Shown here piece after piece: positions 1 through 64,000 of a DNA stretch of 64,000 nucleotides (position 1 is its first letter; each line of letters starts with the position of its first letter). The notes under the pieces were generated by a model, which made no database searches, was not told the origin of the DNA, and saw only the letters and a program-made list of their open reading frames with translations. The stretch is from Nitrospirota bacterium (GTDB lineage: Bacteria; Nitrospirota; Thermodesulfovibrionia; Thermodesulfovibrionales; Dissulfurispiraceae): positions 1 to 64,000 of the forward strand of contig JBFMHE010000016.1 of the NCBI GenBank assembly GCA_040752355.1, read 5' to 3'. A program made the translations under genes and the position numbers.

Positions 1-217
1 TCAGTCTCTGCCATTTCAGCGCCGCCTTCCATAAGTCGTTCCTTCTTGTCGTTATAGCTTCGATGCACTGCACCGCAACAGCCGCAGACTGTTTTTTTTG
101 AGTGCGCTCAAGCTGGATAATGCGAGCTTTCGGGTCTCCAAACCTCCCCTTAATATCGGCACGTGGTCGAAATCCGGGGAATCGATATTCGTCCAGTAAT
201 CGCCTCTTTTTTCCCAT
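1..217 (-). CDS. Small mobile-element-type ORF, truncated by window edge
   Basis: A minus-strand frame opens at ATG 217 (start MGKKRRLLDEYRFPGF) and stays open for 72 codons to the window edge, so its 3' end is not seen. Upstream in frame there is a stop near position 258. The order FPGF, then RFGDPKARII, then a basic LERTQKKQ stretch, then ITTRR, resembles a small protein that I recall in many proteobacterial and related genomes, often beside transposon remnants. I know no biochemical function for it. The base composition around it is lower in GC than in the housekeeping genes that follow. It may be a piece of an insertion sequence. The family recognition is from memory and moderate; the open frame itself is certain. 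Confidence 0.5.
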   Translation of the reverse strand, partial: MGKKRRLLDEYRFPGFRPRADIKGRFGDPKARIIQLERTQKKQSAAVAVQCIEAITTRRNDLWKAALKWQRL

Positions 218-289
218 CCGGTAATCATGCCAAATCCTTTGCCCCTTTTGAAACCCTCAACCCCTTATCAGCCCTGCATCTGCTGCCGA

Positions 290-397
290 TTAATCCCCTC
301 TTTTTACCCACTCATTTCCACGAAGAGCCAGTTTTTCCAGACCAGCTCTGAACGCGGCAATTACTACAATTCTCCTACTTGAAAAGCTAGCTTTCAT
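290..397 (-). CDS. Possible 35-residue small ORF
   Basis: The frame begins MKASFSSRRIVVIAAF and ends at TAA 290-292. It is supported mainly by a good ribosome binding site, AAAGGAGAG, six bases before the ATG at 395-397. The product would be short, basic and partly hydrophobic; I recognise no family. It lies downstream of the type I secretion genes in an AT-rich stretch (218-468) where I see no other gene. It may be a remnant of a longer gene. The evidence is the Shine-Dalgarno sequence and start only, so confidence is low. Confidence 0.25.
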   Translation of the reverse strand: MKASFSSRRIVVIAAFRAGLEKLALRGNEWVKRGD

Positions 398-468
398 AAT
401 TCTCTCCTTTAGATATTTGTACCACAATATTCCATTTATTATTTTATTCCAATATCAAGAGGCACTAT

Positions 469-1797
469 CTACCTCAACGTCAAACTCTCACTCGCATACT
501 TCACAACTGGTGAGAGGAAGAACTCGATGATTCTCCTCTTATTCGTCTTCACCTCTACGGTTAATGCCATGCCTGGTGAGATAGCGATATGTTTTCCATC
601 TATGTTGATGTTCATTTTCTCTAACTCAACCTTCATCTTGTATACCGGTCCTAGCTTTTCATCTTCAATAGCATCAGGGCTGAGCCAGACCACCTTTCCC
701 TTGAGAGTCCCATATTTTTGAAAAGGAAACGTATCGAGCTTTACCTCTGCCTCCTGCCCTACTCTCAGAAATCCTATATCCTTGTTCTGTGCCATAGCCT
801 CTATAATGAGCGGCGTCCCGTGGGGGACTATGGTCACCGTAGGCTGCGCTGGTGTCAATACTCCCCCGACGGTATACGAGGAGAGTCCATGGACGGTGCC
901 GTCCACCGGAGAGCAAAGCCTTTCAAGGTCGTACCGCTTCCGTGCCTTGATCGCCTCACCGGAAAGCGCAATGATATTCCTCTCTTTATCCACTATATCG
1001 GCAAGAATGCCTTTCTCCCGCTCCCTTTTTAATGCGTCGAGGTTCTTCTTTGCCTCTTCGAGGCTCTCGGTCGACTGCTTCACGATCTTCCTCTGCGCTT
1101 CGAGCTCGTTCACTGCGGTATGGTACTCCTTTTGTTTGTCCAGGTAGTCCATCTTCGCGGTATAGCCCTTGTCATAGAGCGCCTTGTAGGCAGCTTCCTG
1201 TTCTTTAACGATGGTGGAGTTTTTTTCGAGCTTCACCAGGATAGCTTCCGCAGCCTGAAGGGCATTCTCTCTTTGGGCGATGATAGACCCCAAGGCCTCC
1301 TCTTTCGCTTTGTATTCCGACTCCCGCGCCTCCTTGAGCTTCCGCTGCAGATCGTGGGATGCTCCGCCTCGTCTGCTCTCCAGGTCCCTGTTCTGGAGCT
1401 CTGCCAGGAGTCTTTCTCTATCGCTAAGGTGCGTCGATAATGCCTTGGCGGTGCTCTCCACATCCGCCTGCTTGATGGTGGGATCGAGCTCTATCAGCAC
1501 CTGCCCCTCTTTGACCTCCTGCCCTTCTTTGACATGGATAGCCCTGATAACGCCCGTTTCCAGCGGTTGGACTACTTTGATTCTTCCATCGGGGATTACC
1601 CTCCCTCGTGCCACTGCCACCTCATCGACTCTGCCGAAGTACGACCATGCGAGGGTCACGACCACCAGAATAAAGATGATCCAGATCAATGCCACCCTCA
1701 AGGGAGAGGGAGGGGTGCTCTCGATCTCGATCGCAGGGGGCAGAAACTCGTATTCGAGATTGTCCTGGGCAAATCTGGCTTTTATCCGCTTTATCAT
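469..1797 (-). CDS. HlyD-family periplasmic adaptor of a type I secretion system
   Basis: The 442-residue membrane fusion protein would link an inner-membrane ABC exporter to a TolC-like outer-membrane channel. A short cytoplasmic N-terminus is followed by one membrane segment (about residues 34-53, VALIWIIFILVVVTLAW). Next is a biotinyl/lipoyl-like half motif (about 82-105, TGVIRAIHVKEGQEV), a long coiled-coil hairpin (about 108-290), and the C-terminal SPVDGTVHGLSSYTVGG segment typical of RTX-type HlyD proteins. The start lies four bases after the stop of the ABC transporter gene, so the two are one operon. No TolC gene and no RTX substrate gene is visible in the window; they could lie elsewhere or past the left edge. 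Confidence 0.93.
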   Translation of the reverse strand: MIKRIKARFAQDNLEYEFLPPAIEIESTPPSPLRVALIWIIFILVVVTLAWSYFGRVDEVAVARGRVIPDGRIKVVQPLETGVIRAIHVKEGQEVKEGQVLIELDPTIKQADVESTAKALSTHLSDRERLLAELQNRDLESRRGGASHDLQRKLKEARESEYKAKEEALGSIIAQRENALQAAEAILVKLEKNSTIVKEQEAAYKALYDKGYTAKMDYLDKQKEYHTAVNELEAQRKIVKQSTESLEEAKKNLDALKREREKGILADIVDKERNIIALSGEAIKARKRYDLERLCSPVDGTVHGLSSYTVGGVLTPAQPTVTIVPHGTPLIIEAMAQNKDIGFLRVGQEAEVKLDTFPFQKYGTLKGKVVWLSPDAIEDEKLGPVYKMKVELEKMNINIDGKHIAISPGMALTVEVKTNKRRIIEFFLSPVVKYASESLTLR

Positions 1798-1801
1798 CGT
1801 C

Positions 1802-3952
1802 CTAAGCTGCCCTTTCCTGCTGGCTGTAGAGGTAATGATAGAGGCCTTTTCGCGCCATCAGCTCTTCATGGCTGCCGTATTCGACGATCTTGCCTTTGTC
1901 CATGGTGAGTATCTTATGGGCATGGCGCAAGGTAGAGAGCCGGTGGGCTATGATGATGACGGTCCTTCCATGGCATATTCTCTGGAGATTGTTCTGTATG
2001 ATCCGCTCGGATTCATAATCCAGTGCTGATGTCGCCTCGTCGAATATCAGGAGCCGGGGATTGGCGAGGAGCGCGCGTGCTATGGCGATCCTCTGCCGCT
2101 GCCCTCCGGAGAGCGCCGTGCCCTTCTCGCCTACCATGGTGTCGTACCCTTCGGGAAGCTCGAGGATGAACTCATGGGCGCCGGCAAGCTGGGCGACCCT
2201 GATGATCTCCTCCATGCCCGATGAGGGGTGGTGGACGGCGATGTTGTCCCTCACGCTTCCGTTAAAGAGGAAGTTCTCCTGGAGCACAACCCCGATCTGA
2301 CACCTGAGCCAGGCAGGATCGGCCAGGGAGATATCAATGCCGTCGATGAGGATATTGCCGGCTTCAGGGATGTAGAGCCGCTGCATCAATTTCGCTACGG
2401 TGCTCTTCCCCGATCCGCTCCGCCCGACAACGCCGATCGTCATGCCGGGCTCGATGGCAAAGCTGATGTCCCTCAAGATCTCAGGACCATCCGTCCTATA
2501 TCTGAATCGAACACCTTCAAACCTGACATGTCCCTTTATGGCGAGAAGGCGTGCCTTTGCAGGGTTCATGGCAGGCTCGGGCTTTGCATTAAAGATATCG
2601 CCGAGCCTGCGTATGGAAAGTCCGGTCTGCTGGAAGTCCTGCCACATCTGTACCAGCCTCAGCACCGGGTCGCTCACTCGCGCTGAAAGCATCTGAAAGG
2701 CGATGAGCTGGCCGACGGTCAATTTGCCGTCAATGACGAGATGCGCTCCTGCCCAAAGGATTACCAGGTAGGACGCCCTCTGGATGAGCTGTCCCAGAGC
2801 GCTTGCGCTCCCCGACAGCTGATAGGTCTTGAAGCTCGCCCGTATATAGCTCGAGAGGAGCCCCTCCCATTTTTTCTGCACTTCGGGCTCAAGGGCAAAG
2901 GATTTCACGGTCTGTACTCCGGAGACCGCCTCGACCAGATAGGACTGTGCATCGGCCCCCCTATTGAACCGCTCATCGAGGCGGTGTCTGAGCAGGGGCG
3001 TGACTACTGCAGAAAGCGCCGCAAAGAGCGGCAGGGCGGCAAGGGCGACGAGGGTCAAGGTCGTACTGTAGAAGAACATCACGATGATGAAAAGCACCAT
3101 GAACATGACATCGAGTACTGCAGTAAGAGGGGTGCCGGTGAGAAAGTGGCGTATATTCTCGAGCTCCCGCACACGGGCAACCGTGTCGCCTACTCTCCGC
3201 ACTTCAAAGTATCTAAGCGGCAGGGCGAAGAGATGCCTGAAGAGACGCGTACTCAATACCACATCGATCTTGCTCGTCGTATGAGTAAACACATAGGTCC
3301 TCAATATGCTCAGGACTGCTTCGAACAGCGCTATGGCAGCCAGGCCGATGGCGAGCACATCGAGGGTGGTCAAACCCCGATGGACGAGGACTTTGTCGAT
3401 GATGACCTGGGTAAAGAGGGGGGTAACAAGGCCGAATATCTGGAGCATCAGTGAGGCGATCAGAACGGTTGAGAGTGACTTCCTGTATTTCCAGATAGAA
3501 GGAATGAACCATTTGAGACCGAATATCTCTTCAGAATGGAGAAAGCCGCTCCCCCGAGGGGAAAGAAGAATAACCACTCCCTTCCATAACCCGAGAAATT
3601 CCTCCTTTTTTACAATCCTTGGCCTGTTTTCTGCAGGGTTGAGAATGAGCAACTGCTCCCCTTCGGCTTTCGCCAGAACGGCATAGCCTTCGCCGGTCTC
3701 TATAACAGCGGGGAGGAAAAGCTTGGAAAGCTTTTCGTAGGCAACCGATGATGCTTTAGACTTGAAACCAAGCTCTCGCGCAGCCCGCACCATATCGGTG
3801 GTGCTCATGCCCTCTGCGCCGATGGCAAAGGCGTGCTTGATCTGGCCGGGATCAGCAGCGATGCCGTGGTATTTGGCGACCATCACGAGACAGCTGAGGC
3901 CGGTGTCGACCTTCGGTGGCCCGTGGGTGCCGTCTCCTGCAGGGCCTGTCAT
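1802..3952 (-). CDS. Type I secretion ABC transporter with C39-like domain (HlyB type)
   Basis: A permease-ATPase fusion of about 716 residues. The N-terminal 130 residues form a C39-like domain that has lost peptidase residues: Thr stands at the cysteine position (DTGLSCLVMVAKYHG) and Tyr at the histidine position (EGYAVL). It should therefore bind a substrate but not cleave it, as in HlyB. About six membrane segments follow, then an ATPase domain with GRSGSGKST, LSGGQRQR, LLIFDEATSALD and the AHRLST switch. I place the start at ATG 3952, which overlaps the upstream small ORF by four bases (ATGA) and has GGAG ahead. A GTG at 4009 would add 19 residues but has no ribosome binding site. The substrate is not identified. 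Confidence 0.92.
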   Translation of the reverse strand: MTGPAGDGTHGPPKVDTGLSCLVMVAKYHGIAADPGQIKHAFAIGAEGMSTTDMVRAARELGFKSKASSVAYEKLSKLFLPAVIETGEGYAVLAKAEGEQLLILNPAENRPRIVKKEEFLGLWKGVVILLSPRGSGFLHSEEIFGLKWFIPSIWKYRKSLSTVLIASLMLQIFGLVTPLFTQVIIDKVLVHRGLTTLDVLAIGLAAIALFEAVLSILRTYVFTHTTSKIDVVLSTRLFRHLFALPLRYFEVRRVGDTVARVRELENIRHFLTGTPLTAVLDVMFMVLFIIVMFFYSTTLTLVALAALPLFAALSAVVTPLLRHRLDERFNRGADAQSYLVEAVSGVQTVKSFALEPEVQKKWEGLLSSYIRASFKTYQLSGSASALGQLIQRASYLVILWAGAHLVIDGKLTVGQLIAFQMLSARVSDPVLRLVQMWQDFQQTGLSIRRLGDIFNAKPEPAMNPAKARLLAIKGHVRFEGVRFRYRTDGPEILRDISFAIEPGMTIGVVGRSGSGKSTVAKLMQRLYIPEAGNILIDGIDISLADPAWLRCQIGVVLQENFLFNGSVRDNIAVHHPSSGMEEIIRVAQLAGAHEFILELPEGYDTMVGEKGTALSGGQRQRIAIARALLANPRLLIFDEATSALDYESERIIQNNLQRICHGRTVIIIAHRLSTLRHAHKILTMDKGKIVEYGSHEELMARKGLYHYLYSQQERAA

Positions 3953-4116
3953 GGCCGCTCCGGCCTCGGTATGATACGGTGTTTGCTCTGTACGGCGAGG
4001 TGACGGCACGTCGAAGATGAGAGGAGCAGAAGATCAGTCAGCGAGGGGATTGCCCGGAGAACTGCTTTGAAGAAAGGACTCCCCATAAGGAAATCCCTTG
4101 AATACACCTCCGTCAT
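3949..4116 (-). CDS. 55-residue small ORF leading the type I secretion operon
   Basis: The frame starts at ATG 4116 (MTEVYSRDFLMGSPFF) and ends at TGA 3949-3951, sharing ATGA with the start of the ABC transporter, which implies translational coupling. The ribosome binding site is very strong: GAGGGGGG four bases before the ATG. The product is mildly hydrophobic in the middle (ITDLLLL-like stretch around residues 28-36) and basic at the end. I recognise no family and see no double-glycine leader, so it need not be a secreted peptide. It could be a leader peptide, a small substrate, or a coupling ORF with no function of its own. A longer version starting at 4182 is possible but has no good start site. 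Confidence 0.45.
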   Translation of the reverse strand: MTEVYSRDFLMGSPFFKAVLRAIPSLTDLLLLSSSTCRHLAVQSKHRIIPRPERP

Positions 4117-4161
4117 AAAGCCCCCCTCTTTACCCGAAGTCATGGTGAATCGATGGCTGTT

Positions 4162-4191
4162 TTTATACCACATATTCAGCACTCAAGTCAC
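4162..4191 (-). promoter_or_regulatory. Candidate sigma-70 promoter for the type I secretion operon
   Basis: On the minus strand GTGACT (4186-4191) and TATAAA (4162-4167) are separated by 18 bases. The predicted start of transcription lies about 35 bases before the 55-residue ORF. The rest of 4117-4305, between this operon and ruvC, shows nothing else I recognise. Confidence 0.35.
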
Positions 4192-4305
4192 CTCTTTTTT
4201 AAAAGAGAGCAACCAGAGCTCAAGGAGCTAAATGGAAGAGAGCCTCGTAATAAGTGTGTTGCCGGCCAGGACCCGCCGACCTGCTGATTACGAATCAGCC
4301 GCGCC

Positions 4306-4827
4306 CTACCGTCTGCCTATCTGCTGAGTGAACTGCTTCGTATGGGCGTGGCAGAGGGCGAGGGCGAGGGCGTCGGCGCTGTCGGGGGAGAGGGCGCGGT
4401 CGATCTTCAGGATCTCGCGGACCATGTGCTGGACCTGGTTCTTGTCGGCGCGACCGTAGCCGACGACGGCCTTTTTGACCTCGAGGGCGCTGTATTCGTA
4501 GAGGGGGAGGTTGGTCAAGGCGGCGGCGATGAGGACGACGCCGCGGGCGTGGCCCAGACTGAGGGCGGCGCGCACGCTCTTGGCGAAGAACATGCGCTCG
4601 ATGATGATCTCGTCAGGCTTGTACTCGTCGAGCATCTCGACGAGCCCGGTGTAGAGCTCCTTGAGCCGCTCGGGGAGCGGCATGCGCGCGGGCAGCACTA
4701 TTCTTCCGGAGGAGAGATAGAAGCAGTTCCGCGCCTGCGTCCGGCGCTGCGACGGCGAGGGCTGTGCAACCTGAATGAGGCCGTAGCCGCAGTTGAAACT
4801 GCCGGGGTCGATACCTACTATCTTCAT
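4306..4827 (-). CDS. ruvC: Holliday junction endonuclease RuvC
   Basis: RuvC cuts four-way DNA junctions in recombinational repair, working with RuvAB. The 173-residue protein opens with the canonical MKIVGIDPGS. The four acidic metal ligands are visible at D7, E77 (IIIERMFF), D149 and D152 (SPDSADALALA). Compared with the usual protein it has a short polar insertion after the first strand (about residues 21-33). ruvA and ruvB are not in the window. It is the last gene of the minus-strand run from nnr, 81 bases after gmhA; that gap carries a short GCGCTGTACGCTACAACGCG-type repeat. Confidence 0.95.
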   Translation of the reverse strand: MKIVGIDPGSFNCGYGLIQVAQPSPSQRRTQARNCFYLSSGRIVLPARMPLPERLKELYTGLVEMLDEYKPDEIIIERMFFAKSVRAALSLGHARGVVLIAAALTNLPLYEYSALEVKKAVVGYGRADKNQVQHMVREILKIDRALSPDSADALALALCHAHTKQFTQQIGRR

Positions 4828-4908
4828 CAGTGCGGTAAGCGCTCGCTGTCCGGAGATCGAGACATGCGGCTGCTTACGCGCTGTACGCTACAACGCGACA
4901 ACCGCGTC

Positions 4909-5493
4909 TCATTTCTTTCTCGGCGCTTCGAAGAGGATCTCTTCCACGATCTGGCAGATGACATGGCCGAGGGTGATGTGCGTCTCCTGGACGCGGGGCG
5001 TATCGTCGGTGGGGACGACAAAGGCATAGTCGCATTTCGCCGCGAACTTCTCGCCCTTCTGCCCGGTAAGGGCGATCGTCGTCAGGCCCTTCTTCTTCGC
5101 CACGTCCACCGCTTTCAGGATATTCTTCGAGCCGCCGCTCGTGCTGATGGCGATCACGATGTCGCCTTCGTCCGCCAGTGTCTTTACCTGCCGCGCAAAG
5201 ATCTCGTCGTAATCGTAGTCGTTCGCTATGGAGGAGAGCACCGCCATGTCGGTATTGAGCGCCAGGGCGGGAAGGCCGGGCCGGTCTTTCTTGAAGCGGT
5301 TGACGAACTCCGCCGCGATATGCGAGGCGTCGCAGGCGCTGCCGCCGTTGCCGAAGAGGAGCAGCTTCCTGCCGTCGTTGAAGGCGTCCGCGATGAGCTT
5401 CGCGGTATCGATGATGAGGTCGAGGTAGGTTTTGACGAACTTCTCTTTGACGCGTATGCTGTCATCGAACGCCTTGAGCACCTTCTTTTCCAT
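4909..5493 (-). CDS. gmhA: Sedoheptulose-7-phosphate isomerase (phosphoheptose isomerase)
   Basis: GmhA makes D-glycero-D-manno-heptose 7-phosphate, the first step to the heptose of the LPS inner core, in the cytoplasm. The 194-residue protein has the expected length and a SIS fold: an N-terminal helical part, the LLLFGNGGSACDASHIAAEF motif, the AISTSGGSKN phosphate-binding loop, and the C-terminal QETHITLGHVICQIVE helix with the active-site Glu and His. Other heptose genes are not adjacent. It supports a Gram-negative envelope, in agreement with the lpt genes at 48.5-50.4 kb. Confidence 0.95.
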   Translation of the reverse strand: MEKKVLKAFDDSIRVKEKFVKTYLDLIIDTAKLIADAFNDGRKLLLFGNGGSACDASHIAAEFVNRFKKDRPGLPALALNTDMAVLSSIANDYDYDEIFARQVKTLADEGDIVIAISTSGGSKNILKAVDVAKKKGLTTIALTGQKGEKFAAKCDYAFVVPTDDTPRVQETHITLGHVICQIVEEILFEAPRKK

Positions 5494-5525
5494 CCCGTTA
5501 GTCTAATGGAGGGGAATCGGGATAG

Positions 5526-6005
5526 TCAAGAATTGAAGACGGGATAGAGCTTGTCGTAGGTGGCGAGGATATGCTCGGGGATCACCCGCACCTCGCCGGT
5601 GATGGTCATGAAATTCGCGTCCCCGGCCCACCGCGGCACGATATGGATGTGGAGGTGCTCTTCGATGCCTGCGCCCGCGACCTCGCCGATGTTGATGCCT
5701 ATATTGAAGCCTTCGGGATGAAAGGCCTTCCTGAGGCATTCGACGGCATACCCGGTCACTGTCATCAGCTCGGCGAGCACGTCGTCGGGGAACCCCTCGA
5801 GCGTCGACGCGTGATGGTACGGCACGACCATGAGGTGGCCGTTGTTGTAGGGATATTTGTTCATGATCACGAAGACCCTGGCCGCGCGGTAGAGAATGAG
5901 GGTGTCCCTGTCGTCGGTCCGCTGCGGGTAGACGCAGAAGATGCAGTCCTTTTCCTTTTCCGAAAGGATATAGTCCATCCGCCACGGCGCCCAGAGGACC
6001 TTCAT
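5526..6005 (-). CDS. HIT-family nucleotide hydrolase or transferase
   Basis: The 159-residue histidine-triad protein carries HLHIHIVPRW, the HxHxH nucleotide-binding and catalytic motif, near residue 95-105. It opens with MKVLWAPWRMDYI, the signature of the bacterial Ap4A-phosphorylase-like HIT group, and has a CIFC pair near residues 23-26. Substrate is not determined; dinucleoside polyphosphates or AMP conjugates are likely for the family. The start at ATG 6005 overlaps the stop of the upstream UDG gene by four bases (ATGA), with GGGGA ahead, so an upstream in-frame start was rejected. Confidence 0.9.
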   Translation of the reverse strand: MKVLWAPWRMDYILSEKEKDCIFCVYPQRTDDRDTLILYRAARVFVIMNKYPYNNGHLMVVPYHHASTLEGFPDDVLAELMTVTGYAVECLRKAFHPEGFNIGINIGEVAGAGIEEHLHIHIVPRWAGDANFMTITGEVRVIPEHILATYDKLYPVFNS

Positions 6006-6811
6006 ACGTCCCCGGCCTCTTCGCCCAACCGCTTCAGCACCGCCTGCGCATCCTCCCAGGTGCGCCACTTGTCTTTCGGGTTCCTGAGCAGATAGGCGGG
6101 ATGGAAGGTCGGCATGACCGGGATGCCCCTATAGTCGAAGAACTTCCCCCTGCTGCGGGTGATCGAGAATTTGGTTATCGGCGTAGTGAGGCCCATGAGC
6201 GTATGGGCGGCTATCTTCCCGAGCGAGACGATCACCCGGGGCGCGACGATCTCGATCTGGCGGTCGAGGAAGGGAAAGCAGGTCTGCATCTCGTCATCCT
6301 GGGGGTCGCGGTTCATCGGCGGCCTGCACTTGACGATATTGGCGATATAGACCTCCTCCCGCGCGAACCCCATCTTCTCGATGAGCCGCGTCAGGAGCTG
6401 GCCGGCATCGCCGACAAAGGGCCTGCCCCGGCGGTCCTCTTCCTGGCCGGGCGCCTCGCCGATGAACATCACCCTCGCGCCGGGGTCACCCTCCCCGAAG
6501 ACGAGCGTCGTCCTCCCCTTCGAGAGCTTGCACCGCTCGCAGTAGCCGATCTCTTCCCGGAGCAGCCGGAGCAGCTCCACGCGGTCGCGCGCGGCGTCAC
6601 GCGTAACCGGCGCTGCAGCCGGGCGGCGGGACTCATCGGTAATCGTGCGGTGCGGTGCGGAAGGCAGCTGCTCTGTCCGCGGCTCTCTCTTCGCCGCTTT
6701 CCGCTCCGCCGGCGCTGCGCTGCGGATGCTGAAGGGCAGCCGCTCGAACCCGAGCTCCTTGTAGAATTCGAGCGCGAGCCTGACGCTCTCCTGCAGGGAA
6801 GGCCGCTCCAT
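6002..6811 (-). CDS. Family 4 uracil-DNA glycosylase (4Fe-4S type)
   Basis: This enzyme removes uracil from DNA at the start of base excision repair. The 269-residue protein has the four iron-sulfur cysteines C91, C94, C162 and C178, motif GEAPGQEED (about 119-127) and HPAYLL near the C-terminus. An extra N-terminal segment of about 75 residues, rich in Ala, Pro and Arg, precedes the catalytic domain and looks disordered. I choose ATG 6811, two bases after the nadK stop and with GGGAGG upstream. A GTG at 6829 would overlap nadK. It is translationally coupled to the HIT gene downstream. Confidence 0.92.
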   Translation of the reverse strand: MERPSLQESVRLALEFYKELGFERLPFSIRSAAPAERKAAKREPRTEQLPSAPHRTITDESRRPAAAPVTRDAARDRVELLRLLREEIGYCERCKLSKGRTTLVFGEGDPGARVMFIGEAPGQEEDRRGRPFVGDAGQLLTRLIEKMGFAREEVYIANIVKCRPPMNRDPQDDEMQTCFPFLDRQIEIVAPRVIVSLGKIAAHTLMGLTTPITKFSITRSRGKFFDYRGIPVMPTFHPAYLLRNPKDKWRTWEDAQAVLKRLGEEAGDV

Positions 6812-6813
6812 CC

Positions 6814-7665
6814 TTATCGCCCTCCCCACTTCAGCTTCTCTCTCAAGACCTGGAAATAATCGCGCTGGAGCGGGATCAGGAGCTTTGTCGTAAACCGCGA
6901 TTTACGCACCGCCACGGTATCGTCCCGCTGCAGGGAGAAGCCGGTCTGTCCGTCGAGGGTGAGAAAGACATCCTCGCTCTCGGAGCGGAGCACCACATCG
7001 ATGTCGAAGGTGTCGGGCAGCACGATCGGCCTGTTGGTCAGCGTATGGGGACAGATGGGGGTCACCATGATGCTGTTAAGCGTGGGATAGAGGATGGGGC
7101 CGCCTGCTGAGAGCGAATAGGCCGTAGAGCCGGTGGGTGTTGCGATGATCAGGCCGTCGGCCCGGTAGGTCGTTACATAGGTACTATTGATGTTCGTCTC
7201 GAGGTCGATGATGCGCGCGAGGGCGCCCTTGGTGATCACCACATCGTTGAGCACCACGAAGCCGGCCACGGTCTCTCCCCTGCGCAGGACCGAGGCGGTG
7301 AGCATGATGCGCTCCTCGACGTGGCACGCCCCGGCGAGCACCTCCTCCAGCGCGCGCAGTATCTCGTCCCGGTTCACTTCGGTGATGAACCCGAGGCCGC
7401 CGAGATTGACGCCGAGGATCGGAACACCCCGGTCTCCCACGAGCCGCGCTACCGTCAGCATCGTCCCGTCGCCGCCGAGGACGATGATCATATCCGCCCT
7501 CTCCGGGATCTCTTCGCTTTTATATCCCCGGAGCCCGAGCGCCCCGGCCGGTCTCTCCTCGACGAGCACCTCGTGTCCCCGCTCCCTGAGCCAGGGCAGC
7601 AGGGTCCGCAGTATCTCGACCGGCTCGGGCCGGCCTATCTTGCAGATGATCCCGATCCTCTTCAT
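6814..7665 (-). CDS. nadK: NAD kinase
   Basis: NadK phosphorylates NAD to NADP in the cytoplasm. The 283-residue protein has the diagnostic VLGGDGTMLTVAR motif, NLGGLGFITE, and the TPTGSTAYSLSAGGPI nucleotide-binding segment, in the usual order and at normal length. It lies 16 bases after tsaE and two bases before the UDG gene, so it is within the operon. The pairing with nnr (NAD(P)H repair) in the same run is notable, since both concern the nicotinamide cofactor pool. Confidence 0.96.
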   Translation of the reverse strand: MKRIGIICKIGRPEPVEILRTLLPWLRERGHEVLVEERPAGALGLRGYKSEEIPERADMIIVLGGDGTMLTVARLVGDRGVPILGVNLGGLGFITEVNRDEILRALEEVLAGACHVEERIMLTASVLRRGETVAGFVVLNDVVITKGALARIIDLETNINSTYVTTYRADGLIIATPTGSTAYSLSAGGPILYPTLNSIMVTPICPHTLTNRPIVLPDTFDIDVVLRSESEDVFLTLDGQTGFSLQRDDTVAVRKSRFTTKLLIPLQRDYFQVLREKLKWGGR

Positions 7666-7681
7666 GTCCTCTTCACGTCCG

Positions 7682-8155
7682 TTATGGGCGGCGACCGCTG
7701 AGCTCGTCCTCGGTTATGCCCTCGATGATAATTTCACGTCCATGATCGCAATACGTGAGCCGCACGGTAACCGCATCACCGGGGATCTCGGGCAGCCGCT
7801 CCGCCCACTCGATCACCGCTACACCGCCGGTGTCGATATATTCCCAGATCCCGAGGGCGTCGAGGTCCTCCTCCCGCTCGACCCGGTAGAGGTCGATGTG
7901 GTAAAAGGGAGGGTCCGTTTCGTACTCCGCTACGATCACGAAGCTCGCGCTGCCGATATTCCGCGGCGGGATGCCGAAGGCAGAGGCGATCCCCTTGATC
8001 AGCGTCGTCTTGCCCGCGCCCAGGTCGCCGAAGAGATAGACCGTAGCCGCGCCCCCCCGGGACTTCAGGGAGCGGCCGAGCGTGAATCCCGCCTCTTCGG
8101 TCTCTTCCGGCGATCGCGAAACGATCCTGACCATAGCTCTCTCCGCAGCGGTCAT
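7682..8155 (-). CDS. tsaE: tRNA threonylcarbamoyladenosine biosynthesis ATPase TsaE
   Basis: TsaE is the P-loop ATPase that works with TsaB and TsaD to make t6A37 in ANN-decoding tRNAs. The 157-residue protein has Walker A GDLGAGKTT (residues 43-51), the SASFVIVAEYE segment and FYHIDLYRVE, all typical. The family normally starts close to the segment IVSRSPEETEEAG, so the first ten residues are uncertain; ATG 8155 and an internal ATG eight codons on are both possible. Neighbours are nadK (16-base gap) and a CBS protein. Confidence 0.94.
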   Translation of the reverse strand: MTAAERAMVRIVSRSPEETEEAGFTLGRSLKSRGGAATVYLFGDLGAGKTTLIKGIASAFGIPPRNIGSASFVIVAEYETDPPFYHIDLYRVEREEDLDALGIWEYIDTGGVAVIEWAERLPEIPGDAVTVRLTYCDHGREIIIEGITEDELSGRRP

Positions 8156-8170
8156 GCCCGCAGCCCTTCC

Positions 8171-8623
8171 CTACTCTCTCCCCATCCCCTTGATCATATC
8201 CATCTTGCCGATGATCCCCTTGAGCTTCCGCCCCTCGACGACCGGGATGAGGTGCATATTCTTCTCGGTCATGATGGTCGCCACCTCCTCGACCGGCGTA
8301 TCCTCGGTGACGGTGACGACCTCCTTCACGCTGATGTCTTTCACCGTTGCCGCAGCCATCTTCCTCACCTCTTCCTCCATGCGGCCCGGGCTCTCGAGCA
8401 TGATATAGGCGTCGAAGAGCCGCATGACCGTCGGGATATGGAGCCGCTTCTCGCGGACGATGAGATCATGCTCGGTGACGATGCCGACCAGGTCTCCCCG
8501 GTCGTCGACGACCGGCGCGCCGCTGATCCGGTGCTCTGTCAGAGTCCGCGCGAGGTCTTCTATCGTATCGTGCGGTTTCACGGTGATAACGTCTCTCGTC
8601 ATGATGTCTTTCGCCCTCAGCAT
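8171..8623 (-). CDS. Two-CBS-domain protein
   Basis: The 150-residue protein is made of two CBS motifs in tandem (about residues 1-60 and 85-145), with the pattern AKDIMTRDVITVKPHDTIEDLA and VKEVVTVTEDTPVEEVATIM. Such pairs bind adenosine nucleotides and sense energy charge. No catalytic or transport domain is fused, so the partner is unknown. It lies between pgeF and tsaE; its position in a run with nadK and nnr suggests, but does not show, a role linked to nucleotide cofactors. Confidence 0.9.
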   Translation of the reverse strand: MLRAKDIMTRDVITVKPHDTIEDLARTLTEHRISGAPVVDDRGDLVGIVTEHDLIVREKRLHIPTVMRLFDAYIMLESPGRMEEEVRKMAAATVKDISVKEVVTVTEDTPVEEVATIMTEKNMHLIPVVEGRKLKGIIGKMDMIKGMGRE

Positions 8624-8679
8624 CGTATCTCCTCGTTTCGTGAATTGAGTGTCTTCCTATTATAAACCAGAGAGGCGCA

Positions 8680-9366
8680 TCACAGCATCGCGATGAACGC
8701 GCACTGCCGGCCCGTGCTCCCTTTCGAAAAGCGATAGGAGAAGTATTTGTCGGGGAGGCAGAAGGTGCAGTCGCCCGAAACCCATACCTGCTCCGGCAGG
8801 ACCCCCATCGAGAGGGCCTGGAGACGGTTCGCCTCCGGCAGATCGAGATGATACTTCTCGCCCCTCTTTCCGCAGTACGCACCGCTGCCGGTCGCCTTCT
8901 CGACCGCTTCGGCCACCTCGGGGCCGACTTCGTAACAGCAGCCCTTGATGCTCGGCCCTACCGCAACCATGATGTCAGCCGGCGAGGACGAGAAGCGGGC
9001 GGCCATGGCCTCGATCGTCTTCTTCAGAATCATCTCCGCGGTCCCCCTCCACCCTGCATGCACGGCGCCGGCGACCCTCCGCTGCGGGTCGTACAGCAGG
9101 ATCGGCACGCAGTCGGCAACCTGCACGCCGATGACCACCGCTGTCCTGTGGGTGATCACCGCGTCCGCTATCCTGGGCTCCCGGCCGAAATCGAGGACGA
9201 CCACTTTATCGGTATGCTTCTGGATGGGAAGATACACATCCCTGACCGGCACCTGCATCAGCCGGGCGACGGCGTCGAGGTCGCCGTTCATCCTCTTCGT
9301 CGTGAAGAACGCCGTGACACGGGGACCTCCCGGGAGCGGCGGAACAACGACCGTATCAGCGGCCAT
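8680..9366 (-). CDS. pgeF: Purine nucleoside phosphorylase or laccase-fold protein (PgeF/YfiH)
   Basis: The 228-residue protein belongs to the DUF152/YfiH family. Members act as purine nucleoside phosphorylase or adenosine deaminase, and E. coli PgeF corrects peptidoglycan-precursor errors. The motifs VADCVPILLYD, GAVHAGWRGTAE and GPSIKGCCYEVG carry the zinc-binding Cys and His residues. Its start lies inside the end of nnr (11-base overlap), so the two are co-translated. The 56-base gap to the CBS gene holds no clear promoter. Older databases call this a polyphenol oxidase, which I would not use. Confidence 0.92.
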   Translation of the reverse strand: MAADTVVVPPLPGGPRVTAFFTTKRMNGDLDAVARLMQVPVRDVYLPIQKHTDKVVVLDFGREPRIADAVITHRTAVVIGVQVADCVPILLYDPQRRVAGAVHAGWRGTAEMILKKTIEAMAARFSSSPADIMVAVGPSIKGCCYEVGPEVAEAVEKATGSGAYCGKRGEKYHLDLPEANRLQALSMGVLPEQVWVSGDCTFCLPDKYFSYRFSKGSTGRQCAFIAML

Positions 9367-10876
9367 CGAGCACCATGAAGGCTTCGGGAAGCGCGGCGAT
9401 GATATCGGAAGCGATCAGCCCCTGCATCCCCTTTGCTTCGGCCGCCCTGTCTCCTGCCAGCCCGTGGAGAAAAACGCCGCAGACCGATGCCTCGATCGGG
9501 CTCATGCTCTGCCCCAGGAGCGCCGCGATGACGCCGGTCAGCACATCGCCGGAGCCGCCGGTCGCCATGCCGGGATTACCCGAAGTATTCAGAAAAACGC
9601 GTCCCTCGGGAGAGGCCGTGACCGTCGGAACCCCTTTAAGCACCAGATAGGCGCCGGTCTCGCGGCTGAAGGCGCTCGCGGTACCGATACGGTCCTCGAT
9701 TGCGTCGTGCTGCAGGAGCCGCGCCATCTCGCCCGGATGGGGGGTGAGCACGAGCGGCGCCTTCGCCGCTTTCACTATATCCTTTTTCCCTTTGAGGGAG
9801 TTCAGACCGTCCGCATCGATGACCATCGGCGCCGTCGCCCTGCGGACCAGCTCGGCCATGAGCGTCTCCGTATCAGGCGAGGTACCCATACCGGGGCCTA
9901 TGGCGATGACATCGGCCTTTTTCGTGATGAATGCGAAGACCGGGTCGAGCGCCTCTGCCGAGAGCATGCCGGCGCCGTCGTCGGGCAGCGGCAGGACCAT
10001 CTCCTCCGTCACCCCGGCCTGGATTATGCCGGCGATCGACTCGGGAACGCCGAGCGTCACCAGGCCCGCGCCGCTCCTGAGGCAGGCGCGTGCGGTCATC
10101 AGGGCAGCGCCGGTCTTGCCCCTCGATCCCGCGATCACCAGCACATGGCCGTAGTCGCCCTTGTAGGAATCCTTGTGCCGGATCGGGAGCATGCCCGAGA
10201 CCAATCCTCTGTCAACCGTCTCTACGCTCAGACTATCCGCATGCAGAAGGGACACCGGAAACCCTATGTCCTCGACAAAGAGCCTGCCCGCATAGTCTGC
10301 GCCGGGATAGAGGAGATGCCCGCGCTTCGGCAGGCCGAAGGTCACGGTGCAGTCGGCCCTTATCGCTTCGCCGAGCACCTCGCCGGTGTCCGAAGAGACG
10401 CCGGAAGGGATATCGACGGCGACGACCGGTGCGCCGGAGCCGTTCACGAAGGCGAACGCCGAAGCGATATCCGGGGCCGCCGGCCTGCTGAGACCGGTGC
10501 CGAAGACGGCATCGACGACCACCGCTCCATGGAGGTCCCTCTGCGTCAGGGTCTTTCTGAATTCTACAGGAACACCCATCTTTTTTGCGATGCGATACTG
10601 CGAGGCGCTGTCGGGACTCAGGGCATCTTTTTTCGCGAAGATGATCGCCGAGACAGTGAATCCCCAATTGAAAAGATTCCGCGCAGCCACGAGCCCGTCG
10701 CCGCCGTTATTGCCCCCGCCGCAGAGCACCGTCACCTTTTTCCCCTTATGCAGCTCTCTCACGCGCACGGCGACGGCGAGACCGGCGCGCTCCATCAGGA
10801 CCGGGCCGGGTATCCTGTAGTCATCGATCGCGATGCGGTCGATCGTCCTCATCTCGTCGGCGGTAACCACTTTCAT
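9356..10876 (-). CDS. nnr: Bifunctional NAD(P)H-hydrate epimerase and dehydratase
   Basis: The enzyme repairs hydrated NAD(P)H. The 506-residue protein is a fusion. The N-terminal YjeF-N epimerase domain (about 1-210) has VLCGGGNNGGDGLVAARN and VDAVFGTGL; the C-terminal ADP-dependent dehydratase domain (about 225-500) has ITPHPGE-like LTPHPGEMARLL and GNPGMATGGSGDVLTG. The start ATG 10876 opens the minus-strand operon. A TATAAT sits at 10929-10934 in the divergent space before ald, with no good -35, so it is only a weak promoter candidate. Confidence 0.95.
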   Translation of the reverse strand: MKVVTADEMRTIDRIAIDDYRIPGPVLMERAGLAVAVRVRELHKGKKVTVLCGGGNNGGDGLVAARNLFNWGFTVSAIIFAKKDALSPDSASQYRIAKKMGVPVEFRKTLTQRDLHGAVVVDAVFGTGLSRPAAPDIASAFAFVNGSGAPVVAVDIPSGVSSDTGEVLGEAIRADCTVTFGLPKRGHLLYPGADYAGRLFVEDIGFPVSLLHADSLSVETVDRGLVSGMLPIRHKDSYKGDYGHVLVIAGSRGKTGAALMTARACLRSGAGLVTLGVPESIAGIIQAGVTEEMVLPLPDDGAGMLSAEALDPVFAFITKKADVIAIGPGMGTSPDTETLMAELVRRATAPMVIDADGLNSLKGKKDIVKAAKAPLVLTPHPGEMARLLQHDAIEDRIGTASAFSRETGAYLVLKGVPTVTASPEGRVFLNTSGNPGMATGGSGDVLTGVIAALLGQSMSPIEASVCGVFLHGLAGDRAAEAKGMQGLIASDIIAALPEAFMVLDGR

Positions 10877-10954
10877 AAACCGTGTCCCTCTCTCGACAGG
10901 CGCTGAGCCGCCCGGAAATATGCCTCATATTATAGCACCAATGCCCGCACGGAA

Positions 10955-11014
10955 GAAGTAAGAGGTAGGAAGTGAGAAGTAAGAGGTAGGAAGTGAGAGA
11001 CAGGAAGTGAAAGG
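10955..11014. repeat. 21-bp purine-rich tandem repeat
   Basis: Two exact, adjacent copies of the 21-mer gaagtaagaggtaggaagtg(a) occupy 10955-10975 and 10976-10996. A partial third copy (gagacaggaagtgaaagg) follows. The repeat lies in the space between the divergent nnr and ald genes. Its pyrimidine complement resembles the tract at 31576-31614. Apart from this and a TATAAT at 10929-10934, I see nothing in 10877-11074. Confidence 0.8.
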
Positions 11015-11074
11015 TATAACTGGCGTGCTGTTTGTGATAAGATGTGAAATAAAGGAAGGGACCGGGAAACGAGC

Positions 11075-12160
11075 ATGGTCATCGGCGTACCGAAGGAGAT
11101 AAAAAAAGACGAGTACCGCGTCAGCATCACCCCGCTCGGCGCTGCGGAGCTGGTGAAAGGAGGGCACAGCGTACTCGTCGAGAGGGGGGCAGGCGAAGGC
11201 AGCGGCTTTTCCGACGAGGCGTATCAAAACGCCGGCGCCCGGTGCGTCGCCCGGGAAGAGGTCTTCGCTTCGGCCGAGCTCATCGTCAAGGTGAAGGAAC
11301 CGGTCCCCGAGGAGTTCGATCTCCTCAGGGAGGGACAGGCGCTCTTCACCTATCTCCATCTCGCGCCGAACCGGGAGCTCACGGAGCTGCTCCTCCGCAA
11401 GCGGATCGCCGCGCTCGGGTACGAGACGCTCGAAAAGGACGGCTCGCTCCCGCTGCTCGCGCCGATGAGCGAGATAGCAGGCCGCATGGCGCCGCTCATG
11501 GGAGCGTACTATCTCCAGAAATTTCGCGGCGGGAGCGGCATCCTGCCGACCGGGGTTGCGGGCGTGAGGCCTGCGAAGGCGGTTGTGCTCGGCTCCGGCG
11601 TAGTCGGCAGCAGCGCGGCCCGCGTCTGCCACGGCATCGGCATGGAGACGGTGGTCATCAACCGGGGTATCGAGAGGCTGCGGTGGCTCGACGAAGTCTA
11701 CCGGGGCAGTATCAAGACCCTCCCCCTCGAAGCATACATCATCAGCGAGGAGATACAGAGCGCCGATATCGTCATCGGCGCTGTGCTGGTGCCCGGCGGA
11801 AAGACCCCGCTCCTCATTACGCGGGCGATGCTCGGAACGATGCGGCGCGGCTCGGTCATCGTCGATGTCTCCATAGACCAGGGAGGCTGCGTCGAGACCG
11901 CCCGTCCGACGACCCACAACGACCCTGTCTACGAAGTGGATAGCGTTATTCATTATATGGTGGCCAATATGCCCGGCGCCTACCCGAGGACCTCGACCCT
12001 TGCGCTCACGAATGCAACGCTCCCCTATATCAAGGCCCTCGCGCACAAAGGGATAGAGCGTGCGCTCGGCGAGGATGCGACGATACGCAGCGCACTGAAC
12101 ACCCTCGACGGCGCCATAGCGAACAGGGCCCTCGCCGAAGCGTTCGCACGCAGCGCGTAG
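11075..12160 (+). CDS. ald: Alanine dehydrogenase
   Basis: Ald interconverts L-alanine and pyruvate plus ammonia using NAD. The 361-residue protein has the N-terminal substrate motif MVIGVPKEIKKDEYRV, LFTYLHLAPN with the active-site His, and the Rossmann segment VVLGSGVVGSSAARVCHGIG (about residues 168-190). Length fits the family. It stands alone on the plus strand between the nnr operon and the penicillin-binding protein gene, preceded by the purine repeat. The start is supported by a purine-rich GGGAAACGAG upstream and by the family N-terminus. The downstream space carries a TTCTGACTTCTGG-type repeat. Confidence 0.95.
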   Translation: MVIGVPKEIKKDEYRVSITPLGAAELVKGGHSVLVERGAGEGSGFSDEAYQNAGARCVAREEVFASAELIVKVKEPVPEEFDLLREGQALFTYLHLAPNRELTELLLRKRIAALGYETLEKDGSLPLLAPMSEIAGRMAPLMGAYYLQKFRGGSGILPTGVAGVRPAKAVVLGSGVVGSSAARVCHGIGMETVVINRGIERLRWLDEVYRGSIKTLPLEAYIISEEIQSADIVIGAVLVPGGKTPLLITRAMLGTMRRGSVIVDVSIDQGGCVETARPTTHNDPVYEVDSVIHYMVANMPGAYPRTSTLALTNATLPYIKALAHKGIERALGEDATIRSALNTLDGAIANRALAEAFARSA

Positions 12161-12169
12161 CTCACGCGT

Positions 12170-12216
12170 CTGTCTTCTGACTTCTGGCGCCTTACTCCTG
12201 GCTTCCGAATTCTGTT
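12170..12216. repeat. TTCTGACTTCTGG/CTCCTGGCTTC repeat, copy 1
   Basis: The tract tcttctgacttctggcgcc, then ttactcctggcttccgaatt, lies directly after ald. The same word set (ctcctg, gaattctg, acttctgg) recurs at 16452-16496 in another order. These look like members of one degenerate intergenic repeat family; no ORF crosses it. Confidence 0.5.
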
Positions 12217-12223
12217 TTTCCGG

Positions 12224-12251
12224 TTGCTTTTTCCAGCCCTTCTGCTATGAT
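12224..12251 (+). promoter_or_regulatory. Candidate promoter for the penicillin-binding protein gene
   Basis: TTGCTT (12224-12229) and TATGAT (12246-12251) are 16 bases apart. The -10 element covers the first in-frame ATG at 12247, so translation must start farther in; ATG 12304 is the next candidate. Confidence 0.4.
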
Positions 12252-12303
12252 TTTTTTATCACCGTTCACGATCCCCACTCCCAAAGCCGTTACGCCGCGA
12301 GAA

Positions 12304-14070
12304 ATGAAAGTACCGGGACTGAAAGCATCACTGATCCTCATCGTGCTGGCTCTCGTTGCATCGGGCATACTGGCGGCTGCGTTTGCCGGCATCCCCGAAA
12401 TCGACGCTTCCAGCACCTATGCGGTGCGCCTCTTTACCGACGAGGGCGAAGAGCTCGCCGAGTTCTATCGCGAACGGCGCTACTTCGTACCCCACCACAA
12501 AATTCCCGAGCAGGTGAAGAAGGCGTTTATCGTCATCGAGGACCGGCGCTTCTATGCCCACCGCGGGCTCGACCTCAAGGGAATCGCCCGCGCACTCCGC
12601 CGGAATATTGCGGCAGGCGCAGTCGTCGAAGGGGGCAGCACCATAACCCAGCAGCTCGCCAAGATGCTTCTGAGAGACCCCGAGCGGAGCCTCGCCCGCA
12701 AACTGAAGGAGATCGTCGTTACCGGCCACCTCGAGTGGCATTACTCGAAAGACGAAATCCTCGGCATGTATCTCAACCTCGCCTACTTCGGCGAGCGGGT
12801 CTACGGGATCGAGGCAGCCGCCCGCACCTACTTCAACAAGAAGACGGAACAGCTCTCGGTCGCTGAAGCGGCGCTCCTGGCAGCGCTCCAGAAGGCCCCC
12901 AGCAAATACTCTCCCTTCCGGAACCCCGCTCTCGCACAACAGCGCAGAGACCTCGTCCTACAGGCGCTGCATACCGCCAACCTCCTCTCCCGCGATGACT
13001 ACGAGAAGGCGCGCGGGGTCCCTCTTCCCCGAAGGACGGTCTTCGAAAGGAGATACGAGGCCCCCTACTTTACTGACCTCGTCAGGCAGCAGCTCTCGCG
13101 GAGGTACGGTGACGCCCTCTTTACCGGAGGGTTCCATATACAATCGACGATCAACAGCACGCTCCAGTCACTCGCCGAACGAGCGGTCCGAAAAGGCGTG
13201 CGGGATATCGAGATGCGGAGCGGCCGCGGGGTCGAGGCTGCGCTGGTCGCCATCGATATGCGGACAGGGGCCATTAAAGCGATGGTGGGCGGCGTCGACT
13301 ACCGGAGATCGCAATTCAACAGGGCGACCATGGCGCTGCGCCAGCCGGGCTCTGCATTCAAACCCTTCGTCTATGCCGCTGCCCTCGAACAGGGCATGTC
13401 GGGCAGCGACCGCGTTCTCGACCTCCCGGTCGCCGTGCCCGATCCCGAAAAAGGAGGGCTCTGGACCCCCCGGAATCATAGCTGGGAGTACTACGGCTCG
13501 GTCACGCTCAAGACCGCCCTGTCGCTCTCGCTCAATGCGGCCACCGTGCGCCTCGCCCAGGACGTCGGGTTCGAGAGAGTGCTCGAGACCGCCCTTCGCT
13601 GCGGCATACACTCCCGGCTCAAGCCGCACCCTTCGATCGCACTCGGCGCTCATGAAGTAACGCTGCTCGACCTGACCGCTGCATATATCGCGTTTGCTAC
13701 GGGAAACAGGGTCACTCCCCGGAGCTACACGGTCATCATCGACCGGAACGAGAACGTCATCGAAGAGGCCTTTCCCTCGTTCGAAGAGGTGCTCTCCGGA
13801 AATGTCGTGGAGAGCATCAAGACGCTTCTGCGCGCAGTGGTCGAGTCGGGAACAGCCGGGGAAGCTCTTGCGGTGAACCGGACGGTCTACGGGAAGACAG
13901 GGACGACGGACGACTACTCCGATGCGTGGTTTGTCGGTTTCGATGACCGCCTCGCCGTCGGTGTCTGGGTCGGCAGAGATGACCATACGCCCATCGGTCC
14001 CGGTGAATCGGGATCGAGCGCTGCGCTCCCTATATGGGTCGCCTTCATGAGGCAGGCAGCGCACCGATAG
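12304..14070 (+). CDS. Class A penicillin-binding protein (PBP1a type)
   Basis: A bifunctional peptidoglycan glycosyltransferase and transpeptidase of 588 residues, anchored by one N-terminal membrane segment (about residues 7-28, LKASLILIVLALVASGILAA). The GT51 domain has the catalytic Glu in VIEDRRFYAHRG and EGGSTITQQLAKM. The transpeptidase domain has QPGSAFKPF (SxxK), SLSLNAAT (SxN) and YGKTGTTDDYS (KTG). It is shorter than E. coli PBP1a and has no OB insertion. An ATG at 12247 lies inside a likely -10 element, so I start at 12304; the ribosome binding site there is weak (GCGAGA). Confidence 0.93.
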   Translation: MKVPGLKASLILIVLALVASGILAAAFAGIPEIDASSTYAVRLFTDEGEELAEFYRERRYFVPHHKIPEQVKKAFIVIEDRRFYAHRGLDLKGIARALRRNIAAGAVVEGGSTITQQLAKMLLRDPERSLARKLKEIVVTGHLEWHYSKDEILGMYLNLAYFGERVYGIEAAARTYFNKKTEQLSVAEAALLAALQKAPSKYSPFRNPALAQQRRDLVLQALHTANLLSRDDYEKARGVPLPRRTVFERRYEAPYFTDLVRQQLSRRYGDALFTGGFHIQSTINSTLQSLAERAVRKGVRDIEMRSGRGVEAALVAIDMRTGAIKAMVGGVDYRRSQFNRATMALRQPGSAFKPFVYAAALEQGMSGSDRVLDLPVAVPDPEKGGLWTPRNHSWEYYGSVTLKTALSLSLNAATVRLAQDVGFERVLETALRCGIHSRLKPHPSIALGAHEVTLLDLTAAYIAFATGNRVTPRSYTVIIDRNENVIEEAFPSFEEVLSGNVVESIKTLLRAVVESGTAGEALAVNRTVYGKTGTTDDYSDAWFVGFDDRLAVGVWVGRDDHTPIGPGESGSSAALPIWVAFMRQAAHR

Positions 14071-14134
14071 AACGGAATCGCCCCGGGACAACGGGCCTGC
14101 GGGGAATCGGGAGCAGCGGTGCAGGAGCGGAACG

Positions 14135-14377
14135 CTACGGAGAGCGCCGTGCCTTCTTCACCCGGTACACCGTCGTCTCCTCTTTCTCGCCTTTGGTCTC
14201 GATCACCTCTCCGGTATCGAGCAGCGCTTTAAGCGCCTCCCGCACCTCCTGCACGCCATGCGTACCCTTATCAGCTCTCACCCACCAGTTCAGTATGCCG
14301 GCCAAGGTATCCCTGGACTCGGGCTGCCGCGAGAGATAGGCGAGTATCTCGTCCGCCACATTGGTCTGCTTCGGCAT
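14135..14377 (-). CDS. Small conserved hypothetical protein, possibly winged-helix
   Basis: The 80-residue protein starts MPKQTNVADEILAYLSRQPE. ATG 14377 is chosen because AGGAGG sits seven bases before it; a longer frame upstream is not credible. The pattern of helices followed by GEVIETKGEKEETTVYRV suggests a helix-turn-helix with a beta wing, as in small DNA-binding proteins, but I recognise no named family. It is convergent with the penicillin-binding protein gene (64-base gap) and lies downstream of the FmdB-like gene. Confidence 0.7.
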   Translation of the reverse strand: MPKQTNVADEILAYLSRQPESRDTLAGILNWWVRADKGTHGVQEVREALKALLDTGEVIETKGEKEETTVYRVKKARRSP

Positions 14378-14484
14378 GGATATCCTCCTCTTCGTAAATC
14401 CTATACCAAATCCCTCATACCTTCCACCGCACGGCGCAGGGGCAGGCGGGATGCGGAACGAGGGGAATGAGGAGGTGCGCTGCG

Positions 14485-14652
14485 TTACGACTTTTTCGCC
14501 GTCTTCGCAAAGAAGCCGGTGAATCTCTTCGCCACATTGTCGCTCTGGCAATGAGGGCAGGCCACCTTCGGTTTGGTCTCGAGCTCTTTGAGAGAGAGAA
14601 ATACGGTAAAGTCCCTCTTGCAGTCGTTACAGCCGTACTCATACGCCGGCAT
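14485..14652 (-). CDS. FmdB-type zinc ribbon protein
   Basis: This short gene encodes 55 residues beginning MPAYEYGCNDCKRDFTVFLS and containing a second cysteine pair, ACPHC (residues 31-35). The two CxxC pairs (C8/C11 and C32/C35) form the zinc ribbon of the FmdB/CxxC_CXXC_SSSS family, whose function is mostly unknown; it was first linked to regulation of amide and urea metabolism. The start ATG 14652 has GGAGG five to nine bases upstream. An overlapping longer frame on the same strand is a shadow. Confidence 0.88.
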   Translation of the reverse strand: MPAYEYGCNDCKRDFTVFLSLKELETKPKVACPHCQSDNVAKRFTGFFAKTAKKS

Positions 14653-14734
14653 AGTGTCCTCCTTTCATTGCCCCCGGTTCAGGCCACATCCCCGTAATTG
14701 GACCGATACCTAAATCATAGCACGTAAAAACCGC

Positions 14735-14812
14735 CCGTGCGATAGGGCAAAGGAGGCAGAGCCGGGAGGTCCCGGGCCACGTTCCCTTTGCGGAGGGGGA
14801 CGCAAGCCACGG
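14735..14812 (+). promoter_or_regulatory. Possible c-di-GMP-I (GEMM) riboswitch-like element
   Basis: The 5' part CCGTG-C-GATAGGGCAAAGG (14735-14753) and the 3' part GGGACGCAAGCCACGG (14797-14812) resemble the two conserved ends of the GEMM motif, and the outer CCGTG and CACGG can pair. Doubts: the 3' motif has CGCAAGCC where CGCAAAGCC is usual. The middle is longer than normal and can also pair GCAAAGG with CCTTTGC, which would mask the ligand site. An AAAAAAATTTTTTT tract follows at 14822-14835. No ORF follows on the plus strand, so the controlled gene is unclear. Confidence 0.35.
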
Positions 14813-14867
14813 AGCAGATAGAAAAAAATTTTTTTGTGTTTCCTTATAACTCAACAGCTTTGCCTCC

Positions 14868-14896
14868 TTGACAGCATTTCAATAGAGAGGTAGAAT
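14868..14896 (+). promoter_or_regulatory. Strong sigma-70 promoter with no ORF downstream
   Basis: A perfect TTGACA (14868-14873), a 17-base spacer and TAGAAT (14891-14896) give the best consensus promoter in the window. Transcription would start near 14903 and run into 360 bases with no open reading frame, towards the 3' end of rtcA on the opposite strand. Confidence 0.65.
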
Positions 14897-14902
14897 AAGC
14901 TT

Positions 14903-15240
14903 AAGAAGAAGCAATAAGGATTGCGATGCTTTGGCACCGTGTCAAGCTAAAGCGCTAAGTGATGTGGCAAGGGAGCGGGAGATAGGTGTGGTGAGCAGGC
15001 CTCCACGCAGCAGGAGCAAGGAGGAAGCCTAAAGCATCTACCGAAGCACCCACCGTAGACAAAGAGACTCTAGTTTGCGGTACCGGGCATCGCAACACTG
15101 ATATCCTCAGAGCCATACCAGGGATAACGGGTAGTTCTGGATGCAGCAGGAGAAGAGGCTGCGGATGCAGGGCCGATAAGGCAATTACCCGGTCACCCAT
15201 CCTGAGTATGGCTTTGTCTTTTAGTTCGCCTCTCCATCCT
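14903..15240 (+). ncRNA. Candidate structured noncoding RNA, family not recognised
   Basis: The region follows a consensus promoter and has no credible gene on either strand. Several local helices can form on the plus strand: GCAAT/ATTGC (loop AAGG, near 14911), GCTTT/AAAGC, TTGCG/CGCAA (near 15075), GCAGC/GCTGC, and CGGGTA with TACCCG around 15130-15190. I compared it by eye with RNase P RNA, tmRNA, SRP RNA and group II intron domain V and found no match. It may be a relic of a retroelement. No clear terminator is visible before rtcA. The ends given are approximate. Confidence 0.35.
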
Positions 15241-15262
15241 CTCTCACGCCCTCCTTCATGGC

Positions 15263-16303
15263 CTACGGCTCGTGTATGACGACCGTCCCCGGCATACCGA
15301 TTTCCCCCTGCACGGAATACGTGAATGAGTGGAAAAGCCCGATGACCCATAAATTGGTCATGAGGTGATTGGTAATGCAGAAGGTGGTAAAGACCGACTG
15401 CTCCCGGCACATCGCGAGGTACGGCACGATCTGGTCAGGGAGGTGCTGGTCGAGAGCGGCGTCAGCTGCATGGTAGCGGAGGAGCTCATCCGCCGCCTCC
15501 TGCCCCACGGCTTCGGCCCGCTTGCCCCGTGCCCCGAGGGCGGTGAACCCGGCGAGAGCATGCTCCGATTCGGCCCGGAGAAAGACGAATGTCCCCTGTC
15601 CGTACGACGGTACCTCCCTGATCTCGATATCGAGAGGACAGCTTAATTTTTTCTCACCCGATATTCTATCGAACACGCTGCTCCTCTGGCGCTCGGCGAT
15701 CGAACGCGGGAGTCCTCCTCCCACTGCTGAAAGGCCTCTCACCGAACGCATACTCCCCCGCTCCCGCGCTATCAGCGGCGCGAGGGTCCCGGACGGAGAG
15801 ACGGTGACCGTCACCCTGCCGCCGCCCTTCGGATAGAAGCCGTAGGACTCGATCGAGAGCCCGGTCTCGATACCGATCCTCCCCAGCATAGGAGCGAACA
15901 CTTCGGCCATGTAGTGAAAGGAGGGACTGAAAGGTACATGGGTGCCGCCTTTCAGCGTTATGACCGCCCTCTTCCGGGAGAGCGCGAGCGCAGGCAGCAC
16001 GGTATGGATGATGAGCGAGGTCGAGCCTGCGGTCCCGACATCGAGCACGAGCTCGCCGCCCCTGACCTCGCGCGGCGAGAAGACCAGCTCCGTTGATCCC
16101 GGCCGATCCCCGCTCACCTCTGCATCCGCTATGTATTTCGCCGCTGCCACAGCGGTGAGGTGCTGGGGCATCAGTCCGGGCCTGCTCCGGTGCTTCCTGA
16201 TATTGAATATCGTAAACGGTTTCTTAAGGAGGCATGAGAGGCCGAGGGCAGTGCGCAGGATCTGGCCGCCCCCCTCGCCGTAGCTGCCGTCGATCTCGAT
16301 CAT
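15263..16303 (-). CDS. rtcA: RNA 3'-terminal phosphate cyclase RtcA
   Basis: RtcA uses ATP to convert RNA 3'-phosphate ends to 2',3'-cyclic phosphates through a covalent adenylated histidine. The 346-residue protein starts MIEIDGSYGEGGGQILRTAL and has RSRPGLMPQHLTAV, GGTHVPFSPSFHYM, GFYPKGGGRV and, near the end, the FTTFCITNHLMTN region. It is not adjacent to rtcB (29.6 kb), unlike E. coli rtcBA. Start ATG 16303 has no Shine-Dalgarno sequence; an extended -10 (TGCTACCAT, 16310-16318) ends six bases upstream, so the message is probably leaderless. Confidence 0.94.
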   Translation of the reverse strand: MIEIDGSYGEGGGQILRTALGLSCLLKKPFTIFNIRKHRSRPGLMPQHLTAVAAAKYIADAEVSGDRPGSTELVFSPREVRGGELVLDVGTAGSTSLIIHTVLPALALSRKRAVITLKGGTHVPFSPSFHYMAEVFAPMLGRIGIETGLSIESYGFYPKGGGRVTVTVSPSGTLAPLIARERGSMRSVRGLSAVGGGLPRSIAERQRSSVFDRISGEKKLSCPLDIEIREVPSYGQGTFVFLRAESEHALAGFTALGARGKRAEAVGQEAADELLRYHAADAALDQHLPDQIVPYLAMCREQSVFTTFCITNHLMTNLWVIGLFHSFTYSVQGEIGMPGTVVIHEP

Positions 16304-16451
16304 ACTGAAATGGTAGCACACAAGGGAGATATACAGAAGTGTGAGAAGAGAGCCGAGAGGCAGGACGTGAATCCAGGAGCCGGTCGGAGCGACCCTTCGC
16401 GCAGACCCGCTTCGGGAATCCGGAATAAAGAATCTCCTTCAAGCCCGTTTC

Positions 16452-16496
16452 TTATTATTCCTGGCTCCTGAATTCTGACTTCTGGATTCTACTTGA
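16452..16496. repeat. TTCCTGGCTCCTGAATTCTG repeat, copy 2
   Basis: The tract ttcctggctcctgaattctg is followed by acttctggattctacttg and overlaps the last codons of the receiver-like gene. It shares its words with 12170-12216. The stop codon region of the neighbouring gene (ending ...MKTGIK) thus runs into the repeat. Confidence 0.5.
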
Positions 16497-16911
16497 TCCC
16501 GGTCTTCATGTACCAGGGGACGTCTTCCGGCTTCTGGAAACTGCAGAGCTTGTAGATGTAATCGCTCACCTGCTCGGCCGTAAAGGGCCTTATGAGCACG
16601 CCGCTCACGATCTTCGATTGGATAAGACCGACGATCTCCTCTTTCGTCGTTCCCGCTGAGGCGATCAGGAGAATCCTGAGCGAGGGTTTGTCGTTCTTGA
16701 TCTCTTTGGCGAAGTCGAGGGTCGAGACCTCGCCGATGACCGAATCGAGGATCACGGTGCAGCAGTTGTCAAGGTCGCCCAGGGTCATGCCGAGCTGCCG
16801 CGTGTTATCGACATAACGGACATTGATCTTGCCCTCGAACTCCCGCAGCGCCCAGCTTATGGGATGGGTGATATCTTTCTTCACACAGACCAGGACTGCC
16901 TTCTTGGACAT
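16489..16911 (-). CDS. Degenerate response-regulator receiver protein
   Basis: A 140-residue stand-alone CheY-like fold with no output domain. Strand 3 ends in VILDS, with D56 at the phosphoacceptor position, and strand 4 in LLIASAG. The conserved lysine is replaced by arginine (VLIRPF, R108), and the acidic pair expected after strand 1 is missing (VLVCVKKD). It may act as a phosphate-independent interaction module. There is no histidine kinase gene nearby. Its 3' end merges with the repeat at 16452-16496. Confidence 0.7.
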   Translation of the reverse strand: MSKKAVLVCVKKDITHPISWALREFEGKINVRYVDNTRQLGMTLGDLDNCCTVILDSVIGEVSTLDFAKEIKNDKPSLRILLIASAGTTKEEIVGLIQSKIVSGVLIRPFTAEQVSDYIYKLCSFQKPEDVPWYMKTGIK

Positions 16912-17057
16912 AAACCCTCCGGGAAAGTATGCAGCACGATCAATAGCGAACCCATAAGCACCCCATCATGACCTGCCGCTCCTCTATATTATCGGCGGAT
17001 ATACTGAATATATACACTCCTCCAGGGCAGCCGTATCAGAAGGGGAGAGGAGAACGA

Positions 17058-17086
17058 TTGACAACCCCTGTCTTTGGGGGTACAGT
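17058..17086 (+). promoter_or_regulatory. Sigma-70 promoter of the aldehyde oxidoreductase operon
   Basis: TTGACA (17058-17063), a 17-base spacer and TACAGT (17081-17086). The spacer is itself palindromic, with ACCCC and GGGGT around CTGTCTTTG, which could be a regulator site. It lies about 85 bases before the first gene of the operon. There is no regulator gene next to it. Confidence 0.6.
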
Positions 17087-17171
17087 GAAAGAAGAGCGTC
17101 ACTATAAACAATGCGGAGACGATCGAAATGCTCCTGCCTCTATTTACCATCGAACAGATCGGGAGATTATC

Positions 17172-17816
17172 ATGAGCGCTGATCGCGACGGGCACACATG
17201 CGGGTGCGGACGCGGGGTGACCCGCAGGCAGTTCCTCACCTCCCTCGGCATCGGCGCAGCGGCAGCCGCCGCCCCGGACAGTTTCGCCGCAGCGGCGCCG
17301 GCTGTCGAAGGTACGGAAACGCCGGCGCAGGAGATGGCGAAGATAACGCTGCTCGTCAACAGCCGCCGCCATCGCCTCCTGGTCGAGCCCCGCTGGTCCC
17401 TGCTCTATGTCCTGCGCGAACGGCTCGGCCTGACCGGTACGAAGGCCGGCTGCGAGCGCGGCGAGTGCGGCGCCTGCACCATGCTGATCGACGATATCCC
17501 GCGTTACGCCTGCATGATCCTCGCCGTAGAGGCCGAAGGCTCGCGGATCACCACGCTTGAGGGCCTCATGAAGGGAGAGCAGCTCGGCCCGGTGCAGCAG
17601 GCCTTTCTCGAGAACGACGCCTTCCAGTGCGGCTATTGCACGCCGGGACAGATCATGGCTGTCGAGGGACTGCTGAAGGCCGATCCCAATCCCACCGTCG
17701 CCGCCATACGACGGGGGGTGAGCGGCAATCTCTGCCGCTGCGGCGCCTATGCGCATATCGTCAAGGCAGCCCAGCACGCAGCGCAGCTCAAGCGCGATAC
17801 CTCGCGAGGAGAGTAA
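17172..17816 (+). CDS. Tat-exported 2x[2Fe-2S] subunit of aldehyde oxidoreductase (PaoA type)
   Basis: The small electron-transfer subunit of a xanthine oxidase-family enzyme, 214 residues. The N-terminus carries a twin-arginine signal (RRQFLTSLG, R18-R19, followed by an Ala-rich core), so the complex should work in the periplasm. The plant-type cluster is at C94, C99, C102 and C114 (GCERGECGAC); the second is at C153, C156, C188 and C190 (CGYCTPG, NLCRCG). Start ATG 17172 has GGGAG eight bases upstream; longer frames were rejected. It is followed after one base by the molybdenum subunit gene. Confidence 0.93.
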   Translation: MSADRDGHTCGCGRGVTRRQFLTSLGIGAAAAAAPDSFAAAAPAVEGTETPAQEMAKITLLVNSRRHRLLVEPRWSLLYVLRERLGLTGTKAGCERGECGACTMLIDDIPRYACMILAVEAEGSRITTLEGLMKGEQLGPVQQAFLENDAFQCGYCTPGQIMAVEGLLKADPNPTVAAIRRGVSGNLCRCGAYAHIVKAAQHAAQLKRDTSRGE

Positions 17817-17817
17817 G

Positions 17818-20157
17818 GTGGAGGACGACCAGAAAGAGCTCTACTACATCCAGGGCCTCTCGGTGCCGGAGACGCCTGCGCCGGGCAAGAAGCCGAAATC
17901 CTGGGAGAGGACGACCGTCATCGGCAAGGCGCTGCCCCGTGTCGATGCCTATGAACGGGTGAGCGGCTCCGCGGTCTATCCTTCGGACCTGCTGCTCCCC
18001 GATATGCTCTATGCCGCCGTGCTGCGCTGTCCCCATGCCCATGCCCTCGTAAAGAGTGTCGATACCGCCGCCGCCGAACCGATGCCCGGCGTGCATGCCG
18101 TCATCAGCAATGCCGCGCCTGAAGTCGCTCTCGAGTGGCCCTACGCGCTCGATGCCAAGACCGTCAAGACAAAGCTCTTCGATCCGCACTGCCGTTTCGA
18201 GGGCGAGGCAGTGGCTGCGGTCGCCGCTGAATCGTCATACCAGGCCTGGGACGCGGCCCGTGCGATTAAGGTCGCGTACGAGGTCCTTCCCTTCATTGCG
18301 GATGAACAGGAGGCGCTCCGTCCGGGCGCTCCCGAGCTCCACAAAGGGGGCAACACCGCAAAAACGGACCGCTACGAGCGGGGAAATGTCGAAAAGGGTT
18401 TTGCCGAAGCGGACGTCGTTCTGGAAGAGACCTACCGTACCGCCTGCGAGATCCATACGCCCCTGGAGCTCCATGGGTGCGTTGCGAAGTGGGACGGCGA
18501 CAGCCTCACGATCTGGGAATCGACGCAGGGCGTCTACGCGGTGCAGTCGCGCGTGGCCGAAGTGCTCGGAATGCCGCTCTCGAAGGTGCGCGTCATCGGC
18601 CACTACATGGGCGGCGGCTTCGGCAGCAAGCTCCAGGCGGACAAGTATACGATCATCGCCGCGCTCCTCGCCCGGAAGACGGCCAGGCCGGTGAAGCTCT
18701 TCCTCACCCGCGAGGAGACCTTCCTCGCTGCCGGCAACCGCCCCCCGGCGACGATGACGCTCAAGGCGGGCGTCAAGAAAGACGGGACCCTGACCGCCCT
18801 GCACCTTACCGCTCTCGCCACAGGGGGCGCCTACCCCGCAGGAGGAGCGTCGCTCCTCGACTGGCTGGTACGCGACCTCTACACCTGCCCGAATGTGCGC
18901 ACCGAGACGACCGACGTCTATATTACCGCAGGCCCTGCACGCCCCTTCCGCGCTCCCGGCCATCCGCAGTGCTCCTGGGCGCTCGAGCAGATGCTCGACA
19001 GCCTTGCCGGGAAGATCGGGATGGACCCTGTTGCGCTCAGGCTCAGGAACATCCCCTTCCATAGCCAGGCACGCAAGGGGTCGCCGCCGTATACGACCAC
19101 CGGTCTCAGGGAATGCCTCGAGGAGGGCGCAAAAGCCTTCGGGTGGAGCGGGTCGCGAAAGAAGACCGCGGCAACGGGATCTGCAGGACATCTGCGCATC
19201 GGGGTCGGGATGGCGGGCTGCCTCTGGTACGCGGGAGGCGGAGGCCCTCCCTCGACCGTGATCGTCAAACTCTTCTCGGACGGCAGCATCAATCTCAACA
19301 TGGGAGCGAGCGATATCGGCACCGGCACCAAGACGGTCATGGCGATGGTCGTCGCCGAAGAGCTGGGCATACGGCCCGAGCTGATCCAGATCGAGAACGC
19401 CGACACGGGCACGACGCAGTACGCGACGCCGAGCGGCGGCAGCAAGACCGTGCCCACCGAGGCGCCGACCGTTCGCGCAGCGGCGATCAGGATAAAACAG
19501 CAGCTCCTCGATATAGCTGCCGAGGAGTTGAAGGCGGAGAGGGCCGCGCTCGCCTTCGAGGGAGACGAGATCGTCTCTGCGAGCGATCCTTCGAAGCGGG
19601 TCCGCATTGCGAAGCTCCAGGGCCTCAAGAAGCGCGGTGTCATCGTGGGCGTCGGCGTGCGCGGCCCCAACCCCGAGGGCAAGGTGGTGAACCCCTTCGG
19701 CGCCCAGTTCTGCGAGGTGGAGGTGAACATCAAGACCGGCGAGGTGAGGCTCCTCCGTTTCCTCGCGGCCCACGACAGCGGCAGGGTGATGAACCGCCTC
19801 ACGTTCGACAACCAGGTCTTCGGGGGCATTACGATGGGCATCGGCTTCGGCATGACCGAGTTCCGCACGCTTGACCGTGCCAGGACCGGCAAGATGCTGA
19901 ACAGGAACTGGCACGACTATAAAATACCGACGGCGCTCGATGTCCCCTCGGAGATGCTCTCGCTGCCGATCGAGATCGACGATGCCGAGGCGAACACCAC
20001 CGGGGCGAAGGGGCTCGGCGAGCCGGTGACCATCCCTGCCGCCGCGGCGATCGCCAATGCGATCTATAATGCAACGGGTATCCGGATAACCTCGACGCCC
20101 GCGAACCCGGTTCAGCTCTGCCGTCTTCTTGCCGGGCAGAAGAGCAAGGGGGAATGA
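17818..20157 (+). CDS. Molybdenum cofactor-binding subunit of aldehyde oxidoreductase (PaoC type)
   Basis: The 779-residue catalytic subunit. It has the two-part molybdopterin-binding fold: an N-terminal a/b hammerhead domain (about 50-160) with RVDAYERVSGSAVY and GEAVAAVAAES, then the cofactor domain with HYMGGGFGSKL, PFRAPGHPQ and, near the C-terminus, GAKGLGEPVTIPAAAAIANA, whose Glu is the catalytic base. No signal peptide is present; in this family the subunit is carried out by the Tat signal of the 2Fe-2S partner. Start GTG 17818 follows GAGGAG and lies one base after the previous stop. The substrate is likely an aldehyde or N-heterocycle. Confidence 0.93.
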   Translation: MEDDQKELYYIQGLSVPETPAPGKKPKSWERTTVIGKALPRVDAYERVSGSAVYPSDLLLPDMLYAAVLRCPHAHALVKSVDTAAAEPMPGVHAVISNAAPEVALEWPYALDAKTVKTKLFDPHCRFEGEAVAAVAAESSYQAWDAARAIKVAYEVLPFIADEQEALRPGAPELHKGGNTAKTDRYERGNVEKGFAEADVVLEETYRTACEIHTPLELHGCVAKWDGDSLTIWESTQGVYAVQSRVAEVLGMPLSKVRVIGHYMGGGFGSKLQADKYTIIAALLARKTARPVKLFLTREETFLAAGNRPPATMTLKAGVKKDGTLTALHLTALATGGAYPAGGASLLDWLVRDLYTCPNVRTETTDVYITAGPARPFRAPGHPQCSWALEQMLDSLAGKIGMDPVALRLRNIPFHSQARKGSPPYTTTGLRECLEEGAKAFGWSGSRKKTAATGSAGHLRIGVGMAGCLWYAGGGGPPSTVIVKLFSDGSINLNMGASDIGTGTKTVMAMVVAEELGIRPELIQIENADTGTTQYATPSGGSKTVPTEAPTVRAAAIRIKQQLLDIAAEELKAERAALAFEGDEIVSASDPSKRVRIAKLQGLKKRGVIVGVGVRGPNPEGKVVNPFGAQFCEVEVNIKTGEVRLLRFLAAHDSGRVMNRLTFDNQVFGGITMGIGFGMTEFRTLDRARTGKMLNRNWHDYKIPTALDVPSEMLSLPIEIDDAEANTTGAKGLGEPVTIPAAAAIANAIYNATGIRITSTPANPVQLCRLLAGQKSKGE

Positions 20158-20158
20158 G

Positions 20159-21133
20159 ATGCTCGGGAGCTTCGGCTATATCCGCGCCTCATCGCTGAAA
20201 AACGCACTCACGCACCTGGGAACTGAAGGGAGCCGGCTGCACGCAGGCGGCACGGACCTGCTCGGCTGCCTGCGCGACGGCGTCTTCCGCGCTGCGAAGG
20301 TGGTCAGCATCAGCAGGATCAGAGAGCTCCAGGGGATCAGGGAGACCGCTGACGGCGGGCTCCGGATCGGCGCCCTGACGACCATCGCCGAGATCGAGCG
20401 CCACCCGCTCGTCAGAGAGCGCTATGCAGCCCTGGCACAGGGCGCTTCGGAAGTCGGGAGCCCGCAGCTCCGGAACCAGGGGACCATCGGCGGCAACCTC
20501 TGCCAGAAGCCGCGCTGCTGGTATTATCGCGGAGACTTCCACTGCCTGCGCAAAGGCGGGGAGCTCTGCTTTGCCGCAGGAGGCGAGAACCAGTTCCACT
20601 GCATCCTGGGCGGCGACCGCTGTTATATCGTCCATCCCTCCGACACCGCCCCTGCCCTGATAGCCCTGGGGGCATCGGTGCGCATCGCCGGACCGCGAAG
20701 GATGAGGACCGTTCCGCTGGAGCAGTTCTTTCTTCTCCCTGAACGGAGCGTGTACAAAGAGACGATCCTGGAGCCGAACGAAATCGTTACCGAAGTGGCG
20801 CTTCCTCCTGCGCAGGGTATCATAAGCACCTACCGAAAGGTGCGCGCACGCCGCTCCTGGGACTTCGCGCTCGCGGGCATGGCGCTGGCGGTGCGGTTCA
20901 GCGATAAGCAGGTGGCCGATGCCCGCATCGTACTGAGCGGCGCAGCACCGGTCCCCTGGAGGTCTCCCGAAGCCGAGAGAGCGCTCATAGGGAAACGCAT
21001 AGACGCGGCCACCGCCGCGCACGCCGCCGATGCGGCGCTCCTCCATGCACGGCCGCTGAAGCAGAACGGGTACAAGATACCGCTCTTCCGCGGGCTGATC
21101 GAAGAGGAGCTGCTGAAGAGCGCGCAGACCTGA
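20159..21133 (+). CDS. FAD and 4Fe-4S subunit of aldehyde oxidoreductase (PaoB type)
   Basis: The 324-residue FAD-binding subunit. The FAD motifs are LHAGGTDLLGCLRDG and GTIGGNLCQKPRCWYY. An inserted cysteine-rich loop (CRCWYYRGDFHC-like, then ELCFAAGG and FHCILGGDRCYIVHPSD) fits the extra [4Fe-4S] cluster of PaoB and 4-hydroxybenzoyl-CoA reductase beta subunits. It starts two bases after the molybdenum subunit stop, so all three are one operon in the order iron-sulfur, molybdenum, flavin; E. coli has iron-sulfur, flavin, molybdenum. No PaoD/XdhC-like cofactor chaperone is in the window. Confidence 0.92.
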   Translation: MLGSFGYIRASSLKNALTHLGTEGSRLHAGGTDLLGCLRDGVFRAAKVVSISRIRELQGIRETADGGLRIGALTTIAEIERHPLVRERYAALAQGASEVGSPQLRNQGTIGGNLCQKPRCWYYRGDFHCLRKGGELCFAAGGENQFHCILGGDRCYIVHPSDTAPALIALGASVRIAGPRRMRTVPLEQFFLLPERSVYKETILEPNEIVTEVALPPAQGIISTYRKVRARRSWDFALAGMALAVRFSDKQVADARIVLSGAAPVPWRSPEAERALIGKRIDAATAAHAADAALLHARPLKQNGYKIPLFRGLIEEELLKSAQT

Positions 21134-21177
21134 AGCAAAGGGGGCGGCCATGCTGCGGAAGGGAAAGGGGCCGTTCG

Positions 21178-22527
21178 CTACACGACGATGCGTTCGGGGG
21201 TGAGCGCCTCGCGCGCTGCCCGATACCGCTTCGTGATCTCCTTCCGGTCTTCCTCTTCGGGAATGTCTTCACGGCTTCCGCGCTCGATCATCTCTGCCTG
21301 GAGGAGGAGCGCACCGCGGTCCTCCTCCCGCCGGATATGGGGAGCGATGGTAATGATCGTTTCGAGGAGGCGCCTGGCTACAGCTGCGCTCGACCGTCCG
21401 TAGTACCGTATCTGGTCGAAGGTGGTCGCGACCATCTCGGGAAAGGTGACCGGGAAGGCGATGACGCGGAGCGTGCCGTCCCCGGCGTAGCGGAACGGAG
21501 AGGGGATCGATCTTCCCGCCATCCGGCGTAGTCCCTGGCCGAGGTGGTCTATGCAGATGATCGCGGTGAAGGGATCGTTTATTCCCGGCGAGAGCGAGCG
21601 GACAGCGACTTCGACGAGCTGGTTGAAGACGAACTCCACATCCTGTGTTGCCGTGCGCTGGGAGCCGAGCATGAACGCCTCGTTGACCGCCGCGTCCAGG
21701 TCCTGGTCGGCCCGTTCTACCGGCCAGACCGCGGCGATGATGTCGCCCTCCCCCACAAAATCTCCCGGACGTTTTACCAGGCGGATGACAAGGTCGTCTT
21801 CCCCCGCCGTTTCGAGCAGGGAATCGCTATCGACCGCTTTTATGTAGCCGTAGCCGCGTGCTCCGACAGGCCTGGATTCTGCTTCGAAGCGTTTCGGGAT
21901 ATCCTCTTCCCGGGGTGAAGGCACGCCAAGGCCGAGCCGTTCGGGAAAGAGCCGGTCTATCGACTCTTCCAGATCGCGGCTGACGACCGATATGATGTTG
22001 GAGGCCTGAATGAATGCGGAGACGTGGTGGATGAAGTAGATGAGGACGCCGATGCTGAGCATCGCCAGCAGGACGCTCGCGGAGACGAGGAGATGGGGCA
22101 CGAAAACGACGGTATCCGTACCCCGCACCGTCCTCAACGTGAGCAGGCAGAAGATGAAGGTTGCGATGAAGGTGCCGAGGACGACCTGGTTGCCCTTGTC
22201 GCGCATGAAATTGCGGAGGAGAAAGGGGCCGAACTGCTGCGAAGCGAGGGTGAGCGCGACGATGGTGATCGAAAAGACGACGCCGGTGACGGTGATCATC
22301 GACCCTGCCACCGCTGAAAGCACTTCGCGCGCACCGTCGGGTCCGCCGGCGTATATCCAGCCGAGGCGGGCGACACGCCTGTCTTCCAACCGGATGTCGA
22401 GATAGTAAACGACAGCCCAGAGCGCCACTGAAGCAACCGCCATGAGCATGGGAACGAACCAGTAGCTCGTACGGAGGGAGTCCCAGAGGGCGCTGAGCTT
22501 TGCTTTTCCAACAGCATGCATGGTCAC
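21178..22527 (-). CDS. DUF2254 membrane protein
   Basis: The 449-residue protein has about four membrane segments in its N-terminal 170 residues (SYWFVPMLMAVASVALWAVVY, MITVTGVVFSITIVALTL, VVLGTFIATFIFCLLTL, LLAMLSIGVLIYFIHHV). A soluble C-terminal part with SPGINDPFTAIICIDHLG, the hallmark of DUF2254, follows. No function is established for the family. It is convergent with the oxidoreductase operon and transcribed alone; a promoter with perfect TTGACA lies upstream. Confidence 0.88.
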   Translation of the reverse strand: MTMHAVGKAKLSALWDSLRTSYWFVPMLMAVASVALWAVVYYLDIRLEDRRVARLGWIYAGGPDGAREVLSAVAGSMITVTGVVFSITIVALTLASQQFGPFLLRNFMRDKGNQVVLGTFIATFIFCLLTLRTVRGTDTVVFVPHLLVSASVLLAMLSIGVLIYFIHHVSAFIQASNIISVVSRDLEESIDRLFPERLGLGVPSPREEDIPKRFEAESRPVGARGYGYIKAVDSDSLLETAGEDDLVIRLVKRPGDFVGEGDIIAAVWPVERADQDLDAAVNEAFMLGSQRTATQDVEFVFNQLVEVAVRSLSPGINDPFTAIICIDHLGQGLRRMAGRSIPSPFRYAGDGTLRVIAFPVTFPEMVATTFDQIRYYGRSSAAVARRLLETIITIAPHIRREEDRGALLLQAEMIERGSREDIPEEEDRKEITKRYRAAREALTPERIVV

Positions 22528-22581
22528 CTGCCCGGAGGTCTGCCCGGCTCATCGCCTCGGTCGCCGGCACCCCCTAGTTAA

Positions 22582-22610
22582 CTTTTAAACCGGGCCGGAG
22601 CAGCTGTCAA
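22582..22610 (-). promoter_or_regulatory. Candidate promoter for the DUF2254 gene
   Basis: On the minus strand TTGACA (22605-22610) and TAAAAG (22582-22587) are 17 bases apart, about 55 bases before the start codon. The -35 is perfect; the -10 is weak. Confidence 0.4.
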
Positions 22611-22643
22611 GCTTTTTAGGATTTGTTGTCCGGAAATGAATCG

Positions 22644-23444
22644 CTAAAACGACTGTTCCTTCCCGGGGAAGACTCCTTTTTCGACTTCGTCCTTATACTG
22701 CCTGATCGCTGCCAGGGCGTCCTGTTTCATGGCGGCGTATCTCTTCACGAATTTGGGGACGAAGCGGTCGAAGAGGCCGAGCACGTCGTGGATGACGAGC
22801 ACCTGTCCGTCGCAATGGGGTCCGCCGCCGATGCCGATGGTGGGGATGGTCAACGCCCCGGATATCCGGCGCGCCAGCTCTGCGGGGATCGCCTCGAGGA
22901 TGAGCGAAAAAGCCCCGGCATCCTCGAGGATCTTCGCGTCCTCCGTCAGCCGCTTCGCTTCCTCTTCGGTCCTGCCCTGCACCCTGTAGCCGCCCATGCG
23001 GTGTATCGCCTGGGGGGTGAGACCGATATGCGCCATGACCGGTATCTCCGCCCTCCTCATCGCCGCCACCTGCGGGGCCACCTCACGGCCTCCCTCGAGC
23101 TTCACCGCCTGCGCGCCCGCCTCCTTGAGGAAACGGCCCGCGTTCCTCACCGCCTCCTCGACGCTCACCTGGTACGAGAGATAGGGCATGTCGCCGATGA
23201 CCAGCGCCCGCTGCGCACCACGGGCCGCCATTTTCGTATGGTAGACCATTTCGTCCATGGTTACCGGGAGCGTGTTGTCGATGCCCTGGACGACCTGGGC
23301 GAGAGAGTCCCCGACGAGCACGGCGTCCACTCCGGCCTCATCGGCTATCCGGGCAAAGGTACAATCGTACGCCGTAATGACGGTGATCTTCTGCCCCTGC
23401 TGCTTCTTCCTCAGGAAGTCCTGAACAGTCGTCTTGTCGCCCAT
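22644..23444 (-). CDS. panB: 3-methyl-2-oxobutanoate hydroxymethyltransferase PanB
   Basis: PanB makes ketopantoate for pantothenate and coenzyme A. The 266-residue protein has [34 protein letters not shown] with the metal-binding Asp, AVKLEGG, and the C-terminal [17 protein letters not shown]. Start ATG 23444 ([15 protein letters not shown]) has GGAGAGGAG upstream; a further in-frame ATG at 23522 would add 26 residues not seen in the family. panC and panD are not adjacent. The 359 bases upstream to recJ are filled by a long inverted-repeat element. Confidence 0.95.
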
Positions 23445-23531
23445 ACCGCTCCTCTCCAGCTCGAGATACCGTATTATGCCAAAAAACGGATAACCAACGT
23501 AAGAGAGTCGGGATATTTGCATGAAATGTTA

Positions 23532-23804
23532 GGAAAAGGGGCGGAGGCGAGGCATTTGGAGCGGCATGGGCAGCCCGAGCGAAGCCCCGTCCCAAAAAGA
23601 CGTTGTCTTTTTGGGGGCCCCATCGAAATGCAGAGGGCTCCCGGAAAGTCGTAGACTTTTCGGGAATTCCGGAAGCGGGTCGGTACGACTCGATTCCGAG
23701 CTGCCCCGCCTCGGAGGTCGCATCGACCGAAATCGGGGTCCCCGAAGATCGAAGATCTTGGGGGTGGCAGTTGAGCGAAAATGCCTCGCCTCCGCCCCTT
23801 CTCC
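23532..23804. repeat. Inverted-repeat element, copy 1
   Basis: The ends are a 26-base inverted repeat with one mismatch: 23532-23557 (GGAAAAGGGGCGGAGGCGAG...) and 23779-23804. Inside are three further short hairpins: CCAAAAAGAC/GTCTTTTTGG near 23592-23615, CCCGGAAAGTC/GACTTTTCGGG near 23640-23665, and CCCCGAAGATC/GATCTTGGGG near 23740-23765. The inner segment GGAGCGGCATGGGCAGCCCG next to the left end occurs again, inverted, in the element at 60823-60968. The right end touches the recJ stop codon. No ORF lies inside. It is the only content of the 23445-23803 gap. Confidence 0.85.
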
Positions 23805-25528
23805 TATTCCGAAAGCCGTATCGCTTTCAGGTGGAGCTGCAGGAACCTGCTCCCGTCCCACTCGTTGATCGCGGGGCTGAAGGCCGCATCGATGACCGAC
23901 CGCTCTTCGAGCTCGCCGAGCAGGCCCCCGAAATCGAACCCGATGCTGTCCACCCGCCGGCCGTTCTGCCGCAGCTTCATCTTGAGGTGGTTGTTCCCCA
24001 CCACCTTCGGCTGCACCACCTCGAGCCCCCGCGCGCCGAGGACAGGCTCGTCGTTGCCGTTGCCGAAGGGCTCGAGCCGGGAGAGCTCATCGACGAGCGA
24101 GGTACTGAGGTCGGAGAGATTCACCGCTGCGTCGAGCCGGAGCAGCGGAAGGAAGTCGTCCGGGGAGAGCTCCGCGCGCACCAGTTCCCCCATCATCGTC
24201 CTGAACCGTTCGATGTGCCCGGACGCCAGGGCGAGCCCCGCTGCCTGCTTATGGCCGCCGAACCGCGTCAGCAGCTCGCTGCAGCGGGAAAGTCCGTGGT
24301 GCATATCGAAAGCGGGGATGCTCCGCCCCGACCCCTTCGCAACGCCGTCCTCGACGGTAAGCACGAAGGCGGGACGGAAGAACCGCTCGGCGAGCTTCGC
24401 TGCCACAATGCCGACGACGCCCAGGTGCCATCCCGGCGAAGCCAGGACAAGCGCGTCGGGAATGCTGTCCATTGTGTTCAGCGATCCCAGCGCCTCCTGG
24501 TAGACCCCTTCTTCGATCTCCTGCCGCCGCAGATTGCAGCCGTTCAGCCACTCCGCCAGCTCCTCTGCCTCTGCCTCGTCCTCCGTTGTCAGGAGACGCA
24601 CCACATCGGTCGCATCGGCAATGCGGCCGGCGGCATTGAGACGCGGTATGAGCGCGAAGTGCAGGGAGGACATCCTGAAAGAGTCGGGGCGGATCCCCGC
24701 TGCGTCTCTCAACGCCCGTATCCCGGTCCGCTCGCCGCGCCTGATGAGCGTGATGCCCTCTTTGAGGATGACGCGATTGTCGTCGACGACCGGCACGACG
24801 TCGGCGCTCGTGCCCAGGGCGGCAAGGTCGAGAAAGCGATGTACGTCATCCATATTCCCGTCGAAGAGGGCGCGCGCCACCATGAAGGCGACCCCGGCGC
24901 CCGCAAGGGATACCGCTTCGGCGGGCGCACCGGGCAGCTTGGGATTGATCACCGCCGCCGCTTCGGGCAGCAGCGCTCCGCCGCCGTTATCCTCACCCGG
25001 TCTCAGCGGCTCGTGGTGGTCGGTGACGACTACCTCGATGCCGAGGGCGCGTGCAGAGGCGACCGCATCGAACGACGTGATCCCGCAGTCAACGGTGACG
25101 ATGAGCCGGGCGCCCACCTCCCGCGCCCGTGCAACGCCGGGTGCGCCGAACCCGTAGCCGTGATCAAGGCGGTGCGGAACGAAGTAATGGACATCGATGC
25201 CGAGCGACCGCAGCGCCTCGACCATGATCGCGGTTGCCGTAACGCCGTCGGCATCATAGTCGCCGTGGATCAGGACGCGTTCGCCCTGTCTCTTTGCAGC
25301 ACGGATCCGTTCGACCGCTTTCTGCATGCCGGGCAGCGCGAAAGGGTCGGAGAGCTTATCAAGGCGGGGATTGAGAAAGGCGTCGATCCGTTCGGAGGTC
25401 TTCAGCCCCCGGTTGATGAGCACCTGCGCACAGGTCGGCGACACCGCAGCGAGGCGCGCGATATAGCCGACGTATTCGGGATTGGTCTTGTTGAGCAGCC
25501 ACCTGCAGGCCGAGCCGTCACAGGCCAT
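23804..25528 (-). CDS. recJ: Single-strand-specific exonuclease RecJ
   Basis: RecJ degrades single-stranded DNA 5' to 3' in recombination and repair. The 574-residue protein has the DHH-family motifs: motif I LIHGDYDADGVTATA (about 88-102), IVTVDCGIT, the DHH box VVVTDHHEPLRPG (about 160-170), and the DHHA1 segment VLASPGWHLGVVGIVAAKLAERF with GSGRSIPAFDMH. Length and order are normal. The last codon runs into the right end of the inverted-repeat element. The gene is 83 bases downstream of secF. Confidence 0.95.
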   Translation of the reverse strand: MACDGSACRWLLNKTNPEYVGYIARLAAVSPTCAQVLINRGLKTSERIDAFLNPRLDKLSDPFALPGMQKAVERIRAAKRQGERVLIHGDYDADGVTATAIMVEALRSLGIDVHYFVPHRLDHGYGFGAPGVARAREVGARLIVTVDCGITSFDAVASARALGIEVVVTDHHEPLRPGEDNGGGALLPEAAAVINPKLPGAPAEAVSLAGAGVAFMVARALFDGNMDDVHRFLDLAALGTSADVVPVVDDNRVILKEGITLIRRGERTGIRALRDAAGIRPDSFRMSSLHFALIPRLNAAGRIADATDVVRLLTTEDEAEAEELAEWLNGCNLRRQEIEEGVYQEALGSLNTMDSIPDALVLASPGWHLGVVGIVAAKLAERFFRPAFVLTVEDGVAKGSGRSIPAFDMHHGLSRCSELLTRFGGHKQAAGLALASGHIERFRTMMGELVRAELSPDDFLPLLRLDAAVNLSDLSTSLVDELSRLEPFGNGNDEPVLGARGLEVVQPKVVGNNHLKMKLRQNGRRVDSIGFDFGGLLGELEERSVIDAAFSPAINEWDGSRFLQLHLKAIRLSE

Positions 25529-25611
25529 GGGATCAGAGCTCAGCCGGCAGGCGGCGCCGGTTCACCGACGCCGCCTGCCGGAGCTGATGCATGGTATACA
25601 TTACGGGATGC

Positions 25612-26550
25612 TTATGAACGGCTTCCGGCAGCCGCCGTCTGCCCGGCGTTCTTCTTGTTGCCGAGGAGGACAACGACAGGGCTCGCCACGAACACCGACG
25701 AGTAGGTGCCGATGACGATGCCGAGGATCATGGCAAGGGCGAAATCGTGGAGCACCTCGCCGCCGAAGAGGAAGAGCGCGAGGGCGGCGAGCAGCGTCGT
25801 CAGCGCGGTAACGATCGTCCGCGAGAGCACTTCATTGATGCTCCTGTTGATGATGCTGTTGGTGTCCTCCCGCGAATTGGCGAACCGCTTCAGGTTCTCC
25901 CTGATCCGGTCGAAAATGACCACCGTGTCGGTGAGCGAGTATCCCGCGATCGTGAGCAGGGCGCTCAGGAGAATGAGGTTGATCTCTTTGCCGAGGAGAA
26001 AGAAGATCGCGAGCACGGCGAGCACGTCGTGGAACGTGGCGACCGTGGCGCCGATGCCGAAGCGGAACTGGAACCGCCACGCGATATAGAGCAAGATGCC
26101 GGCAACCGAGACGAGGATAGCCTTGAGGGCGTCCTGCCTCAGCCGGGAGCCGACCTTCGGGCCGATCTCGGTCGTCGAGTCGATGACCGGCTGCTTATCG
26201 GCGAACCGCTGGGTGAGGATCTGGGTGATCTTTTCCGATGCCCCGCCGAGCTGCTCATCCTGCTTTTTCACCCTGACGAGCACCTTGTTCTCGGTCGGGA
26301 GATCCTGGAGATCGAAGTCCCGCAGCCCGCCCTGCTCCAGGGCAGTCCGCACCTGCTGGAGCGGAACGGACTGGGCGAACTTGACCTGCACCGCTGTTCC
26401 GCCCGCGAAATCGACGCCCAGGTTGGCGTTGCCCAGGCCTATCTGCACCAGGGCGAAGATGCCGATGAGCGAGACGACAACGGAGAAGGCGAGCGCAAAC
26501 TTCCTCTTGCCCATGAAATCTATGTTCGTGTTCCTGATAAGCTCGATCAT
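25612..26550 (-). CDS. secF: Protein translocase subunit SecF
   Basis: SecF, with SecD, pulls preproteins through SecYEG using the proton gradient. The 312-residue protein has the N-terminal Sec_GG segment (about 10-35), [33 protein letters not shown], a periplasmic domain, and five further membrane segments including [24 protein letters not shown]. The start overlaps the secD stop by four bases. Confidence 0.96.
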
Positions 26551-28169
26551 ATGCTCAACCCCTTCACTTCTCCTTTGGAATGCATGACGTCAAAGACCGT
26601 CTTTGTCCCGATGAGCGCGGTGAAGAGATTGATCGTCACACCGAGCATCAGGGTGACCGCGAAGCCCTTGATCGGCCCGGTGCCGAACTGGAACAGCACC
26701 GCAGCGGTCAGCAGCGTGGTGACATGGGAATCGAAGATGGTCCAGAACGCCTTCTTGTAGCCGCCGTCCACCGCTGCCTTCGGCGTCTTGCCGCTGCGCA
26801 GCTCCTCCCGCATACGCTCGAACATGAGCACGTTGGAGTCGACGGCCATACCGATAGTCAGGATGATACCCGCAATGCCGGGCAGGGTGAGCGTCGCATT
26901 CAGCGAAGCCATCGCCCCCAGGAGGAGAATGATGTTCAGCAGCAGCGCGAAGTCGGCGATGACGCCCGAAAGCTTGTAGTAGACGATCATGAAGACGACG
27001 ACGAGGATCGTTCCCACGATGCCCGCCAGCTTGCCCGCATCGATCGAGTCCCGTCCCAGGGACGGCCCTACCGTCACGTTCTGGAGCGTCTTCAGGGGCG
27101 CCGGCAGGGCGCCGGCGCGCAGGACGATGGCGAGGTCCCTCGCCTCTTCCATGGTGAAGCTCCCGGTGATCTGGGCGTCGCCGCCGCTGATGCGCTCCTG
27201 GATGACCGGCGCGGAGTAGACGTTGCCGTCGAGGATGATCGCGAGGCGCTTCTTGACGTTCGCTCCCGTTATGTCCTCGAAGATCTTCGCACCGGCGCTG
27301 TCGAAGGTGATGCCGACATAGGGCTCGCTGAACCGCTGGTCGATATTGACCTTGGCCTCGGTGAGCAGGTCGCCGGTGAGAAGCGTCTGTTTCTTGAGCA
27401 GGATAGGGTGCTTGGTGACGAGCCCGGTCTCCGGGTTGGTGACCCGCTGGAAGAGTATCTCGCTGTCCTCCGGGATCTTGCCCTGGAAACGGTCGATGAG
27501 CGTCTGCTCCTCGCCGGGCAGGATCGAGGCCGGCAGCTCCGCGGCGACCGGCGCCTCGTCATTGACGATCTTGAATTCGAGCTGCGCCGTCCTGCCGATG
27601 ATGTCCACCGCGCGCTTGGGATCCCGCACTCCCGGCAGCTGGACGACGATCTCGTTCTCCGCCTGGCGGTGAATAGTCGGCTCGGCAACACCGAACTGGT
27701 CGATCCTGTTCCGTATGATCTCGAGCACCTGGTCCGTGGCGGTATCCTTGATTCTCTTCTGCTCCGCAGCGGACAGCCCGTAGTGCAGCGCAGCGCCGCT
27801 CTCCGCAAGGGTGAGCGACGGGTAGGTCTCTTCAATGGCCTTGCGCACGTCCATGGTGGCCGGCGTGACAACGATGGAAGCCCCTTCCTTCTTTACCGTC
27901 GCCTGGATCTTCTTGCGCTCCAGGAGCCCGCCGAGAGACGAAGCGATGCGCTCGGTCGCGATATCGACCGCCTTATCGCCCTCCACCTCGAAGACGAGGT
28001 GCAGCCCGCCCTGGAGATCGAGCCCCAGCACAATGCCCTTGGCCGGCATGTTCTTCTTCCACCAGTCGGGCAGGCCCTGGAAGAGCGGCAGGTTAGGCAG
28101 GAAAAATACTATCGAAAGAACTACGGTAATCGCGATAAGGATTACCCTCCACAAAACCCCCTTCTTCAT
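26547..28169 (-). CDS. secD: Protein translocase subunit SecD
   Basis: The 540-residue partner of SecF, with one N-terminal membrane segment (about 8-26), a large periplasmic P1 domain (about 40-370, starting [18 protein letters not shown]), and five membrane segments near the C-terminus with [22 protein letters not shown]. The order yajC-secD-secF is the standard one. The 84-base gap to yajC has no promoter that I can see. Confidence 0.96.
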
Positions 28170-28253
28170 CTATGTCCCATCCTCCGTATTTCTAAACCCT
28201 ACTCGTACAGGTATTCGTTCGTCCTTTAGGATTTAGGATTTTGGCTTTGACCG

Positions 28254-28607
28254 TTAGTCTTCGTCAGACGCCGGACGGACGGCAGCGATATACCCCTTGC
28301 CGAACTTCACCTTCACGTTTTCGGCTACCTTGAGGACCACCGTATTCGTTCCGACACTTTCCACAACGCCGTAAATGCCCCCGGCGGTGACTACCTTATC
28401 GCCCTTCTTGACATTGTCGAGCATCTGTTTGTGCTCTTTCGCCTTCTTCTGCTGCGGCCTGATGAGCAGGAAGTAGAAGACGACGAAGATCAGCACCAGG
28501 GGAAGCAGGCTGCCCAGAACCCCCTGTATTCCGCCCCCTTGTCCTCCGCCCTGCGGAGCAGGTCCCATGGCATAGGCCTCGGACGCTAATCCCAAAAGTG
28601 ATATCAT
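28254..28607 (-). CDS. yajC: Preprotein translocase accessory protein YajC
   Basis: The 117-residue protein has a single membrane segment (about 33-52, LLPLVLIFVVFYFLLIRPQQKK), the family hallmark, and a small cytoplasmic domain (LDNVKKGDKVVTAGGIYGVV). It has a Gly-rich N-terminal stretch (MGPAPQGGGQGGG) after a short hydrophobic lead. Start ATG 28607 has GGGAGG upstream. It is first in the yajC-secD-secF(-recJ-panB) run. Confidence 0.94.
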   Translation of the reverse strand: MISLLGLASEAYAMGPAPQGGGQGGGIQGVLGSLLPLVLIFVVFYFLLIRPQQKKAKEHKQMLDNVKKGDKVVTAGGIYGVVESVGTNTVVLKVAENVKVKFGKGYIAAVRPASDED

Positions 28608-28679
28608 TGCCGCACCTCCCGTATACGATGTAGTTCGCTGATGAGCATATAAGGCAAGCGTTTCGAGAAATTTCCTTAT

Positions 28680-28708
28680 ATAGTAACAGTCTTACATAAA
28701 AATCGCAA
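28680..28708 (-). promoter_or_regulatory. Promoter of the yajC-secDF operon
   Basis: On the minus strand TTGCGA (28703-28708), a 17-base spacer and TACTAT (28680-28685), with TGT just before the -10 giving an extended -10. Transcription would start about 65 bases before yajC. Confidence 0.5.
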
Positions 28709-28740
28709 GATTTCCGGGGCTCGGGAGGGCAGAGAGGATA

Positions 28741-29574
28741 TCACGGGACGAGAGAGAGCTCTTTCAGATAGCGCTCGAAGAGCGCGAGCCCCTTCCTGTG
28801 CTCCGCGGTGAGCTCATAGTCGAGCTTGCTCCAGTAGTCGAGTATCTCCCCTTCGGACATGAACGCCCTCAGCGGCGAATGCCGCGCGATCTCGGGAAGA
28901 GCCCTGAGCGCCCGCTCCTTCGCCGCATCCAGGTCCTTCAAAAAGGCGTCGAGCGCCGGCGCCTTCTCCCCGATGCCGGGACGCACGATCCAGAGCGCGA
29001 AGACAAAGGGGAGCCCGGTATGCCGGTACCAGAGCTCGCCGAGGTCATATGCAACGGGGCAAGGGGCAGGGGGCAAGGGGCAGGGATGTTCCGCCTCTCG
29101 CCCCCTTGCTCCCTGTCCCTTTGCGTACTTGAGCGCATCGTCGCCGATGAGGAGAAAGGCCGCTGCGCCGGCATCCTCGGGCGCCTCCGACACGATGAAC
29201 GTGCTCCGCACCTCGTGGAAGCGTTCAAGGATGATGCGCAGCAGGGCGACGGAGGTCTCCGACTGCGCGGTGACGGCGATCGTCGCGCCGGCCAGCTCCC
29301 CGGGAGGACGCTCTGAAAAGAGAAAGACGCTCCCCACCGGCCCCCGGGAGCTGATGGAGTGCCCTTCGACGATGCGATAGAAGGCAGCGTCCCGCAGATA
29401 CTCGATCGATGAGGAGGGGCTGATATCGACAGCGCCCTCGCGGAGCATCCGGTTTACCCGCGAGGGGACGCCTTCGACGAACTCGTAGGACGAGCAGTCG
29501 AAGGCGGTCTCGAGGGTATAGAAAATGGGGAAGAGATTCGCGTACGGGATCTTCCCGACTCTGAGCTTCTCCAT
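28741..29574 (-). CDS. mqnA: Chorismate dehydratase MqnA (futalosine pathway)
   Basis: MqnA converts chorismate to 3-[(1-carboxyvinyl)oxy]benzoate, the first step of menaquinone synthesis by the futalosine route. The 277-residue protein has the start LRVGKIPYANLFPIF, VDISPSSSIEYLRDA, LLIGDDALKY and AYDLGELWYRHTGLPFVFALW. Between the last two, residues about 152-173 (KGQGARGREAEHPCPLPPAP, with two Cys-Pro pairs) are not family-like. They are encoded by a GGGGCAAGGGGCAGGG-type repeat (29055-29122), so a repeat seems to have been inserted in frame in a surface loop. Other mqn genes are not adjacent. Confidence 0.92.
   Translation of the reverse strand: MEKLRVGKIPYANLFPIFYTLETAFDCSSYEFVEGVPSRVNRMLREGAVDISPSSSIEYLRDAAFYRIVEGHSISSRGPVGSVFLFSERPPGELAGATIAVTAQSETSVALLRIILERFHEVRSTFIVSEAPEDAGAAAFLLIGDDALKYAKGQGARGREAEHPCPLPPAPCPVAYDLGELWYRHTGLPFVFALWIVRPGIGEKAPALDAFLKDLDAAKERALRALPEIARHSPLRAFMSEGEILDYWSKLDYELTAEHRKGLALFERYLKELSLVP
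29055..29122. repeat. GGGGCAAGGGGCAGGG repeat inside mqnA
   Basis: On the plus strand, gggcaaggggcaggg occurs in tandem at about 29056-29085. The inverted form cccccttgctccctgtccc follows at about 29101-29119, so the tract can fold back on itself. It lies within the mqnA reading frame and keeps it open. Confidence 0.7.
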
Positions 29575-29583
29575 GTAACCGCG

Positions 29584-31032
29584 TTATCCCTTCACCACGC
29601 CCAGGGGCCGGAGCCGCGCCACCTTTTTCGATATCCCCGCATTATGGACCACGTTCACCACGTTGTCGATATCCTTGTACGCCTCCGACATCTCCTCGGC
29701 GAGCGTCTCCCGTCCGGCTGATTTGACGATGATCCCCTTGTCTTCCATTTCACGCCATATCGCCCTGCCCTTTGCCTGCCTGATCGCCTGGTGGCGCGAG
29801 AGCATCCTGCCGGCGCCATGACAGGTCGAGCCGAAGGTCTCCTGCATCGCCCGCTCGGTGCCGAGGAGGACAAAGGAGGCCCGTCCCATATCGCCGGGAA
29901 TGAGCACCGGCTGGCCGAGCGGCCGATAGATATCCGGCAGCTCGGGATGCCCCGGGGGAAAGGCCCTCGTGCTTCCCTTGCGATGCACCACGACCTTTCT
30001 CTTCCGCCCGTTGACGGTATGCTCCTCGATCTTGGCGATGTTGTGGGCCACGTCGTAAACGAGCGACATGCCCAGCTCTCTCGGCGAGCGGCCGAAGGTC
30101 TGCATGAAGGCCTCCCGCGCCCAGTGCATGATGCACTGCCGGTTCGCCCAGGCGTAATTCGCGGCAGCCCTCATCGCGCCGAGATACTCCTGCGCCTCGC
30201 GGCTCGCGACCGGCGCGCAGGCGAGCTCGCGGTCGGGCAGGCTGATGCCGTACTTCTCGACCGCCCGCGCCATGACCTCCAGGAAATCGGTGCATACCTG
30301 GTGCCCGAAGCCCCGCGAGCCGGTATGGATCATCACGGTCACCTGCCCCGGGAAGAGGCCGAGCGCGTTTGCCGCCTTCTCCTCGTAAACCGTATCGACA
30401 TACTGCACTTCGAGAAAATGGTTGCCGCTGCCGAGCGTACCCTGCTGCGCCCTGCCCCGCTCGTAGGCCTTCTTGCTGATGAGGCCGGGGTCGGCGCCGT
30501 CGATGCAGCCGCCCGACTCGATCCGTTCGAGGTCCGACAGCTCCCCGTATCCCTGCTCTACGGCCCACCGCGCGCCTTTCAGCAATAATCTCCGTTCGTC
30601 ATCGGGACCGAGCCGGATCTTCCCCTTCGAGCCCACTCCCGAAGGCACTTCGTTGTAGAGGACCCCGACGAGGTCCTTCATCCTCGGGACAATCTCATCT
30701 TTCGTGAGATTGCTCCTGAGGAGCCGGACCCCTCAATTGATGTCGTAGCCCACCCCGCCCGGGGATATGATACCCTCCTGCATGTCGAAGGCGGCGACGC
30801 CGCCTATCGAGAAGCCGTACCCGGTATGGACGTCCGGCATGGCGAGGGATGCGCCGACAATGCCCGGCAGGGTCGCGACGTTCGCCACCTGCTCCACCGA
30901 ACCCGCTTCGAGCGCTTCCTCGAGGACGCTGTCGACATAGATTATACCCCTGGTCCTCATGCCCGGCTTGTAATCGTCCGGCACCTCGACCCTGTTTGCA
31001 TCCAGTCTCTTGAGCTTCTCAACCAGCGGCAT
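29584..31032 (-). CDS. rtcB: RNA ligase RtcB, putative selenoprotein (in-frame TGA at 30733-30735)
   Basis: RtcB joins RNA 2',3'-cyclic phosphate or 3'-phosphate ends to 5'-OH ends through a GMP-histidine intermediate, with Mn. Reading through one TGA gives 482 residues, the normal length. The TGA is codon 100, in [19 protein letters not shown], exactly where all RtcBs I know have the metal-binding catalytic Cys. The frame is intact on both sides, and all other active-site parts are present: [33 protein letters not shown] and [16 protein letters not shown]-like hairpin follows the TGA. Start ATG 31032 has AGGAGGG upstream. The alternative is a nonsense mutation or base error. Archease is just upstream. 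Confidence 0.88.
30690..30712 (-). promoter_or_regulatory. Putative bacterial SECIS hairpin in rtcB
   Basis: In the message, the stem CAATCTCA / TGAGATTG (8 of 8 pairs) closes the loop CGAAAGA; it can be extended by a G-U and two G-C pairs past one mismatch. The stem starts 20 nt and the loop 28 nt after the UGA, and the second loop base is G. Published descriptions of bacterial SECIS elements give a loop at about 16-37 nt from the UGA with a G among the first two loop bases, so the fit is good. A smaller competing hairpin GCTCC-TCA-GGAGC lies between. Confidence 0.7.
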
Positions 31033-31058
31033 AGGAACCCTCCTGAATTCTGCTTATA

Positions 31059-31472
31059 TCATATATCGAAAATCACCGCGACCTCCCACCGGCCGTCCGA
31101 CTCGGCCACTTTGATGCGGTGGTAGGTCGCAGCCTTGATGAGCAGCCGCCGCTCATGCCGGTCGGCATCGAACTCCTCTCCATGCACCGTCGCCCTGATC
31201 GCGGTATCGGAGAGCTCGGCGATATCGACGCGCTTGCCGATAAAGCCGTAGGTGTCGAAGTGGAATATCAGCTCGTTGAGATAGTTGACGAGCAAGCCTT
31301 CCGGAGAGTCCCCTTCTGCCCTCACCTCGAGGTCCTGCCTCTCCGTGATCGCGGACAGATCGGTGATCAGAGCGTACATGCCGAGAGCGGCATTGCCGAA
31401 GGCCTCCTCGCGGCTCGCGCCGAAGGCCTCCAGCCCCACATCGCCGGAGAGATCGAGCACCCTGAAATTCAT
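31059..31472 (-). CDS. Archease (RtcB activator)
   Basis: Archease speeds the guanylylation and turnover of RtcB and broadens its nucleotide use. The 137-residue protein begins MNFRVLDLSGDVGLEAFG and has the metal-binding acidic residues of the family (D-x-x-L region near the N-terminus, LVNYLNELIFHFDTYGF in the middle, KAATYHRIKV near the end). Its stop is 26 bases before the rtcB start. ATG 31472 has no Shine-Dalgarno sequence; a TGCTATTAT extended -10 (31478-31486) ends five bases upstream, so translation is probably leaderless. A GTG five codons earlier lies inside that promoter element and is rejected. Confidence 0.92.
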   Translation of the reverse strand: MNFRVLDLSGDVGLEAFGASREEAFGNAALGMYALITDLSAITERQDLEVRAEGDSPEGLLVNYLNELIFHFDTYGFIGKRVDIAELSDTAIRATVHGEEFDADRHERRLLIKAATYHRIKVAESDGRWEVAVIFDI

Positions 31473-31575
31473 ACTAAATAATAGCACACGGCTAGCCGGA
31501 ATACGCGCGAGACGGACAAACGATGAGCGTGAGGCGGGCGAATAGAGAAGAGGGATGCTGGTATTGCCGTAAGCT

Positions 31576-31614
31576 CCCTCTTCTTCTTACTTCTTACTTC
31601 TTACTTCTTACTTT
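31576..31614. repeat. TTACTTC tandem repeat
   Basis: ttacttc units repeat four times (ttcttacttcttacttcttac...) in the space between the divergent archease and release-factor-like genes. The tract resembles the complement of the purine repeat at 10955-11014. Confidence 0.7.
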
Positions 31615-31621
31615 TCTGTTT

Positions 31622-31630
31622 TGCTATAAT
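31622..31630 (+). promoter_or_regulatory. Extended -10 promoter of the GGQ protein gene
   Basis: TGCTATAAT is a perfect extended -10 (TG at 31622-31623, TATAAT at 31625-31630). No good -35 is seen; the pyrimidine repeat occupies that place. The untranslated leader would be about 20 bases. Confidence 0.5.
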
Positions 31631-31655
31631 TATTTCAGTTGGGGGAAGGATGAGG

Positions 31656-32018
31656 ATGATCACGTTTGCGGTAAGCGAAGAGAAGAACCGCTGGCTCAGG
31701 GCCAGGATGGAAGAGCTCGGCATCGCCGAGGCCGATATCGAGGAGAAGTTCATCCGCTCTTCCGGCAAGGGCGGGCAGCATGTGAACAAGGCCTCCACCT
31801 GCGTCTATATCAGGCACCTGCCGACCGGCATCGAGATAAAATGCATGAAGGACCGGAGCCAGTCCGTGAACCGCTTCCTCGCGCGGCGGGAGCTCGTCGA
31901 GGCCGTTGAGCGGAGGTCGGGCGTGATGACCGCGGAAGATATCAAAAGAGAGAGGATAAGAAAGCAGAAGGCGAAGAGCAGGAGACGGTCGCAGGCAAAG
32001 CATCAGGAGAGGGCATAA
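31656..32018 (+). CDS. Release-factor-like GGQ protein (ribosome rescue type)
   Basis: A 120-residue protein made of the peptidyl-tRNA hydrolysis domain of class I release factors: IRSSGKGGQHVNKASTC carries the GGQ loop. It lacks the codon-recognition domains and ends in a basic tail (KRERIRKQKAKSRRRSQAKH), as in ArfB/YaeJ, where the tail occupies the empty mRNA channel. It should release peptides from stalled ribosomes; this is inference from the family. Start ATG 31656 is preferred over ATG 31650 because GGGGGAAGG is then well spaced. It is divergent from archease-rtcB; PrfH, a related GGQ protein, is paired with RtcB2 in other bacteria. Confidence 0.85.
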   Translation: MITFAVSEEKNRWLRARMEELGIAEADIEEKFIRSSGKGGQHVNKASTCVYIRHLPTGIEIKCMKDRSQSVNRFLARRELVEAVERRSGVMTAEDIKRERIRKQKAKSRRRSQAKHQERA

Positions 32019-32039
32019 AAGCTCCCGCCGTTCGCCGGA

Positions 32040-32759
32040 CTATCTCTTTCTCCCGATCATATCGAGGACCTCTATAATGCTGTCCGCCATCAGGCGTATC
32101 GCCCGCTCCCCCTTCTCTCTCGAGGCCTTTTTCGGATCGCCCCAGACGCCGCCCGGCCAATATTTGACCTTGTCCTTTACACTGAAGGGTTTGGGGATTG
32201 CGGGATACTCTTCGGCAGCCCTTCCTTTGACCAGCCCGGGAGCGAGATAGAGCATCATCGAAGTCTCGATCTCGCCCGCGTGAGAATCGTTGGCGGTCTC
32301 GGCGATCTGGGAGAGCTCTCTCCAGAGGAGATCGTAGGGGGTGAAGGCGGCAATCGCTGCATTATCCAATGTCTCGACCAGCTCCTCCGCTGTTTCTTTG
32401 AGCGCCGCCATGTGCTGGCTTCCTCCATGCCCCGAGACGAGGATGAAGTTCCGCAGCCCCTTCTTGTACGCCTCTGTCACGAGGTCCCTCGAAAGGGACC
32501 TGAGCGTTGCAGGAGAGATGCTGATCGTACCCGGGTGATCTTTCGTCGTGGTGCAGACGCCGTAGTACGTGAGAGGAGCGAGAAAGAATTTCCGTTTCTC
32601 CGCCGCCAGCTTGAGCGCCTCATCGATGATAAGGGAGTCGGTGTGCAGGGGGAGATGGCTGCCGTGCTCCTCGATCGTGCCGAACGGATAGACGATCGTC
32701 TTCGTCTGCCTGAGGTATTTCTTGAACTCGTTCATGGTGATCTGCTCTAAGCGTATCAT
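32040..32759 (-). CDS. Creatininase-family amidohydrolase
   Basis: The 239-residue protein has the metal-binding pattern of the creatininase fold: FGTIEEHGSHLPLHTDS (Glu, His, Asp), VSGHGGSQH (His) and NDSHAGEIETSMML (Glu). Members cleave small cyclic amides or act in cofactor maturation (for example MftE and the riboflavin-pathway enzyme ArfB of archaea), so the substrate cannot be named. No mycofactocin genes are nearby. It is convergent with the GGQ protein gene and starts with GAGGAG upstream. Confidence 0.85.
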   Translation of the reverse strand: MIRLEQITMNEFKKYLRQTKTIVYPFGTIEEHGSHLPLHTDSLIIDEALKLAAEKRKFFLAPLTYYGVCTTTKDHPGTISISPATLRSLSRDLVTEAYKKGLRNFILVSGHGGSQHMAALKETAEELVETLDNAAIAAFTPYDLLWRELSQIAETANDSHAGEIETSMMLYLAPGLVKGRAAEEYPAIPKPFSVKDKVKYWPGGVWGDPKKASREKGERAIRLMADSIIEVLDMIGRKR

Positions 32760-32785
32760 GGCGCTCCTCGGGGAAGTTTTAGGAA

Positions 32786-32814
32786 ATTGTACCCGGCGGC
32801 GGGCCTGCGGTCAA
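32786..32814 (-). promoter_or_regulatory. Sigma-70 promoter of the creatininase-family gene
   Basis: On the minus strand TTGACC (32809-32814), a 17-base spacer and TACAAT (32786-32791), close to consensus. The leader would be about 20 bases and include the GAGGAG ribosome binding site. Confidence 0.6.
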
Positions 32815-32905
32815 GGGCAGAACGCGTTGCAAAAGCAGGACGAATAAGGTACGCTTATGTATGATCACGCCCGCCGGACACGGGATGCACAAGACGGAGG
32901 AGCAA

Positions 32906-34096
32906 ATGCCGCCCTCCACCGCTCCCACCTTCACCGTCGATTCCGTTGCGCGGATATACAAGGGCGCCTTCTCTACTGCCGCCACCGTACAGCTGCTCCT
33001 CAAGGGCAGGGAGTCCTTCCAGACCATCTTCGATGCGGTCGGCAAAGCGGAGAAATTCGTATGCCTCGAGTTCTACATCTACCGGAACGACGAGACCGGC
33101 ACACAGCTCGCGGAGATACTGAAACAGAAGAGCCGCGAGGGAGTGAGAGTCTATTTACTCTACGACCACTTCGGCTCTCTCGGCACGCCCCGGAAATTCT
33201 GGCAGGACCTGAGGGCCGCAGGGGTGAAGATCTGCGCCTCCCGCCCCTTCAAATGGGCGGCGCCCTTCCATTACGTCCACCGGAACCATACCAAGCTGAT
33301 CGTCATCGATGCAGAGAGGGCCTTTACCGGAGGACTGAACATCGCCAACGAATACAGCGGCTTTCATCTCAGGATCAAAGGGATGGGCTGGCGCGATACG
33401 GGCATTCTCCTCGAGGGGCCGGTGGCCTATAAGCTCGCCGAGATATTTTCGAAGACATGGAATACCTGGAGCAAGGAGAGGATCAGACTCCCCTACGGCG
33501 GGACAAAGCACGCGCTGGACCTCTTCTGCGCGCCCACCGGCGCCTGTCCGCTCCCGGTCATGCCGATCTTCGTCACCTCCGCCCGGGGGAGGAGAAAGCT
33601 GCGGAGGGTCCTCTACTACAGCATCAACCATGCGCAAAAGAGCATCCTCCTGACGACCGCCTACTTTACCCCCAGCTGGCGCATGGTAGAGACGCTCGAG
33701 AACGCAGTCAACCGCGGGGTCGCCGTCAAGCTGCTCGTGCCCGGGGTCAGCGATGTCCCTGCCGCGTCCTACGCCGGACGTGCTTTCTTCTCACGCCTGC
33801 TCAGGGCCGGCGTCGAAATCCATACCTACAACGGTCAGATCCTCCACGCAAAGACCTTCATCTTCGACGGCTGCTGGAGCATCGTGGGGTCGACCAATCT
33901 CGATTTCCAGTCATTCCGCTACAACGACGAGGGCAATGTCGGCATCCTCCATGAAGGGTTCGCGGAGCAGATGAAAGATATCTTCGAGGAAGACCTGCGC
34001 AACGCGACCCGGATCACCCTCGACGAATGGCGGCGCAGGCCGATGAGCGACAAGCTTAAGGAGCACTTCTTCTCGCTCTTCAGGAGAAGGCTGTGA
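32906..34096 (+). CDS. Phospholipase D-family protein, cardiolipin synthase type
   Basis: A 396-residue protein with two HKD motifs: HRNHTKLIVIDAERAFTGG (about 130-150) and HAKTFIFDGCWSIVGSTNLD (about 325-345). The domain order and the FYIYRNDETG and TAYFTPSWRMVETL segments fit cardiolipin synthases, which condense phospholipids. It lacks the usual N-terminal membrane segments, so it resembles E. coli ClsB/ClsC more than ClsA. Start ATG 32906 has GGAGG five bases upstream; ATGs at 32861 and 32885 are in frame but without such a site. Confidence 0.9.
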   Translation: MPPSTAPTFTVDSVARIYKGAFSTAATVQLLLKGRESFQTIFDAVGKAEKFVCLEFYIYRNDETGTQLAEILKQKSREGVRVYLLYDHFGSLGTPRKFWQDLRAAGVKICASRPFKWAAPFHYVHRNHTKLIVIDAERAFTGGLNIANEYSGFHLRIKGMGWRDTGILLEGPVAYKLAEIFSKTWNTWSKERIRLPYGGTKHALDLFCAPTGACPLPVMPIFVTSARGRRKLRRVLYYSINHAQKSILLTTAYFTPSWRMVETLENAVNRGVAVKLLVPGVSDVPAASYAGRAFFSRLLRAGVEIHTYNGQILHAKTFIFDGCWSIVGSTNLDFQSFRYNDEGNVGILHEGFAEQMKDIFEEDLRNATRITLDEWRRRPMSDKLKEHFFSLFRRRL

Positions 34097-34118
34097 TACA
34101 TGAACCTGAGCCTGGATA

Positions 34119-34153
34119 TTGACAAATTCATTACAATGTAGTTACATTGTAAT
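34119..34153 (+). promoter_or_regulatory. brnT promoter with overlapping palindromic operator
   Basis: TTGACA (34119-34124) and TTACAT (34142-34147) with a 17-base spacer. A perfect inverted repeat ATTACAATGTA-GT-TACATTGTAAT (34130-34153) covers the -10 and is the probable operator for the BrnA antitoxin, which is known to repress its own operon. The expected transcription start falls at or next to the brnT ATG. Confidence 0.7.
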
Positions 34154-34154
34154 C

Positions 34155-34442
34155 ATGAGCGGCATCCGATTTGAGTGGGATAAGCAGAAAAGTGTCTCGA
34201 ACAATACCAAGCACGGAGTCACCTTTGAAGAGGCGCAGACAGTGTTTGTCGACGAGAGTGCTTTACTGGTTCACGACCCTGACCATTCGGATAACGAGGA
34301 CCGGTTTATTCTTCTTGGCATGAGTGCTAAGTTCAGGATACTGGTTGTTTGTCATTGCTATCGCAAAGACAACGAAGTAATAAGAATCATTTCTGCTCGC
34401 AAAGCGACCCGCTCGGAGCAGAAACGCTACGGGGAAAGGTGA
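34155..34442 (+). CDS. brnT: BrnT-family toxin
   Basis: BrnT is a RelE-fold ribonuclease toxin. The 95-residue protein has the hallmark start IRFEWDKQKSVSNNTKHGVTFEEAQTVF and the C-terminal VIRIISARKATRSEQKRY. ATG 34155 has no ribosome binding site, and the promoter geometry suggests a leaderless message; an earlier in-frame ATG at 34119 lies inside the promoter. The antitoxin gene follows after five bases. GC content is lower than in the neighbouring housekeeping genes, as expected for a mobile module. Confidence 0.92.
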   Translation: MSGIRFEWDKQKSVSNNTKHGVTFEEAQTVFVDESALLVHDPDHSDNEDRFILLGMSAKFRILVVCHCYRKDNEVIRIISARKATRSEQKRYGER

Positions 34443-34447
34443 TTACC

Positions 34448-34663
34448 ATGAGAAAAGAATACGATTTTTCAAAGGCACAAAAAAACCCTTATGCCCGCAA
34501 GCTCAAGCGTCAAGTCACGCTCCGGATGGACGAAGACACCGTGGACTACTTCAAAACCCTCGCACAGGAACTCGGTGTCCCTTACCAAACGCTCATAAAC
34601 CTCTACCTGCGGGATTGCGCGGCCTCGCACAAGAAATTATCGTTGCAGTGGAAGCACGCGTAA
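34448..34663 (+). CDS. brnA: BrnA-family antitoxin
   Basis: The 71-residue ribbon-helix-helix protein neutralises BrnT and binds the operator. It has RKEYDFSKAQKNPYARKLKRQVTLRMDEDTVDYFKTLAQELGVPYQTLINLYLRD, where the beta strand (QVTLRM) and two helices are clear. Start ATG 34448 is five bases after the toxin stop with GGAAAGGTG upstream; a longer frame from 34349 overlaps the toxin and is rejected. Order toxin-antitoxin is normal for this family. Confidence 0.92.
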   Translation: MRKEYDFSKAQKNPYARKLKRQVTLRMDEDTVDYFKTLAQELGVPYQTLINLYLRDCAASHKKLSLQWKHA

Positions 34664-34707
34664 TCGATTGAAGCGATTTCGCGATAGCGGCGGGAACGCT
34701 GTATGCT

Positions 34708-35397
34708 CTAAACGTCCATCCACGTTCTCCCGGCCGTGCGCTCTACTTTCACCGTTTCTCTTCCCGGCTTCCACCGGTAGGTGAGATAGCAGTGGGTCCG
34801 GGGGTTCGAAAGCGCCTCCGGCCTGAATACGGCGGCATTGAAGCCGCCGGCATGGCGCGCCGACATGACGAGCAGCCCGTTCTGTCCCTGGTCGTGCAGG
34901 TATGCGCCGACGGCGTGCGTGAAGGCATAGCTGTTCTTATCGACGAGCCCGGGAAACTTCTTGTGCTTGCCCCGCAGGTCCACGAGCAGCCCTTTGAGGT
35001 GTACGAGAAAGACGCGGCGCTCGGCCTTCACCTCCTCGCTGAGAGCGGTCTGCATGCTGCCGACGAACCGCTTCCAGTGAAAGACCGTCTCATGGACCGT
35101 GGTGACGAGATCGCCGCTGCCGTACCACACGCCGAAGCGCGTGCCGTCGCTGAAGCGTGTCACGGGTCTGCCGTAGGAGGCGGCGCCCACCGCCGTTCCA
35201 TATCTGAAGGGCGCGGTGATGAGGGAGGACTGGTCGATCCTCTGTACCGAGGACTCCACGATAGCCTCTCCGTAGGCGCGCTCGGCAGGGCTGTCCGAGA
35301 GGTCGTCGAGGAGGTCCTCCGATACCCGTATGCTCGGGATAGTGCGGTAGACGTCGTCGTCGAAATCGACGATCTGCTCGAAAAGCCCCTTGTGCAC
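34708..35397 (-). CDS. RES-domain toxin (NAD-degrading type)
   Basis: RES toxins resemble ADP-ribosyltransferases and deplete NAD by phosphorolysis or hydrolysis. The 229-residue protein has the expected residues: Arg in VTRFSDGTRFGVWYGS, Glu in TTVHETVFHW, and Ser in the C-terminal half. The antitoxin gene is four bases upstream, and the whole module is convergent with brnTA. The RES domain covers about residues 60-215; the N-terminal 55 residues contact the antitoxin in related systems. Confidence 0.9.
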   Translation of the reverse strand: MHKGLFEQIVDFDDDVYRTIPSIRVSEDLLDDLSDSPAERAYGEAIVESSVQRIDQSSLITAPFRYGTAVGAASYGRPVTRFSDGTRFGVWYGSGDLVTTVHETVFHWKRFVGSMQTALSEEVKAERRVFLVHLKGLLVDLRGKHKKFPGLVDKNSYAFTHAVGAYLHDQGQNGLLVMSARHAGGFNAAVFRPEALSNPRTHCYLTYRWKPGRETVKVERTAGRTWMDV

Positions 35398-35401
35398 CTC
35401 G

Positions 35402-35818
35402 CTACTGTCCCCGCTGGAAGTCGAGATACCTTCTCACGATGAGCAGCCCCGTGAACCCCTCTTCCTTGATTACCTGCACCGGCGAGCGGCCGTCGAACGC
35501 CGCGTTCGGGGTGGTCGGCCAGCGGTAGGCGAGCTCACGGTTCTTGGGGAAGAGGATCCTCAGCGAGCGGTGGATCGCCAGCAGGTTGGCGACCCTGTCG
35601 AGGAGATCGCGCTGCTCTGCCAGGGGTTCGCCTTTCCGGTACCGGACGAGGGTCGTCCGGGAAGCCTCGGAGAGTCCCAGCAGGGCGGTCTGGTCCTGCG
35701 TGGAGAGCTTCCAGAGATCGAAAAGCGTGCAGATCATTTTCGCCAGGGCTGAACGGCCCTCCCTGCTGTGAGGATCTGCCTCGCGATGAAACTCCCCTGC
35801 AATCGCCGTCTTGCTCAT
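35402..35818 (-). CDS. Xre/MbcA/ParS-family antitoxin
   Basis: The 138-residue partner of the RES toxin has an Xre-like helix-turn-helix part (about 30-65) and the C-terminal toxin-binding DUF2384 domain with RVANLLAIHRSLRILFPKN, AYRWPTTPNAAFDGRSPVQVI. Start ATG 35818 with GGGAG upstream. A palindrome overlapping the promoter lies just before it, consistent with autoregulation. Confidence 0.9.
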   Translation of the reverse strand: MSKTAIAGEFHREADPHSREGRSALAKMICTLFDLWKLSTQDQTALLGLSEASRTTLVRYRKGEPLAEQRDLLDRVANLLAIHRSLRILFPKNRELAYRWPTTPNAAFDGRSPVQVIKEEGFTGLLIVRRYLDFQRGQ

Positions 35819-35836
35819 GGGCGGACTCCCTTTGCG

Positions 35837-35879
35837 TTATTGTTACTATTAATGTAACAATAACTGCACCCCCTGTCAA
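35837..35879 (-). promoter_or_regulatory. Promoter and operator of the RES toxin module
   Basis: On the minus strand TTGACA (35874-35879) and TACATT (35851-35856) are 17 bases apart. A perfect inverted repeat TTATTGTTAC-(7)-GTAACAATAA at 35837-35863 covers the -10 and is the likely antitoxin-binding site. Confidence 0.65.
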
Positions 35880-35896
35880 GGGGCGGGTACGACGAT

Positions 35897-36556
35897 CTAC
35901 GCGGCCTGGACCCTGCCGTCCTTGATCCGCACCACCCGGTCCGCCCGCGAGGCGAGGTCGCCATTATGCGTGATCATGACGACGGTGAGCCCCTTCCGGT
36001 TGAGGGTCCGCAGGAGCTCGAAGATCCGCTCGCTGTTCTCGGAGTCGAGGTTGCCCGTCGGCTCGTCGGCGAGCACCACCTCGGGGTCGTTCACCAGGGA
36101 GCGCGCGATCGCCACCCGCTGCATCTCGCCGCCGCTGAGCTGGTTCGGCGCATGGTGCATCCTTTCCTTGAGACCGACCATCTCGACAATCGACGCAATA
36201 CGGTCCCGCTGAACCGCGCGCCTGTTGAACAGCAGCGGCAAGGCGACGTTCTCGGCTACGGTAAGACCCGGTATGAGATAGAACTGCTGGAAGATGAACC
36301 CGATCTTCTTCCTGCGGAGCACCACGAGCTCGGACTCGGCCATATGCTCCACCTCGACGCCGTCGAACCGCACGCTGCCTGCCGTCGGCGTATCGAGACA
36401 GCCGAGGATATGGAGCAGCGTCGTCTTCCCCGCGCCCGAAGGACCGACGATCGAGAGGAGCTCGCCCTCTCGGATGTCGAGATCAACCCCCCTGAGGGCA
36501 TGCACCTCCTCTGCACCGCGCCGGTATACCTTTTCGACTTCCCGTAGCTGTATCAT
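35897..36556 (-). CDS. ABC transporter ATP-binding protein (MacB/LolD type)
   Basis: A 219-residue ATPase with GPSGAGKTT (Walker A), QLSGGEMQRVAIAR, VVLADEPTGNLDSE and a THNGDLASRADR switch. The TGNLD version of Walker B and the neighbouring FtsX-like permease are typical of the MacB/LolCDE (type VII) group, which moves molecules between the inner membrane and the periplasm. Start ATG 36556 overlaps the permease stop by four bases. Confidence 0.92.
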   Translation of the reverse strand: MIQLREVEKVYRRGAEEVHALRGVDLDIREGELLSIVGPSGAGKTTLLHILGCLDTPTAGSVRFDGVEVEHMAESELVVLRRKKIGFIFQQFYLIPGLTVAENVALPLLFNRRAVQRDRIASIVEMVGLKERMHHAPNQLSGGEMQRVAIARSLVNDPEVVLADEPTGNLDSENSERIFELLRTLNRKGLTVVMITHNGDLASRADRVVRIKDGRVQAA

Positions 36557-37719
36557 CCCTTTATCGCCTCTATCGGATTGATGGTTGACGCCTTCCACGC
36601 GGGATAGATCCCCGAGAGCAGGCCTATAATGACGGTGAAGGCGAGGCTCGCCGCGGCCAGCGCCGGCTCGAAGCTCACGACATCGCCGCTCGGCACATAG
36701 GGCATGAAGGCCCGCACGAAAGTCTCTATGATATCGTTCCCGATGCCGGCCATGACTACGCCGATAATGCCGCCGACCAGGGTCAGCCCCGTGGTCTCGA
36801 GCAGGACGATCCTGAAGATGTCCCCGCGCGAAGCCCCGATGGCGCGCATCATGCCGATCTCCTGCGTGCGCTCGAAGACGGCCATGAGGATGGAGTTCAT
36901 CACCCCGACCGCGCTGATGAAGATCGCGATAAGGGCGATCGAGAGGCTCAGCACCTTTGCAGAGGCGGCGAGGTTCCCGATGCTGTTCATGACCTGGTTC
37001 ATCGTTATGATCTGTATGCCCGGCACTTTCTCGTTGAGCTGGTCGATGATCGCCGCCATCGCCTCGGGCTTCTCCACCTTCACGCCGATCGCCGTCGCTC
37101 CCGAAGGCTTCTTGAGCAGCTCCTGCGCCTTGCTGATGGACATATAAATGAACGCATCGTCCTGGCTGCCGGTCTTCTTCACGATGCCCGCAACCCTGAA
37201 GGTCGTGTTCACCTGGGGATACGTGATGCTGTCTCCCTTTTTGATCGACGCATGGCCGGCCACTTCCGCTCCCAGGAGGATTTCATTGTCCGACGCCGGC
37301 ACGCTGCCGTCGATCTCCCACGACGGCTTGAGCGCCCGGAGCGCCGCCATCTCGACCCCGTAAATAAGATCGATCTTCCCCTGCTCCGGGTTGGGGAGCT
37401 GGGCCACGAGGATCGGGGTCATCAGCCCGATCCCCTCCTGCCGCTTCAGTATGTCCATTACCGACGTGTCGAGGAACTTGGGAATGATCGAGCCGTGGAG
37501 GACGAGCGACGCCACCTCATGGGCGCACCCCGAGGGCACTACCATGAAATGGATGCCGGTCCGCGCGAGCTCCCGGGAGAGGCCCTTGTCGAACCCCTTG
37601 TTGAACGAGAGGATCGAGAAGAGCACCGCCACCGAGGCGGCGATGCCGAAGAGCGTCAATATGCTCCGCGTCCGGTGGCGCGCGAGGTTCTTAACCGCCA
37701 GCCTGATGAAGCCCGTCAT
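36553..37719 (-). CDS. ABC transporter permease, FtsX-like (MacB type)
   Basis: A 388-residue permease with one membrane segment at the start (about 20-40, ILTLFGIAASVAVLFSIL), a periplasmic MacB-PCD domain, and three C-terminal segments with FERTQEIGMMRAIGASRGDIFRIVLLE, the FtsX hallmark. Start ATG 37719 overlaps the stop of the lipoprotein gene (ATGA); the open frame extends farther upstream but is then a shadow of that gene. No outer-membrane or adaptor partner is adjacent other than the lipoprotein. Confidence 0.92.
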   Translation of the reverse strand: MTGFIRLAVKNLARHRTRSILTLFGIAASVAVLFSILSFNKGFDKGLSRELARTGIHFMVVPSGCAHEVASLVLHGSIIPKFLDTSVMDILKRQEGIGLMTPILVAQLPNPEQGKIDLIYGVEMAALRALKPSWEIDGSVPASDNEILLGAEVAGHASIKKGDSITYPQVNTTFRVAGIVKKTGSQDDAFIYMSISKAQELLKKPSGATAIGVKVEKPEAMAAIIDQLNEKVPGIQIITMNQVMNSIGNLAASAKVLSLSIALIAIFISAVGVMNSILMAVFERTQEIGMMRAIGASRGDIFRIVLLETTGLTLVGGIIGVVMAGIGNDIIETFVRAFMPYVPSGDVVSFEPALAAASLAFTVIIGLLSGIYPAWKASTINPIEAIKG

Positions 37720-38072
37720 TTCACTTCGACTCCGCGGGCGACGATCTGGTAGCCTTCGGGACCTGCGACGACGACGCCCGTAACCCGCGCCTTCTTCCCC
37801 ATGCGGGAAGGGAGCGCGAAGTTGTTCGGCGCCAGGTTTATGAAGACCTGGCCGGTCGCGTCCTGGAGAAAGAACCAGCAGCCGTTCGACTGGCACTGCG
37901 AGATGATCTTCCCCTCGAGGGTCACCTGCCGCCCCTGGAGCTCCGGTTTGAGGATGATGTCCTTGACCATGACCGTGGGCGAGCTGCTGTCGACCCCGAG
38001 GCCGTATTTTTCGGCGCTGCACCCGGTAGCGAGCAGCATCACCAGGACGAGCGCCGCCATTCCTTTACCCAT
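37716..38072 (-). CDS. OB-fold lipoprotein
   Basis: The 118-residue protein has a lipoprotein signal (LVMLLATGCSAEK, Cys at about 18). A small domain follows with VTLEGKIISQCQSNGCWFFLQDATGQVFINL, which fits the OB fold seen in DUF4920-like and cytochrome-associated proteins; two cysteines in this motif could form a disulfide. It is first in the operon with the ABC exporter. It may be the periplasmic partner of the exporter, which is inference from context. Confidence 0.8.
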   Translation of the reverse strand: MGKGMAALVLVMLLATGCSAEKYGLGVDSSSPTVMVKDIILKPELQGRQVTLEGKIISQCQSNGCWFFLQDATGQVFINLAPNNFALPSRMGKKARVTGVVVAGPEGYQIVARGVEVK

Positions 38073-38147
38073 AGTACCTCCCCATGAATACTCGTGTTTG
38101 CTCTATTGTACGTCTGACTTATGAATAAATTATGAAGGGACCTTTCG

Positions 38148-38189
38148 ACAATAGAAAAGGAGCAGATAGCTCTGCTCCTTTTCTATTGT
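38148..38189. terminator. Perfect 19-bp palindrome between atpC and the exporter operon
   Basis: The arms ACAATAGAAAAGGAGCAGA (38148-38166) and its exact complement (38171-38189) flank the loop TAGC. On the minus strand it comes 38 bases after atpC, as expected for a transcription end. No U-run follows; the A-rich and U-rich parts are within the stem. It is placed so that it would separate the ATP synthase operon from the lipoprotein-ABC operon downstream. Confidence 0.65.
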
Positions 38190-38227
38190 TCTCCTCTCGG
38201 GAATCGGCGGGATATCGGAACGCGCTG

Positions 38228-38638
38228 TTAGGCTCTTCCCCTCCGCTCCGCGACCTGTATCCTGATCGTCGCACGCTCGAGCGCTGCCTCGGCACGGGCG
38301 AAATCGATCTTCTCGGCCTGCTTGAGCCGCTCTTCGGCGCGCTTCCTGGCAGCGATCGCCCGCTCCACGTCGATGCTTTCCGCCTTCTCCGCGCTGTCGG
38401 CCAGAACGACCACCTTGTCGGCGGAGACTTCGGCATACCCCGAGCTCACGAAGATGTACTCCGTGGAGCTCCCCTTCTTCACGGCCAGCATGCCGATCCT
38501 GAGCGTCGTAATGAACGGGACATGCCCCGGCAGTATCCCGAACTCGCCCTCGCTGCCGGCCGCGGTGATTTCATCCACATCGCCGCTCATCACGAGCCCG
38601 TGCGGTGTAACAATGTCCAGTCTTAATGTAGTGTCCAT
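38228..38638 (-). CDS. atpC: ATP synthase epsilon subunit
   Basis: The 136-residue subunit has LDIVTPHGLVMSGDVDEI, GEFGILPGHVPFITTLRIG and the C-terminal helical hairpin (AIAARKRAEERLKQAEKIDFARAEAALERATIRI-like). It is the last gene of the F1 operon, 109 bases after atpD; that gap is filled with a GCGTTATAGCG-type repeat. Confidence 0.94.
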   Translation of the reverse strand: MDTTLRLDIVTPHGLVMSGDVDEITAAGSEGEFGILPGHVPFITTLRIGMLAVKKGSSTEYIFVSSGYAEVSADKVVVLADSAEKAESIDVERAIAARKRAEERLKQAEKIDFARAEAALERATIRIQVAERRGRA

Positions 38639-38644
38639 TCCCAG

Positions 38645-38746
38645 CTCCTGTTATAGCGTTTGTCGCGTTCATCGCGTACAGCGTTCATCACGGTTATTTA
38701 TCATCACTACGCTATAACGCTATAAACGCTGAACGCTATACCGCGA
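38645..38746. repeat. GCGTTATAGCG-type repeat island between atpD and atpC
   Basis: The segment contains ttatagcgtttgtcgcgttc, then atcgcgtacagcgttcatca, and then the inverted form cgctataacgctataaacg. It fills nearly the whole space between two co-transcribed genes. The same words are at 40186-40310 and 50466-50642, and a short piece is at 4885-4912. Confidence 0.85.
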
Positions 38747-38747
38747 A

Positions 38748-40310
<1,563 letters not shown>

Positions 40311-41183
40311 TCATTGCTTCAATGCCTCGACGCCGCCCACGATATCCATGAGCTCTTTCGTAATCGACGCCTGCCGCGCCTTGTTGTACTGCAGGGTAAG
40401 GGCTGCGATCATATCGTCGGCGGCCTTCGTCGCATTCTCCATAGAGGTCATCCGTGCAGCCTCTTCGGAAGCCTGGGATTCGAGGAGCGCCCGGAACACC
40501 TGTATCTCGAGGTTCTTCGGCAGCAGCATATCGAAGATAGTCTGCTGCGAGGGCTCGTACAGGAAGTCCGCCGCTTCCTCCGGGGCCGCAGCACCCTCGG
40601 CGGAGACGGGTGCAAGGGGCAGCAGGCGCGCTACCGACACCTTCTGCACCAGCGCCGACTTGAACTCGTTGTAGACGAGATACACCTCGTCGCAGCGCTC
40701 ATTGATGTATTCCTCAATGATGTTCTGGGTGATTTCCTTGGCATTCAGGTAGGAGATCCGCCCTGAAATGCCGGTCCAGGACTGCCGCAAGGCAATGTTT
40801 CTCCGCTTGAAGAGGTCGGTCCCTTTCTTGCCGATAGCGCTGACGCTCACCGCAGCCCCGTCGGCCCGCAGCTCCTTGATGAGCCTGAGAGCAGCCTTCA
40901 TGATGTTGGTGTTGAAGGCGCCGCAGAGACCTTTGTCGCTCGTCAGGACCAGGACCTCGACACTCTTCCTGAGACGCACCTCGAGAAGGGGATGGCCTGT
41001 CTCGACGGTCTTCGCGAGGCCGGAAAGCACCGCGTTCATCTTGTCGGCATACGGCCGCAGCTCGATGATCCTCGTCTGCGCCTTCCTGAATTTGGCTGCG
41101 GCAACCATCTTCATGGCCTTGGTGATCTGCTTCGTGCTCTTGACCGAGCCGATTCTCTTTCGTATCTCTTTTAACCCAGGCAT
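40311..41183 (-). CDS. atpG: ATP synthase gamma subunit
   Basis: The 290-residue rotor shaft of F1. It opens MPGLKEIRKRIGSVKSTKQITKAMKMVAAAKFRKAQ and ends with the matching helix TRM-like ARMTSMENATKAADDMIAALTLQYNKARQASITKELMDIVGG. GLCGAFNTNI is also typical. It lies 20 bases after atpA. Confidence 0.96.
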   Translation of the reverse strand: MPGLKEIRKRIGSVKSTKQITKAMKMVAAAKFRKAQTRIIELRPYADKMNAVLSGLAKTVETGHPLLEVRLRKSVEVLVLTSDKGLCGAFNTNIMKAALRLIKELRADGAAVSVSAIGKKGTDLFKRRNIALRQSWTGISGRISYLNAKEITQNIIEEYINERCDEVYLVYNEFKSALVQKVSVARLLPLAPVSAEGAAAPEEAADFLYEPSQQTIFDMLLPKNLEIQVFRALLESQASEEAARMTSMENATKAADDMIAALTLQYNKARQASITKELMDIVGGVEALKQ

Positions 41184-41203
41184 GTGGTCTCCCCTTTACC
41201 CGT

Positions 41204-42712
41204 TTATACGATAAAGCTCTTCTTGAACTCGGTAACGGCGGCGGTGAGCTTCTCTTTCATCGTGTCGTCGATCGCCTTCTTCTCTCTCAGCTCGTTCCTC
41301 ACGTCCGTCTTCCTGTCCTTCATGAAGCTGTAGAACTCGGCCTCGAATTTCTTCAACGCATCGACCGGGATATCGTCGAGATGCCCCTGGGAGCCGGCGA
41401 AGAGTATCGCTACCTGGTCCTCGACCGGGAGCGGCACATACTGGTCCTGCTTGAGGATTTCGACCATCCGTTTTCCTCTCTCGATCTGGGCCAGCGTCGA
41501 CTTGTCGAGGTCGGAGCCGAACTGCGCGAAGGCGGCGAGCTCCCTGAACTGCGCGAGGTCGAGCCTGAGGGTACCGGCGACCTGCTTCATCGCCTTGGTC
41601 TGGGCCGCGCTGCCGACCCGGCTGACCGACAGGCCGACGTTGACGGCCGGCCGTACGCCCGCATAGAAGAGGTCGGGCTCGAGATAGATCTGGCCGTCGG
41701 TGATCGAGATGACGTTCGTCGGGATATAGGCGGAGACGTCGCCGGCCTGCGTCTCGATGATCGGGAGCGCCGTCAGCGAGCCGCCGCCGAGCTCGTCGCT
41801 CAGCTTCGCCGCCCGCTCGAGCAGTCTCGAGTGGAGGTAGAAGACGTCGCCGGGGAACGCCTCGCGTCCGGGAGGACGCCTCAGGATGAGCGACAGCTGG
41901 CGGTAAGCGGTAGCCTGCTTGCTCAGGTCGTCATAGATGATCAGGGCATGCTTCCCGTTATCCCTGAAGTATTCGCCGATGGCGCATCCCGTATAAGGGG
42001 CTATATACTGGAGCGGCGCCGGCTCGCTCGCCGTTGCCGAGACGACGATGGTGTGGTCCATGGCGCCATGCTCTTCGAGGGTCTTGACCACGCGGGCGAC
42101 GCTCGCCCTCTTCTGTCCGACGGCGACGTAGATGCAGACGACGCCGCTGCCCTTCTGGTTGATGATCGCATCGATCGCGATCGCGGTCTTCCCGGTCTGG
42201 CGGTCGCCGATGATAAGCTCTCGCTGGCCCCTGCCGACCGGGATCATGGCGTCGATGGCCTTGACGCCCGTCTGGAGGGGCTCCCTGACCGGCTGCCGGT
42301 CGACGATACCGGGGGCGACGACATCGACGATCCTGCTCGTCTTGGCGGCGATCGGGCCCTTGCCGTCGATCGGCTGGCCGATAGCATTGACGACCCTGCC
42401 GATCATCTCTTCGCCTGCGGGAACCGACATGATCTTGCCGGTCCTCTTGGCGACATCGCCCTCTTTGATCGCCGTGTCCTCGCCGAAGAGGACCGCGCCG
42501 ACCGTGTCTTCCTCGAGGTTGAGCGCCATGCCGAAGACATTGTTGGGGAACTCGAGAAGCTCCGACGCCATGCAGTTTTCGAGTCCGTAAATCCGGGCGA
42601 TACCGTCGCCGACGCCGGTGACGACCCCCACCTCGCTGACATCGACGCGCTTCTCGAAATCGGTGATCTGCTTTTTCAGGTACTCACTAATCTCGTCTAC
42701 TTTGATTTCCAT
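41204..42712 (-). CDS. atpA: ATP synthase alpha subunit
   Basis: The 502-residue non-catalytic nucleotide-binding subunit, with [15 protein letters not shown] (Walker A), [49 protein letters not shown], and the C-terminal [17 protein letters not shown]. Length is normal. It starts four bases after atpH. Confidence 0.97.
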
Positions 42713-42716
42713 GCGT

Positions 42717-43256
42717 TCACCCCTTTATGAGCTTATCTTTCAAAAGCCCCAACTGGCCTTTTATACTGCTGTCGTACATGGTGCTGCCCACTTTTATCCT
42801 GACGCCGCCCAGGAGCGCGGGATCGACGACGAACTCGAGGTCGATATCCCTTCCGGTCACCTTCTTGAGCGACCCGGCCAGCTGCGTCTCATACTCTCTG
42901 CTCAACGGGACCGGCGAGGTCACCACCGCCCTGGAGCGTTTCTTCATCTCGAGATACTGGGCGACGATCGCGTTGAGGATCTCCGGGAGGGCGCCCAGGG
43001 CGTTGATCCGGAGGAGGTACTGGAGATACCGGCCCGTCTTCTCGGACATCGTGAGCTTCCGGCTGAGGTACGCAATGACCTGCCTGCTCTCGTCCTCGCT
43101 GAAGAGAGGGCTTACGAGGAGGTTCCTGAACCGCTTATCCTTTTCCATCAGGCCGGCTATCGCCTGCAGCTGCTCGATCCCCTGGGGAACCTCGCTCAGG
43201 TCGACAGTGCTCAAGAATTGACGCGCGTATTTTTTGACACCCTTTACCTTTTTCAA
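42717..43256 (-). CDS. atpH: ATP synthase delta subunit
   Basis: The 179-residue stator subunit at the top of F1. It begins [23 protein letters not shown] and ends with [36 protein letters not shown]-like sequence, the OSCP signature. The start overlaps the atpF stop by four bases. Confidence 0.94.
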
Positions 43257-43876
43257 TTTTTACCCTCTATCAATTTAAGAGATTCCTGCAGGAGCCTGTC
43301 CTGGTCCTCTTTGGTCATCGTGGCCTTGATCTTCTCTTCGGCAAGCTGCATGGCGGCATCCACCGCCTCCGCCTTGATCACATCCTTCGCCCGCTTCACC
43401 TCGTAATCGATATTGGTCTTTGCCTGCTCCAGTATCTTTTCCTTGAGCCGTTCTCCCTCTTCGATAAGCCGCTGCTTCTCCCTCTCGCCGGAGCCTGCAG
43501 CAGCAGCCTTGATCTCCTCGATCTCCTTGTCCTTCAGCCTGAGCCGCTCCTCGACATCGGCGAGCGCCTTCCGCGCAAGCTCCTTCGCCTCCTGCGCCTC
43601 GGTGATGCTCTTTTCAATCAGCTCCCGCCGGCTCCGGAGATAGTCCTTCAGCGGCTTGCCGGCGAATTTCACGAGGATAAAGACGAGGACGCCGAAGTTG
43701 AGCAGCCGCCAGACCCACTCCATCGGCGTGCCCCAGCCCCCGTGGTGCGCCCCCCCGCTAGCAGCGAGCGCGTTGGTGTAAAGGGCGGATTGCATAAGGC
43801 AGACTGCGAGCAGGTGGAGCCCGGCTTTCCGGAGTTTAGAATGGGGAGCTTGGGGTTTGGAATTTGTCATCTTCAT
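43253..43876 (-). CDS. atpF: ATP synthase b subunit
   Basis: The 207-residue stator stalk subunit. One membrane segment (about 54-72, WRLLNFGVLVFILVKFAGKPL) is followed by a long charged coiled coil. Ahead of it is an N-terminal extension of about 45 residues with a signal-like stretch (AGLHLLAVCLMQSALYTNALA). The first 17 codons (MTNSKPQAPHSKLRK) read like an intergenic repeat (ttccaaaccccaagctcccc) drawn into the gene. Starts at 43876 and two codons later are equally likely. It overlaps b' by four bases. Confidence 0.92.
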   Translation of the reverse strand: MKMTNSKPQAPHSKLRKAGLHLLAVCLMQSALYTNALAASGGAHHGGWGTPMEWVWRLLNFGVLVFILVKFAGKPLKDYLRSRRELIEKSITEAQEAKELARKALADVEERLRLKDKEIEEIKAAAAGSGEREKQRLIEEGERLKEKILEQAKTNIDYEVKRAKDVIKAEAVDAAMQLAEEKIKATMTKEDQDRLLQESLKLIEGKN

Positions 43877-44298
43877 GCTGCTTTCACCAGCTTTCTCACG
43901 ATCTCTTCCGAGAATTTATCGATATCGCCTCTGAGCGCGGCCCTCGCCTTTTCAGCCTCGGCCTGGAGCTCTTTCCTCGCCTGTTCGATCATTCCCACGG
44001 CATGCGCCTCGGCCTTCGAGAGCGTCTCCTTCTGCACCGCCTGCCCTTCCTCCCGCACCGCAGCATACGCCTCTTTGGCCTTGTTCTTCGCTGCGAGCAG
44101 CTCTGCGTTCATTGTCGCGACCGCCTCGTCCTTCCGGGCCGACATGGCCTTCGCTTCGTCGAGGGCGCCGACGGTGGCGACTTCGCGTTCTTTGAAAACT
44201 TTGGCGAGGGGAGTGAAAAGGATTCTATTAAGGATGATCAGCAAGACGATAAAATTGGCAAGGAGAACTAAAAAAGGGACTAGTTTGAAATCTAGCAT
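43873..44298 (-). CDS. atpF': ATP synthase b' subunit
   Basis: The 141-residue second stalk subunit: membrane segment at residues 8-26 (PFLVLLANFIVLLIILNRILFTPLAKVFKERE), then a coiled coil (about 30-140). Distinct b and b' genes are seen in phototrophs and in Nitrospirota and deltaproteobacteria, whereas E. coli has one b. ATG 44298 (MLDFKLVPFLVLL) has GGAGAGG upstream. It is first in the operon; the a and c subunit genes are not here. Confidence 0.93.
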   Translation of the reverse strand: MLDFKLVPFLVLLANFIVLLIILNRILFTPLAKVFKEREVATVGALDEAKAMSARKDEAVATMNAELLAAKNKAKEAYAAVREEGQAVQKETLSKAEAHAVGMIEQARKELQAEAEKARAALRGDIDKFSEEIVRKLVKAA

Positions 44299-44337
44299 AT
44301 CCTCTCCTTCATCTACAATTTTATGACATCGAATTTC

Positions 44338-44368
44338 ACGATACCATACGCACACGCACCTTTGTCAA
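44338..44368 (-). promoter_or_regulatory. Candidate promoter of the F1 ATP synthase operon
   Basis: On the minus strand a perfect TTGACA (44363-44368) is 19 bases from TATCGT (44338-44343), which has TGG before it as an extended -10. The spacing is longer than ideal. The leader would be about 35 bases. Confidence 0.4.
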
Positions 44369-44438
44369 GAATTCGGCGATTATAATTTCTTATAACAACT
44401 TAGGTGAAAATTATACCTGTGTCATCGGCGCCCGGCCG

Positions 44439-45623
44439 CTACAAAAAGTAACCAGCGGAGGCGACAATCTTTTCTACAGCGTCCTCGACTTCGGCAGGAG
44501 ACGTATCCTTCCCGACGCTCAATCTCACTGCGGAGAGGGCTTCGCTCTCGGGCACTCCCATCGCGGTGAGCACCGCGGAAGGAGTCCGTCTGCCGGCGTG
44601 GCAGGCGGAGCCCGCGGAGAAGGCGACCTCTTCTTTCAACCGTTCAACGAGATCGTCGCCGACAATACCTTTTATCGAGATATTCAAGGTATTGGGAAGA
44701 CGGAGGTAGGGATGCCCGTTCAGCGTCAGGGGAAGGCCGCTCTCCAACAACGACCCATGGAGCAGGTCGCGCATTCGCCGCATATGCTCGTACCGCGCCG
44801 GCAGGTCCCGCGTCGCGAGCTCGGCTGCCGTGCCGAGGCCGACGATACCGAGGATATTCTCGGTGCCCGGCCGCATGCCCCGCTCATGCCCTGCGCCGAA
44901 CATGATCGGATCCGGCACAGCGGCTTCCGCCTCTGCGCGCAGGGAGCATGCCGGCTCCTCTTGTCCCGGGGACTTCAGCCCGGAGCCGAGATTCCTTATA
45001 TAGAGAGCGCCGACCCCTTTGGGACCGTAGAACTTGTGGGAGACGATGGTCAGCATATCGACCGGCAGCTCCGCCACCGAGATGCCGACCTTCCCGACGC
45101 TCTGCGCTGCATCGGAGTGAAAGGGGATGCGGTGCTGGCGCGCGATGATCCCGATCTCGTCGATGAGCTGCAGAACGCCGGTCTCGTTGTTCGAGTGCAT
45201 GATGCTGATCAGGACGGTATCCTTCCGTATCGCCCTGCTCACCTCGTACGGGTCGACGAGTCCCTCCTCGTCGACCGGGAGATAGGTCGCCTCGAACCCG
45301 CGCGTCTCGAGCCACCGTACCGGGTTCAGCACCGAGGGGTGCTCGATGGAAGAGGTGATCACATGTCCCCGCCGGCGCCTGTACGCGGCGCCGATCAGCG
45401 CGAGGTTGTTCGCCTCGGTCCCGCCGGAGGTGAAGACGATTTCATCCGGCGCGCTGCCGATCAGGCGGGCTACCTGCGCCCGCGCCTGTTCGATCGCCTC
45501 TTTTGCGGCCCTGCCGGGACGATGGGAGCTGGAAGGATTGCCGAAGAGCTCGACGGCTCCGGCGAGCGCATCCTTCACCTCCTGAGCGAGGGGCGTTGTC
45601 GCGTTGTGATCGAGGTAGATCAT
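44439..45623 (-). CDS. Cysteine desulfurase (NifS/IscS family)
   Basis: A PLP enzyme that takes sulfur from cysteine for iron-sulfur clusters, thiolated tRNA and, in selenium-using cells, selenium transfer. The 394-residue protein begins MIYLDHNATTPL and has the PLP lysine in SHKFYGPKGVGALYI, GHERGMRPGTENI, and the active Cys in FSAGSACHAGRRTPS. A 20-residue insertion (SPGQEEPACSLRAEAEAAV) lies after the PLP lysine. No iscU or iscR is adjacent. The start overlaps the rapZ stop by one base. Confidence 0.93.
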   Translation of the reverse strand: MIYLDHNATTPLAQEVKDALAGAVELFGNPSSSHRPGRAAKEAIEQARAQVARLIGSAPDEIVFTSGGTEANNLALIGAAYRRRRGHVITSSIEHPSVLNPVRWLETRGFEATYLPVDEEGLVDPYEVSRAIRKDTVLISIMHSNNETGVLQLIDEIGIIARQHRIPFHSDAAQSVGKVGISVAELPVDMLTIVSHKFYGPKGVGALYIRNLGSGLKSPGQEEPACSLRAEAEAAVPDPIMFGAGHERGMRPGTENILGIVGLGTAAELATRDLPARYEHMRRMRDLLHGSLLESGLPLTLNGHPYLRLPNTLNISIKGIVGDDLVERLKEEVAFSAGSACHAGRRTPSAVLTAMGVPESEALSAVRLSVGKDTSPAEVEDAVEKIVASAGYFL

Positions 45624-46498
45624 CAGACGCCGATATCGCGGTGGGTGACGGACGGTTCGAGGCCATGCCTGAGCTTGATCTGCTCCGCTATCTTCTCGAC
45701 CACGGCAGGCGAGCGGTGGCGGCCGCCGGTGCAGCCGACGCCGATGACCAGATAGGAACGGCCTTCCTTTATATAGTGGGGGAGCAGGAAATCGAGGAGA
45801 CCCGCGAGCCGGTCGAGGAACTCCTTCGTCTCGTCGCGGCGGAGCACGAAGTCGGCGACCTCCCGGTCCGTGCCCTTCAGCGGCTTCAGCTCGGGGACGA
45901 AGTAGGGATTGGGCAGAAAGCGGACGTCGAAGAGGAGGTCGATATCGGCCGGCACGCCGAATTTGAAGCCGAAGGAGATCATCGAGATCGTCATGCCCAG
46001 CGCTGCCTGGACATCGCCGTGCGTCGATATGATGAGATGCCGCAGCTGGTGGGGGGTATAGTTGGAGGTGTCGATGATCTTGTCCGCCGCCTCCCGCATG
46101 CCGGCGAGGAGCGACACCTCTTCGCCGATCGCCTCGTCGATGCCCGCGGCCCTGCCCATGGCGACCATGGGATGCGGGCGCCGCGTCTCCTTGTACCGCC
46201 TTACCATGACCTGTTTTTCGGCCTCGAGGAAGAGTATCTCGACCAGGTACTGCTCTTTGAGGCGGGAAAGTATCCGATAGACGTCGGCGAGAAAGAACTT
46301 CTCTCTTACGTCCACGCCGATGCCGATCTTCCGTATGCTCTCCCCGGCCTTGACCGTCGAGAGGAAGGGGTCGATGAGGGTCACCGGCAGGTTATCGATG
46401 CAGAAGTAGCCGATGTCTTCGAGAGCCCTGAGGGCGACGGTCTTGCCCGCGCCCGAGAGCCCGCTCACCACGACGACTTCGATCTTCCGGTGTTCCAT
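45623..46498 (-). CDS. rapZ: RapZ/YvcJ-type nucleotide-binding protein
   Basis: The 291-residue P-loop protein has VVSGLSGAGKTVALRALEDIGYFCIDNLP at the start and IGVGCTGGRHRSPAVVEKIA near the end. In E. coli RapZ is an RNase E adaptor controlling GlmS; in other phyla the function is not settled. The position after hpf and rpoN is conserved among Gram-negative bacteria. Confidence 0.94.
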   Translation of the reverse strand: MEHRKIEVVVVSGLSGAGKTVALRALEDIGYFCIDNLPVTLIDPFLSTVKAGESIRKIGIGVDVREKFFLADVYRILSRLKEQYLVEILFLEAEKQVMVRRYKETRRPHPMVAMGRAAGIDEAIGEEVSLLAGMREAADKIIDTSNYTPHQLRHLIISTHGDVQAALGMTISMISFGFKFGVPADIDLLFDVRFLPNPYFVPELKPLKGTDREVADFVLRRDETKEFLDRLAGLLDFLLPHYIKEGRSYLVIGVGCTGGRHRSPAVVEKIAEQIKLRHGLEPSVTHRDIGV

Positions 46499-46525
46499 CG
46501 ATACGGTCGGCAGCGGGATAAACGG

Positions 46526-47044
46526 CTACTTGACCGGCTCTATCAGGCCGTAGTTGCCGTCATCCCGGCGGTAGACGACATTGATGTCGCCGCTCTTCTC
46601 ATTGGTGAATACGAAGAAGTCCTTGTCGAGCAGCTCCATCTGGTGGACCGCCTCTTCGGAGCTCATGGGCTTCATATCGAACCGCTTGTGCTTGATGATC
46701 CGTCCGCCTTCCTCTGCCCGCGGCGCAGGCGCTTCGGCGGCCCGCTTCTCGCCTTTGCGGTAGTCGTGGTGCTTCTCCTTGTATTTCTTGACCTGCTTCT
46801 CGAGCTTTTCGACGACCTCGTCGATGGCGGAATAGACTTCGCCGGTGACGCTCTCGGCCTGGATCAGGACGCCGTTCACCTTGAGCAGCACCTCGGCCTT
46901 ATGGCGGTATTTCTCGACGCTCAGGGTCACCACCGCCTCGCCGATATTCGCCAGGAACTTGTCGAACTTGCCGATCTTCTCTTCGGCATAGCTCTTCAGG
47001 GCAGGGGTTATCTCAAGATGACGACCGTTGACAATCACATTCAT
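46526..47044 (-). CDS. hpf: Ribosome hibernation promoting factor, long form
   Basis: A 172-residue protein with the N-terminal HPF/RaiA domain (MNVIVNGRHLEITPALKSYAEEKIGKFDKF) and the C-terminal dimerisation domain (VKHKRFDMKPMSSEEAVHQMELLDKDFFVF), joined by a charged linker. Long forms drive formation of 100S ribosome dimers alone. In this operon it follows rpoN. Confidence 0.95.
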   Translation of the reverse strand: MNVIVNGRHLEITPALKSYAEEKIGKFDKFLANIGEAVVTLSVEKYRHKAEVLLKVNGVLIQAESVTGEVYSAIDEVVEKLEKQVKKYKEKHHDYRKGEKRAAEAPAPRAEEGGRIIKHKRFDMKPMSSEEAVHQMELLDKDFFVFTNEKSGDINVVYRRDDGNYGLIEPVK

Positions 47045-47082
47045 ACGCTCTCCTCCGTCTCGTATAGGTTATATAGCGGTGC

Positions 47083-48531
47083 TCATTCGAATCGTTTGCG
47101 CTGGTTCTGCGGAGGGATCTTCAGCTCCTCACGGTACTTGGCGACCGTCCTCCGTGCGATGGTGATGTTCTGCTCCTTCAGTTTATCCACGATCATCTGG
47201 TCGCTGAGCGGCTTCTTCGGGTCCTCCTCCGTCACGATCTTCCTGATCAGGTCCTTGACCAGGGTGGACGAGACATCCCCGGCCTCGGACTGAATCGCGC
47301 TGCTGAAGAAGAACCTGAAGCTGTAGACGCCGTGATCGCAGGCGAGGTACTTGTTCGAGGTCACCCTGCTGATCGTGCTTTCGTGCATCGCGATGTCCAT
47401 GGCGACATCCTTGAGGTTCAGCGGCTTCAACTCCTGCATGCCCCGCTCGAAAAAGTCCCGCTGGAACTTGAGGATGCTCTCGGAGACTTTATAGATGGTC
47501 TTGTTCCGCTGGTCGAGGCTCTTGATCAGCTCCGTTGCGCGGCGGAGCTTGTCCTTCAGGAACTCCCGCTCCTCACGGGTGAGCGACTCCTTCTTGAGGA
47601 GCAGCTTCCGGTAGCTGTTGTTGAGGCTGAGACGGGGCATGCCGTCCTCGTTGAGGATGATCTGGTAGCCCTCGTCGGTCTTGCTTATGTAGACGTCGGG
47701 CACGACGTAGTTCGCCTCGGTGCTCGTAAAGCTCCTGCCCGGACGGGGCTCGAGGCCCTCGATGATCTTCACCGCGGCCATCACGTCGTCCATGGTAGAG
47801 CTGTACTGCTTTATGATGCTGGTGTACCGCTTCTTCTGGAGGTCTTCCATGTTGTTGGCGACGATCCTGTCGACGAGGCTGCCGGTCAGGTTGAGCGCTG
47901 CGAGCTGGAGCTGCAGGCACTCCCGCAGGTCTTTCGCCCCGACGCCCGGGGGATCGAAGGTCTGGACGAGGGCGATCGCCTGCCTGACGGCGTCGTCCGG
48001 GGCTCCGAGGGACGCGGCCAATTCATCCTCGGTGGCCCTCAGGTAGCCGTCCTCGTCGATATTGCCGATGACCGCCTCGGCGACCATCCTGATCGAATCC
48101 TCGGCGCTGCAGAGCCGCAGCTGCCAGAGGAGGTGGTCGTACAGGTCGGGCCTTTTCGAATAGAAGAGCTCATACGAAGGCTGCTCCTCCATGCCCGGCG
48201 TAAAGTACCCCAGGTCCCTTCCGTCGCTGCTCCGCTCGTCGAAGTAGTCGTCGACGCTGAAGCCGGTGATGTTCTCGAAGGATATCTCCGCGTCCTCGGA
48301 GACCGCATCCGGGGCGTTCCCTTCCTCGGGATACTCGTCCATATCGGGCATGTCAGGGATATCGGGCTCCTCGAACGCCTCCTCGAGAAAGGGGTTCTCG
48401 ACGAGTTCCTGGTTCAGGACCTGGGCGAGCTCGAGCTGGGGCATCTGCAGCAGCTTGATCGCCTGCTGGAGCTGCGGCGTAAGGATGAGCTTCTGGCTGA
48501 GCTTTAAGTCTAATCTATTTTCTAAGGCCAT
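47083..48531 (-). CDS. rpoN: RNA polymerase sigma-54 factor
   Basis: The 482-residue protein has region I (LSQKLILTPQLQQAIKLLQMPQLEL), an acidic region II (EEPDIPDMPDMDEYPEEG), the core-binding part, and the C-terminal RpoN box IARRTVAKYREEL. Start ATG 48531 overlaps the lptB stop by one base. No enhancer-binding protein is in the window. Confidence 0.96.
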   Translation of the reverse strand: MALENRLDLKLSQKLILTPQLQQAIKLLQMPQLELAQVLNQELVENPFLEEAFEEPDIPDMPDMDEYPEEGNAPDAVSEDAEISFENITGFSVDDYFDERSSDGRDLGYFTPGMEEQPSYELFYSKRPDLYDHLLWQLRLCSAEDSIRMVAEAVIGNIDEDGYLRATEDELAASLGAPDDAVRQAIALVQTFDPPGVGAKDLRECLQLQLAALNLTGSLVDRIVANNMEDLQKKRYTSIIKQYSSTMDDVMAAVKIIEGLEPRPGRSFTSTEANYVVPDVYISKTDEGYQIILNEDGMPRLSLNNSYRKLLLKKESLTREEREFLKDKLRRATELIKSLDQRNKTIYKVSESILKFQRDFFERGMQELKPLNLKDVAMDIAMHESTISRVTSNKYLACDHGVYSFRFFFSSAIQSEAGDVSSTLVKDLIRKIVTEEDPKKPLSDQMIVDKLKEQNITIARRTVAKYREELKIPPQNQRKRFE

Positions 48532-49319
48532 TACAGTTTGAATTCCTCCCCGAGATACGCTTCCCTCACGGACGGATTGGTAATAAGGTCGGCGGGAGCT
48601 CCTTCGGCCAGGATCGAGCCGCCGCTGATTATATACGCCCTGTCCGTTATGGACAGCGTCTCTCTGACGTTATGGTCGGTTATGAGAATGCCCAACCCTT
48701 TCGATTTCAAATACGTAAGCATCTTCTTCAGTTCGACGATGGCGAGGGGATCGATGCCGGCGAACGGCTCGTCGAAGAGCATGAACGTCGGCTTCACTGC
48801 GATCGCCCGGGCTATCTCGGCCCTCCTCCGCTCGCCGCCCGAAAGCCGGTAGCCGTCCCGGTCAGCGAACTCGGTGAGGTTGAACTCTTCGAGAAGGCGG
48901 TCCACCTCCTGCTCGATATCCGGTTCGGTTCCGGGAGGCGCCTCTCCTCCGCTCTTCCCCTGCTGCCGGCCGTTGCCGGACCGTTCAGAGGAACGCTTGA
49001 TCTCGAGCACCGCCTTCAGGTTCTCTCTCACCGTCAGCTTTCTGAATATCGAAGGCTCCTGGGGCAGATACCCCATCCCCTTCAGCGCCCGCCGATACAT
49101 GGGGAGGCCTTTGATGTCCTCGTCATCGAGCACGATATCGCCCTGCTCGGGCCGTATCATGCCGACGATCATATAGAAGGTCGTCGTCTTGCCCGCGCCG
49201 TTGGGACCCAGCAGGCCGACGATCTCGCCGGTCGAGAGGGAGAGCGTGATATCTTTCACGACCTGCCTCTTGCCGTAGGTCTTCGCAAGACCTCTCATCT
49301 CAAGCGTATGGCGCTGCAT
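48531..49319 (-). CDS. lptB: LPS export ABC transporter ATP-binding protein LptB
   Basis: LptB drives extraction of LPS by LptFG. It has LLGPNGAGKTTTFYMIVG (Walker A), the YLPQEPSIFRKLTVRENL Q-loop, LSGGERRRAEIARA and FMLFDEPFAGIDPLAIVEL. Between Q-loop and signature there is a hydrophilic insertion of about 20 residues (SSERSGNGRQQGKSGGEAPP), absent from typical LptB. I choose ATG 49319; a GTG at 49358 overlapping lptA by four bases is also possible, and neither has a clear ribosome binding site. Confidence 0.93.
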   Translation of the reverse strand: MQRHTLEMRGLAKTYGKRQVVKDITLSLSTGEIVGLLGPNGAGKTTTFYMIVGMIRPEQGDIVLDDEDIKGLPMYRRALKGMGYLPQEPSIFRKLTVRENLKAVLEIKRSSERSGNGRQQGKSGGEAPPGTEPDIEQEVDRLLEEFNLTEFADRDGYRLSGGERRRAEIARAIAVKPTFMLFDEPFAGIDPLAIVELKKMLTYLKSKGLGILITDHNVRETLSITDRAYIISGGSILAEGAPADLITNPSVREAYLGEEFKL

Positions 49320-49354
49320 CGTTGCCGTACTGCCGCTCCGGCGCGGGGGAGGGC

Positions 49355-49915
49355 TCACCGCGGGGGAGAGTGCTTCTTCCGCGCGTCGCCTCCGTCCTTT
49401 CTCTCGACCAGGAAGACTTTGCTGTTCTCGACAACCGAGTTGTCGCTGCTCATATAATAGGTCATTTTGGTGCCGGTCACCACATTCTCCCCCTCAGAGG
49501 CGCGCGGCTCCCCGGTAAAGACGACATGCTCTTCGGGAGCGGCGAAATACGTGGCGGCCCGGGAGGTGACCACCCGCGCTCCCCTGACGAGCTTGACATT
49601 GCCCTCCGCATCGATCTTCTTGATATTGCTGCCGCCCCTCTCTTCCGAATAAGAGACGAGCATCTTGTCCGCGAAGAGCGTCATGTCTCCCTTCTTCGCG
49701 ACCACGTTCACTTCGAAGAGCGCTGTCTTCGCCGTATTATCCGTGGTCAGCCTCTCCGAGGTGATGACCGTGGGCTCCTTGGCGGCCGCCTTCTTCGTCT
49801 CGGCAAATGAGGGGAGTGCCGGGAGAAGGCAGAGGACAGCAGCGAGCAGTGCGACAACGCCGCTCATGCCGTTCTTTTTCTGGCGGGTACCGTACATGGT
49901 ATCTCTACTTTCCAT
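49355..49915 (-). CDS. lptA: LPS transport periplasmic protein LptA
   Basis: A 186-residue protein with a signal peptide (about 17-40, GVVALLAAVLCLLPALPSFAE) and an OstA/LptA beta-jellyroll (about 48-170, VITSERLTTDNTAKTALFEVNVVAKKG and RVVTSRAATYFAAPEEHVVFTG). It bridges LptC to LptD in the periplasm. The first residues are uncertain: ATG 49915 overlaps lptC by 11 bases, ATG 49897 is next. Confidence 0.92.
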   Translation of the reverse strand: MESRDTMYGTRQKKNGMSGVVALLAAVLCLLPALPSFAETKKAAAKEPTVITSERLTTDNTAKTALFEVNVVAKKGDMTLFADKMLVSYSEERGGSNIKKIDAEGNVKLVRGARVVTSRAATYFAAPEEHVVFTGEPRASEGENVVTGTKMTYYMSSDNSVVENSKVFLVERKDGGDARKKHSPPR

Positions 49916-50411
49916 AAAAAATCGCTTTCACGTTGCTGTTCAGCGTCGCCTTGTCCGTGGTGGCGACCATGGAATCCCCCTCGACATGGAACTTCTTCCC
50001 GACGATATGGACCGTGTCATCGGAAAAGAGCTCGTTGCGCGACGCATCCCAGAAGAGGGTCTCGGCCACGATATCGTAGTTCTTGCCGGCCGCCTTTATA
50101 TTCTTTTCTATCTTCAGGTCGCGCTGCTCGATGTGGTAGGTGCCGTTGTCAGAAGTGAGGGTGAGCTCTTTTTCCGGAAACGTTATATTCACCTGCGCCA
50201 GGGCGACCTCGTTGTCAGTAACGAAGACGGCCTTCTTCGAGCTCAGGGTCCACTTGGTAGCGCCGTCTTTCTTCTGGACGATCGTCACCTCGTCCATATA
50301 CGAGTTATCGCCGAGCTTCACCTTTGTCTTGAGCGCTCCCTCTCTCTCCGAAAACAGGGCCAAAACGACAAAAAAAAGGACGGCAACGACTAAAAACACC
50401 GTTTTTTTCAT
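49905..50411 (-). CDS. lptC: LPS export protein LptC
   Basis: A 168-residue protein with an N-terminal anchor (about 3-20, KTVFLVVAVLFFVVLALF) and a periplasmic LptC domain. It passes LPS from LptBFG to LptA. It is first in the lptC-lptA-lptB-rpoN-hpf-rapZ-nifS run. There is no Shine-Dalgarno sequence; the -10 ends six bases before ATG 50411, so the message is probably leaderless. Confidence 0.92.
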   Translation of the reverse strand: MKKTVFLVVAVLFFVVLALFSEREGALKTKVKLGDNSYMDEVTIVQKKDGATKWTLSSKKAVFVTDNEVALAQVNITFPEKELTLTSDNGTYHIEQRDLKIEKNIKAAGKNYDIVAETLFWDASRNELFSDDTVHIVGKKFHVEGDSMVATTDKATLNSNVKAIFYGK

Positions 50412-50417
50412 ATAAAA

Positions 50418-50446
50418 ATATTAACACAGTGGTCAAGTCTTGTAAA
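50418..50446 (-). promoter_or_regulatory. Promoter of the lptC-rpoN operon
   Basis: On the minus strand TTTACA (50441-50446), a 17-base spacer, and TAATAT (50418-50423) with TGT before it. The start of transcription should fall on the lptC ATG. Confidence 0.6.
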
Positions 50447-50465
50447 GGCAAATAACATGCCAACT

Positions 50466-50642
50466 CGCGTTCATCGCGTTCATCGCGTAAAAGTATGGTA
50501 TTTCGGAGCTAGCCGCTTCACGATAACTGACCCGATTACCACCGTACTCTTGCGCGACAAACGCTACAACGCTATGGACGCGACAAACGCAATAACGCTA
50601 TAAACGCGATGAACGCTATAACGCGATAAACGCTATGGACGC
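50466..50642. repeat. GCGTTATAGCG-type repeat island between lptC and aroE
   Basis: On the left is gcgttcatcgcgttcatcgc; on the right, aacgctataaacgcgatgaa, cgctataacgcgataaacgc and tatggacgcgacg in series. The middle (about 50495-50560) is not repetitive. The right end overlaps the last codons of aroE. Confidence 0.85.
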
Positions 50643-51475
50643 GACGAGCGCTGTATCGCTGCGCGCATCACCTCGACCGGGGGGCGGAGCCCTGTCCACA
50701 GCTCGAAGGCGTAGACGCCCTGCCAGAGGAGCATGCCGAGGCCGTCGAGGGTGGCGCAGCCCCGCTCTGCGGCCTCGCGGAGGAGCGGGGTCCGCTTATA
50801 GATCAGATCGCAGACGACGTGATGTCCTGTCAGCATCGTCACCTCCAAGGGAAGGGGGTCGTCGGGAGAGAGCCCCAGCGGCGTCGTGTTGATGACGATA
50901 TCCAGCGACGCCATCACCTCTTTACTCCCGAGCGCATCGCTGTCGACGACCGACACATTTCCCCTGAGCGTGTTCAGGCTCCCGGCGAGCGATACCGCCC
51001 TCTCCCGGCGCCTGTTATAGAGATAAACTGCCGCCGCTTCCCTGCAGAGGTAATAACCGACCGCGCGGGCAGCGCCGCCCGCGCCGACCATGAGTATCCG
51101 CTTGCCGGCAGGATCGATGCCCGCCTCTGCCAGGGACTGCATGAACCCCCTGCCGTCGGTATTGAAGCCCCGCACCACACCGTCGTCGTTCACCACGGTA
51201 TTTACCGCGCCGATGAACGACGCCTCCTCGCCGACCTCATCCAGGAAAGGGATGACGCGCTCTTTGTGGGGGACCGTCACATTGACCCCGCGAATCCGGA
51301 GCGCCCTGACCCCTTTGACCGCGTCCTCGAGCCGCTCGGGGCTCACGGAAAAGGGGACATAACAGTAGTCGAGCCCCAGGTGCTCGAAGGCCGCGTTATG
51401 CATGGCCGGCGAGAGGCTGTGCTCTACCGGGAACCCGAATATGCCGGTGATCCGTGTCGTCCCTCGTATGCTCAT
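50633..51475 (-). CDS. aroE: Shikimate dehydrogenase
   Basis: AroE reduces 3-dehydroshikimate with NADPH. The 280-residue protein has GFPVEHSLSPAMHNAAF, GVNVTVPHKERVIPF (catalytic Lys), FNTDGRGF, and the Rossmann loop LMVGAGGAARAVGYYL. The C-terminal residues come from the edge of the repeat island. It is the last gene of the def-to-aroE run, 12 bases after the DUF512 gene. Confidence 0.96.
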   Translation of the reverse strand: MSIRGTTRITGIFGFPVEHSLSPAMHNAAFEHLGLDYCYVPFSVSPERLEDAVKGVRALRIRGVNVTVPHKERVIPFLDEVGEEASFIGAVNTVVNDDGVVRGFNTDGRGFMQSLAEAGIDPAGKRILMVGAGGAARAVGYYLCREAAAVYLYNRRRERAVSLAGSLNTLRGNVSVVDSDALGSKEVMASLDIVINTTPLGLSPDDPLPLEVTMLTGHHVVCDLIYKRTPLLREAAERGCATLDGLGMLLWQGVYAFELWTGLRPPVEVMRAAIQRSSRP

Positions 51476-51487
51476 GGTATCCCCCTT

Positions 51488-52795
51488 TTACCTCGACAGC
51501 TCCGCGATCGCATCGACGAGCCCTTTCGGCGTCGACTCCACGACCACCGCCTTCGCGCCGAGGAGGTGCTCTATATCCTCTCTGGTCACCTCGTCGAGAA
51601 AGACCTCGTCCCCCTCTCTCATGACAATGTCGGGGATGAGCAGCACGTCGTCCCTGTGCACCAGCCCCGAGAGCGCCTTGATGACATCCCGCCCGGTGAG
51701 GAGCCCGGTCACGGTCACCCGCGGGCCGAAGAACGTATTCTCGACGGGAACGGCGTCGATCTCGACGCCGCCCTTTCTCAGCCTGTTCACGAGCTTCATG
51801 AGATAGGGATGGAACGATACGCCGGTGACGGTGACCAGCCGCTGCTTCGGCGCGGAAGAGGGCGCCTTGACCCGTCGCAGCTGGTGCAGGAACAGCGGCG
51901 TCATGCCCACGCCGTTCTCGATCTGGGGCAGGTCTCCGTAGTCGGCGAGGGGAGGGAAATCCCGCTCCCCCTTGATGTAGAGCTCGTCCGCGCCGTAGAC
52001 AACGCACTCGCCATGCTTTCTCTTGAACCTGGTCTGGAACTTATGGATGATGTCGAGCGCGGCGAGGGCATCGTCGCGCTCCACCGGCCGCAGCGCCTTC
52101 TTCCGGTGCGCCGTCAGTCCGACCGGCACGACGGCAATGGACATGATGTAGGGATAGAACCGGTAGAGATCGGCTATGGTCCTGGCGAGGTGCTTCCCGT
52201 CGTTGTACCCGGGACAGAGCACGATCTGGGTATGCATCCTGATCTTCCGGCCTGCAAAGAACTTGATCTCCCGCATGATCGGCGCTGCCTGCTGGTTGCC
52301 GAGCAGGAGATTCCTCGTCGCCGTATCCGTGGAGTGGACCGAGAGATAGAGCGGACTGAGCCGCTGCTCGACGATCCGCTCCCTGTCTTCCGCCGAGAGA
52401 TTGGTGAGCGTCACATAATTGCCGTAGAGAAAGGACATGCGGTAATCGTCATCCCTCAGGTAGAGCGGCCTCCGCATTCCCCGGGGGAGCTGGGAGACGA
52501 AACAGAAGACGCAGTTGTTCTTGCAGGCCCGCGTCTTGAAGGGTTTGAGGACGATCCCCAGCTCTCCGGGGCTCCGGTCCGCGGGGACCGCGGCAAGGGA
52601 GCACCGCTTGTCCTTTCTCATGACGAGGAACTCTCCCCCGGGCTCGGCGCCGCAGAACATCACATCGATGGCGTCCCGTATCTTATGCCCGTTGACGGCG
52701 ACGAGCCGGTCGCCGGGCACGAGGCCCGAACGGTCGGCGATGCTGCCCGGCTCGACCGCCTCTATCTCGATGCCGTTATCATTTTTCCGCTGCAT
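51488..52795 (-). CDS. DUF512 protein: PDZ-like plus radical-SAM-like
   Basis: The 435-residue protein has an N-terminal PDZ-like domain (about 5-65, IEAVEPGSIADRSGLVPGDRLVAVNGH), a cysteine cluster CKNNCVFCF (about 93-101) of the CxxxCxxC type, and a C-terminal DUF512 part with VSFHPYLMKLVNRLR. The cluster and barrel-like middle suggest a radical SAM enzyme; the reaction is unknown. Members are common in anaerobes. Confidence 0.9.
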   Translation of the reverse strand: MQRKNDNGIEIEAVEPGSIADRSGLVPGDRLVAVNGHKIRDAIDVMFCGAEPGGEFLVMRKDKRCSLAAVPADRSPGELGIVLKPFKTRACKNNCVFCFVSQLPRGMRRPLYLRDDDYRMSFLYGNYVTLTNLSAEDRERIVEQRLSPLYLSVHSTDTATRNLLLGNQQAAPIMREIKFFAGRKIRMHTQIVLCPGYNDGKHLARTIADLYRFYPYIMSIAVVPVGLTAHRKKALRPVERDDALAALDIIHKFQTRFKRKHGECVVYGADELYIKGERDFPPLADYGDLPQIENGVGMTPLFLHQLRRVKAPSSAPKQRLVTVTGVSFHPYLMKLVNRLRKGGVEIDAVPVENTFFGPRVTVTGLLTGRDVIKALSGLVHRDDVLLIPDIVMREGDEVFLDEVTREDIEHLLGAKAVVVESTPKGLVDAIAELSR

Positions 52796-53318
52796 GCTTC
52801 AGTCCTCTGAAAATATACTGGAGCCCCGAAACGATCGTCAGCAGGGCGACGGTCCAGAACATCCAGCCCTGCGGCTCCGGCAGCGCGGGCACCGTGACCG
52901 AGAAGAGGGTGTAGGCGATCAGCAGCAGCTGCCCGGCGATGGCCGACTTGCCGATGAACGAGGGCTCCACCTTCGTCGTATCGTAGAGCAGGTAGAAGAG
53001 AAACCATCCCACGACGACGATCAGGTCGCGGCTGATAACCGCGATGGTGACCCAGAGGGGGATCCATCCATACACCGCAAAGAGAATGAAGGAGGTCACG
53101 AGAAGGATTTTATCGGCGAGCGGATCGAGAAACGCGCCGAGGGCGCTCTTCTGGTCCGTCAGCCGCGCCAGGAGGCCGTCGAGCATATCCGAAACGCTCG
53201 CGGCGATGAAGAGCGCGAGCGCGTAATTATAGCGCCGGTAGATGAGCGCCGTAACGAAAACGGGCAGGATAACGATCCTGACGAACGTAATGAGGTTGGG
53301 TATGGTCAGAATAGTCAT
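52779..53318 (-). CDS. pgsA: CDP-diacylglycerol-glycerol-3-phosphate 3-phosphatidyltransferase
   Basis: PgsA makes phosphatidylglycerol phosphate. The 179-residue membrane protein has the CDP-alcohol phosphotransferase motif SDMLDGLLARLTDQKSALGAFLDPLADK and about five membrane segments. It overlaps the DUF512 gene by 17 bases. Confidence 0.95.
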   Translation of the reverse strand: MTILTIPNLITFVRIVILPVFVTALIYRRYNYALALFIAASVSDMLDGLLARLTDQKSALGAFLDPLADKILLVTSFILFAVYGWIPLWVTIAVISRDLIVVVGWFLFYLLYDTTKVEPSFIGKSAIAGQLLLIAYTLFSVTVPALPEPQGWMFWTVALLTIVSGLQYIFRGLKHAAEK

Positions 53319-53330
53319 GGCCGCGCTTCA

Positions 53331-54425
53331 TTACGGGATGTTGAAGGGTATCGAGGGAGCGGGCAGCTCGACCTCCCTCTTCCGGTAGCAGGGCGTCTTC
53401 GGCGAGCGCATGCCATTGCCGTCGACGACCGCCAGGAGAGCATCGGCGTGGCACTGTTCGAGCTTGAAGCCGTGCCTGGCGGCGCTTGCGGCAGCGGCGA
53501 GCATCTTTTTCCGCGCTGCCCCGGTCTTTCCCTCCATGAAAAGCAGCTCGCCGAGAGCGAGGTCGCAGTAGACGATCCCCCGGGGGTCCTTCGTCATCCT
53601 GAAGTTCCGGAGCGCCTTCTGGATAGAGGAGCGCGCCTTCGCGCTCTCTCCCTTCATCTTGTAGAGCGTCGCGATGCTCCACAGGGTGTACGAATAGCTC
53701 ACCCGGTCGCCGATCTTCTCGTAGAGCCGCGTCGCCTTGCTGAAGTGCCTCATCGCATCCGCATACCGGTGGAGCATGCGGTAGGCGTTGCCGATGCCGC
53801 AATGCGAGTAGGCGGCGCCGAAGGTGTCCTTCTGGGCCCTGAACATGCTGTTCGCCTGCCGATAGTAGGAGAGCGAGACTTCGGATTTTCCGGCGATCCG
53901 GTGCGTGCCCCCCAGCCCGCAGAGCGCATACGCCATTCCCGAATCAAAGCAGAGGGAGGAGAAGAGATCGCGCGACTCCTCGAACCGCTCTATCGCCTTC
54001 CCGATATCCCCGGCCACGCGCAGCGCGCCGGCCTCGGCCCAGAGCGAGAAGGCCACCCCTTTCGTGTCGTTCTCTTTGCGGTAGGTCTTGCGGGCCGTGG
54101 TGATGAACCGCACCGCCTCTTTCCACATCCCGATAGCCCGCAGCGAAAGGCCCATGCCCACCATGCAGTCGGCAGCGGTCAGCCTGTTGCCCAGGGCCTC
54201 GGACGATTCGAGGGCCTCCTCATAGTGCCGGATCGCGAGATCGAAATCGCCGGTCATCCGGGAGATATCGGCGATCGCGAGCGTAGCGTCGAGGACACCG
54301 TCCAGGTGATGGTGCCGCTTGCTGAGCGACAGCGCGCGGCGAAAGCGCTTCAGGGCCTCCTTGTAGGCGGCGCGCTCGCGCAAGCTTTCGGCTTCTCTTA
54401 TCAAGGCGTAGATTTTTTCTTCCAT
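53331..54425 (-). CDS. Tetratricopeptide-repeat protein
   Basis: A 364-residue, all-helical protein with about seven TPR-like units (for example AYKEALKRFRRALSLSKRHHH, DFDLAIRHYEEALESSEALG, KSEVSLSYYRQANSMFRAQ, RYADAMRHFSKATRLYEKIG). No signal peptide, membrane segment or enzymatic domain is seen, so it is a cytoplasmic scaffold of unknown partner. It starts 25 bases after rpe. Confidence 0.88.
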   Translation of the reverse strand: MEEKIYALIREAESLRERAAYKEALKRFRRALSLSKRHHHLDGVLDATLAIADISRMTGDFDLAIRHYEEALESSEALGNRLTAADCMVGMGLSLRAIGMWKEAVRFITTARKTYRKENDTKGVAFSLWAEAGALRVAGDIGKAIERFEESRDLFSSLCFDSGMAYALCGLGGTHRIAGKSEVSLSYYRQANSMFRAQKDTFGAAYSHCGIGNAYRMLHRYADAMRHFSKATRLYEKIGDRVSYSYTLWSIATLYKMKGESAKARSSIQKALRNFRMTKDPRGIVYCDLALGELLFMEGKTGAARKKMLAAAASAARHGFKLEQCHADALLAVVDGNGMRSPKTPCYRKREVELPAPSIPFNIP

Positions 54426-54450
54426 TCGGTTTCCTTTATCTTTTCCGGAG

Positions 54451-55110
54451 CTACAGTCCGTTCAGGGTCTCCCTGAGCTCCCGCATCAGGCCCCTGTAGT
54501 CGTCGGCGTGAAAAAAGGCGGAGCCCATCACCAGGATGTCCGCGCCTGCTGCCGCGACCTCCCGCGCATTGTCGGGCTTCACCCCGCCGTCCACCTCGAT
54601 GAGCGCCGTGCCGCCGCGCTCCCTCACGGCGGCCTTCAGCGCCGTTATCTTGCCGAGCACGAAGGGAATGAACTTCTGCCCTCCGAATCCCGGGTTTACC
54701 GACATGAGGAGCACCATATCGAGATCGGCGAGGATATGGTCGAGGCTGGCGAGCGGCGTCGCCGGGTTCAGCGATACGCCTGCCTTGACGCCGCTCTCCT
54801 TGATCCGCTGGACGGTCCGGTGGAGGTGAACGCTCGCCTCGACATGGACCGTCAGGTAGTCGGCCCCGGCAGCGACGAAGTCTCCCAGGTACTTGTCCGG
54901 GTTCTCGATCATGAGATGCACGTCGAGCGGCATGCTCGTCATCGTGCGGATGCCCTCGACCACGGCAGGCCCGATCGTGATGTTCGGCACAAAATGGCCG
55001 TCCATGATATCCAGGTGGAGCAGGTCCGCACCCGAGGCCTCCACCGCCTCGATCTCGGCGCCGAGCCGCATGAAATCGGCGGACAGAATGGATGGCGCGA
55101 TCTTGATCAC
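54451..55110 (-). CDS. rpe: Ribulose-phosphate 3-epimerase
   Basis: Rpe links ribulose 5-phosphate and xylulose 5-phosphate. The 219-residue TIM barrel has IKIAPSILSADFMRLG, HLDIMDGHFVPNITIGP, MLMSVNPGFGGQKF-like VLLMSVNPGFGGQKFIP and LIEVDGGVKPDNA, with all metal-binding His and Asp residues. It overlaps the PASTA gene by four bases. Confidence 0.96.
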   Translation of the reverse strand: MIKIAPSILSADFMRLGAEIEAVEASGADLLHLDIMDGHFVPNITIGPAVVEGIRTMTSMPLDVHLMIENPDKYLGDFVAAGADYLTVHVEASVHLHRTVQRIKESGVKAGVSLNPATPLASLDHILADLDMVLLMSVNPGFGGQKFIPFVLGKITALKAAVRERGGTALIEVDGGVKPDNAREVAAAGADILVMGSAFFHADDYRGLMRELRETLNGL

Positions 55111-55685
55111 CGTTCCTCCTTGTTCGCTTCTGTCTTGGGTATCGCCTGCTCGGCAGGCGTCGCCTTCGCTGCGGGGGGCTCCGGGGCATCGCCGAGGCTG
55201 ACGATCACGCTGAAGAGATCGCCGCCTCCCTCGTTCGATTCAGGCCGCTGCGCAAGGATGATGTTCCGGGGCGTCCTGTCCGAGTGGACATAGATGACCC
55301 TCCCGATCCTGATGCCCTTGCCGCTCAGGAGCGACTCGGCCCGTTCGAGAGGCTGCCCCACAACGTCAGGCACATATTGTACCCTCGGGCCCTTGCTCAG
55401 CACAATCCCGATCTCCCGTCCCGACTTGACCTTGCTCCCGGGAGGAATGTCCTGCCGCAGGATGTCCCCCTGGTGGACATAGGAGTCGTAATCCTCTCCC
55501 TCGAGCCGGAGGTAGAGGCCTTTGTTGCGGAGGAGCTCGTTCGCCTCGATCATTCCCTTTGCCCGCAGGTCCGGCACGGCAACGGTCCTGCTGAAGCTGA
55601 GCAGCTTGAAGGTAATATGGCCGGAGGCGATGCCGAGGACGAGCAGGATGGTGAGGTACAGCGGTATCGTTATTAACTTCCTCAT
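55107..55685 (-). CDS. PASTA-domain membrane protein
   Basis: A 192-residue protein with one N-terminal membrane segment (about 5-25) and two PASTA domains (about 35-100 and 103-165), followed by a Pro/Ala/Glu-rich tail. There is no kinase or penicillin-binding domain. Between rsmB and rpe such genes occur in several Gram-negative anaerobes. It may bind peptidoglycan. I start at ATG 55685 (MRKLITIPLYLTI). Confidence 0.88.
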   Translation of the reverse strand: MRKLITIPLYLTILLVLGIASGHITFKLLSFSRTVAVPDLRAKGMIEANELLRNKGLYLRLEGEDYDSYVHQGDILRQDIPPGSKVKSGREIGIVLSKGPRVQYVPDVVGQPLERAESLLSGKGIRIGRVIYVHSDRTPRNIILAQRPESNEGGGDLFSVIVSLGDAPEPPAAKATPAEQAIPKTEANKEER

Positions 55686-55740
55686 GTATCCTTGATGCAG
55701 CACTGCTCAGGCCCGCGCTGCTCTCCTGGTCTCTCTCTTT

Positions 55741-57144
55741 TCAGGCCCTTCTCAGCCGGGCAGCGAAGAAGCCGTCCATCTCGTGCCGGTGGGGAAAGGT
55801 CCGGTAGAAAACACGCCCCGAATCCATGACCTCAAAGGGCCGCAAGAACTCATAGTCGCCCTTTATAATACTAAAATCCGGCGACTTCTGTAAAAACGCC
55901 CCGATGACCTCCTCCCCCTCTTCCGGCTCGGTGGAGCAGACGGCGTAGACCATGGTCCCCCCTGCTCGCAGCAGGCGGGAGACCGAGAGCAGCAGCTCGA
56001 GCTGCCGCTCTTTGAACCGTCCGAGATCGCCTCTCTGGTGGCGGTACTTCACGTCCGGGTTCCTCCGGATCACCCCCAGGGATGAACAGGGCGCATCGAG
56101 GAGAATCCGATCGAAGCAGCCGAGCTCCGCCCCGGTCAGCTCGTTCGCATCGCGGTGCAGTATCCGCACCGACCTGATCCCCAGCCGCGTTATGTTCTCT
56201 TCGAGCTGCGGCAGCCGCTTCGCTTCGGCCTCGACCGCCACCACCTCTCCCCGGTCTCCCATCAGCCGGGCGAGGTGCGTGGTCTTCCCTCCCGGCGCAG
56301 CAGCCGCGTCGAGCACCCGCTCCCCGGGCGACGGATTGAGGAGATAGCCGACGAGCTGCGCTGCTTCGTCCTGCACGACAAAAGGGAAGTCCACCGCCTC
56401 CGACAGCTCGCTCACCGAATGCAGCTCATTCAGGGTGATGCCTGCGGGAGAGAAGCGGGTCGGGTGCGCCGCTATCCTTTTTTCTGCCAGGAGCTGCAAG
56501 GCCCGCTCGCGCGCGCCCTCGCCGTCCACCCGTATGGTGAGCGGCGGCACTTCGTTATTCTTCCGCGCGAGGCCGAGCGCCTCATCGGCGCCGAACCGCG
56601 CCGCCCACCGCTTCACGAGCCAGCGCGGATGGGAGGTGATAAGGGAGATATAATCGACCGGGTCGTCCTGCGGCGGTTCAGCCATCGCCTCTCTCGCCCG
56701 CAGGAAGCTCCTCAGCACCCCGTTGACCAGCGCCTCCCTTCCCGTGCGGTTCTTCTCGATCTCCACCGCTTCGTTCACCACCGCCCACTCGGGCACACGC
56801 ATCGAGTGCAGCTGGTAGACAGCGAGACGCAGATTGTTCCGGGTCACCGGGGACAGCCCCGTCGGTTTTCTCAGAAAAGGGGCGAGCAGCCAGTCGAGGT
56901 AGTCGCGGTTGCGGAGGACGCCGTACACCAGCTCCATGAGGAACGACCGCTCCCGCCGGTCGAGCCCCTCTCCCGTCTCGTCGAGCGCCTCCTTCGGTTT
57001 CCGGGCCCTGTCGAATACGGCGTGGAGGACGAGCACCGCCTTTTCCCGCGTCGAGGAAGCAGCGGTATTCTCCGCCGTTTTCCCGGGCTTCCCGGGCTTC
57101 TCAGCCTTCACTGTCCGCTTATATCTCTTCCTCTGCAGAACCAT
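55741..57144 (-). CDS. rsmB: 16S rRNA (cytosine-967-C5)-methyltransferase
   Basis: The 467-residue enzyme has an NusB-like N-terminal domain (about 25-170) and a SAM-dependent methyltransferase domain with VLDAAAAPGGKTTHLARLMG, LLDAPCSSLGVIRRNPDVKY and MVYAVCSTEPEEGE (both catalytic cysteines). A Lys-rich first 25 residues may not all be translated. Confidence 0.95.
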   Translation of the reverse strand: MVLQRKRYKRTVKAEKPGKPGKTAENTAASSTREKAVLVLHAVFDRARKPKEALDETGEGLDRRERSFLMELVYGVLRNRDYLDWLLAPFLRKPTGLSPVTRNNLRLAVYQLHSMRVPEWAVVNEAVEIEKNRTGREALVNGVLRSFLRAREAMAEPPQDDPVDYISLITSHPRWLVKRWAARFGADEALGLARKNNEVPPLTIRVDGEGARERALQLLAEKRIAAHPTRFSPAGITLNELHSVSELSEAVDFPFVVQDEAAQLVGYLLNPSPGERVLDAAAAPGGKTTHLARLMGDRGEVVAVEAEAKRLPQLEENITRLGIRSVRILHRDANELTGAELGCFDRILLDAPCSSLGVIRRNPDVKYRHQRGDLGRFKERQLELLLSVSRLLRAGGTMVYAVCSTEPEEGEEVIGAFLQKSPDFSIIKGDYEFLRPFEVMDSGRVFYRTFPHRHEMDGFFAARLRRA

Positions 57145-57178
57145 GTTTGTACCCTATTACCACAAACAACAACGTCGG

Positions 57179-57212
57179 TGAGAGGGGGCGGGGAATGGTA
57201 CGCGAGCGGTAT
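57179..57212. repeat. Half copy of the GGGGCGGGGAATGGTA hairpin repeat
   Basis: The plus-strand gagagggggcggggaatggt, then acgcgagcg, matches one arm of the 60650-60699 hairpin with few changes. The second arm is missing. It lies in the 96-base gap between rsmB and the DUF116 gene. Confidence 0.6.
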
Positions 57213-57240
57213 GGTGAGCTTGCAGGAGGACATTGTGTTT

Positions 57241-57771
57241 TTACCGGTCACGTCCGAAGAAGGTGATCGCCTCTTTCACCCGCTCGAGGTCGACGCGCGT
57301 GTTGCGGCAGGGACCGAAGGGCCGCTCGTTCGGTATGCCGAGCACCGGGAGCGGGTAGGTGTCGACGATGCCGCTGCTCAGGTCGCGTTCGCAGGCGACG
57401 GCGATGATGGCCTCGGGTCTGATATCGCTCACGATCCGCCGCGCGAGGTTTCCCCCGGTGGCGACGAAGAGCTTCAGGTCGTATTCCTCCGCGATCCGGA
57501 GCAGGTCGCTGATCTCGCAGCGGCCGCAGCGCTTGCAGTTGCGGATGTCGTTCGTGATGCGCACATCGCACTCGTTCACCTGCAGGCAGTGCGGCAGCAG
57601 GAGCAGCAGCCGCTTGGTCCGGTACCGCTCGGGCTCGGCCCTGATGAGCCGGTTGTTGAGGTCGATCACCACCCGCTGAAGACGCTCTTTCCGGTCCTTG
57701 AAAAAAGCCCCGGCGAGCATCAGCAGGGGATAGAGCACCTTCAGCACCACGCCCCTAAGAAAAGGTCTCAT
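57241..57771 (-). CDS. DUF116 protein
   Basis: The 176-residue protein has a hydrophobic N-terminal stretch (about 8-22) and four cysteines around NDIRNCKRCGRCEISDLL plus CLQVNECDV, a likely iron-sulfur site. LFVATGGNLARRIVSDIRPEAIIAVACERDL is typical of DUF116. The function is not known. It overlaps fmt by 17 bases. Confidence 0.9.
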   Translation of the reverse strand: MRPFLRGVVLKVLYPLLMLAGAFFKDRKERLQRVVIDLNNRLIRAEPERYRTKRLLLLLPHCLQVNECDVRITNDIRNCKRCGRCEISDLLRIAEEYDLKLFVATGGNLARRIVSDIRPEAIIAVACERDLSSGIVDTYPLPVLGIPNERPFGPCRNTRVDLERVKEAITFFGRDR

Positions 57772-58678
57772 GTCCCTCTCGCAAACGCCTGCCCGCGATG
57801 AACGCCTCCGCAGGCATCGCCTTTTTCCCTTCCGGCTGGAGCATCTCGATCTTCAGGAGTCCCTTCCCGGCGCCGACGATCAGCTCTCCCCGTGAGGCCT
57901 TCTCGATGCGTCCCGGCACACCGCTGCCCTCGACCGGCCGCGCCCTGGTGATCTTTATCATTTCATCATTAAGATACGTGAACGCCGAAGGCCAGGGATA
58001 CATGCCCCTCACGAAATTGGAGAGCTCTTCCGCGCTCCGGCTCCAGTCGACCCTGCCCTCCTCTTTCCGGAGGGGCGGCGCGTAGGTAGCCTCCCCGGTC
58101 TGGGGGACAGGGGTTATGGTACCGGCCCTCAGACCCCTGATCGTCTCGATCAGGGTCTTCGCCCCGAGCTCGGCCAGCTTCGCGAAGAGCGTCTCGGTCG
58201 TATCGTCGCGGGTAAGGGGAATCTCCGCGCGGAGCAGCATGTCGCCCGTATCCATGCCGGTATCCATGAGCATCGTCGTGACGCCGGTTACCGTATCGCC
58301 GTTGAGGATCGCCCGTTGAATCGGCGCCGCGCCGCGGTAGCGGGGGAGGAGCGAGCCGTGGACGTTGATGCAGCCGCGCTCCGGCAGGGCGAGTATCTCT
58401 TTCGGCAGGATCTTTCCGTAGGCGACGACGACGATAAACTCGGGAGCGATCTCCCGGAGCAGGGCGTAGAACTCCTCGTTCCTGATCTTCGCGGGCTGGG
58501 CCACCCTGATGCCGTGTTTCAGGCTGAGCTCCTTGACCGGCGGCGAAGAGAGCTGGTGTCCGCGGCCCTTCACCTTGTCGGGCTGGGTGACCACGAGGGC
58601 CACCTGTTCTCCCGCATCGATAAGCGCCTGGAGCGAGGGGACGGCGAAGGCGGGAGTGCCGAAGAAGATCAATGCCAC
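57755..58678 (-). CDS. fmt: Methionyl-tRNA formyltransferase
   Basis: Fmt formylates initiator Met-tRNA. The 307-residue protein has IFFGTPAFAVPSLQALI, NVHGSLLPRYRGAAPIQRAI (catalytic Asn and His) and MDTGMDTGDMLL, followed by the C-terminal OB-like domain. It follows def after 49 bases. Confidence 0.96.
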   Translation of the reverse strand: MALIFFGTPAFAVPSLQALIDAGEQVALVVTQPDKVKGRGHQLSSPPVKELSLKHGIRVAQPAKIRNEEFYALLREIAPEFIVVVAYGKILPKEILALPERGCINVHGSLLPRYRGAAPIQRAILNGDTVTGVTTMLMDTGMDTGDMLLRAEIPLTRDDTTETLFAKLAELGAKTLIETIRGLRAGTITPVPQTGEATYAPPLRKEEGRVDWSRSAEELSNFVRGMYPWPSAFTYLNDEMIKITRARPVEGSGVPGRIEKASRGELIVGAGKGLLKIEMLQPEGKKAMPAEAFIAGRRLREGHETFS

Positions 58679-58727
58679 GGGATCATCACCTTTTCCGGCT
58701 CATCGTTCGGCTCCCATGGTCGGGCCT

Positions 58728-59246
58728 CTACGCCTTGAGCTGCGCTTCCTTGAGGGCTTTGAAGTACCGCTTCTTGAAGAACTCTCTCTTGATGGAGCTG
58801 AGCCGGTCGACGATCAGCACGCCTTCGAGGTGGTCGATCTCGTGCTGCAGCGCTATGGCGAGCAGTCCCTCGGCTTCGAACTGGAGGGGCGCGCCGTTTC
58901 TGTCGAGGGCTTTTACGACGACTCTCCCGGCCCGCTTTATGGTTACCAGGTGGCCGGGGATGCTGAGGCAGCCCTCTTCGGAGTCGACGAAGTCGTCGGC
59001 CTCGACGATCTCGGGATTGACGAGGACCATCAGCGGATGCTTCTCGTCCCGCGTGCTCACATCGAGGACAATAAGCCGTTTCGATACGCCGACCTGCGGC
59101 GCTGCAAGGCCGACGCCAGGGGCAGCGTACATCGTCTCGACCATATCGTCGATGAGCCGCTGCAGATCGCCGTCCATATTTTTTACCGGGAGCGCCTTGC
59201 CCTTCAAAACGTCGTCAGGGTAGGTTTTGATCTCTAGAACTGCCAT
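58728..59246 (-). CDS. def: Peptide deformylase
   Basis: The 172-residue metalloenzyme removes the N-formyl group. Motifs: GVGLAAPQVG, EEGCLSIPG, and QHEIDHLEGVL, with the Cys and two His metal ligands. First gene of the ten-gene run. The start has no ribosome binding site; TATAAT ends five bases before it. Confidence 0.97.
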   Translation of the reverse strand: MAVLEIKTYPDDVLKGKALPVKNMDGDLQRLIDDMVETMYAAPGVGLAAPQVGVSKRLIVLDVSTRDEKHPLMVLVNPEIVEADDFVDSEEGCLSIPGHLVTIKRAGRVVVKALDRNGAPLQFEAEGLLAIALQHEIDHLEGVLIVDRLSSIKREFFKKRYFKALKEAQLKA

Positions 59247-59251
59247 GTGAA

Positions 59252-59260
59252 ATTATACCA
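59252..59260 (-). promoter_or_regulatory. Extended -10 promoter of the def operon
   Basis: On the minus strand TGGTATAAT (TATAAT at 59252-59257) lies five bases before the def ATG, so transcription should begin at the start codon. There is no clear -35. Confidence 0.55.
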
Positions 59261-59276
59261 CACCATCAAAATGCAA

Positions 59277-59388
59277 AACCGTAATGCGTAATCCGTAACG
59301 CGTAACGGGTACAAAGAAAATAGAATAAAAGCCTGGATAAAATTAGGCGGTTACTGATTACGCGTCACGCGTTACGGCTTTTCGAATT
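59277..59388. repeat. CGTAATGCGTAATCCGTAACGCG repeat pair
   Basis: The left part has gtaatgcgtaatccgtaacg followed by cgtaacgggt; the right part has gattacgcgtcacgcgttac in inverted form. They lie between def and the membrane methyltransferase gene, on either side of an AT-rich 50 bases. Confidence 0.7.
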
Positions 59389-59393
59389 TGTCG

Positions 59394-60617
59394 TTAGAAG
59401 GTCGGCATCGGCGTCGCGCCCCATTCATTGTAGCCGGAGGTGACCACGACGGCTATGATCTCGCGGGTGTCTGCATCCACATCCACCAGCAGCTCGGGCT
59501 CTCTCTTCACTCCCACGGCGAGGAGGGCGTCGCGGCCGACAGGGTCCCCGCTGCCGTCGGTGACCTTGACGAAGATGAAGCGCTCCACTTCGATGCGCCA
59601 CTCTTCGGCTTCAGCGCCGATGAGCCCGAAGAACCTGAAGAAAAGCCTGAAGAACCTCCCGAGACCGCCCGGGGGATGGGTCTTCTGCCATTCCAGGATG
59701 TCGGGGAAGCTCCTGATGAACTCGTCCGAGAACCTCCTCTTCTCTTCGGTGACGAGGGCGTTCAGAAAATAGTCCCCGGGGATCAGGTAGGCGAGGTTCA
59801 CCCGGCGCTCTTTTGCGAGGAATTCCCGCACGCGCGCGTCGGCAATAACCTTCTCGTAGAGCCCCCTCACCTCCGCCTGCGGACGCGGGAAGACGGGGAT
59901 AACGGTCTCCCGGTCGATCGCGACCTTCGGCACCTGGGCAACGGCATACGTCCGTACTCCCCAGGCGAGCGCGACCGACAGGACGAGCGCTGCGGCATAG
60001 GCGGCGAGAATGCCGGCCCAGCGGGGGGATATCCAGCCGAAGAGCGCCCGGAAGACCTTCCCGCCCGGCTCGCCGGGAAGGAACATCGGCGTCCTCGCCA
60101 TATACTCTTCATACGAGACGCCGAACCTGTGGCGCATGCGCGACTCCTCGTGCCGGGCGAGGAGGTAATAGACGAAGAGCATCGTTATGTAGAGGATGAG
60201 GACAATGAACCGCGGCCAGTAGATGAGCAGGCCGAAGCCGGAGATCGCGAGGAAGAGATACTGGGGATGGCGGATGTACGAGTACATCCATCCCTTGAGC
60301 ACCCCCCGCTTGACGAGCTTGACGTAGTAGAGCGGGAGAGCGGTCAGCAGGAAGAGCGCCAGCCCCGCGATGAAGAGGATCTGGAGGTAGAGGATGCCGG
60401 CGATCACCGGGTCGTTGGTGAAGACCATGTGGGGGAGAAAGAATTCGGTGGTCCATGCCGTCAGGGGAGAGGAGGCGAGGAGCCCGAGGAGCGGCGCATA
60501 GACCGAATAGAAGTAGACCGCGAAGGGGCTGATCATGATGAGGATCTCGAAGGTGATGAGGAGATATGCCGCTATGGTGCCTGCCAGGACATAGTGCTGC
60601 GATCTCTTGGTCGTCAT
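59394..60617 (-). CDS. Membrane methyltransferase, isoprenylcysteine/phospholipid type
   Basis: A 407-residue protein with about six membrane segments in its first 225 residues. The segment GWMYSYIRHPQYLFLAISGFG, followed by RHEESRMRHRFGVSYEEYMARTPMFLP, is the PEMT/ICMT signature (RHP and the Glu). A soluble C-terminal domain of about 175 residues (from PKVAIDRETVIPVFPRPQ) is not known to me. Substrate undetermined. Confidence 0.82.
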   Translation of the reverse strand: MTTKRSQHYVLAGTIAAYLLITFEILIMISPFAVYFYSVYAPLLGLLASSPLTAWTTEFFLPHMVFTNDPVIAGILYLQILFIAGLALFLLTALPLYYVKLVKRGVLKGWMYSYIRHPQYLFLAISGFGLLIYWPRFIVLILYITMLFVYYLLARHEESRMRHRFGVSYEEYMARTPMFLPGEPGGKVFRALFGWISPRWAGILAAYAAALVLSVALAWGVRTYAVAQVPKVAIDRETVIPVFPRPQAEVRGLYEKVIADARVREFLAKERRVNLAYLIPGDYFLNALVTEEKRRFSDEFIRSFPDILEWQKTHPPGGLGRFFRLFFRFFGLIGAEAEEWRIEVERFIFVKVTDGSGDPVGRDALLAVGVKREPELLVDVDADTREIIAVVVTSGYNEWGATPMPTF

Positions 60618-60649
60618 TGTTGCCCCCGTTTTATCTGCATAGTGAGCGG

Positions 60650-60699
60650 GGAAAGAGGCGGAGAATAGTACGCTCGCATACCATTCCCCGCCCCTCTCC
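60650..60699 (-). repeat. Long hairpin with G-U-compatible arms
   Basis: The arms 60650-60673 and 60676-60699 are 24 bases each with a two-base loop. In minus-strand RNA all 24 positions pair, seven of them approximately as G-U; on the plus strand those would be A-C mismatches. The strand bias suggests selection for an RNA structure from the minus strand, between MAT and the membrane methyltransferase gene, 33 bases before the latter start. Confidence 0.75.
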
Positions 60700-60822
60700 C
60701 AGGGCTCGGTGTATTAGCGATTCTGAATATATTTAAGTATACGATCTTGAAACATCGAATATAAGAGGGGGCATACACAAATCGTAGCGTAAAGGGAATG
60801 CAGCCAGGGCAAACGCACCGAA

Positions 60823-60968
60823 GAGGAAAGGGACCGAGGCGGGGCATTTGCGCTCATTCTCGACGGGCATCCGGCCCGTCTCCGAGGCGGGTCAGCCCGC
60901 TCCGCCTTCCATGGCTCCGCTCGGGCTGCCCATGCCGCTCCAAATGCTCCGCCTCGGTCCCTTTCCTC
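60823..60968. repeat. Inverted-repeat element, copy 2
   Basis: The ends are a 28-base inverted repeat with one mismatch: 60823-60850 (GAGGAAAGGGACCGAGGCGG...) and 60941-60968. Inside are a small hairpin GACGGGC/GCCCGTC (60862-60880) and the segment CGGGCTGCCCATGCCGCTCC (60921-60940), the reverse complement of part of copy 1. The element ends 21 bases after the MAT stop. The rest of 60700-60822 is AT-rich without a gene. Confidence 0.85.
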
Positions 60969-60989
60969 CATGCGGCTGCCCTGCAGGGT

Positions 60990-62192
60990 TCAGCAGACGG
61001 GGTATTTGCCTTTGCTGAGGTCGCTGCAGAGCCTGCTTATCCCTGCGAGCTCGCTCCGGAAGAGCTCCTCGGCTCTCTTCCTCACATCGCCGAGCGTCCT
61101 CCCTTTCTCGGGGAGTATCTGGGCCGCAGCGGTCTGGGGCCGGTCGATGGGCGTGCCGATCCTGCTCAGGAGGAGGACATACACCTCCCGAATGCCCTCG
61201 ATCTTTTCGTAGAGCTCCCGCGCGATCTTGTGGGCGAGGACGTTGTAGATCTTTCCGACATGGCTCACCGGGTTCTTTCCCGCCGCTGCCTCGGTGCCGA
61301 GGGGCCGGTTCAGGGAGATGAGCCCGTTCACGCGGTTCCCGCGGCCCACCTGGCCTGAATCCGCATCTTCCGCCGAGGTGCCGAGGAGGCTCAGATAGAC
61401 GCCGCCCAATCCCCTCCCTTGTTCGTCGAGGGTGTTGCAGTGCACGGTTATCCGCTTGAAGCCCTCCACGCCTGCAAGGAACCGTTTCATCTCGTCGAGG
61501 ATGATCTCCTTGCGGGCGAAGTAGTCGTCTTCCGATCGCAGGTAACCGGCGATGAGCGGCATCGCGACGGTGAGGTCGAGCGCCTTTCCCTCCCGCAGTC
61601 CCATCACCTTGATATCCTCTCCGGTGTCGGGATAGCGCGCCTTGAACCGCCTGGAGTTGAGGTACCGTTCGAGATCGAGCACCACCCGCTCCGCAGGGCT
61701 CAGCGGGTAGTAGCCGACCGCGGCAGAAGTGTCGTTGGCCGCCCTGACCTTGCCGCGGCGCTGGAAGATATCGGTCAGCTCTTCCGAGCCCGGGGCGAGG
61801 ACCACCCGGTACTTCATGTGGCGCACGGGATCGATGCGGGGCATGTTCCGCTTGAGCCACTGTTGAGCGGCGTCGATGGCGATGTCGGCGACAGGGATCT
61901 TCTTGCCGCCGACGCCGAAGGTCGCCCGGTCGCCGATAGTGAGCTCCATCGGCTTGACGATCCTGCCGCCGCCGAAGCGCTTCTCCGCCCTGCCTGCCGC
62001 AAGGAGCCCTTTATCGATATTATGATGGAGGACGGTGCCGAATTCTTTCAGGTAGGTCTGGGAGAGGGCGACCGAGATCGCGTCCATGAGGCAGTCGCAC
62101 ATATAATCGGGATGCCCCGTGCCTTTGCGCTCGACGATCTCGACCCGATGATCCGCGACCGCAGTTCCCCTGAAGGTCTCGATGCTGATCAT
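60990..62192 (-). CDS. mat: S-adenosylmethionine synthetase, archaeal type
   Basis: The 400-residue protein belongs to the archaeal MAT family, not the bacterial MetK family: GTGHPDYMCDCLMDAISVALS, GRAEKRFGGGRIVKPMEL, VLAPGSEELTDIFQR and NDTSAAVGYYPLSP are all of that type. It makes SAM from methionine and ATP. A few bacterial lineages carry it. The start has no ribosome binding site. Whether a metK also exists cannot be seen here. Confidence 0.93.
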   Translation of the reverse strand: MISIETFRGTAVADHRVEIVERKGTGHPDYMCDCLMDAISVALSQTYLKEFGTVLHHNIDKGLLAAGRAEKRFGGGRIVKPMELTIGDRATFGVGGKKIPVADIAIDAAQQWLKRNMPRIDPVRHMKYRVVLAPGSEELTDIFQRRGKVRAANDTSAAVGYYPLSPAERVVLDLERYLNSRRFKARYPDTGEDIKVMGLREGKALDLTVAMPLIAGYLRSEDDYFARKEIILDEMKRFLAGVEGFKRITVHCNTLDEQGRGLGGVYLSLLGTSAEDADSGQVGRGNRVNGLISLNRPLGTEAAAGKNPVSHVGKIYNVLAHKIARELYEKIEGIREVYVLLLSRIGTPIDRPQTAAAQILPEKGRTLGDVRKRAEELFRSELAGISRLCSDLSKGKYPVC

Positions 62193-62246
62193 AGTTACAG
62201 TTTATCATACTTTTTCGCCGGGCCCTTCGATCTTTCTACCGGCTCC

Positions 62247-64000
62247 TCACAGCTCGGCCACCAGGGCATGCAGCTCGGGATACTCGCCTTGTACGAGGGC
62301 GGTCTCCTCCCGCAGCATCCTCAGACACTCCGGCACATGCTTCAGAAAATATTTCTTCCCCTTCACCGCCGACAGGAACCCGTAGGCCCCGAGCGCCTGC
62401 ATATGCCGCTGGAGCCTGCAGGGGAGGAGCGCCTCCCTGAAGAGGACCGGATCGAACCCCTCTTCGACGATTGCCCTTCGGCTGAGATAGTACCCGATAA
62501 GGCGCTCCCTCATCTCTTCGTCGAGGCGGGCGTAGGGGTCCCAGAGCAGGGATGCCAGGTCGTACGCAGGCGGCCCCGGCCGCGCACCCTGGTAATCGAT
62601 GAGGCGGGGCGTGCCCTGCACGACCATGATATTCTGCGACTGGAAGTCCCGGTGAACGATCGTCTTCGGGTACGCATTTACCGTTGCGGCGAGGCGGTGG
62701 AGCTCACGGTCGAGGAGAGCGCGGTCACGGGGCGCGGCCCGCTTCAGCCCGCCGGCGAAGCGCTCCAGGAAGTACCCCGTCTCCCACCGCAGGTGGTCGT
62801 AGTCGAAGATCCGTTCCTGCATATACCGGCATTCGGCGGCACGGCCCGTTGCCGCTGTATGGAGCAGCACCGCTATATCGAGCACCTTCCGGTACATCTC
62901 TTCTATCCGCGCTCCGTCCCGCGGGCATTTCAGCCACGAGTAGAGGGAGAGGTCGCCGAGGTCCTCGAAGAGCGCGCTCAGGGCAGCCGGCTGCTCCTCT
63001 ATGAGCTCCGGCACCGGGACCGCGTGCTTCAGGAAGAAGCGCGTGTACTCGATATGGCGCGCATAGTCGGGGTCGCCCGGCAGGCACTGCATGCGCACCG
63101 CCGTCCTGCCGTCTCTCTTCACCCTGAAGTATTTCCTGTCCGACCCGCCGATACCGATCAGCGTCTCGCCATCGACCGCGAGCCCGGCTTCCGTTTCGCT
63201 GACCGGAACGGTGATTCCCGGGCCGACGATGCAGTTCTCGTAGCGTTTCCCCTCCGCCCCTCCAATGCGGGTACCGGGAAGCACGATGCAGTTCCTGAGC
63301 GCAGCGCCCTGCCCGATGCTGCTTCCGCCCTCGATCGCCAGATACCCGTCGAGCTCCGCTCCATCGCAGCCCTGCGCAGAGGGGTGGATGTATACCGTCT
63401 CTCCCGCCGCTTTCATCACCTCGACGACCGTGGCGGCATAGGCGGCAGGCGTCCCGATGTCGCTCCAGTACGCGCCGCTCACATCGAGCGTCCCGATCGC
63501 GCACCCTGCAGCCGCCGCTTTCAGCCACGCATCGACCACGCTCGATTTTCCTTCGGGAAGGAACGCCAGGAACTCCGGCTCATAGACAGCGATGCCGGTA
63601 AAGGCGACCCGCCGCTCTCCGTCAGCTCCGGCCGCAGGGCCCTTGCCCACGCCCCTGAGCAAGCCCCGGCGATCGACCGCGACATGGTTGAAGCGCGGAC
63701 AGTCATGCACCGCGAGCGTCGCGAGATTCCCCGACGCCCGGTGGTGGCCGACCACTCCTTCGAGATCGATGGAAGAGAAGATATCGGCGTTATGCACCAG
63801 GAAGGCGCTGCCGCCCAGAAAGCCCTCTGCGTTCTTCAATGCGCCGCCGGTATCGAGGATCGGGTCCTCGGGGAAGAGCGTTATCCGCTCCTGGAACGGC
63901 GAGCGGCGCACCCATTCTTCGATCCGCTCTCTCTTGTAGTGGAGGTTCACGCCGATACCCGCGGGCCCGAGCGCCGCCGCCTTTTCGAGGGCGTGCTGCA
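62247..64000 (-). CDS. Fused sugar-1-phosphate nucleotidyltransferase and sugar kinase (MurU-AmgK-like), truncated by window edge
   Basis: The frame is open to the right edge, so the 5' end is missing. The N-terminal part seen is a nucleotidyltransferase (GIGVNLHYKRERIEEWV, ILDTGGALKNA, FLVHNADIFSSIDL), then a short left-handed beta-helix stretch (about residues 185-255). The C-terminal 340 residues are an APH-like kinase with the catalytic IVHRDFQSQNIMV and LIDYQGARPGPPAYDLASLL. This is the domain pair of MurU and AmgK, which recycle N-acetylmuramate to its UDP form in some Gram-negatives, here as one chain. The exact sugar is inferred. Confidence 0.85.
   Translation of the reverse strand, partial: QHALEKAAALGPAGIGVNLHYKRERIEEWVRRSPFQERITLFPEDPILDTGGALKNAEGFLGGSAFLVHNADIFSSIDLEGVVGHHRASGNLATLAVHDCPRFNHVAVDRRGLLRGVGKGPAAGADGERRVAFTGIAVYEPEFLAFLPEGKSSVVDAWLKAAAAGCAIGTLDVSGAYWSDIGTPAAYAATVVEVMKAAGETVYIHPSAQGCDGAELDGYLAIEGGSSIGQGAALRNCIVLPGTRIGGAEGKRYENCIVGPGITVPVSETEAGLAVDGETLIGIGGSDRKYFRVKRDGRTAVRMQCLPGDPDYARHIEYTRFFLKHAVPVPELIEEQPAALSALFEDLGDLSLYSWLKCPRDGARIEEMYRKVLDIAVLLHTAATGRAAECRYMQERIFDYDHLRWETGYFLERFAGGLKRAAPRDRALLDRELHRLAATVNAYPKTIVHRDFQSQNIMVVQGTPRLIDYQGARPGPPAYDLASLLWDPYARLDEEMRERLIGYYLSRRAIVEEGFDPVLFREALLPCRLQRHMQALGAYGFLSAVKGKKYFLKHVPECLRMLREETALVQGEYPELHALVAEL

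Follow-up and report, generated by a model that had tools for sequence, protein, structure and literature searches.

What are the two long inverted repeats that directly follow the recJ and MAT genes in this 64,000-nucleotide stretch of DNA (referred to below as the window)? The first-pass annotation had described them as two copies of one element and had offered three identities for it, namely, a nonautonomous mobile element, an RNA 3'-end stabilizer, or a terminator. Our analysis favors the first of these. We consider it probable (at roughly 60%) that both copies belong to a family of short, nonautonomous, MITE- or REPIN-like mobile elements on which an enzyme supplied in trans acts by reading the fold of one strand. 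The elements are dispersed, contain no gene, are gained or lost as a unit, and keep a one-strand fold despite free change in their stems.

Both inverted-repeat copies are present as annotated, with arms of 26 bp in copy 1 and 28 bp in copy 2 that contain one mismatch each. Copy 1 is a long variant of ca. 273 nt on the plus strand (positions 23532 to 23804), located between recJ (open reading frame [ORF] 23804-25528, minus strand) and panB. Its outermost stem, P1, pairs a 5' arm (23532 to 23557) with a 3' arm (23779 to 23804), whose final base coincides with that of the recJ stop codon. A first GAGCG (23559 to 23563), belonging to junction J1/2 (GAGCGG) and to the conserved core, is repeated directly at 23773 to 23777, and between the two lie CCTCGGAG (junction J2/3, 23709 to 23716) and the P3 hairpin (23716 to 23728). 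Copy 1 also has three extra hairpins; two are found within the P2 region (23590 to 23617 and 23640 to 23664) and one in the junction between GAGAAT and GAG (23740 to 23764). They resemble one another (25 to 28 nt, with a CCCC-purine-rich..GGGG stem and a 3-nt loop), and hairpins of this class are confined to the element in the stretches of the genome that we sampled. Copy 2, a short variant of 146 nt on the minus strand (60823 to 60968), lies 21 nt past the stop codon of MAT (ORF 60990-62192, minus strand). The MAT in the window is of the archaeal type, but the archaeal origin that this had suggested was rejected, because the relatives proved to be Nitrospirota. Copy 2 has the following parts. 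These are the P1 5' arm (60941 to 60968), GAGCGG (J1/2, 60935 to 60940), CCTCGGAG (J2/3, 60880 to 60887), the P3 hairpin (60863 to 60879), CGAGAATGAG (J3/1, 60853 to 60862), and the P1 3' arm (60823 to 60850). The inner segment common to the two copies was correctly annotated as lying in inverted orientation, although it is really ca. 52 nt long at 90% identity rather than 20 nt. As had also been noted, we found no plausible gene within the element.

Relative to dinucleotide shuffles, copy 1 folds with a z-score of -9.3 (-159.5 kcal/mol) and copy 2 with z-scores of -8.8 and -9.8, one for each strand. The first-pass annotation had proposed a whole-genome search for further copies and shared ends. 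A covariance model that we built from 15 short copies returned 58 matches in the window's own genome at an E value of ≤0.01, including both window copies (E = 3e-20 and 1e-25), and a BLAST search with copy 1 as the query returned 56; further copies and shared ends were thus both found. Given the fold z-scores, the model E values, and the 58 genomic matches, neither window copy is a product of chance. The window also contains a core-less relative on the minus strand, between MAT and the next gene (60649 to 60701), in which a P1-type stem is closed by a GAGCG loop; it forms a near-perfect 24-bp hairpin (z = -9.5) 120 nt from copy 2. A further covariance-model match at 38148-38190 proved to be an ordinary terminator-like hairpin and was set aside.

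Members of the family are gene free and mostly ca. 136 to 273 nt long. Their layout can be written as P1-[GT]A[GA]CGG-P2-CCTCGGAG-P3-CGAGAATGAG-P1', in which a long stem closes the structure and encloses two hairpins around junction letters that hardly vary; the aligned short copies read P1-GAGCGG-P2-CCTCGGAG-P3-CGAGAATGAGCG-P1'. The P1 arms (20 to 30 bp) constitute the terminal inverted repeats, and GAGCG pentamers flank the core as two direct repeats. In long variants, of which window copy 1 is an example, the additional hairpins occupy fixed places, and the one in the last junction recurs in a 228-bp version from a genome of another genus (G018). The terminal ends, on the other hand, vary between genomes and even between subfamilies within one genome. 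We also asked whether any large copy has a gene in its P2 loop; of 5 loci inspected, all lacking a nearby 5' arm, none was convincing.

The stems of the element vary freely in sequence while remaining paired. Among the 15 short copies from the window's own genome, the consensus fold comprises 43 pairs, 27 of which have changed on both sides; P1 alone shows double changes in 21 of its 23 pairs. Paired cells in this alignment amount to 97.3% (versus 82.6% after shuffling and 39 to 47% in slid controls), and the covariation score is 0.464 (0.187 when shuffled). When 134 copies from many taxa were compared, each position of P1, P2, and P3 showed all four Watson-Crick types, and P3, which played no part in the selection of these copies, is 95.5% canonical, compared to 48.7% in shuffled pairings. 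The mispairs in P1 are also asymmetric: under symmetric scoring we counted 232 G.T against 102 A.C (P = 9e-13, a value that is overstated, since the copies share ancestry). When copies between codirectional genes were separated by orientation, the G.T:A.C ratio was 42:19 in antisense copies and 11:1 in sense copies. Because G.T prevails over A.C whichever way the neighboring genes run, one fixed strand folds, and because the bias has the same sign in both orientations, the maintained fold is that of the element's own strand and not that of a host mRNA. Such a bias fits a single-stranded stage of the element itself, either as single-stranded DNA (ssDNA) or as its own RNA. Alternatively, it could stem from a transcript of the element that has a host function.

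Could the covariation have arisen in the absence of selection on the fold, by template switching between the arms during replication (palindrome correction)? In 5 of 9 type A copies, arm complementarity runs on beyond the common arm into the flanks, e.g., ATGAATAGG..CCTATTCAT (P ~ 0.006 versus cross-copy controls), and this is what palindrome correction might leave behind. At L339, L350, L358, and L365, all type A loci in the window's own genome, the extension covers 6 to 9 bp of copy-specific flank, which implies that the element-free site would be a near-perfect palindrome. Both insertion into palindromes and extension of a palindrome by template switching fit this complementarity. However, palindrome correction predicts no strand bias of the kind seen in the 232 and 102 mispairs, and it leaves both the invariant junction and the covariation of P3 unexplained. 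We regard it as quite improbable as the source of the paired changes.

Where the copies sit is informative, too. In three genomes, 44 of 62 copies lie between codirectional genes, 32 in antisense and 12 in sense orientation; these counts are approximate, as the neighboring genes were taken from a simple codon-usage caller. The usual distance is 10 to 30 nt from the stop codon on one side and from the next start codon on the other, and with this spacing between codirectional genes most copies are probably cotranscribed. The 71 nearest neighbors that we compared to Pfam have neither a function nor a transposase in common. Such placement, together with the cross-phylum conservation of the junction letters, the compensatory stem changes typical of RNA, and a tolerance of G.T pairs that would suit RNA, raises the question of whether the element is instead a multicopy structured RNA that serves the host (as a small RNA, an mRNA-embedded 3'-end stabilizer, or an operon processing site) and whose junction binds a protein or RNase. 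Nevertheless, orientation is mixed, with antisense copies outnumbering sense copies among the codirectional cases, and even in the antisense copies it is the element's own strand that shows the G.T bias, which means that selection does not act on read-through mRNA. Nor do the neighbors show any functional bias. A role of this kind seems to us unlikely, and as the primary nature of the element the proposed RNA 3'-end stabilizer is not supported, since in most codirectional copies the strand with the maintained fold is antisense to the flanking genes. The preference for gene ends that was to be checked is borne out as intercistronic placement but not as a 3'-end feature of fixed orientation; with respect to the gene before it, each window copy is turned the other way from its partner, and lying just after a stop codon therefore does not make them such a feature. 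Their position past the recJ and MAT stops is the usual intercistronic placement and not a 3'-end signal.

The same data bear on the suggestion that the copies are bidirectional transcription terminators or remnants of these. In the window, long GC-rich stems directly past stop codons do look the part. Yet we saw no T-tract after P1 in the flanks of the copies that we read, P1 is AT rich in AT-rich genomes (e.g., at L055), copies occur in both orientations inside likely operons, with ca. 20 nt to the codirectional gene on either side, and termination requires no conserved junction. As the primary nature of the family, termination is extremely unlikely. Insertion may nevertheless have a secondary effect on neighboring transcripts.

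At orthologous intergenic sites, gain or loss affects the element as a whole. Three such sites come from genus g13. At site A, genome G012 has ca. 178 bp of element separating a stop codon from a start codon, whereas G046 and G022 have none; with two congeners empty, no other site speaks as clearly for a gain. Site B is occupied in G012 and G046 but not in G022, and the near-repeat ATATYAAT is found at the junction. At site C (L280 on contig C17 of G012, L325 on C260 of G046, and L326 on C8 of G022), G022 is again empty, while G012 and G046 carry the element in opposite orientations, which may reflect either two separate insertions or an inversion by way of the arms. Genus g5 provides two more sites. 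At the first, G017 and G044 carry the element and G004 lacks it; at the second, full in G017, the same P1 is present in G004 but is closed by a single CGCTC and has no core, a state like that of the core-less hairpin at 60649 to 60701 in the window. Presence and absence alone are no proof of the direction of change. The clean empty sites are missing P1 as well as the core, and GAGCG hairpins that lack the core are rare (464 kb of G000 yielded one convincing case, and 400 kb of G012 none). These two observations argue that P1 belongs to the unit and that core-less hairpins look like deletions; given their rarity, loss of the core is likelier than its insertion into waiting hairpins. We had entertained the idea that the core inserts into preexisting hairpins, with GAGCG as the target duplication, and we rejected it on the same two grounds. 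The absence of copies at orthologous sites between congeners, and the lack of any exact-core copy in two congeners (G004 and G045), also count against a host-serving RNA.

If the element moves, does it do so as an ordinary MITE, with a DDE transposase acting on its terminal inverted repeats (TIRs) in double-stranded DNA, the core being a long-standing passenger and the strand that folds having no part in movement? The best case for this comes from G018, where copies are found within units bounded by imperfect 15-bp TIRs (CCCAAAATTGTCATT..AATGACAATTCYSGG) and flanked by AT-rich target duplications of exactly 5 bp (in 28 of 56 rows, with each unit entered on both strands, versus 5.5% for mismatched flanks). 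These units (L261-L290) come as versions of 186 to 187 bp with the core, 228 to 229 bp with an extra hairpin, and 50 to 70 bp with the core deleted. Along with the 58 dispersed copies and the clean empty orthologous sites, the G018 TIRs and duplications support the earlier suggestion of a nonautonomous mobile element. An outer TIR, TCTAACRRAATGA, is likewise common to the type B copies of the window's own genome, and a second, different carrier in G017 is a ca. 300-bp repeat that encloses the element and has outer inverted ends of its own (TGCTATTTTTC..GAAAAATAGCA; L173, 2837-3137, with ~85% copies on contigs C34, C29, and C6). Against a conventional MITE, it is the core and not the ends that genera and phyla have in common, and strand-specific pairing would not be expected of an element that exists only as duplex. 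A fixed-length target duplication is absent or weak elsewhere (G000, G012, G017, and a broad set). A full-length relative with a transposase and the same ends, which the first-pass annotation had envisaged, did not emerge; among the places listed, which take in some of those in G018, there were no facing pairs of the same ends 1 to 3 kb apart that enclosed a gene. The autonomous partner may be located in a different genome. Overall, a purely duplex DDE mechanism appears rather unlikely to us. We also rejected a RAYT (Y1) partner, given that copy number does not follow the occurrence of Y1 transposases; G022, a genome that is 98% complete, has 18 exact-core copies and no Y1_Tnp match.

How widely the junction occurs was assessed by scanning GTDB genomes for the pattern CCTCGGAG-N12..22-CGAGAATGAG. 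Among the pattern matches listed, at least 57 loci keep the pairing of both P1 and P3, and these come from at least the Nitrospirota, Latescibacterota, Gemmatimonadota, Desulfobacterota (including the isolate Desulfospira joergensenii), Parcubacteria, Auribacterota, and Omnitrophota. Cultured carriers include D. joergensenii DSM 10085 (copy in L120) and Desulfurivibrio sp. AMeS2 (L133). Unpaired matches in Agrobacterium, Verrucomicrobia, and Actinomycetota, mostly within genes, were dismissed as chance. Exact-core copies are present in 38 of 296 Nitrospirota genomes, and a reversed control pattern gave zero matches; nearly all of these carriers are Thermodesulfovibrionales, the order of the window, with a patchy distribution inside genera. 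Copy numbers in the 31 family genomes covered run from 0 to 32 exact-core copies. No phage or plasmid record matched the element. The single pattern match on a viral contig fell inside a gene, and we therefore rejected carriage by phages or plasmids. With the window, own-genome, and cross-phylum loci as queries, Rfam 15 yielded no family at the gathering threshold and only weak subthreshold matches at a permissive E value, and a literature search whose scope left out most subscription papers and preprints turned up no description of the element.

Conservation of a junction over such age and breadth exceeds the usual needs of a MITE. Bacterial interspersed palindromes such as REP, ERIC, Correia, and BOX are usually lineage specific. 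It is tempting, albeit somewhat doubtful, to go further and postulate an undescribed class of mobile elements present in many phyla, in which a folded, one-strand three-way junction directs transposition, the junction letters are the sole universal signal, and the ends are free to change.

The present family is short, noncoding, dispersed in multiple copies (58), and bounded by terminal inverted repeats, as is expected of MITEs. Both the Correia elements of Neisseria and the ERIC elements of enterobacteria are MITEs, and Correia elements have been reported to invert (PMC10969869). Like these, our elements are 100 to 270 bp long and gene-less, have long terminal inverted repeats, occur in tens of copies in intergenic positions near gene ends, and are variable in their interior; the opposite orientations at site C (G012 versus G046) raise the possibility of Correia-like inversion. 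Unlike Correia and ERIC, which occupy narrow taxa and are defined by primary sequence, they share a junction core across phyla with stems and ends left free, favor one strand for folding, and show a clear fixed-length target duplication in G018 only. REP and REPIN sequences are associated with RAYT (Y1) transposases, and they probably move through ssDNA. REPINs are interspersed palindromes whose single strands fold into long hairpins, with stem changes that come in pairs (PMC3116915). The present elements are similar in these respects, yet they differ in being three-way junctions and in that Y1 genes do not track the copies. The REP signature, GTAG or GTGG beside the hairpin, was found in 14 of 176 copies, which is no more than for control words. 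The attC sites of integrons are located at gene ends, conserve structure over sequence, and have one strand that folds. These three features recur here, but the attC boxes (RYYYAAC ... GTTRRRY, the R''/R' pair) were found in 0 of 176 copies, and the elements are dispersed singly rather than in cassette arrays. They resemble the structured RNAs of Rfam in that their three-way-junction fold covaries and its junction letters are invariant, although no Rfam family matches them at threshold.

How might such an element spread? We infer that an enzyme acting in trans reads the folded junction. It would move the element by recognizing a folded single strand (ssDNA, or RNA that is subsequently copied back), and the invariant junction letters would determine recognition or cleavage. 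In some genomes, such as G018, the unit travels within outer TIRs, or has gained them, and these are moved with 5-bp target duplications. The short intergenic gaps would represent tolerated insertion sites, and any influence on adjacent transcripts would be secondary. Loss of the core between the two GAGCG repeats would leave a simple hairpin.

The anatomy of the element can be recognized in distant phyla, its invariant letters suggest binding or cleavage of a specific kind, and the strand evidence speaks for a single-stranded stage. Together, these features make the spread of small gene-less repeats in bacteria testable through an enzyme that recognizes the junction. The covariance model can be used to annotate many intergenic repeats that currently lack annotation, several of them at assembly breaks. 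Near-identical type C copies are found at contig ends (L010, L013, and L022, on contigs C23, C13, and C20), where the family probably breaks the assembly.
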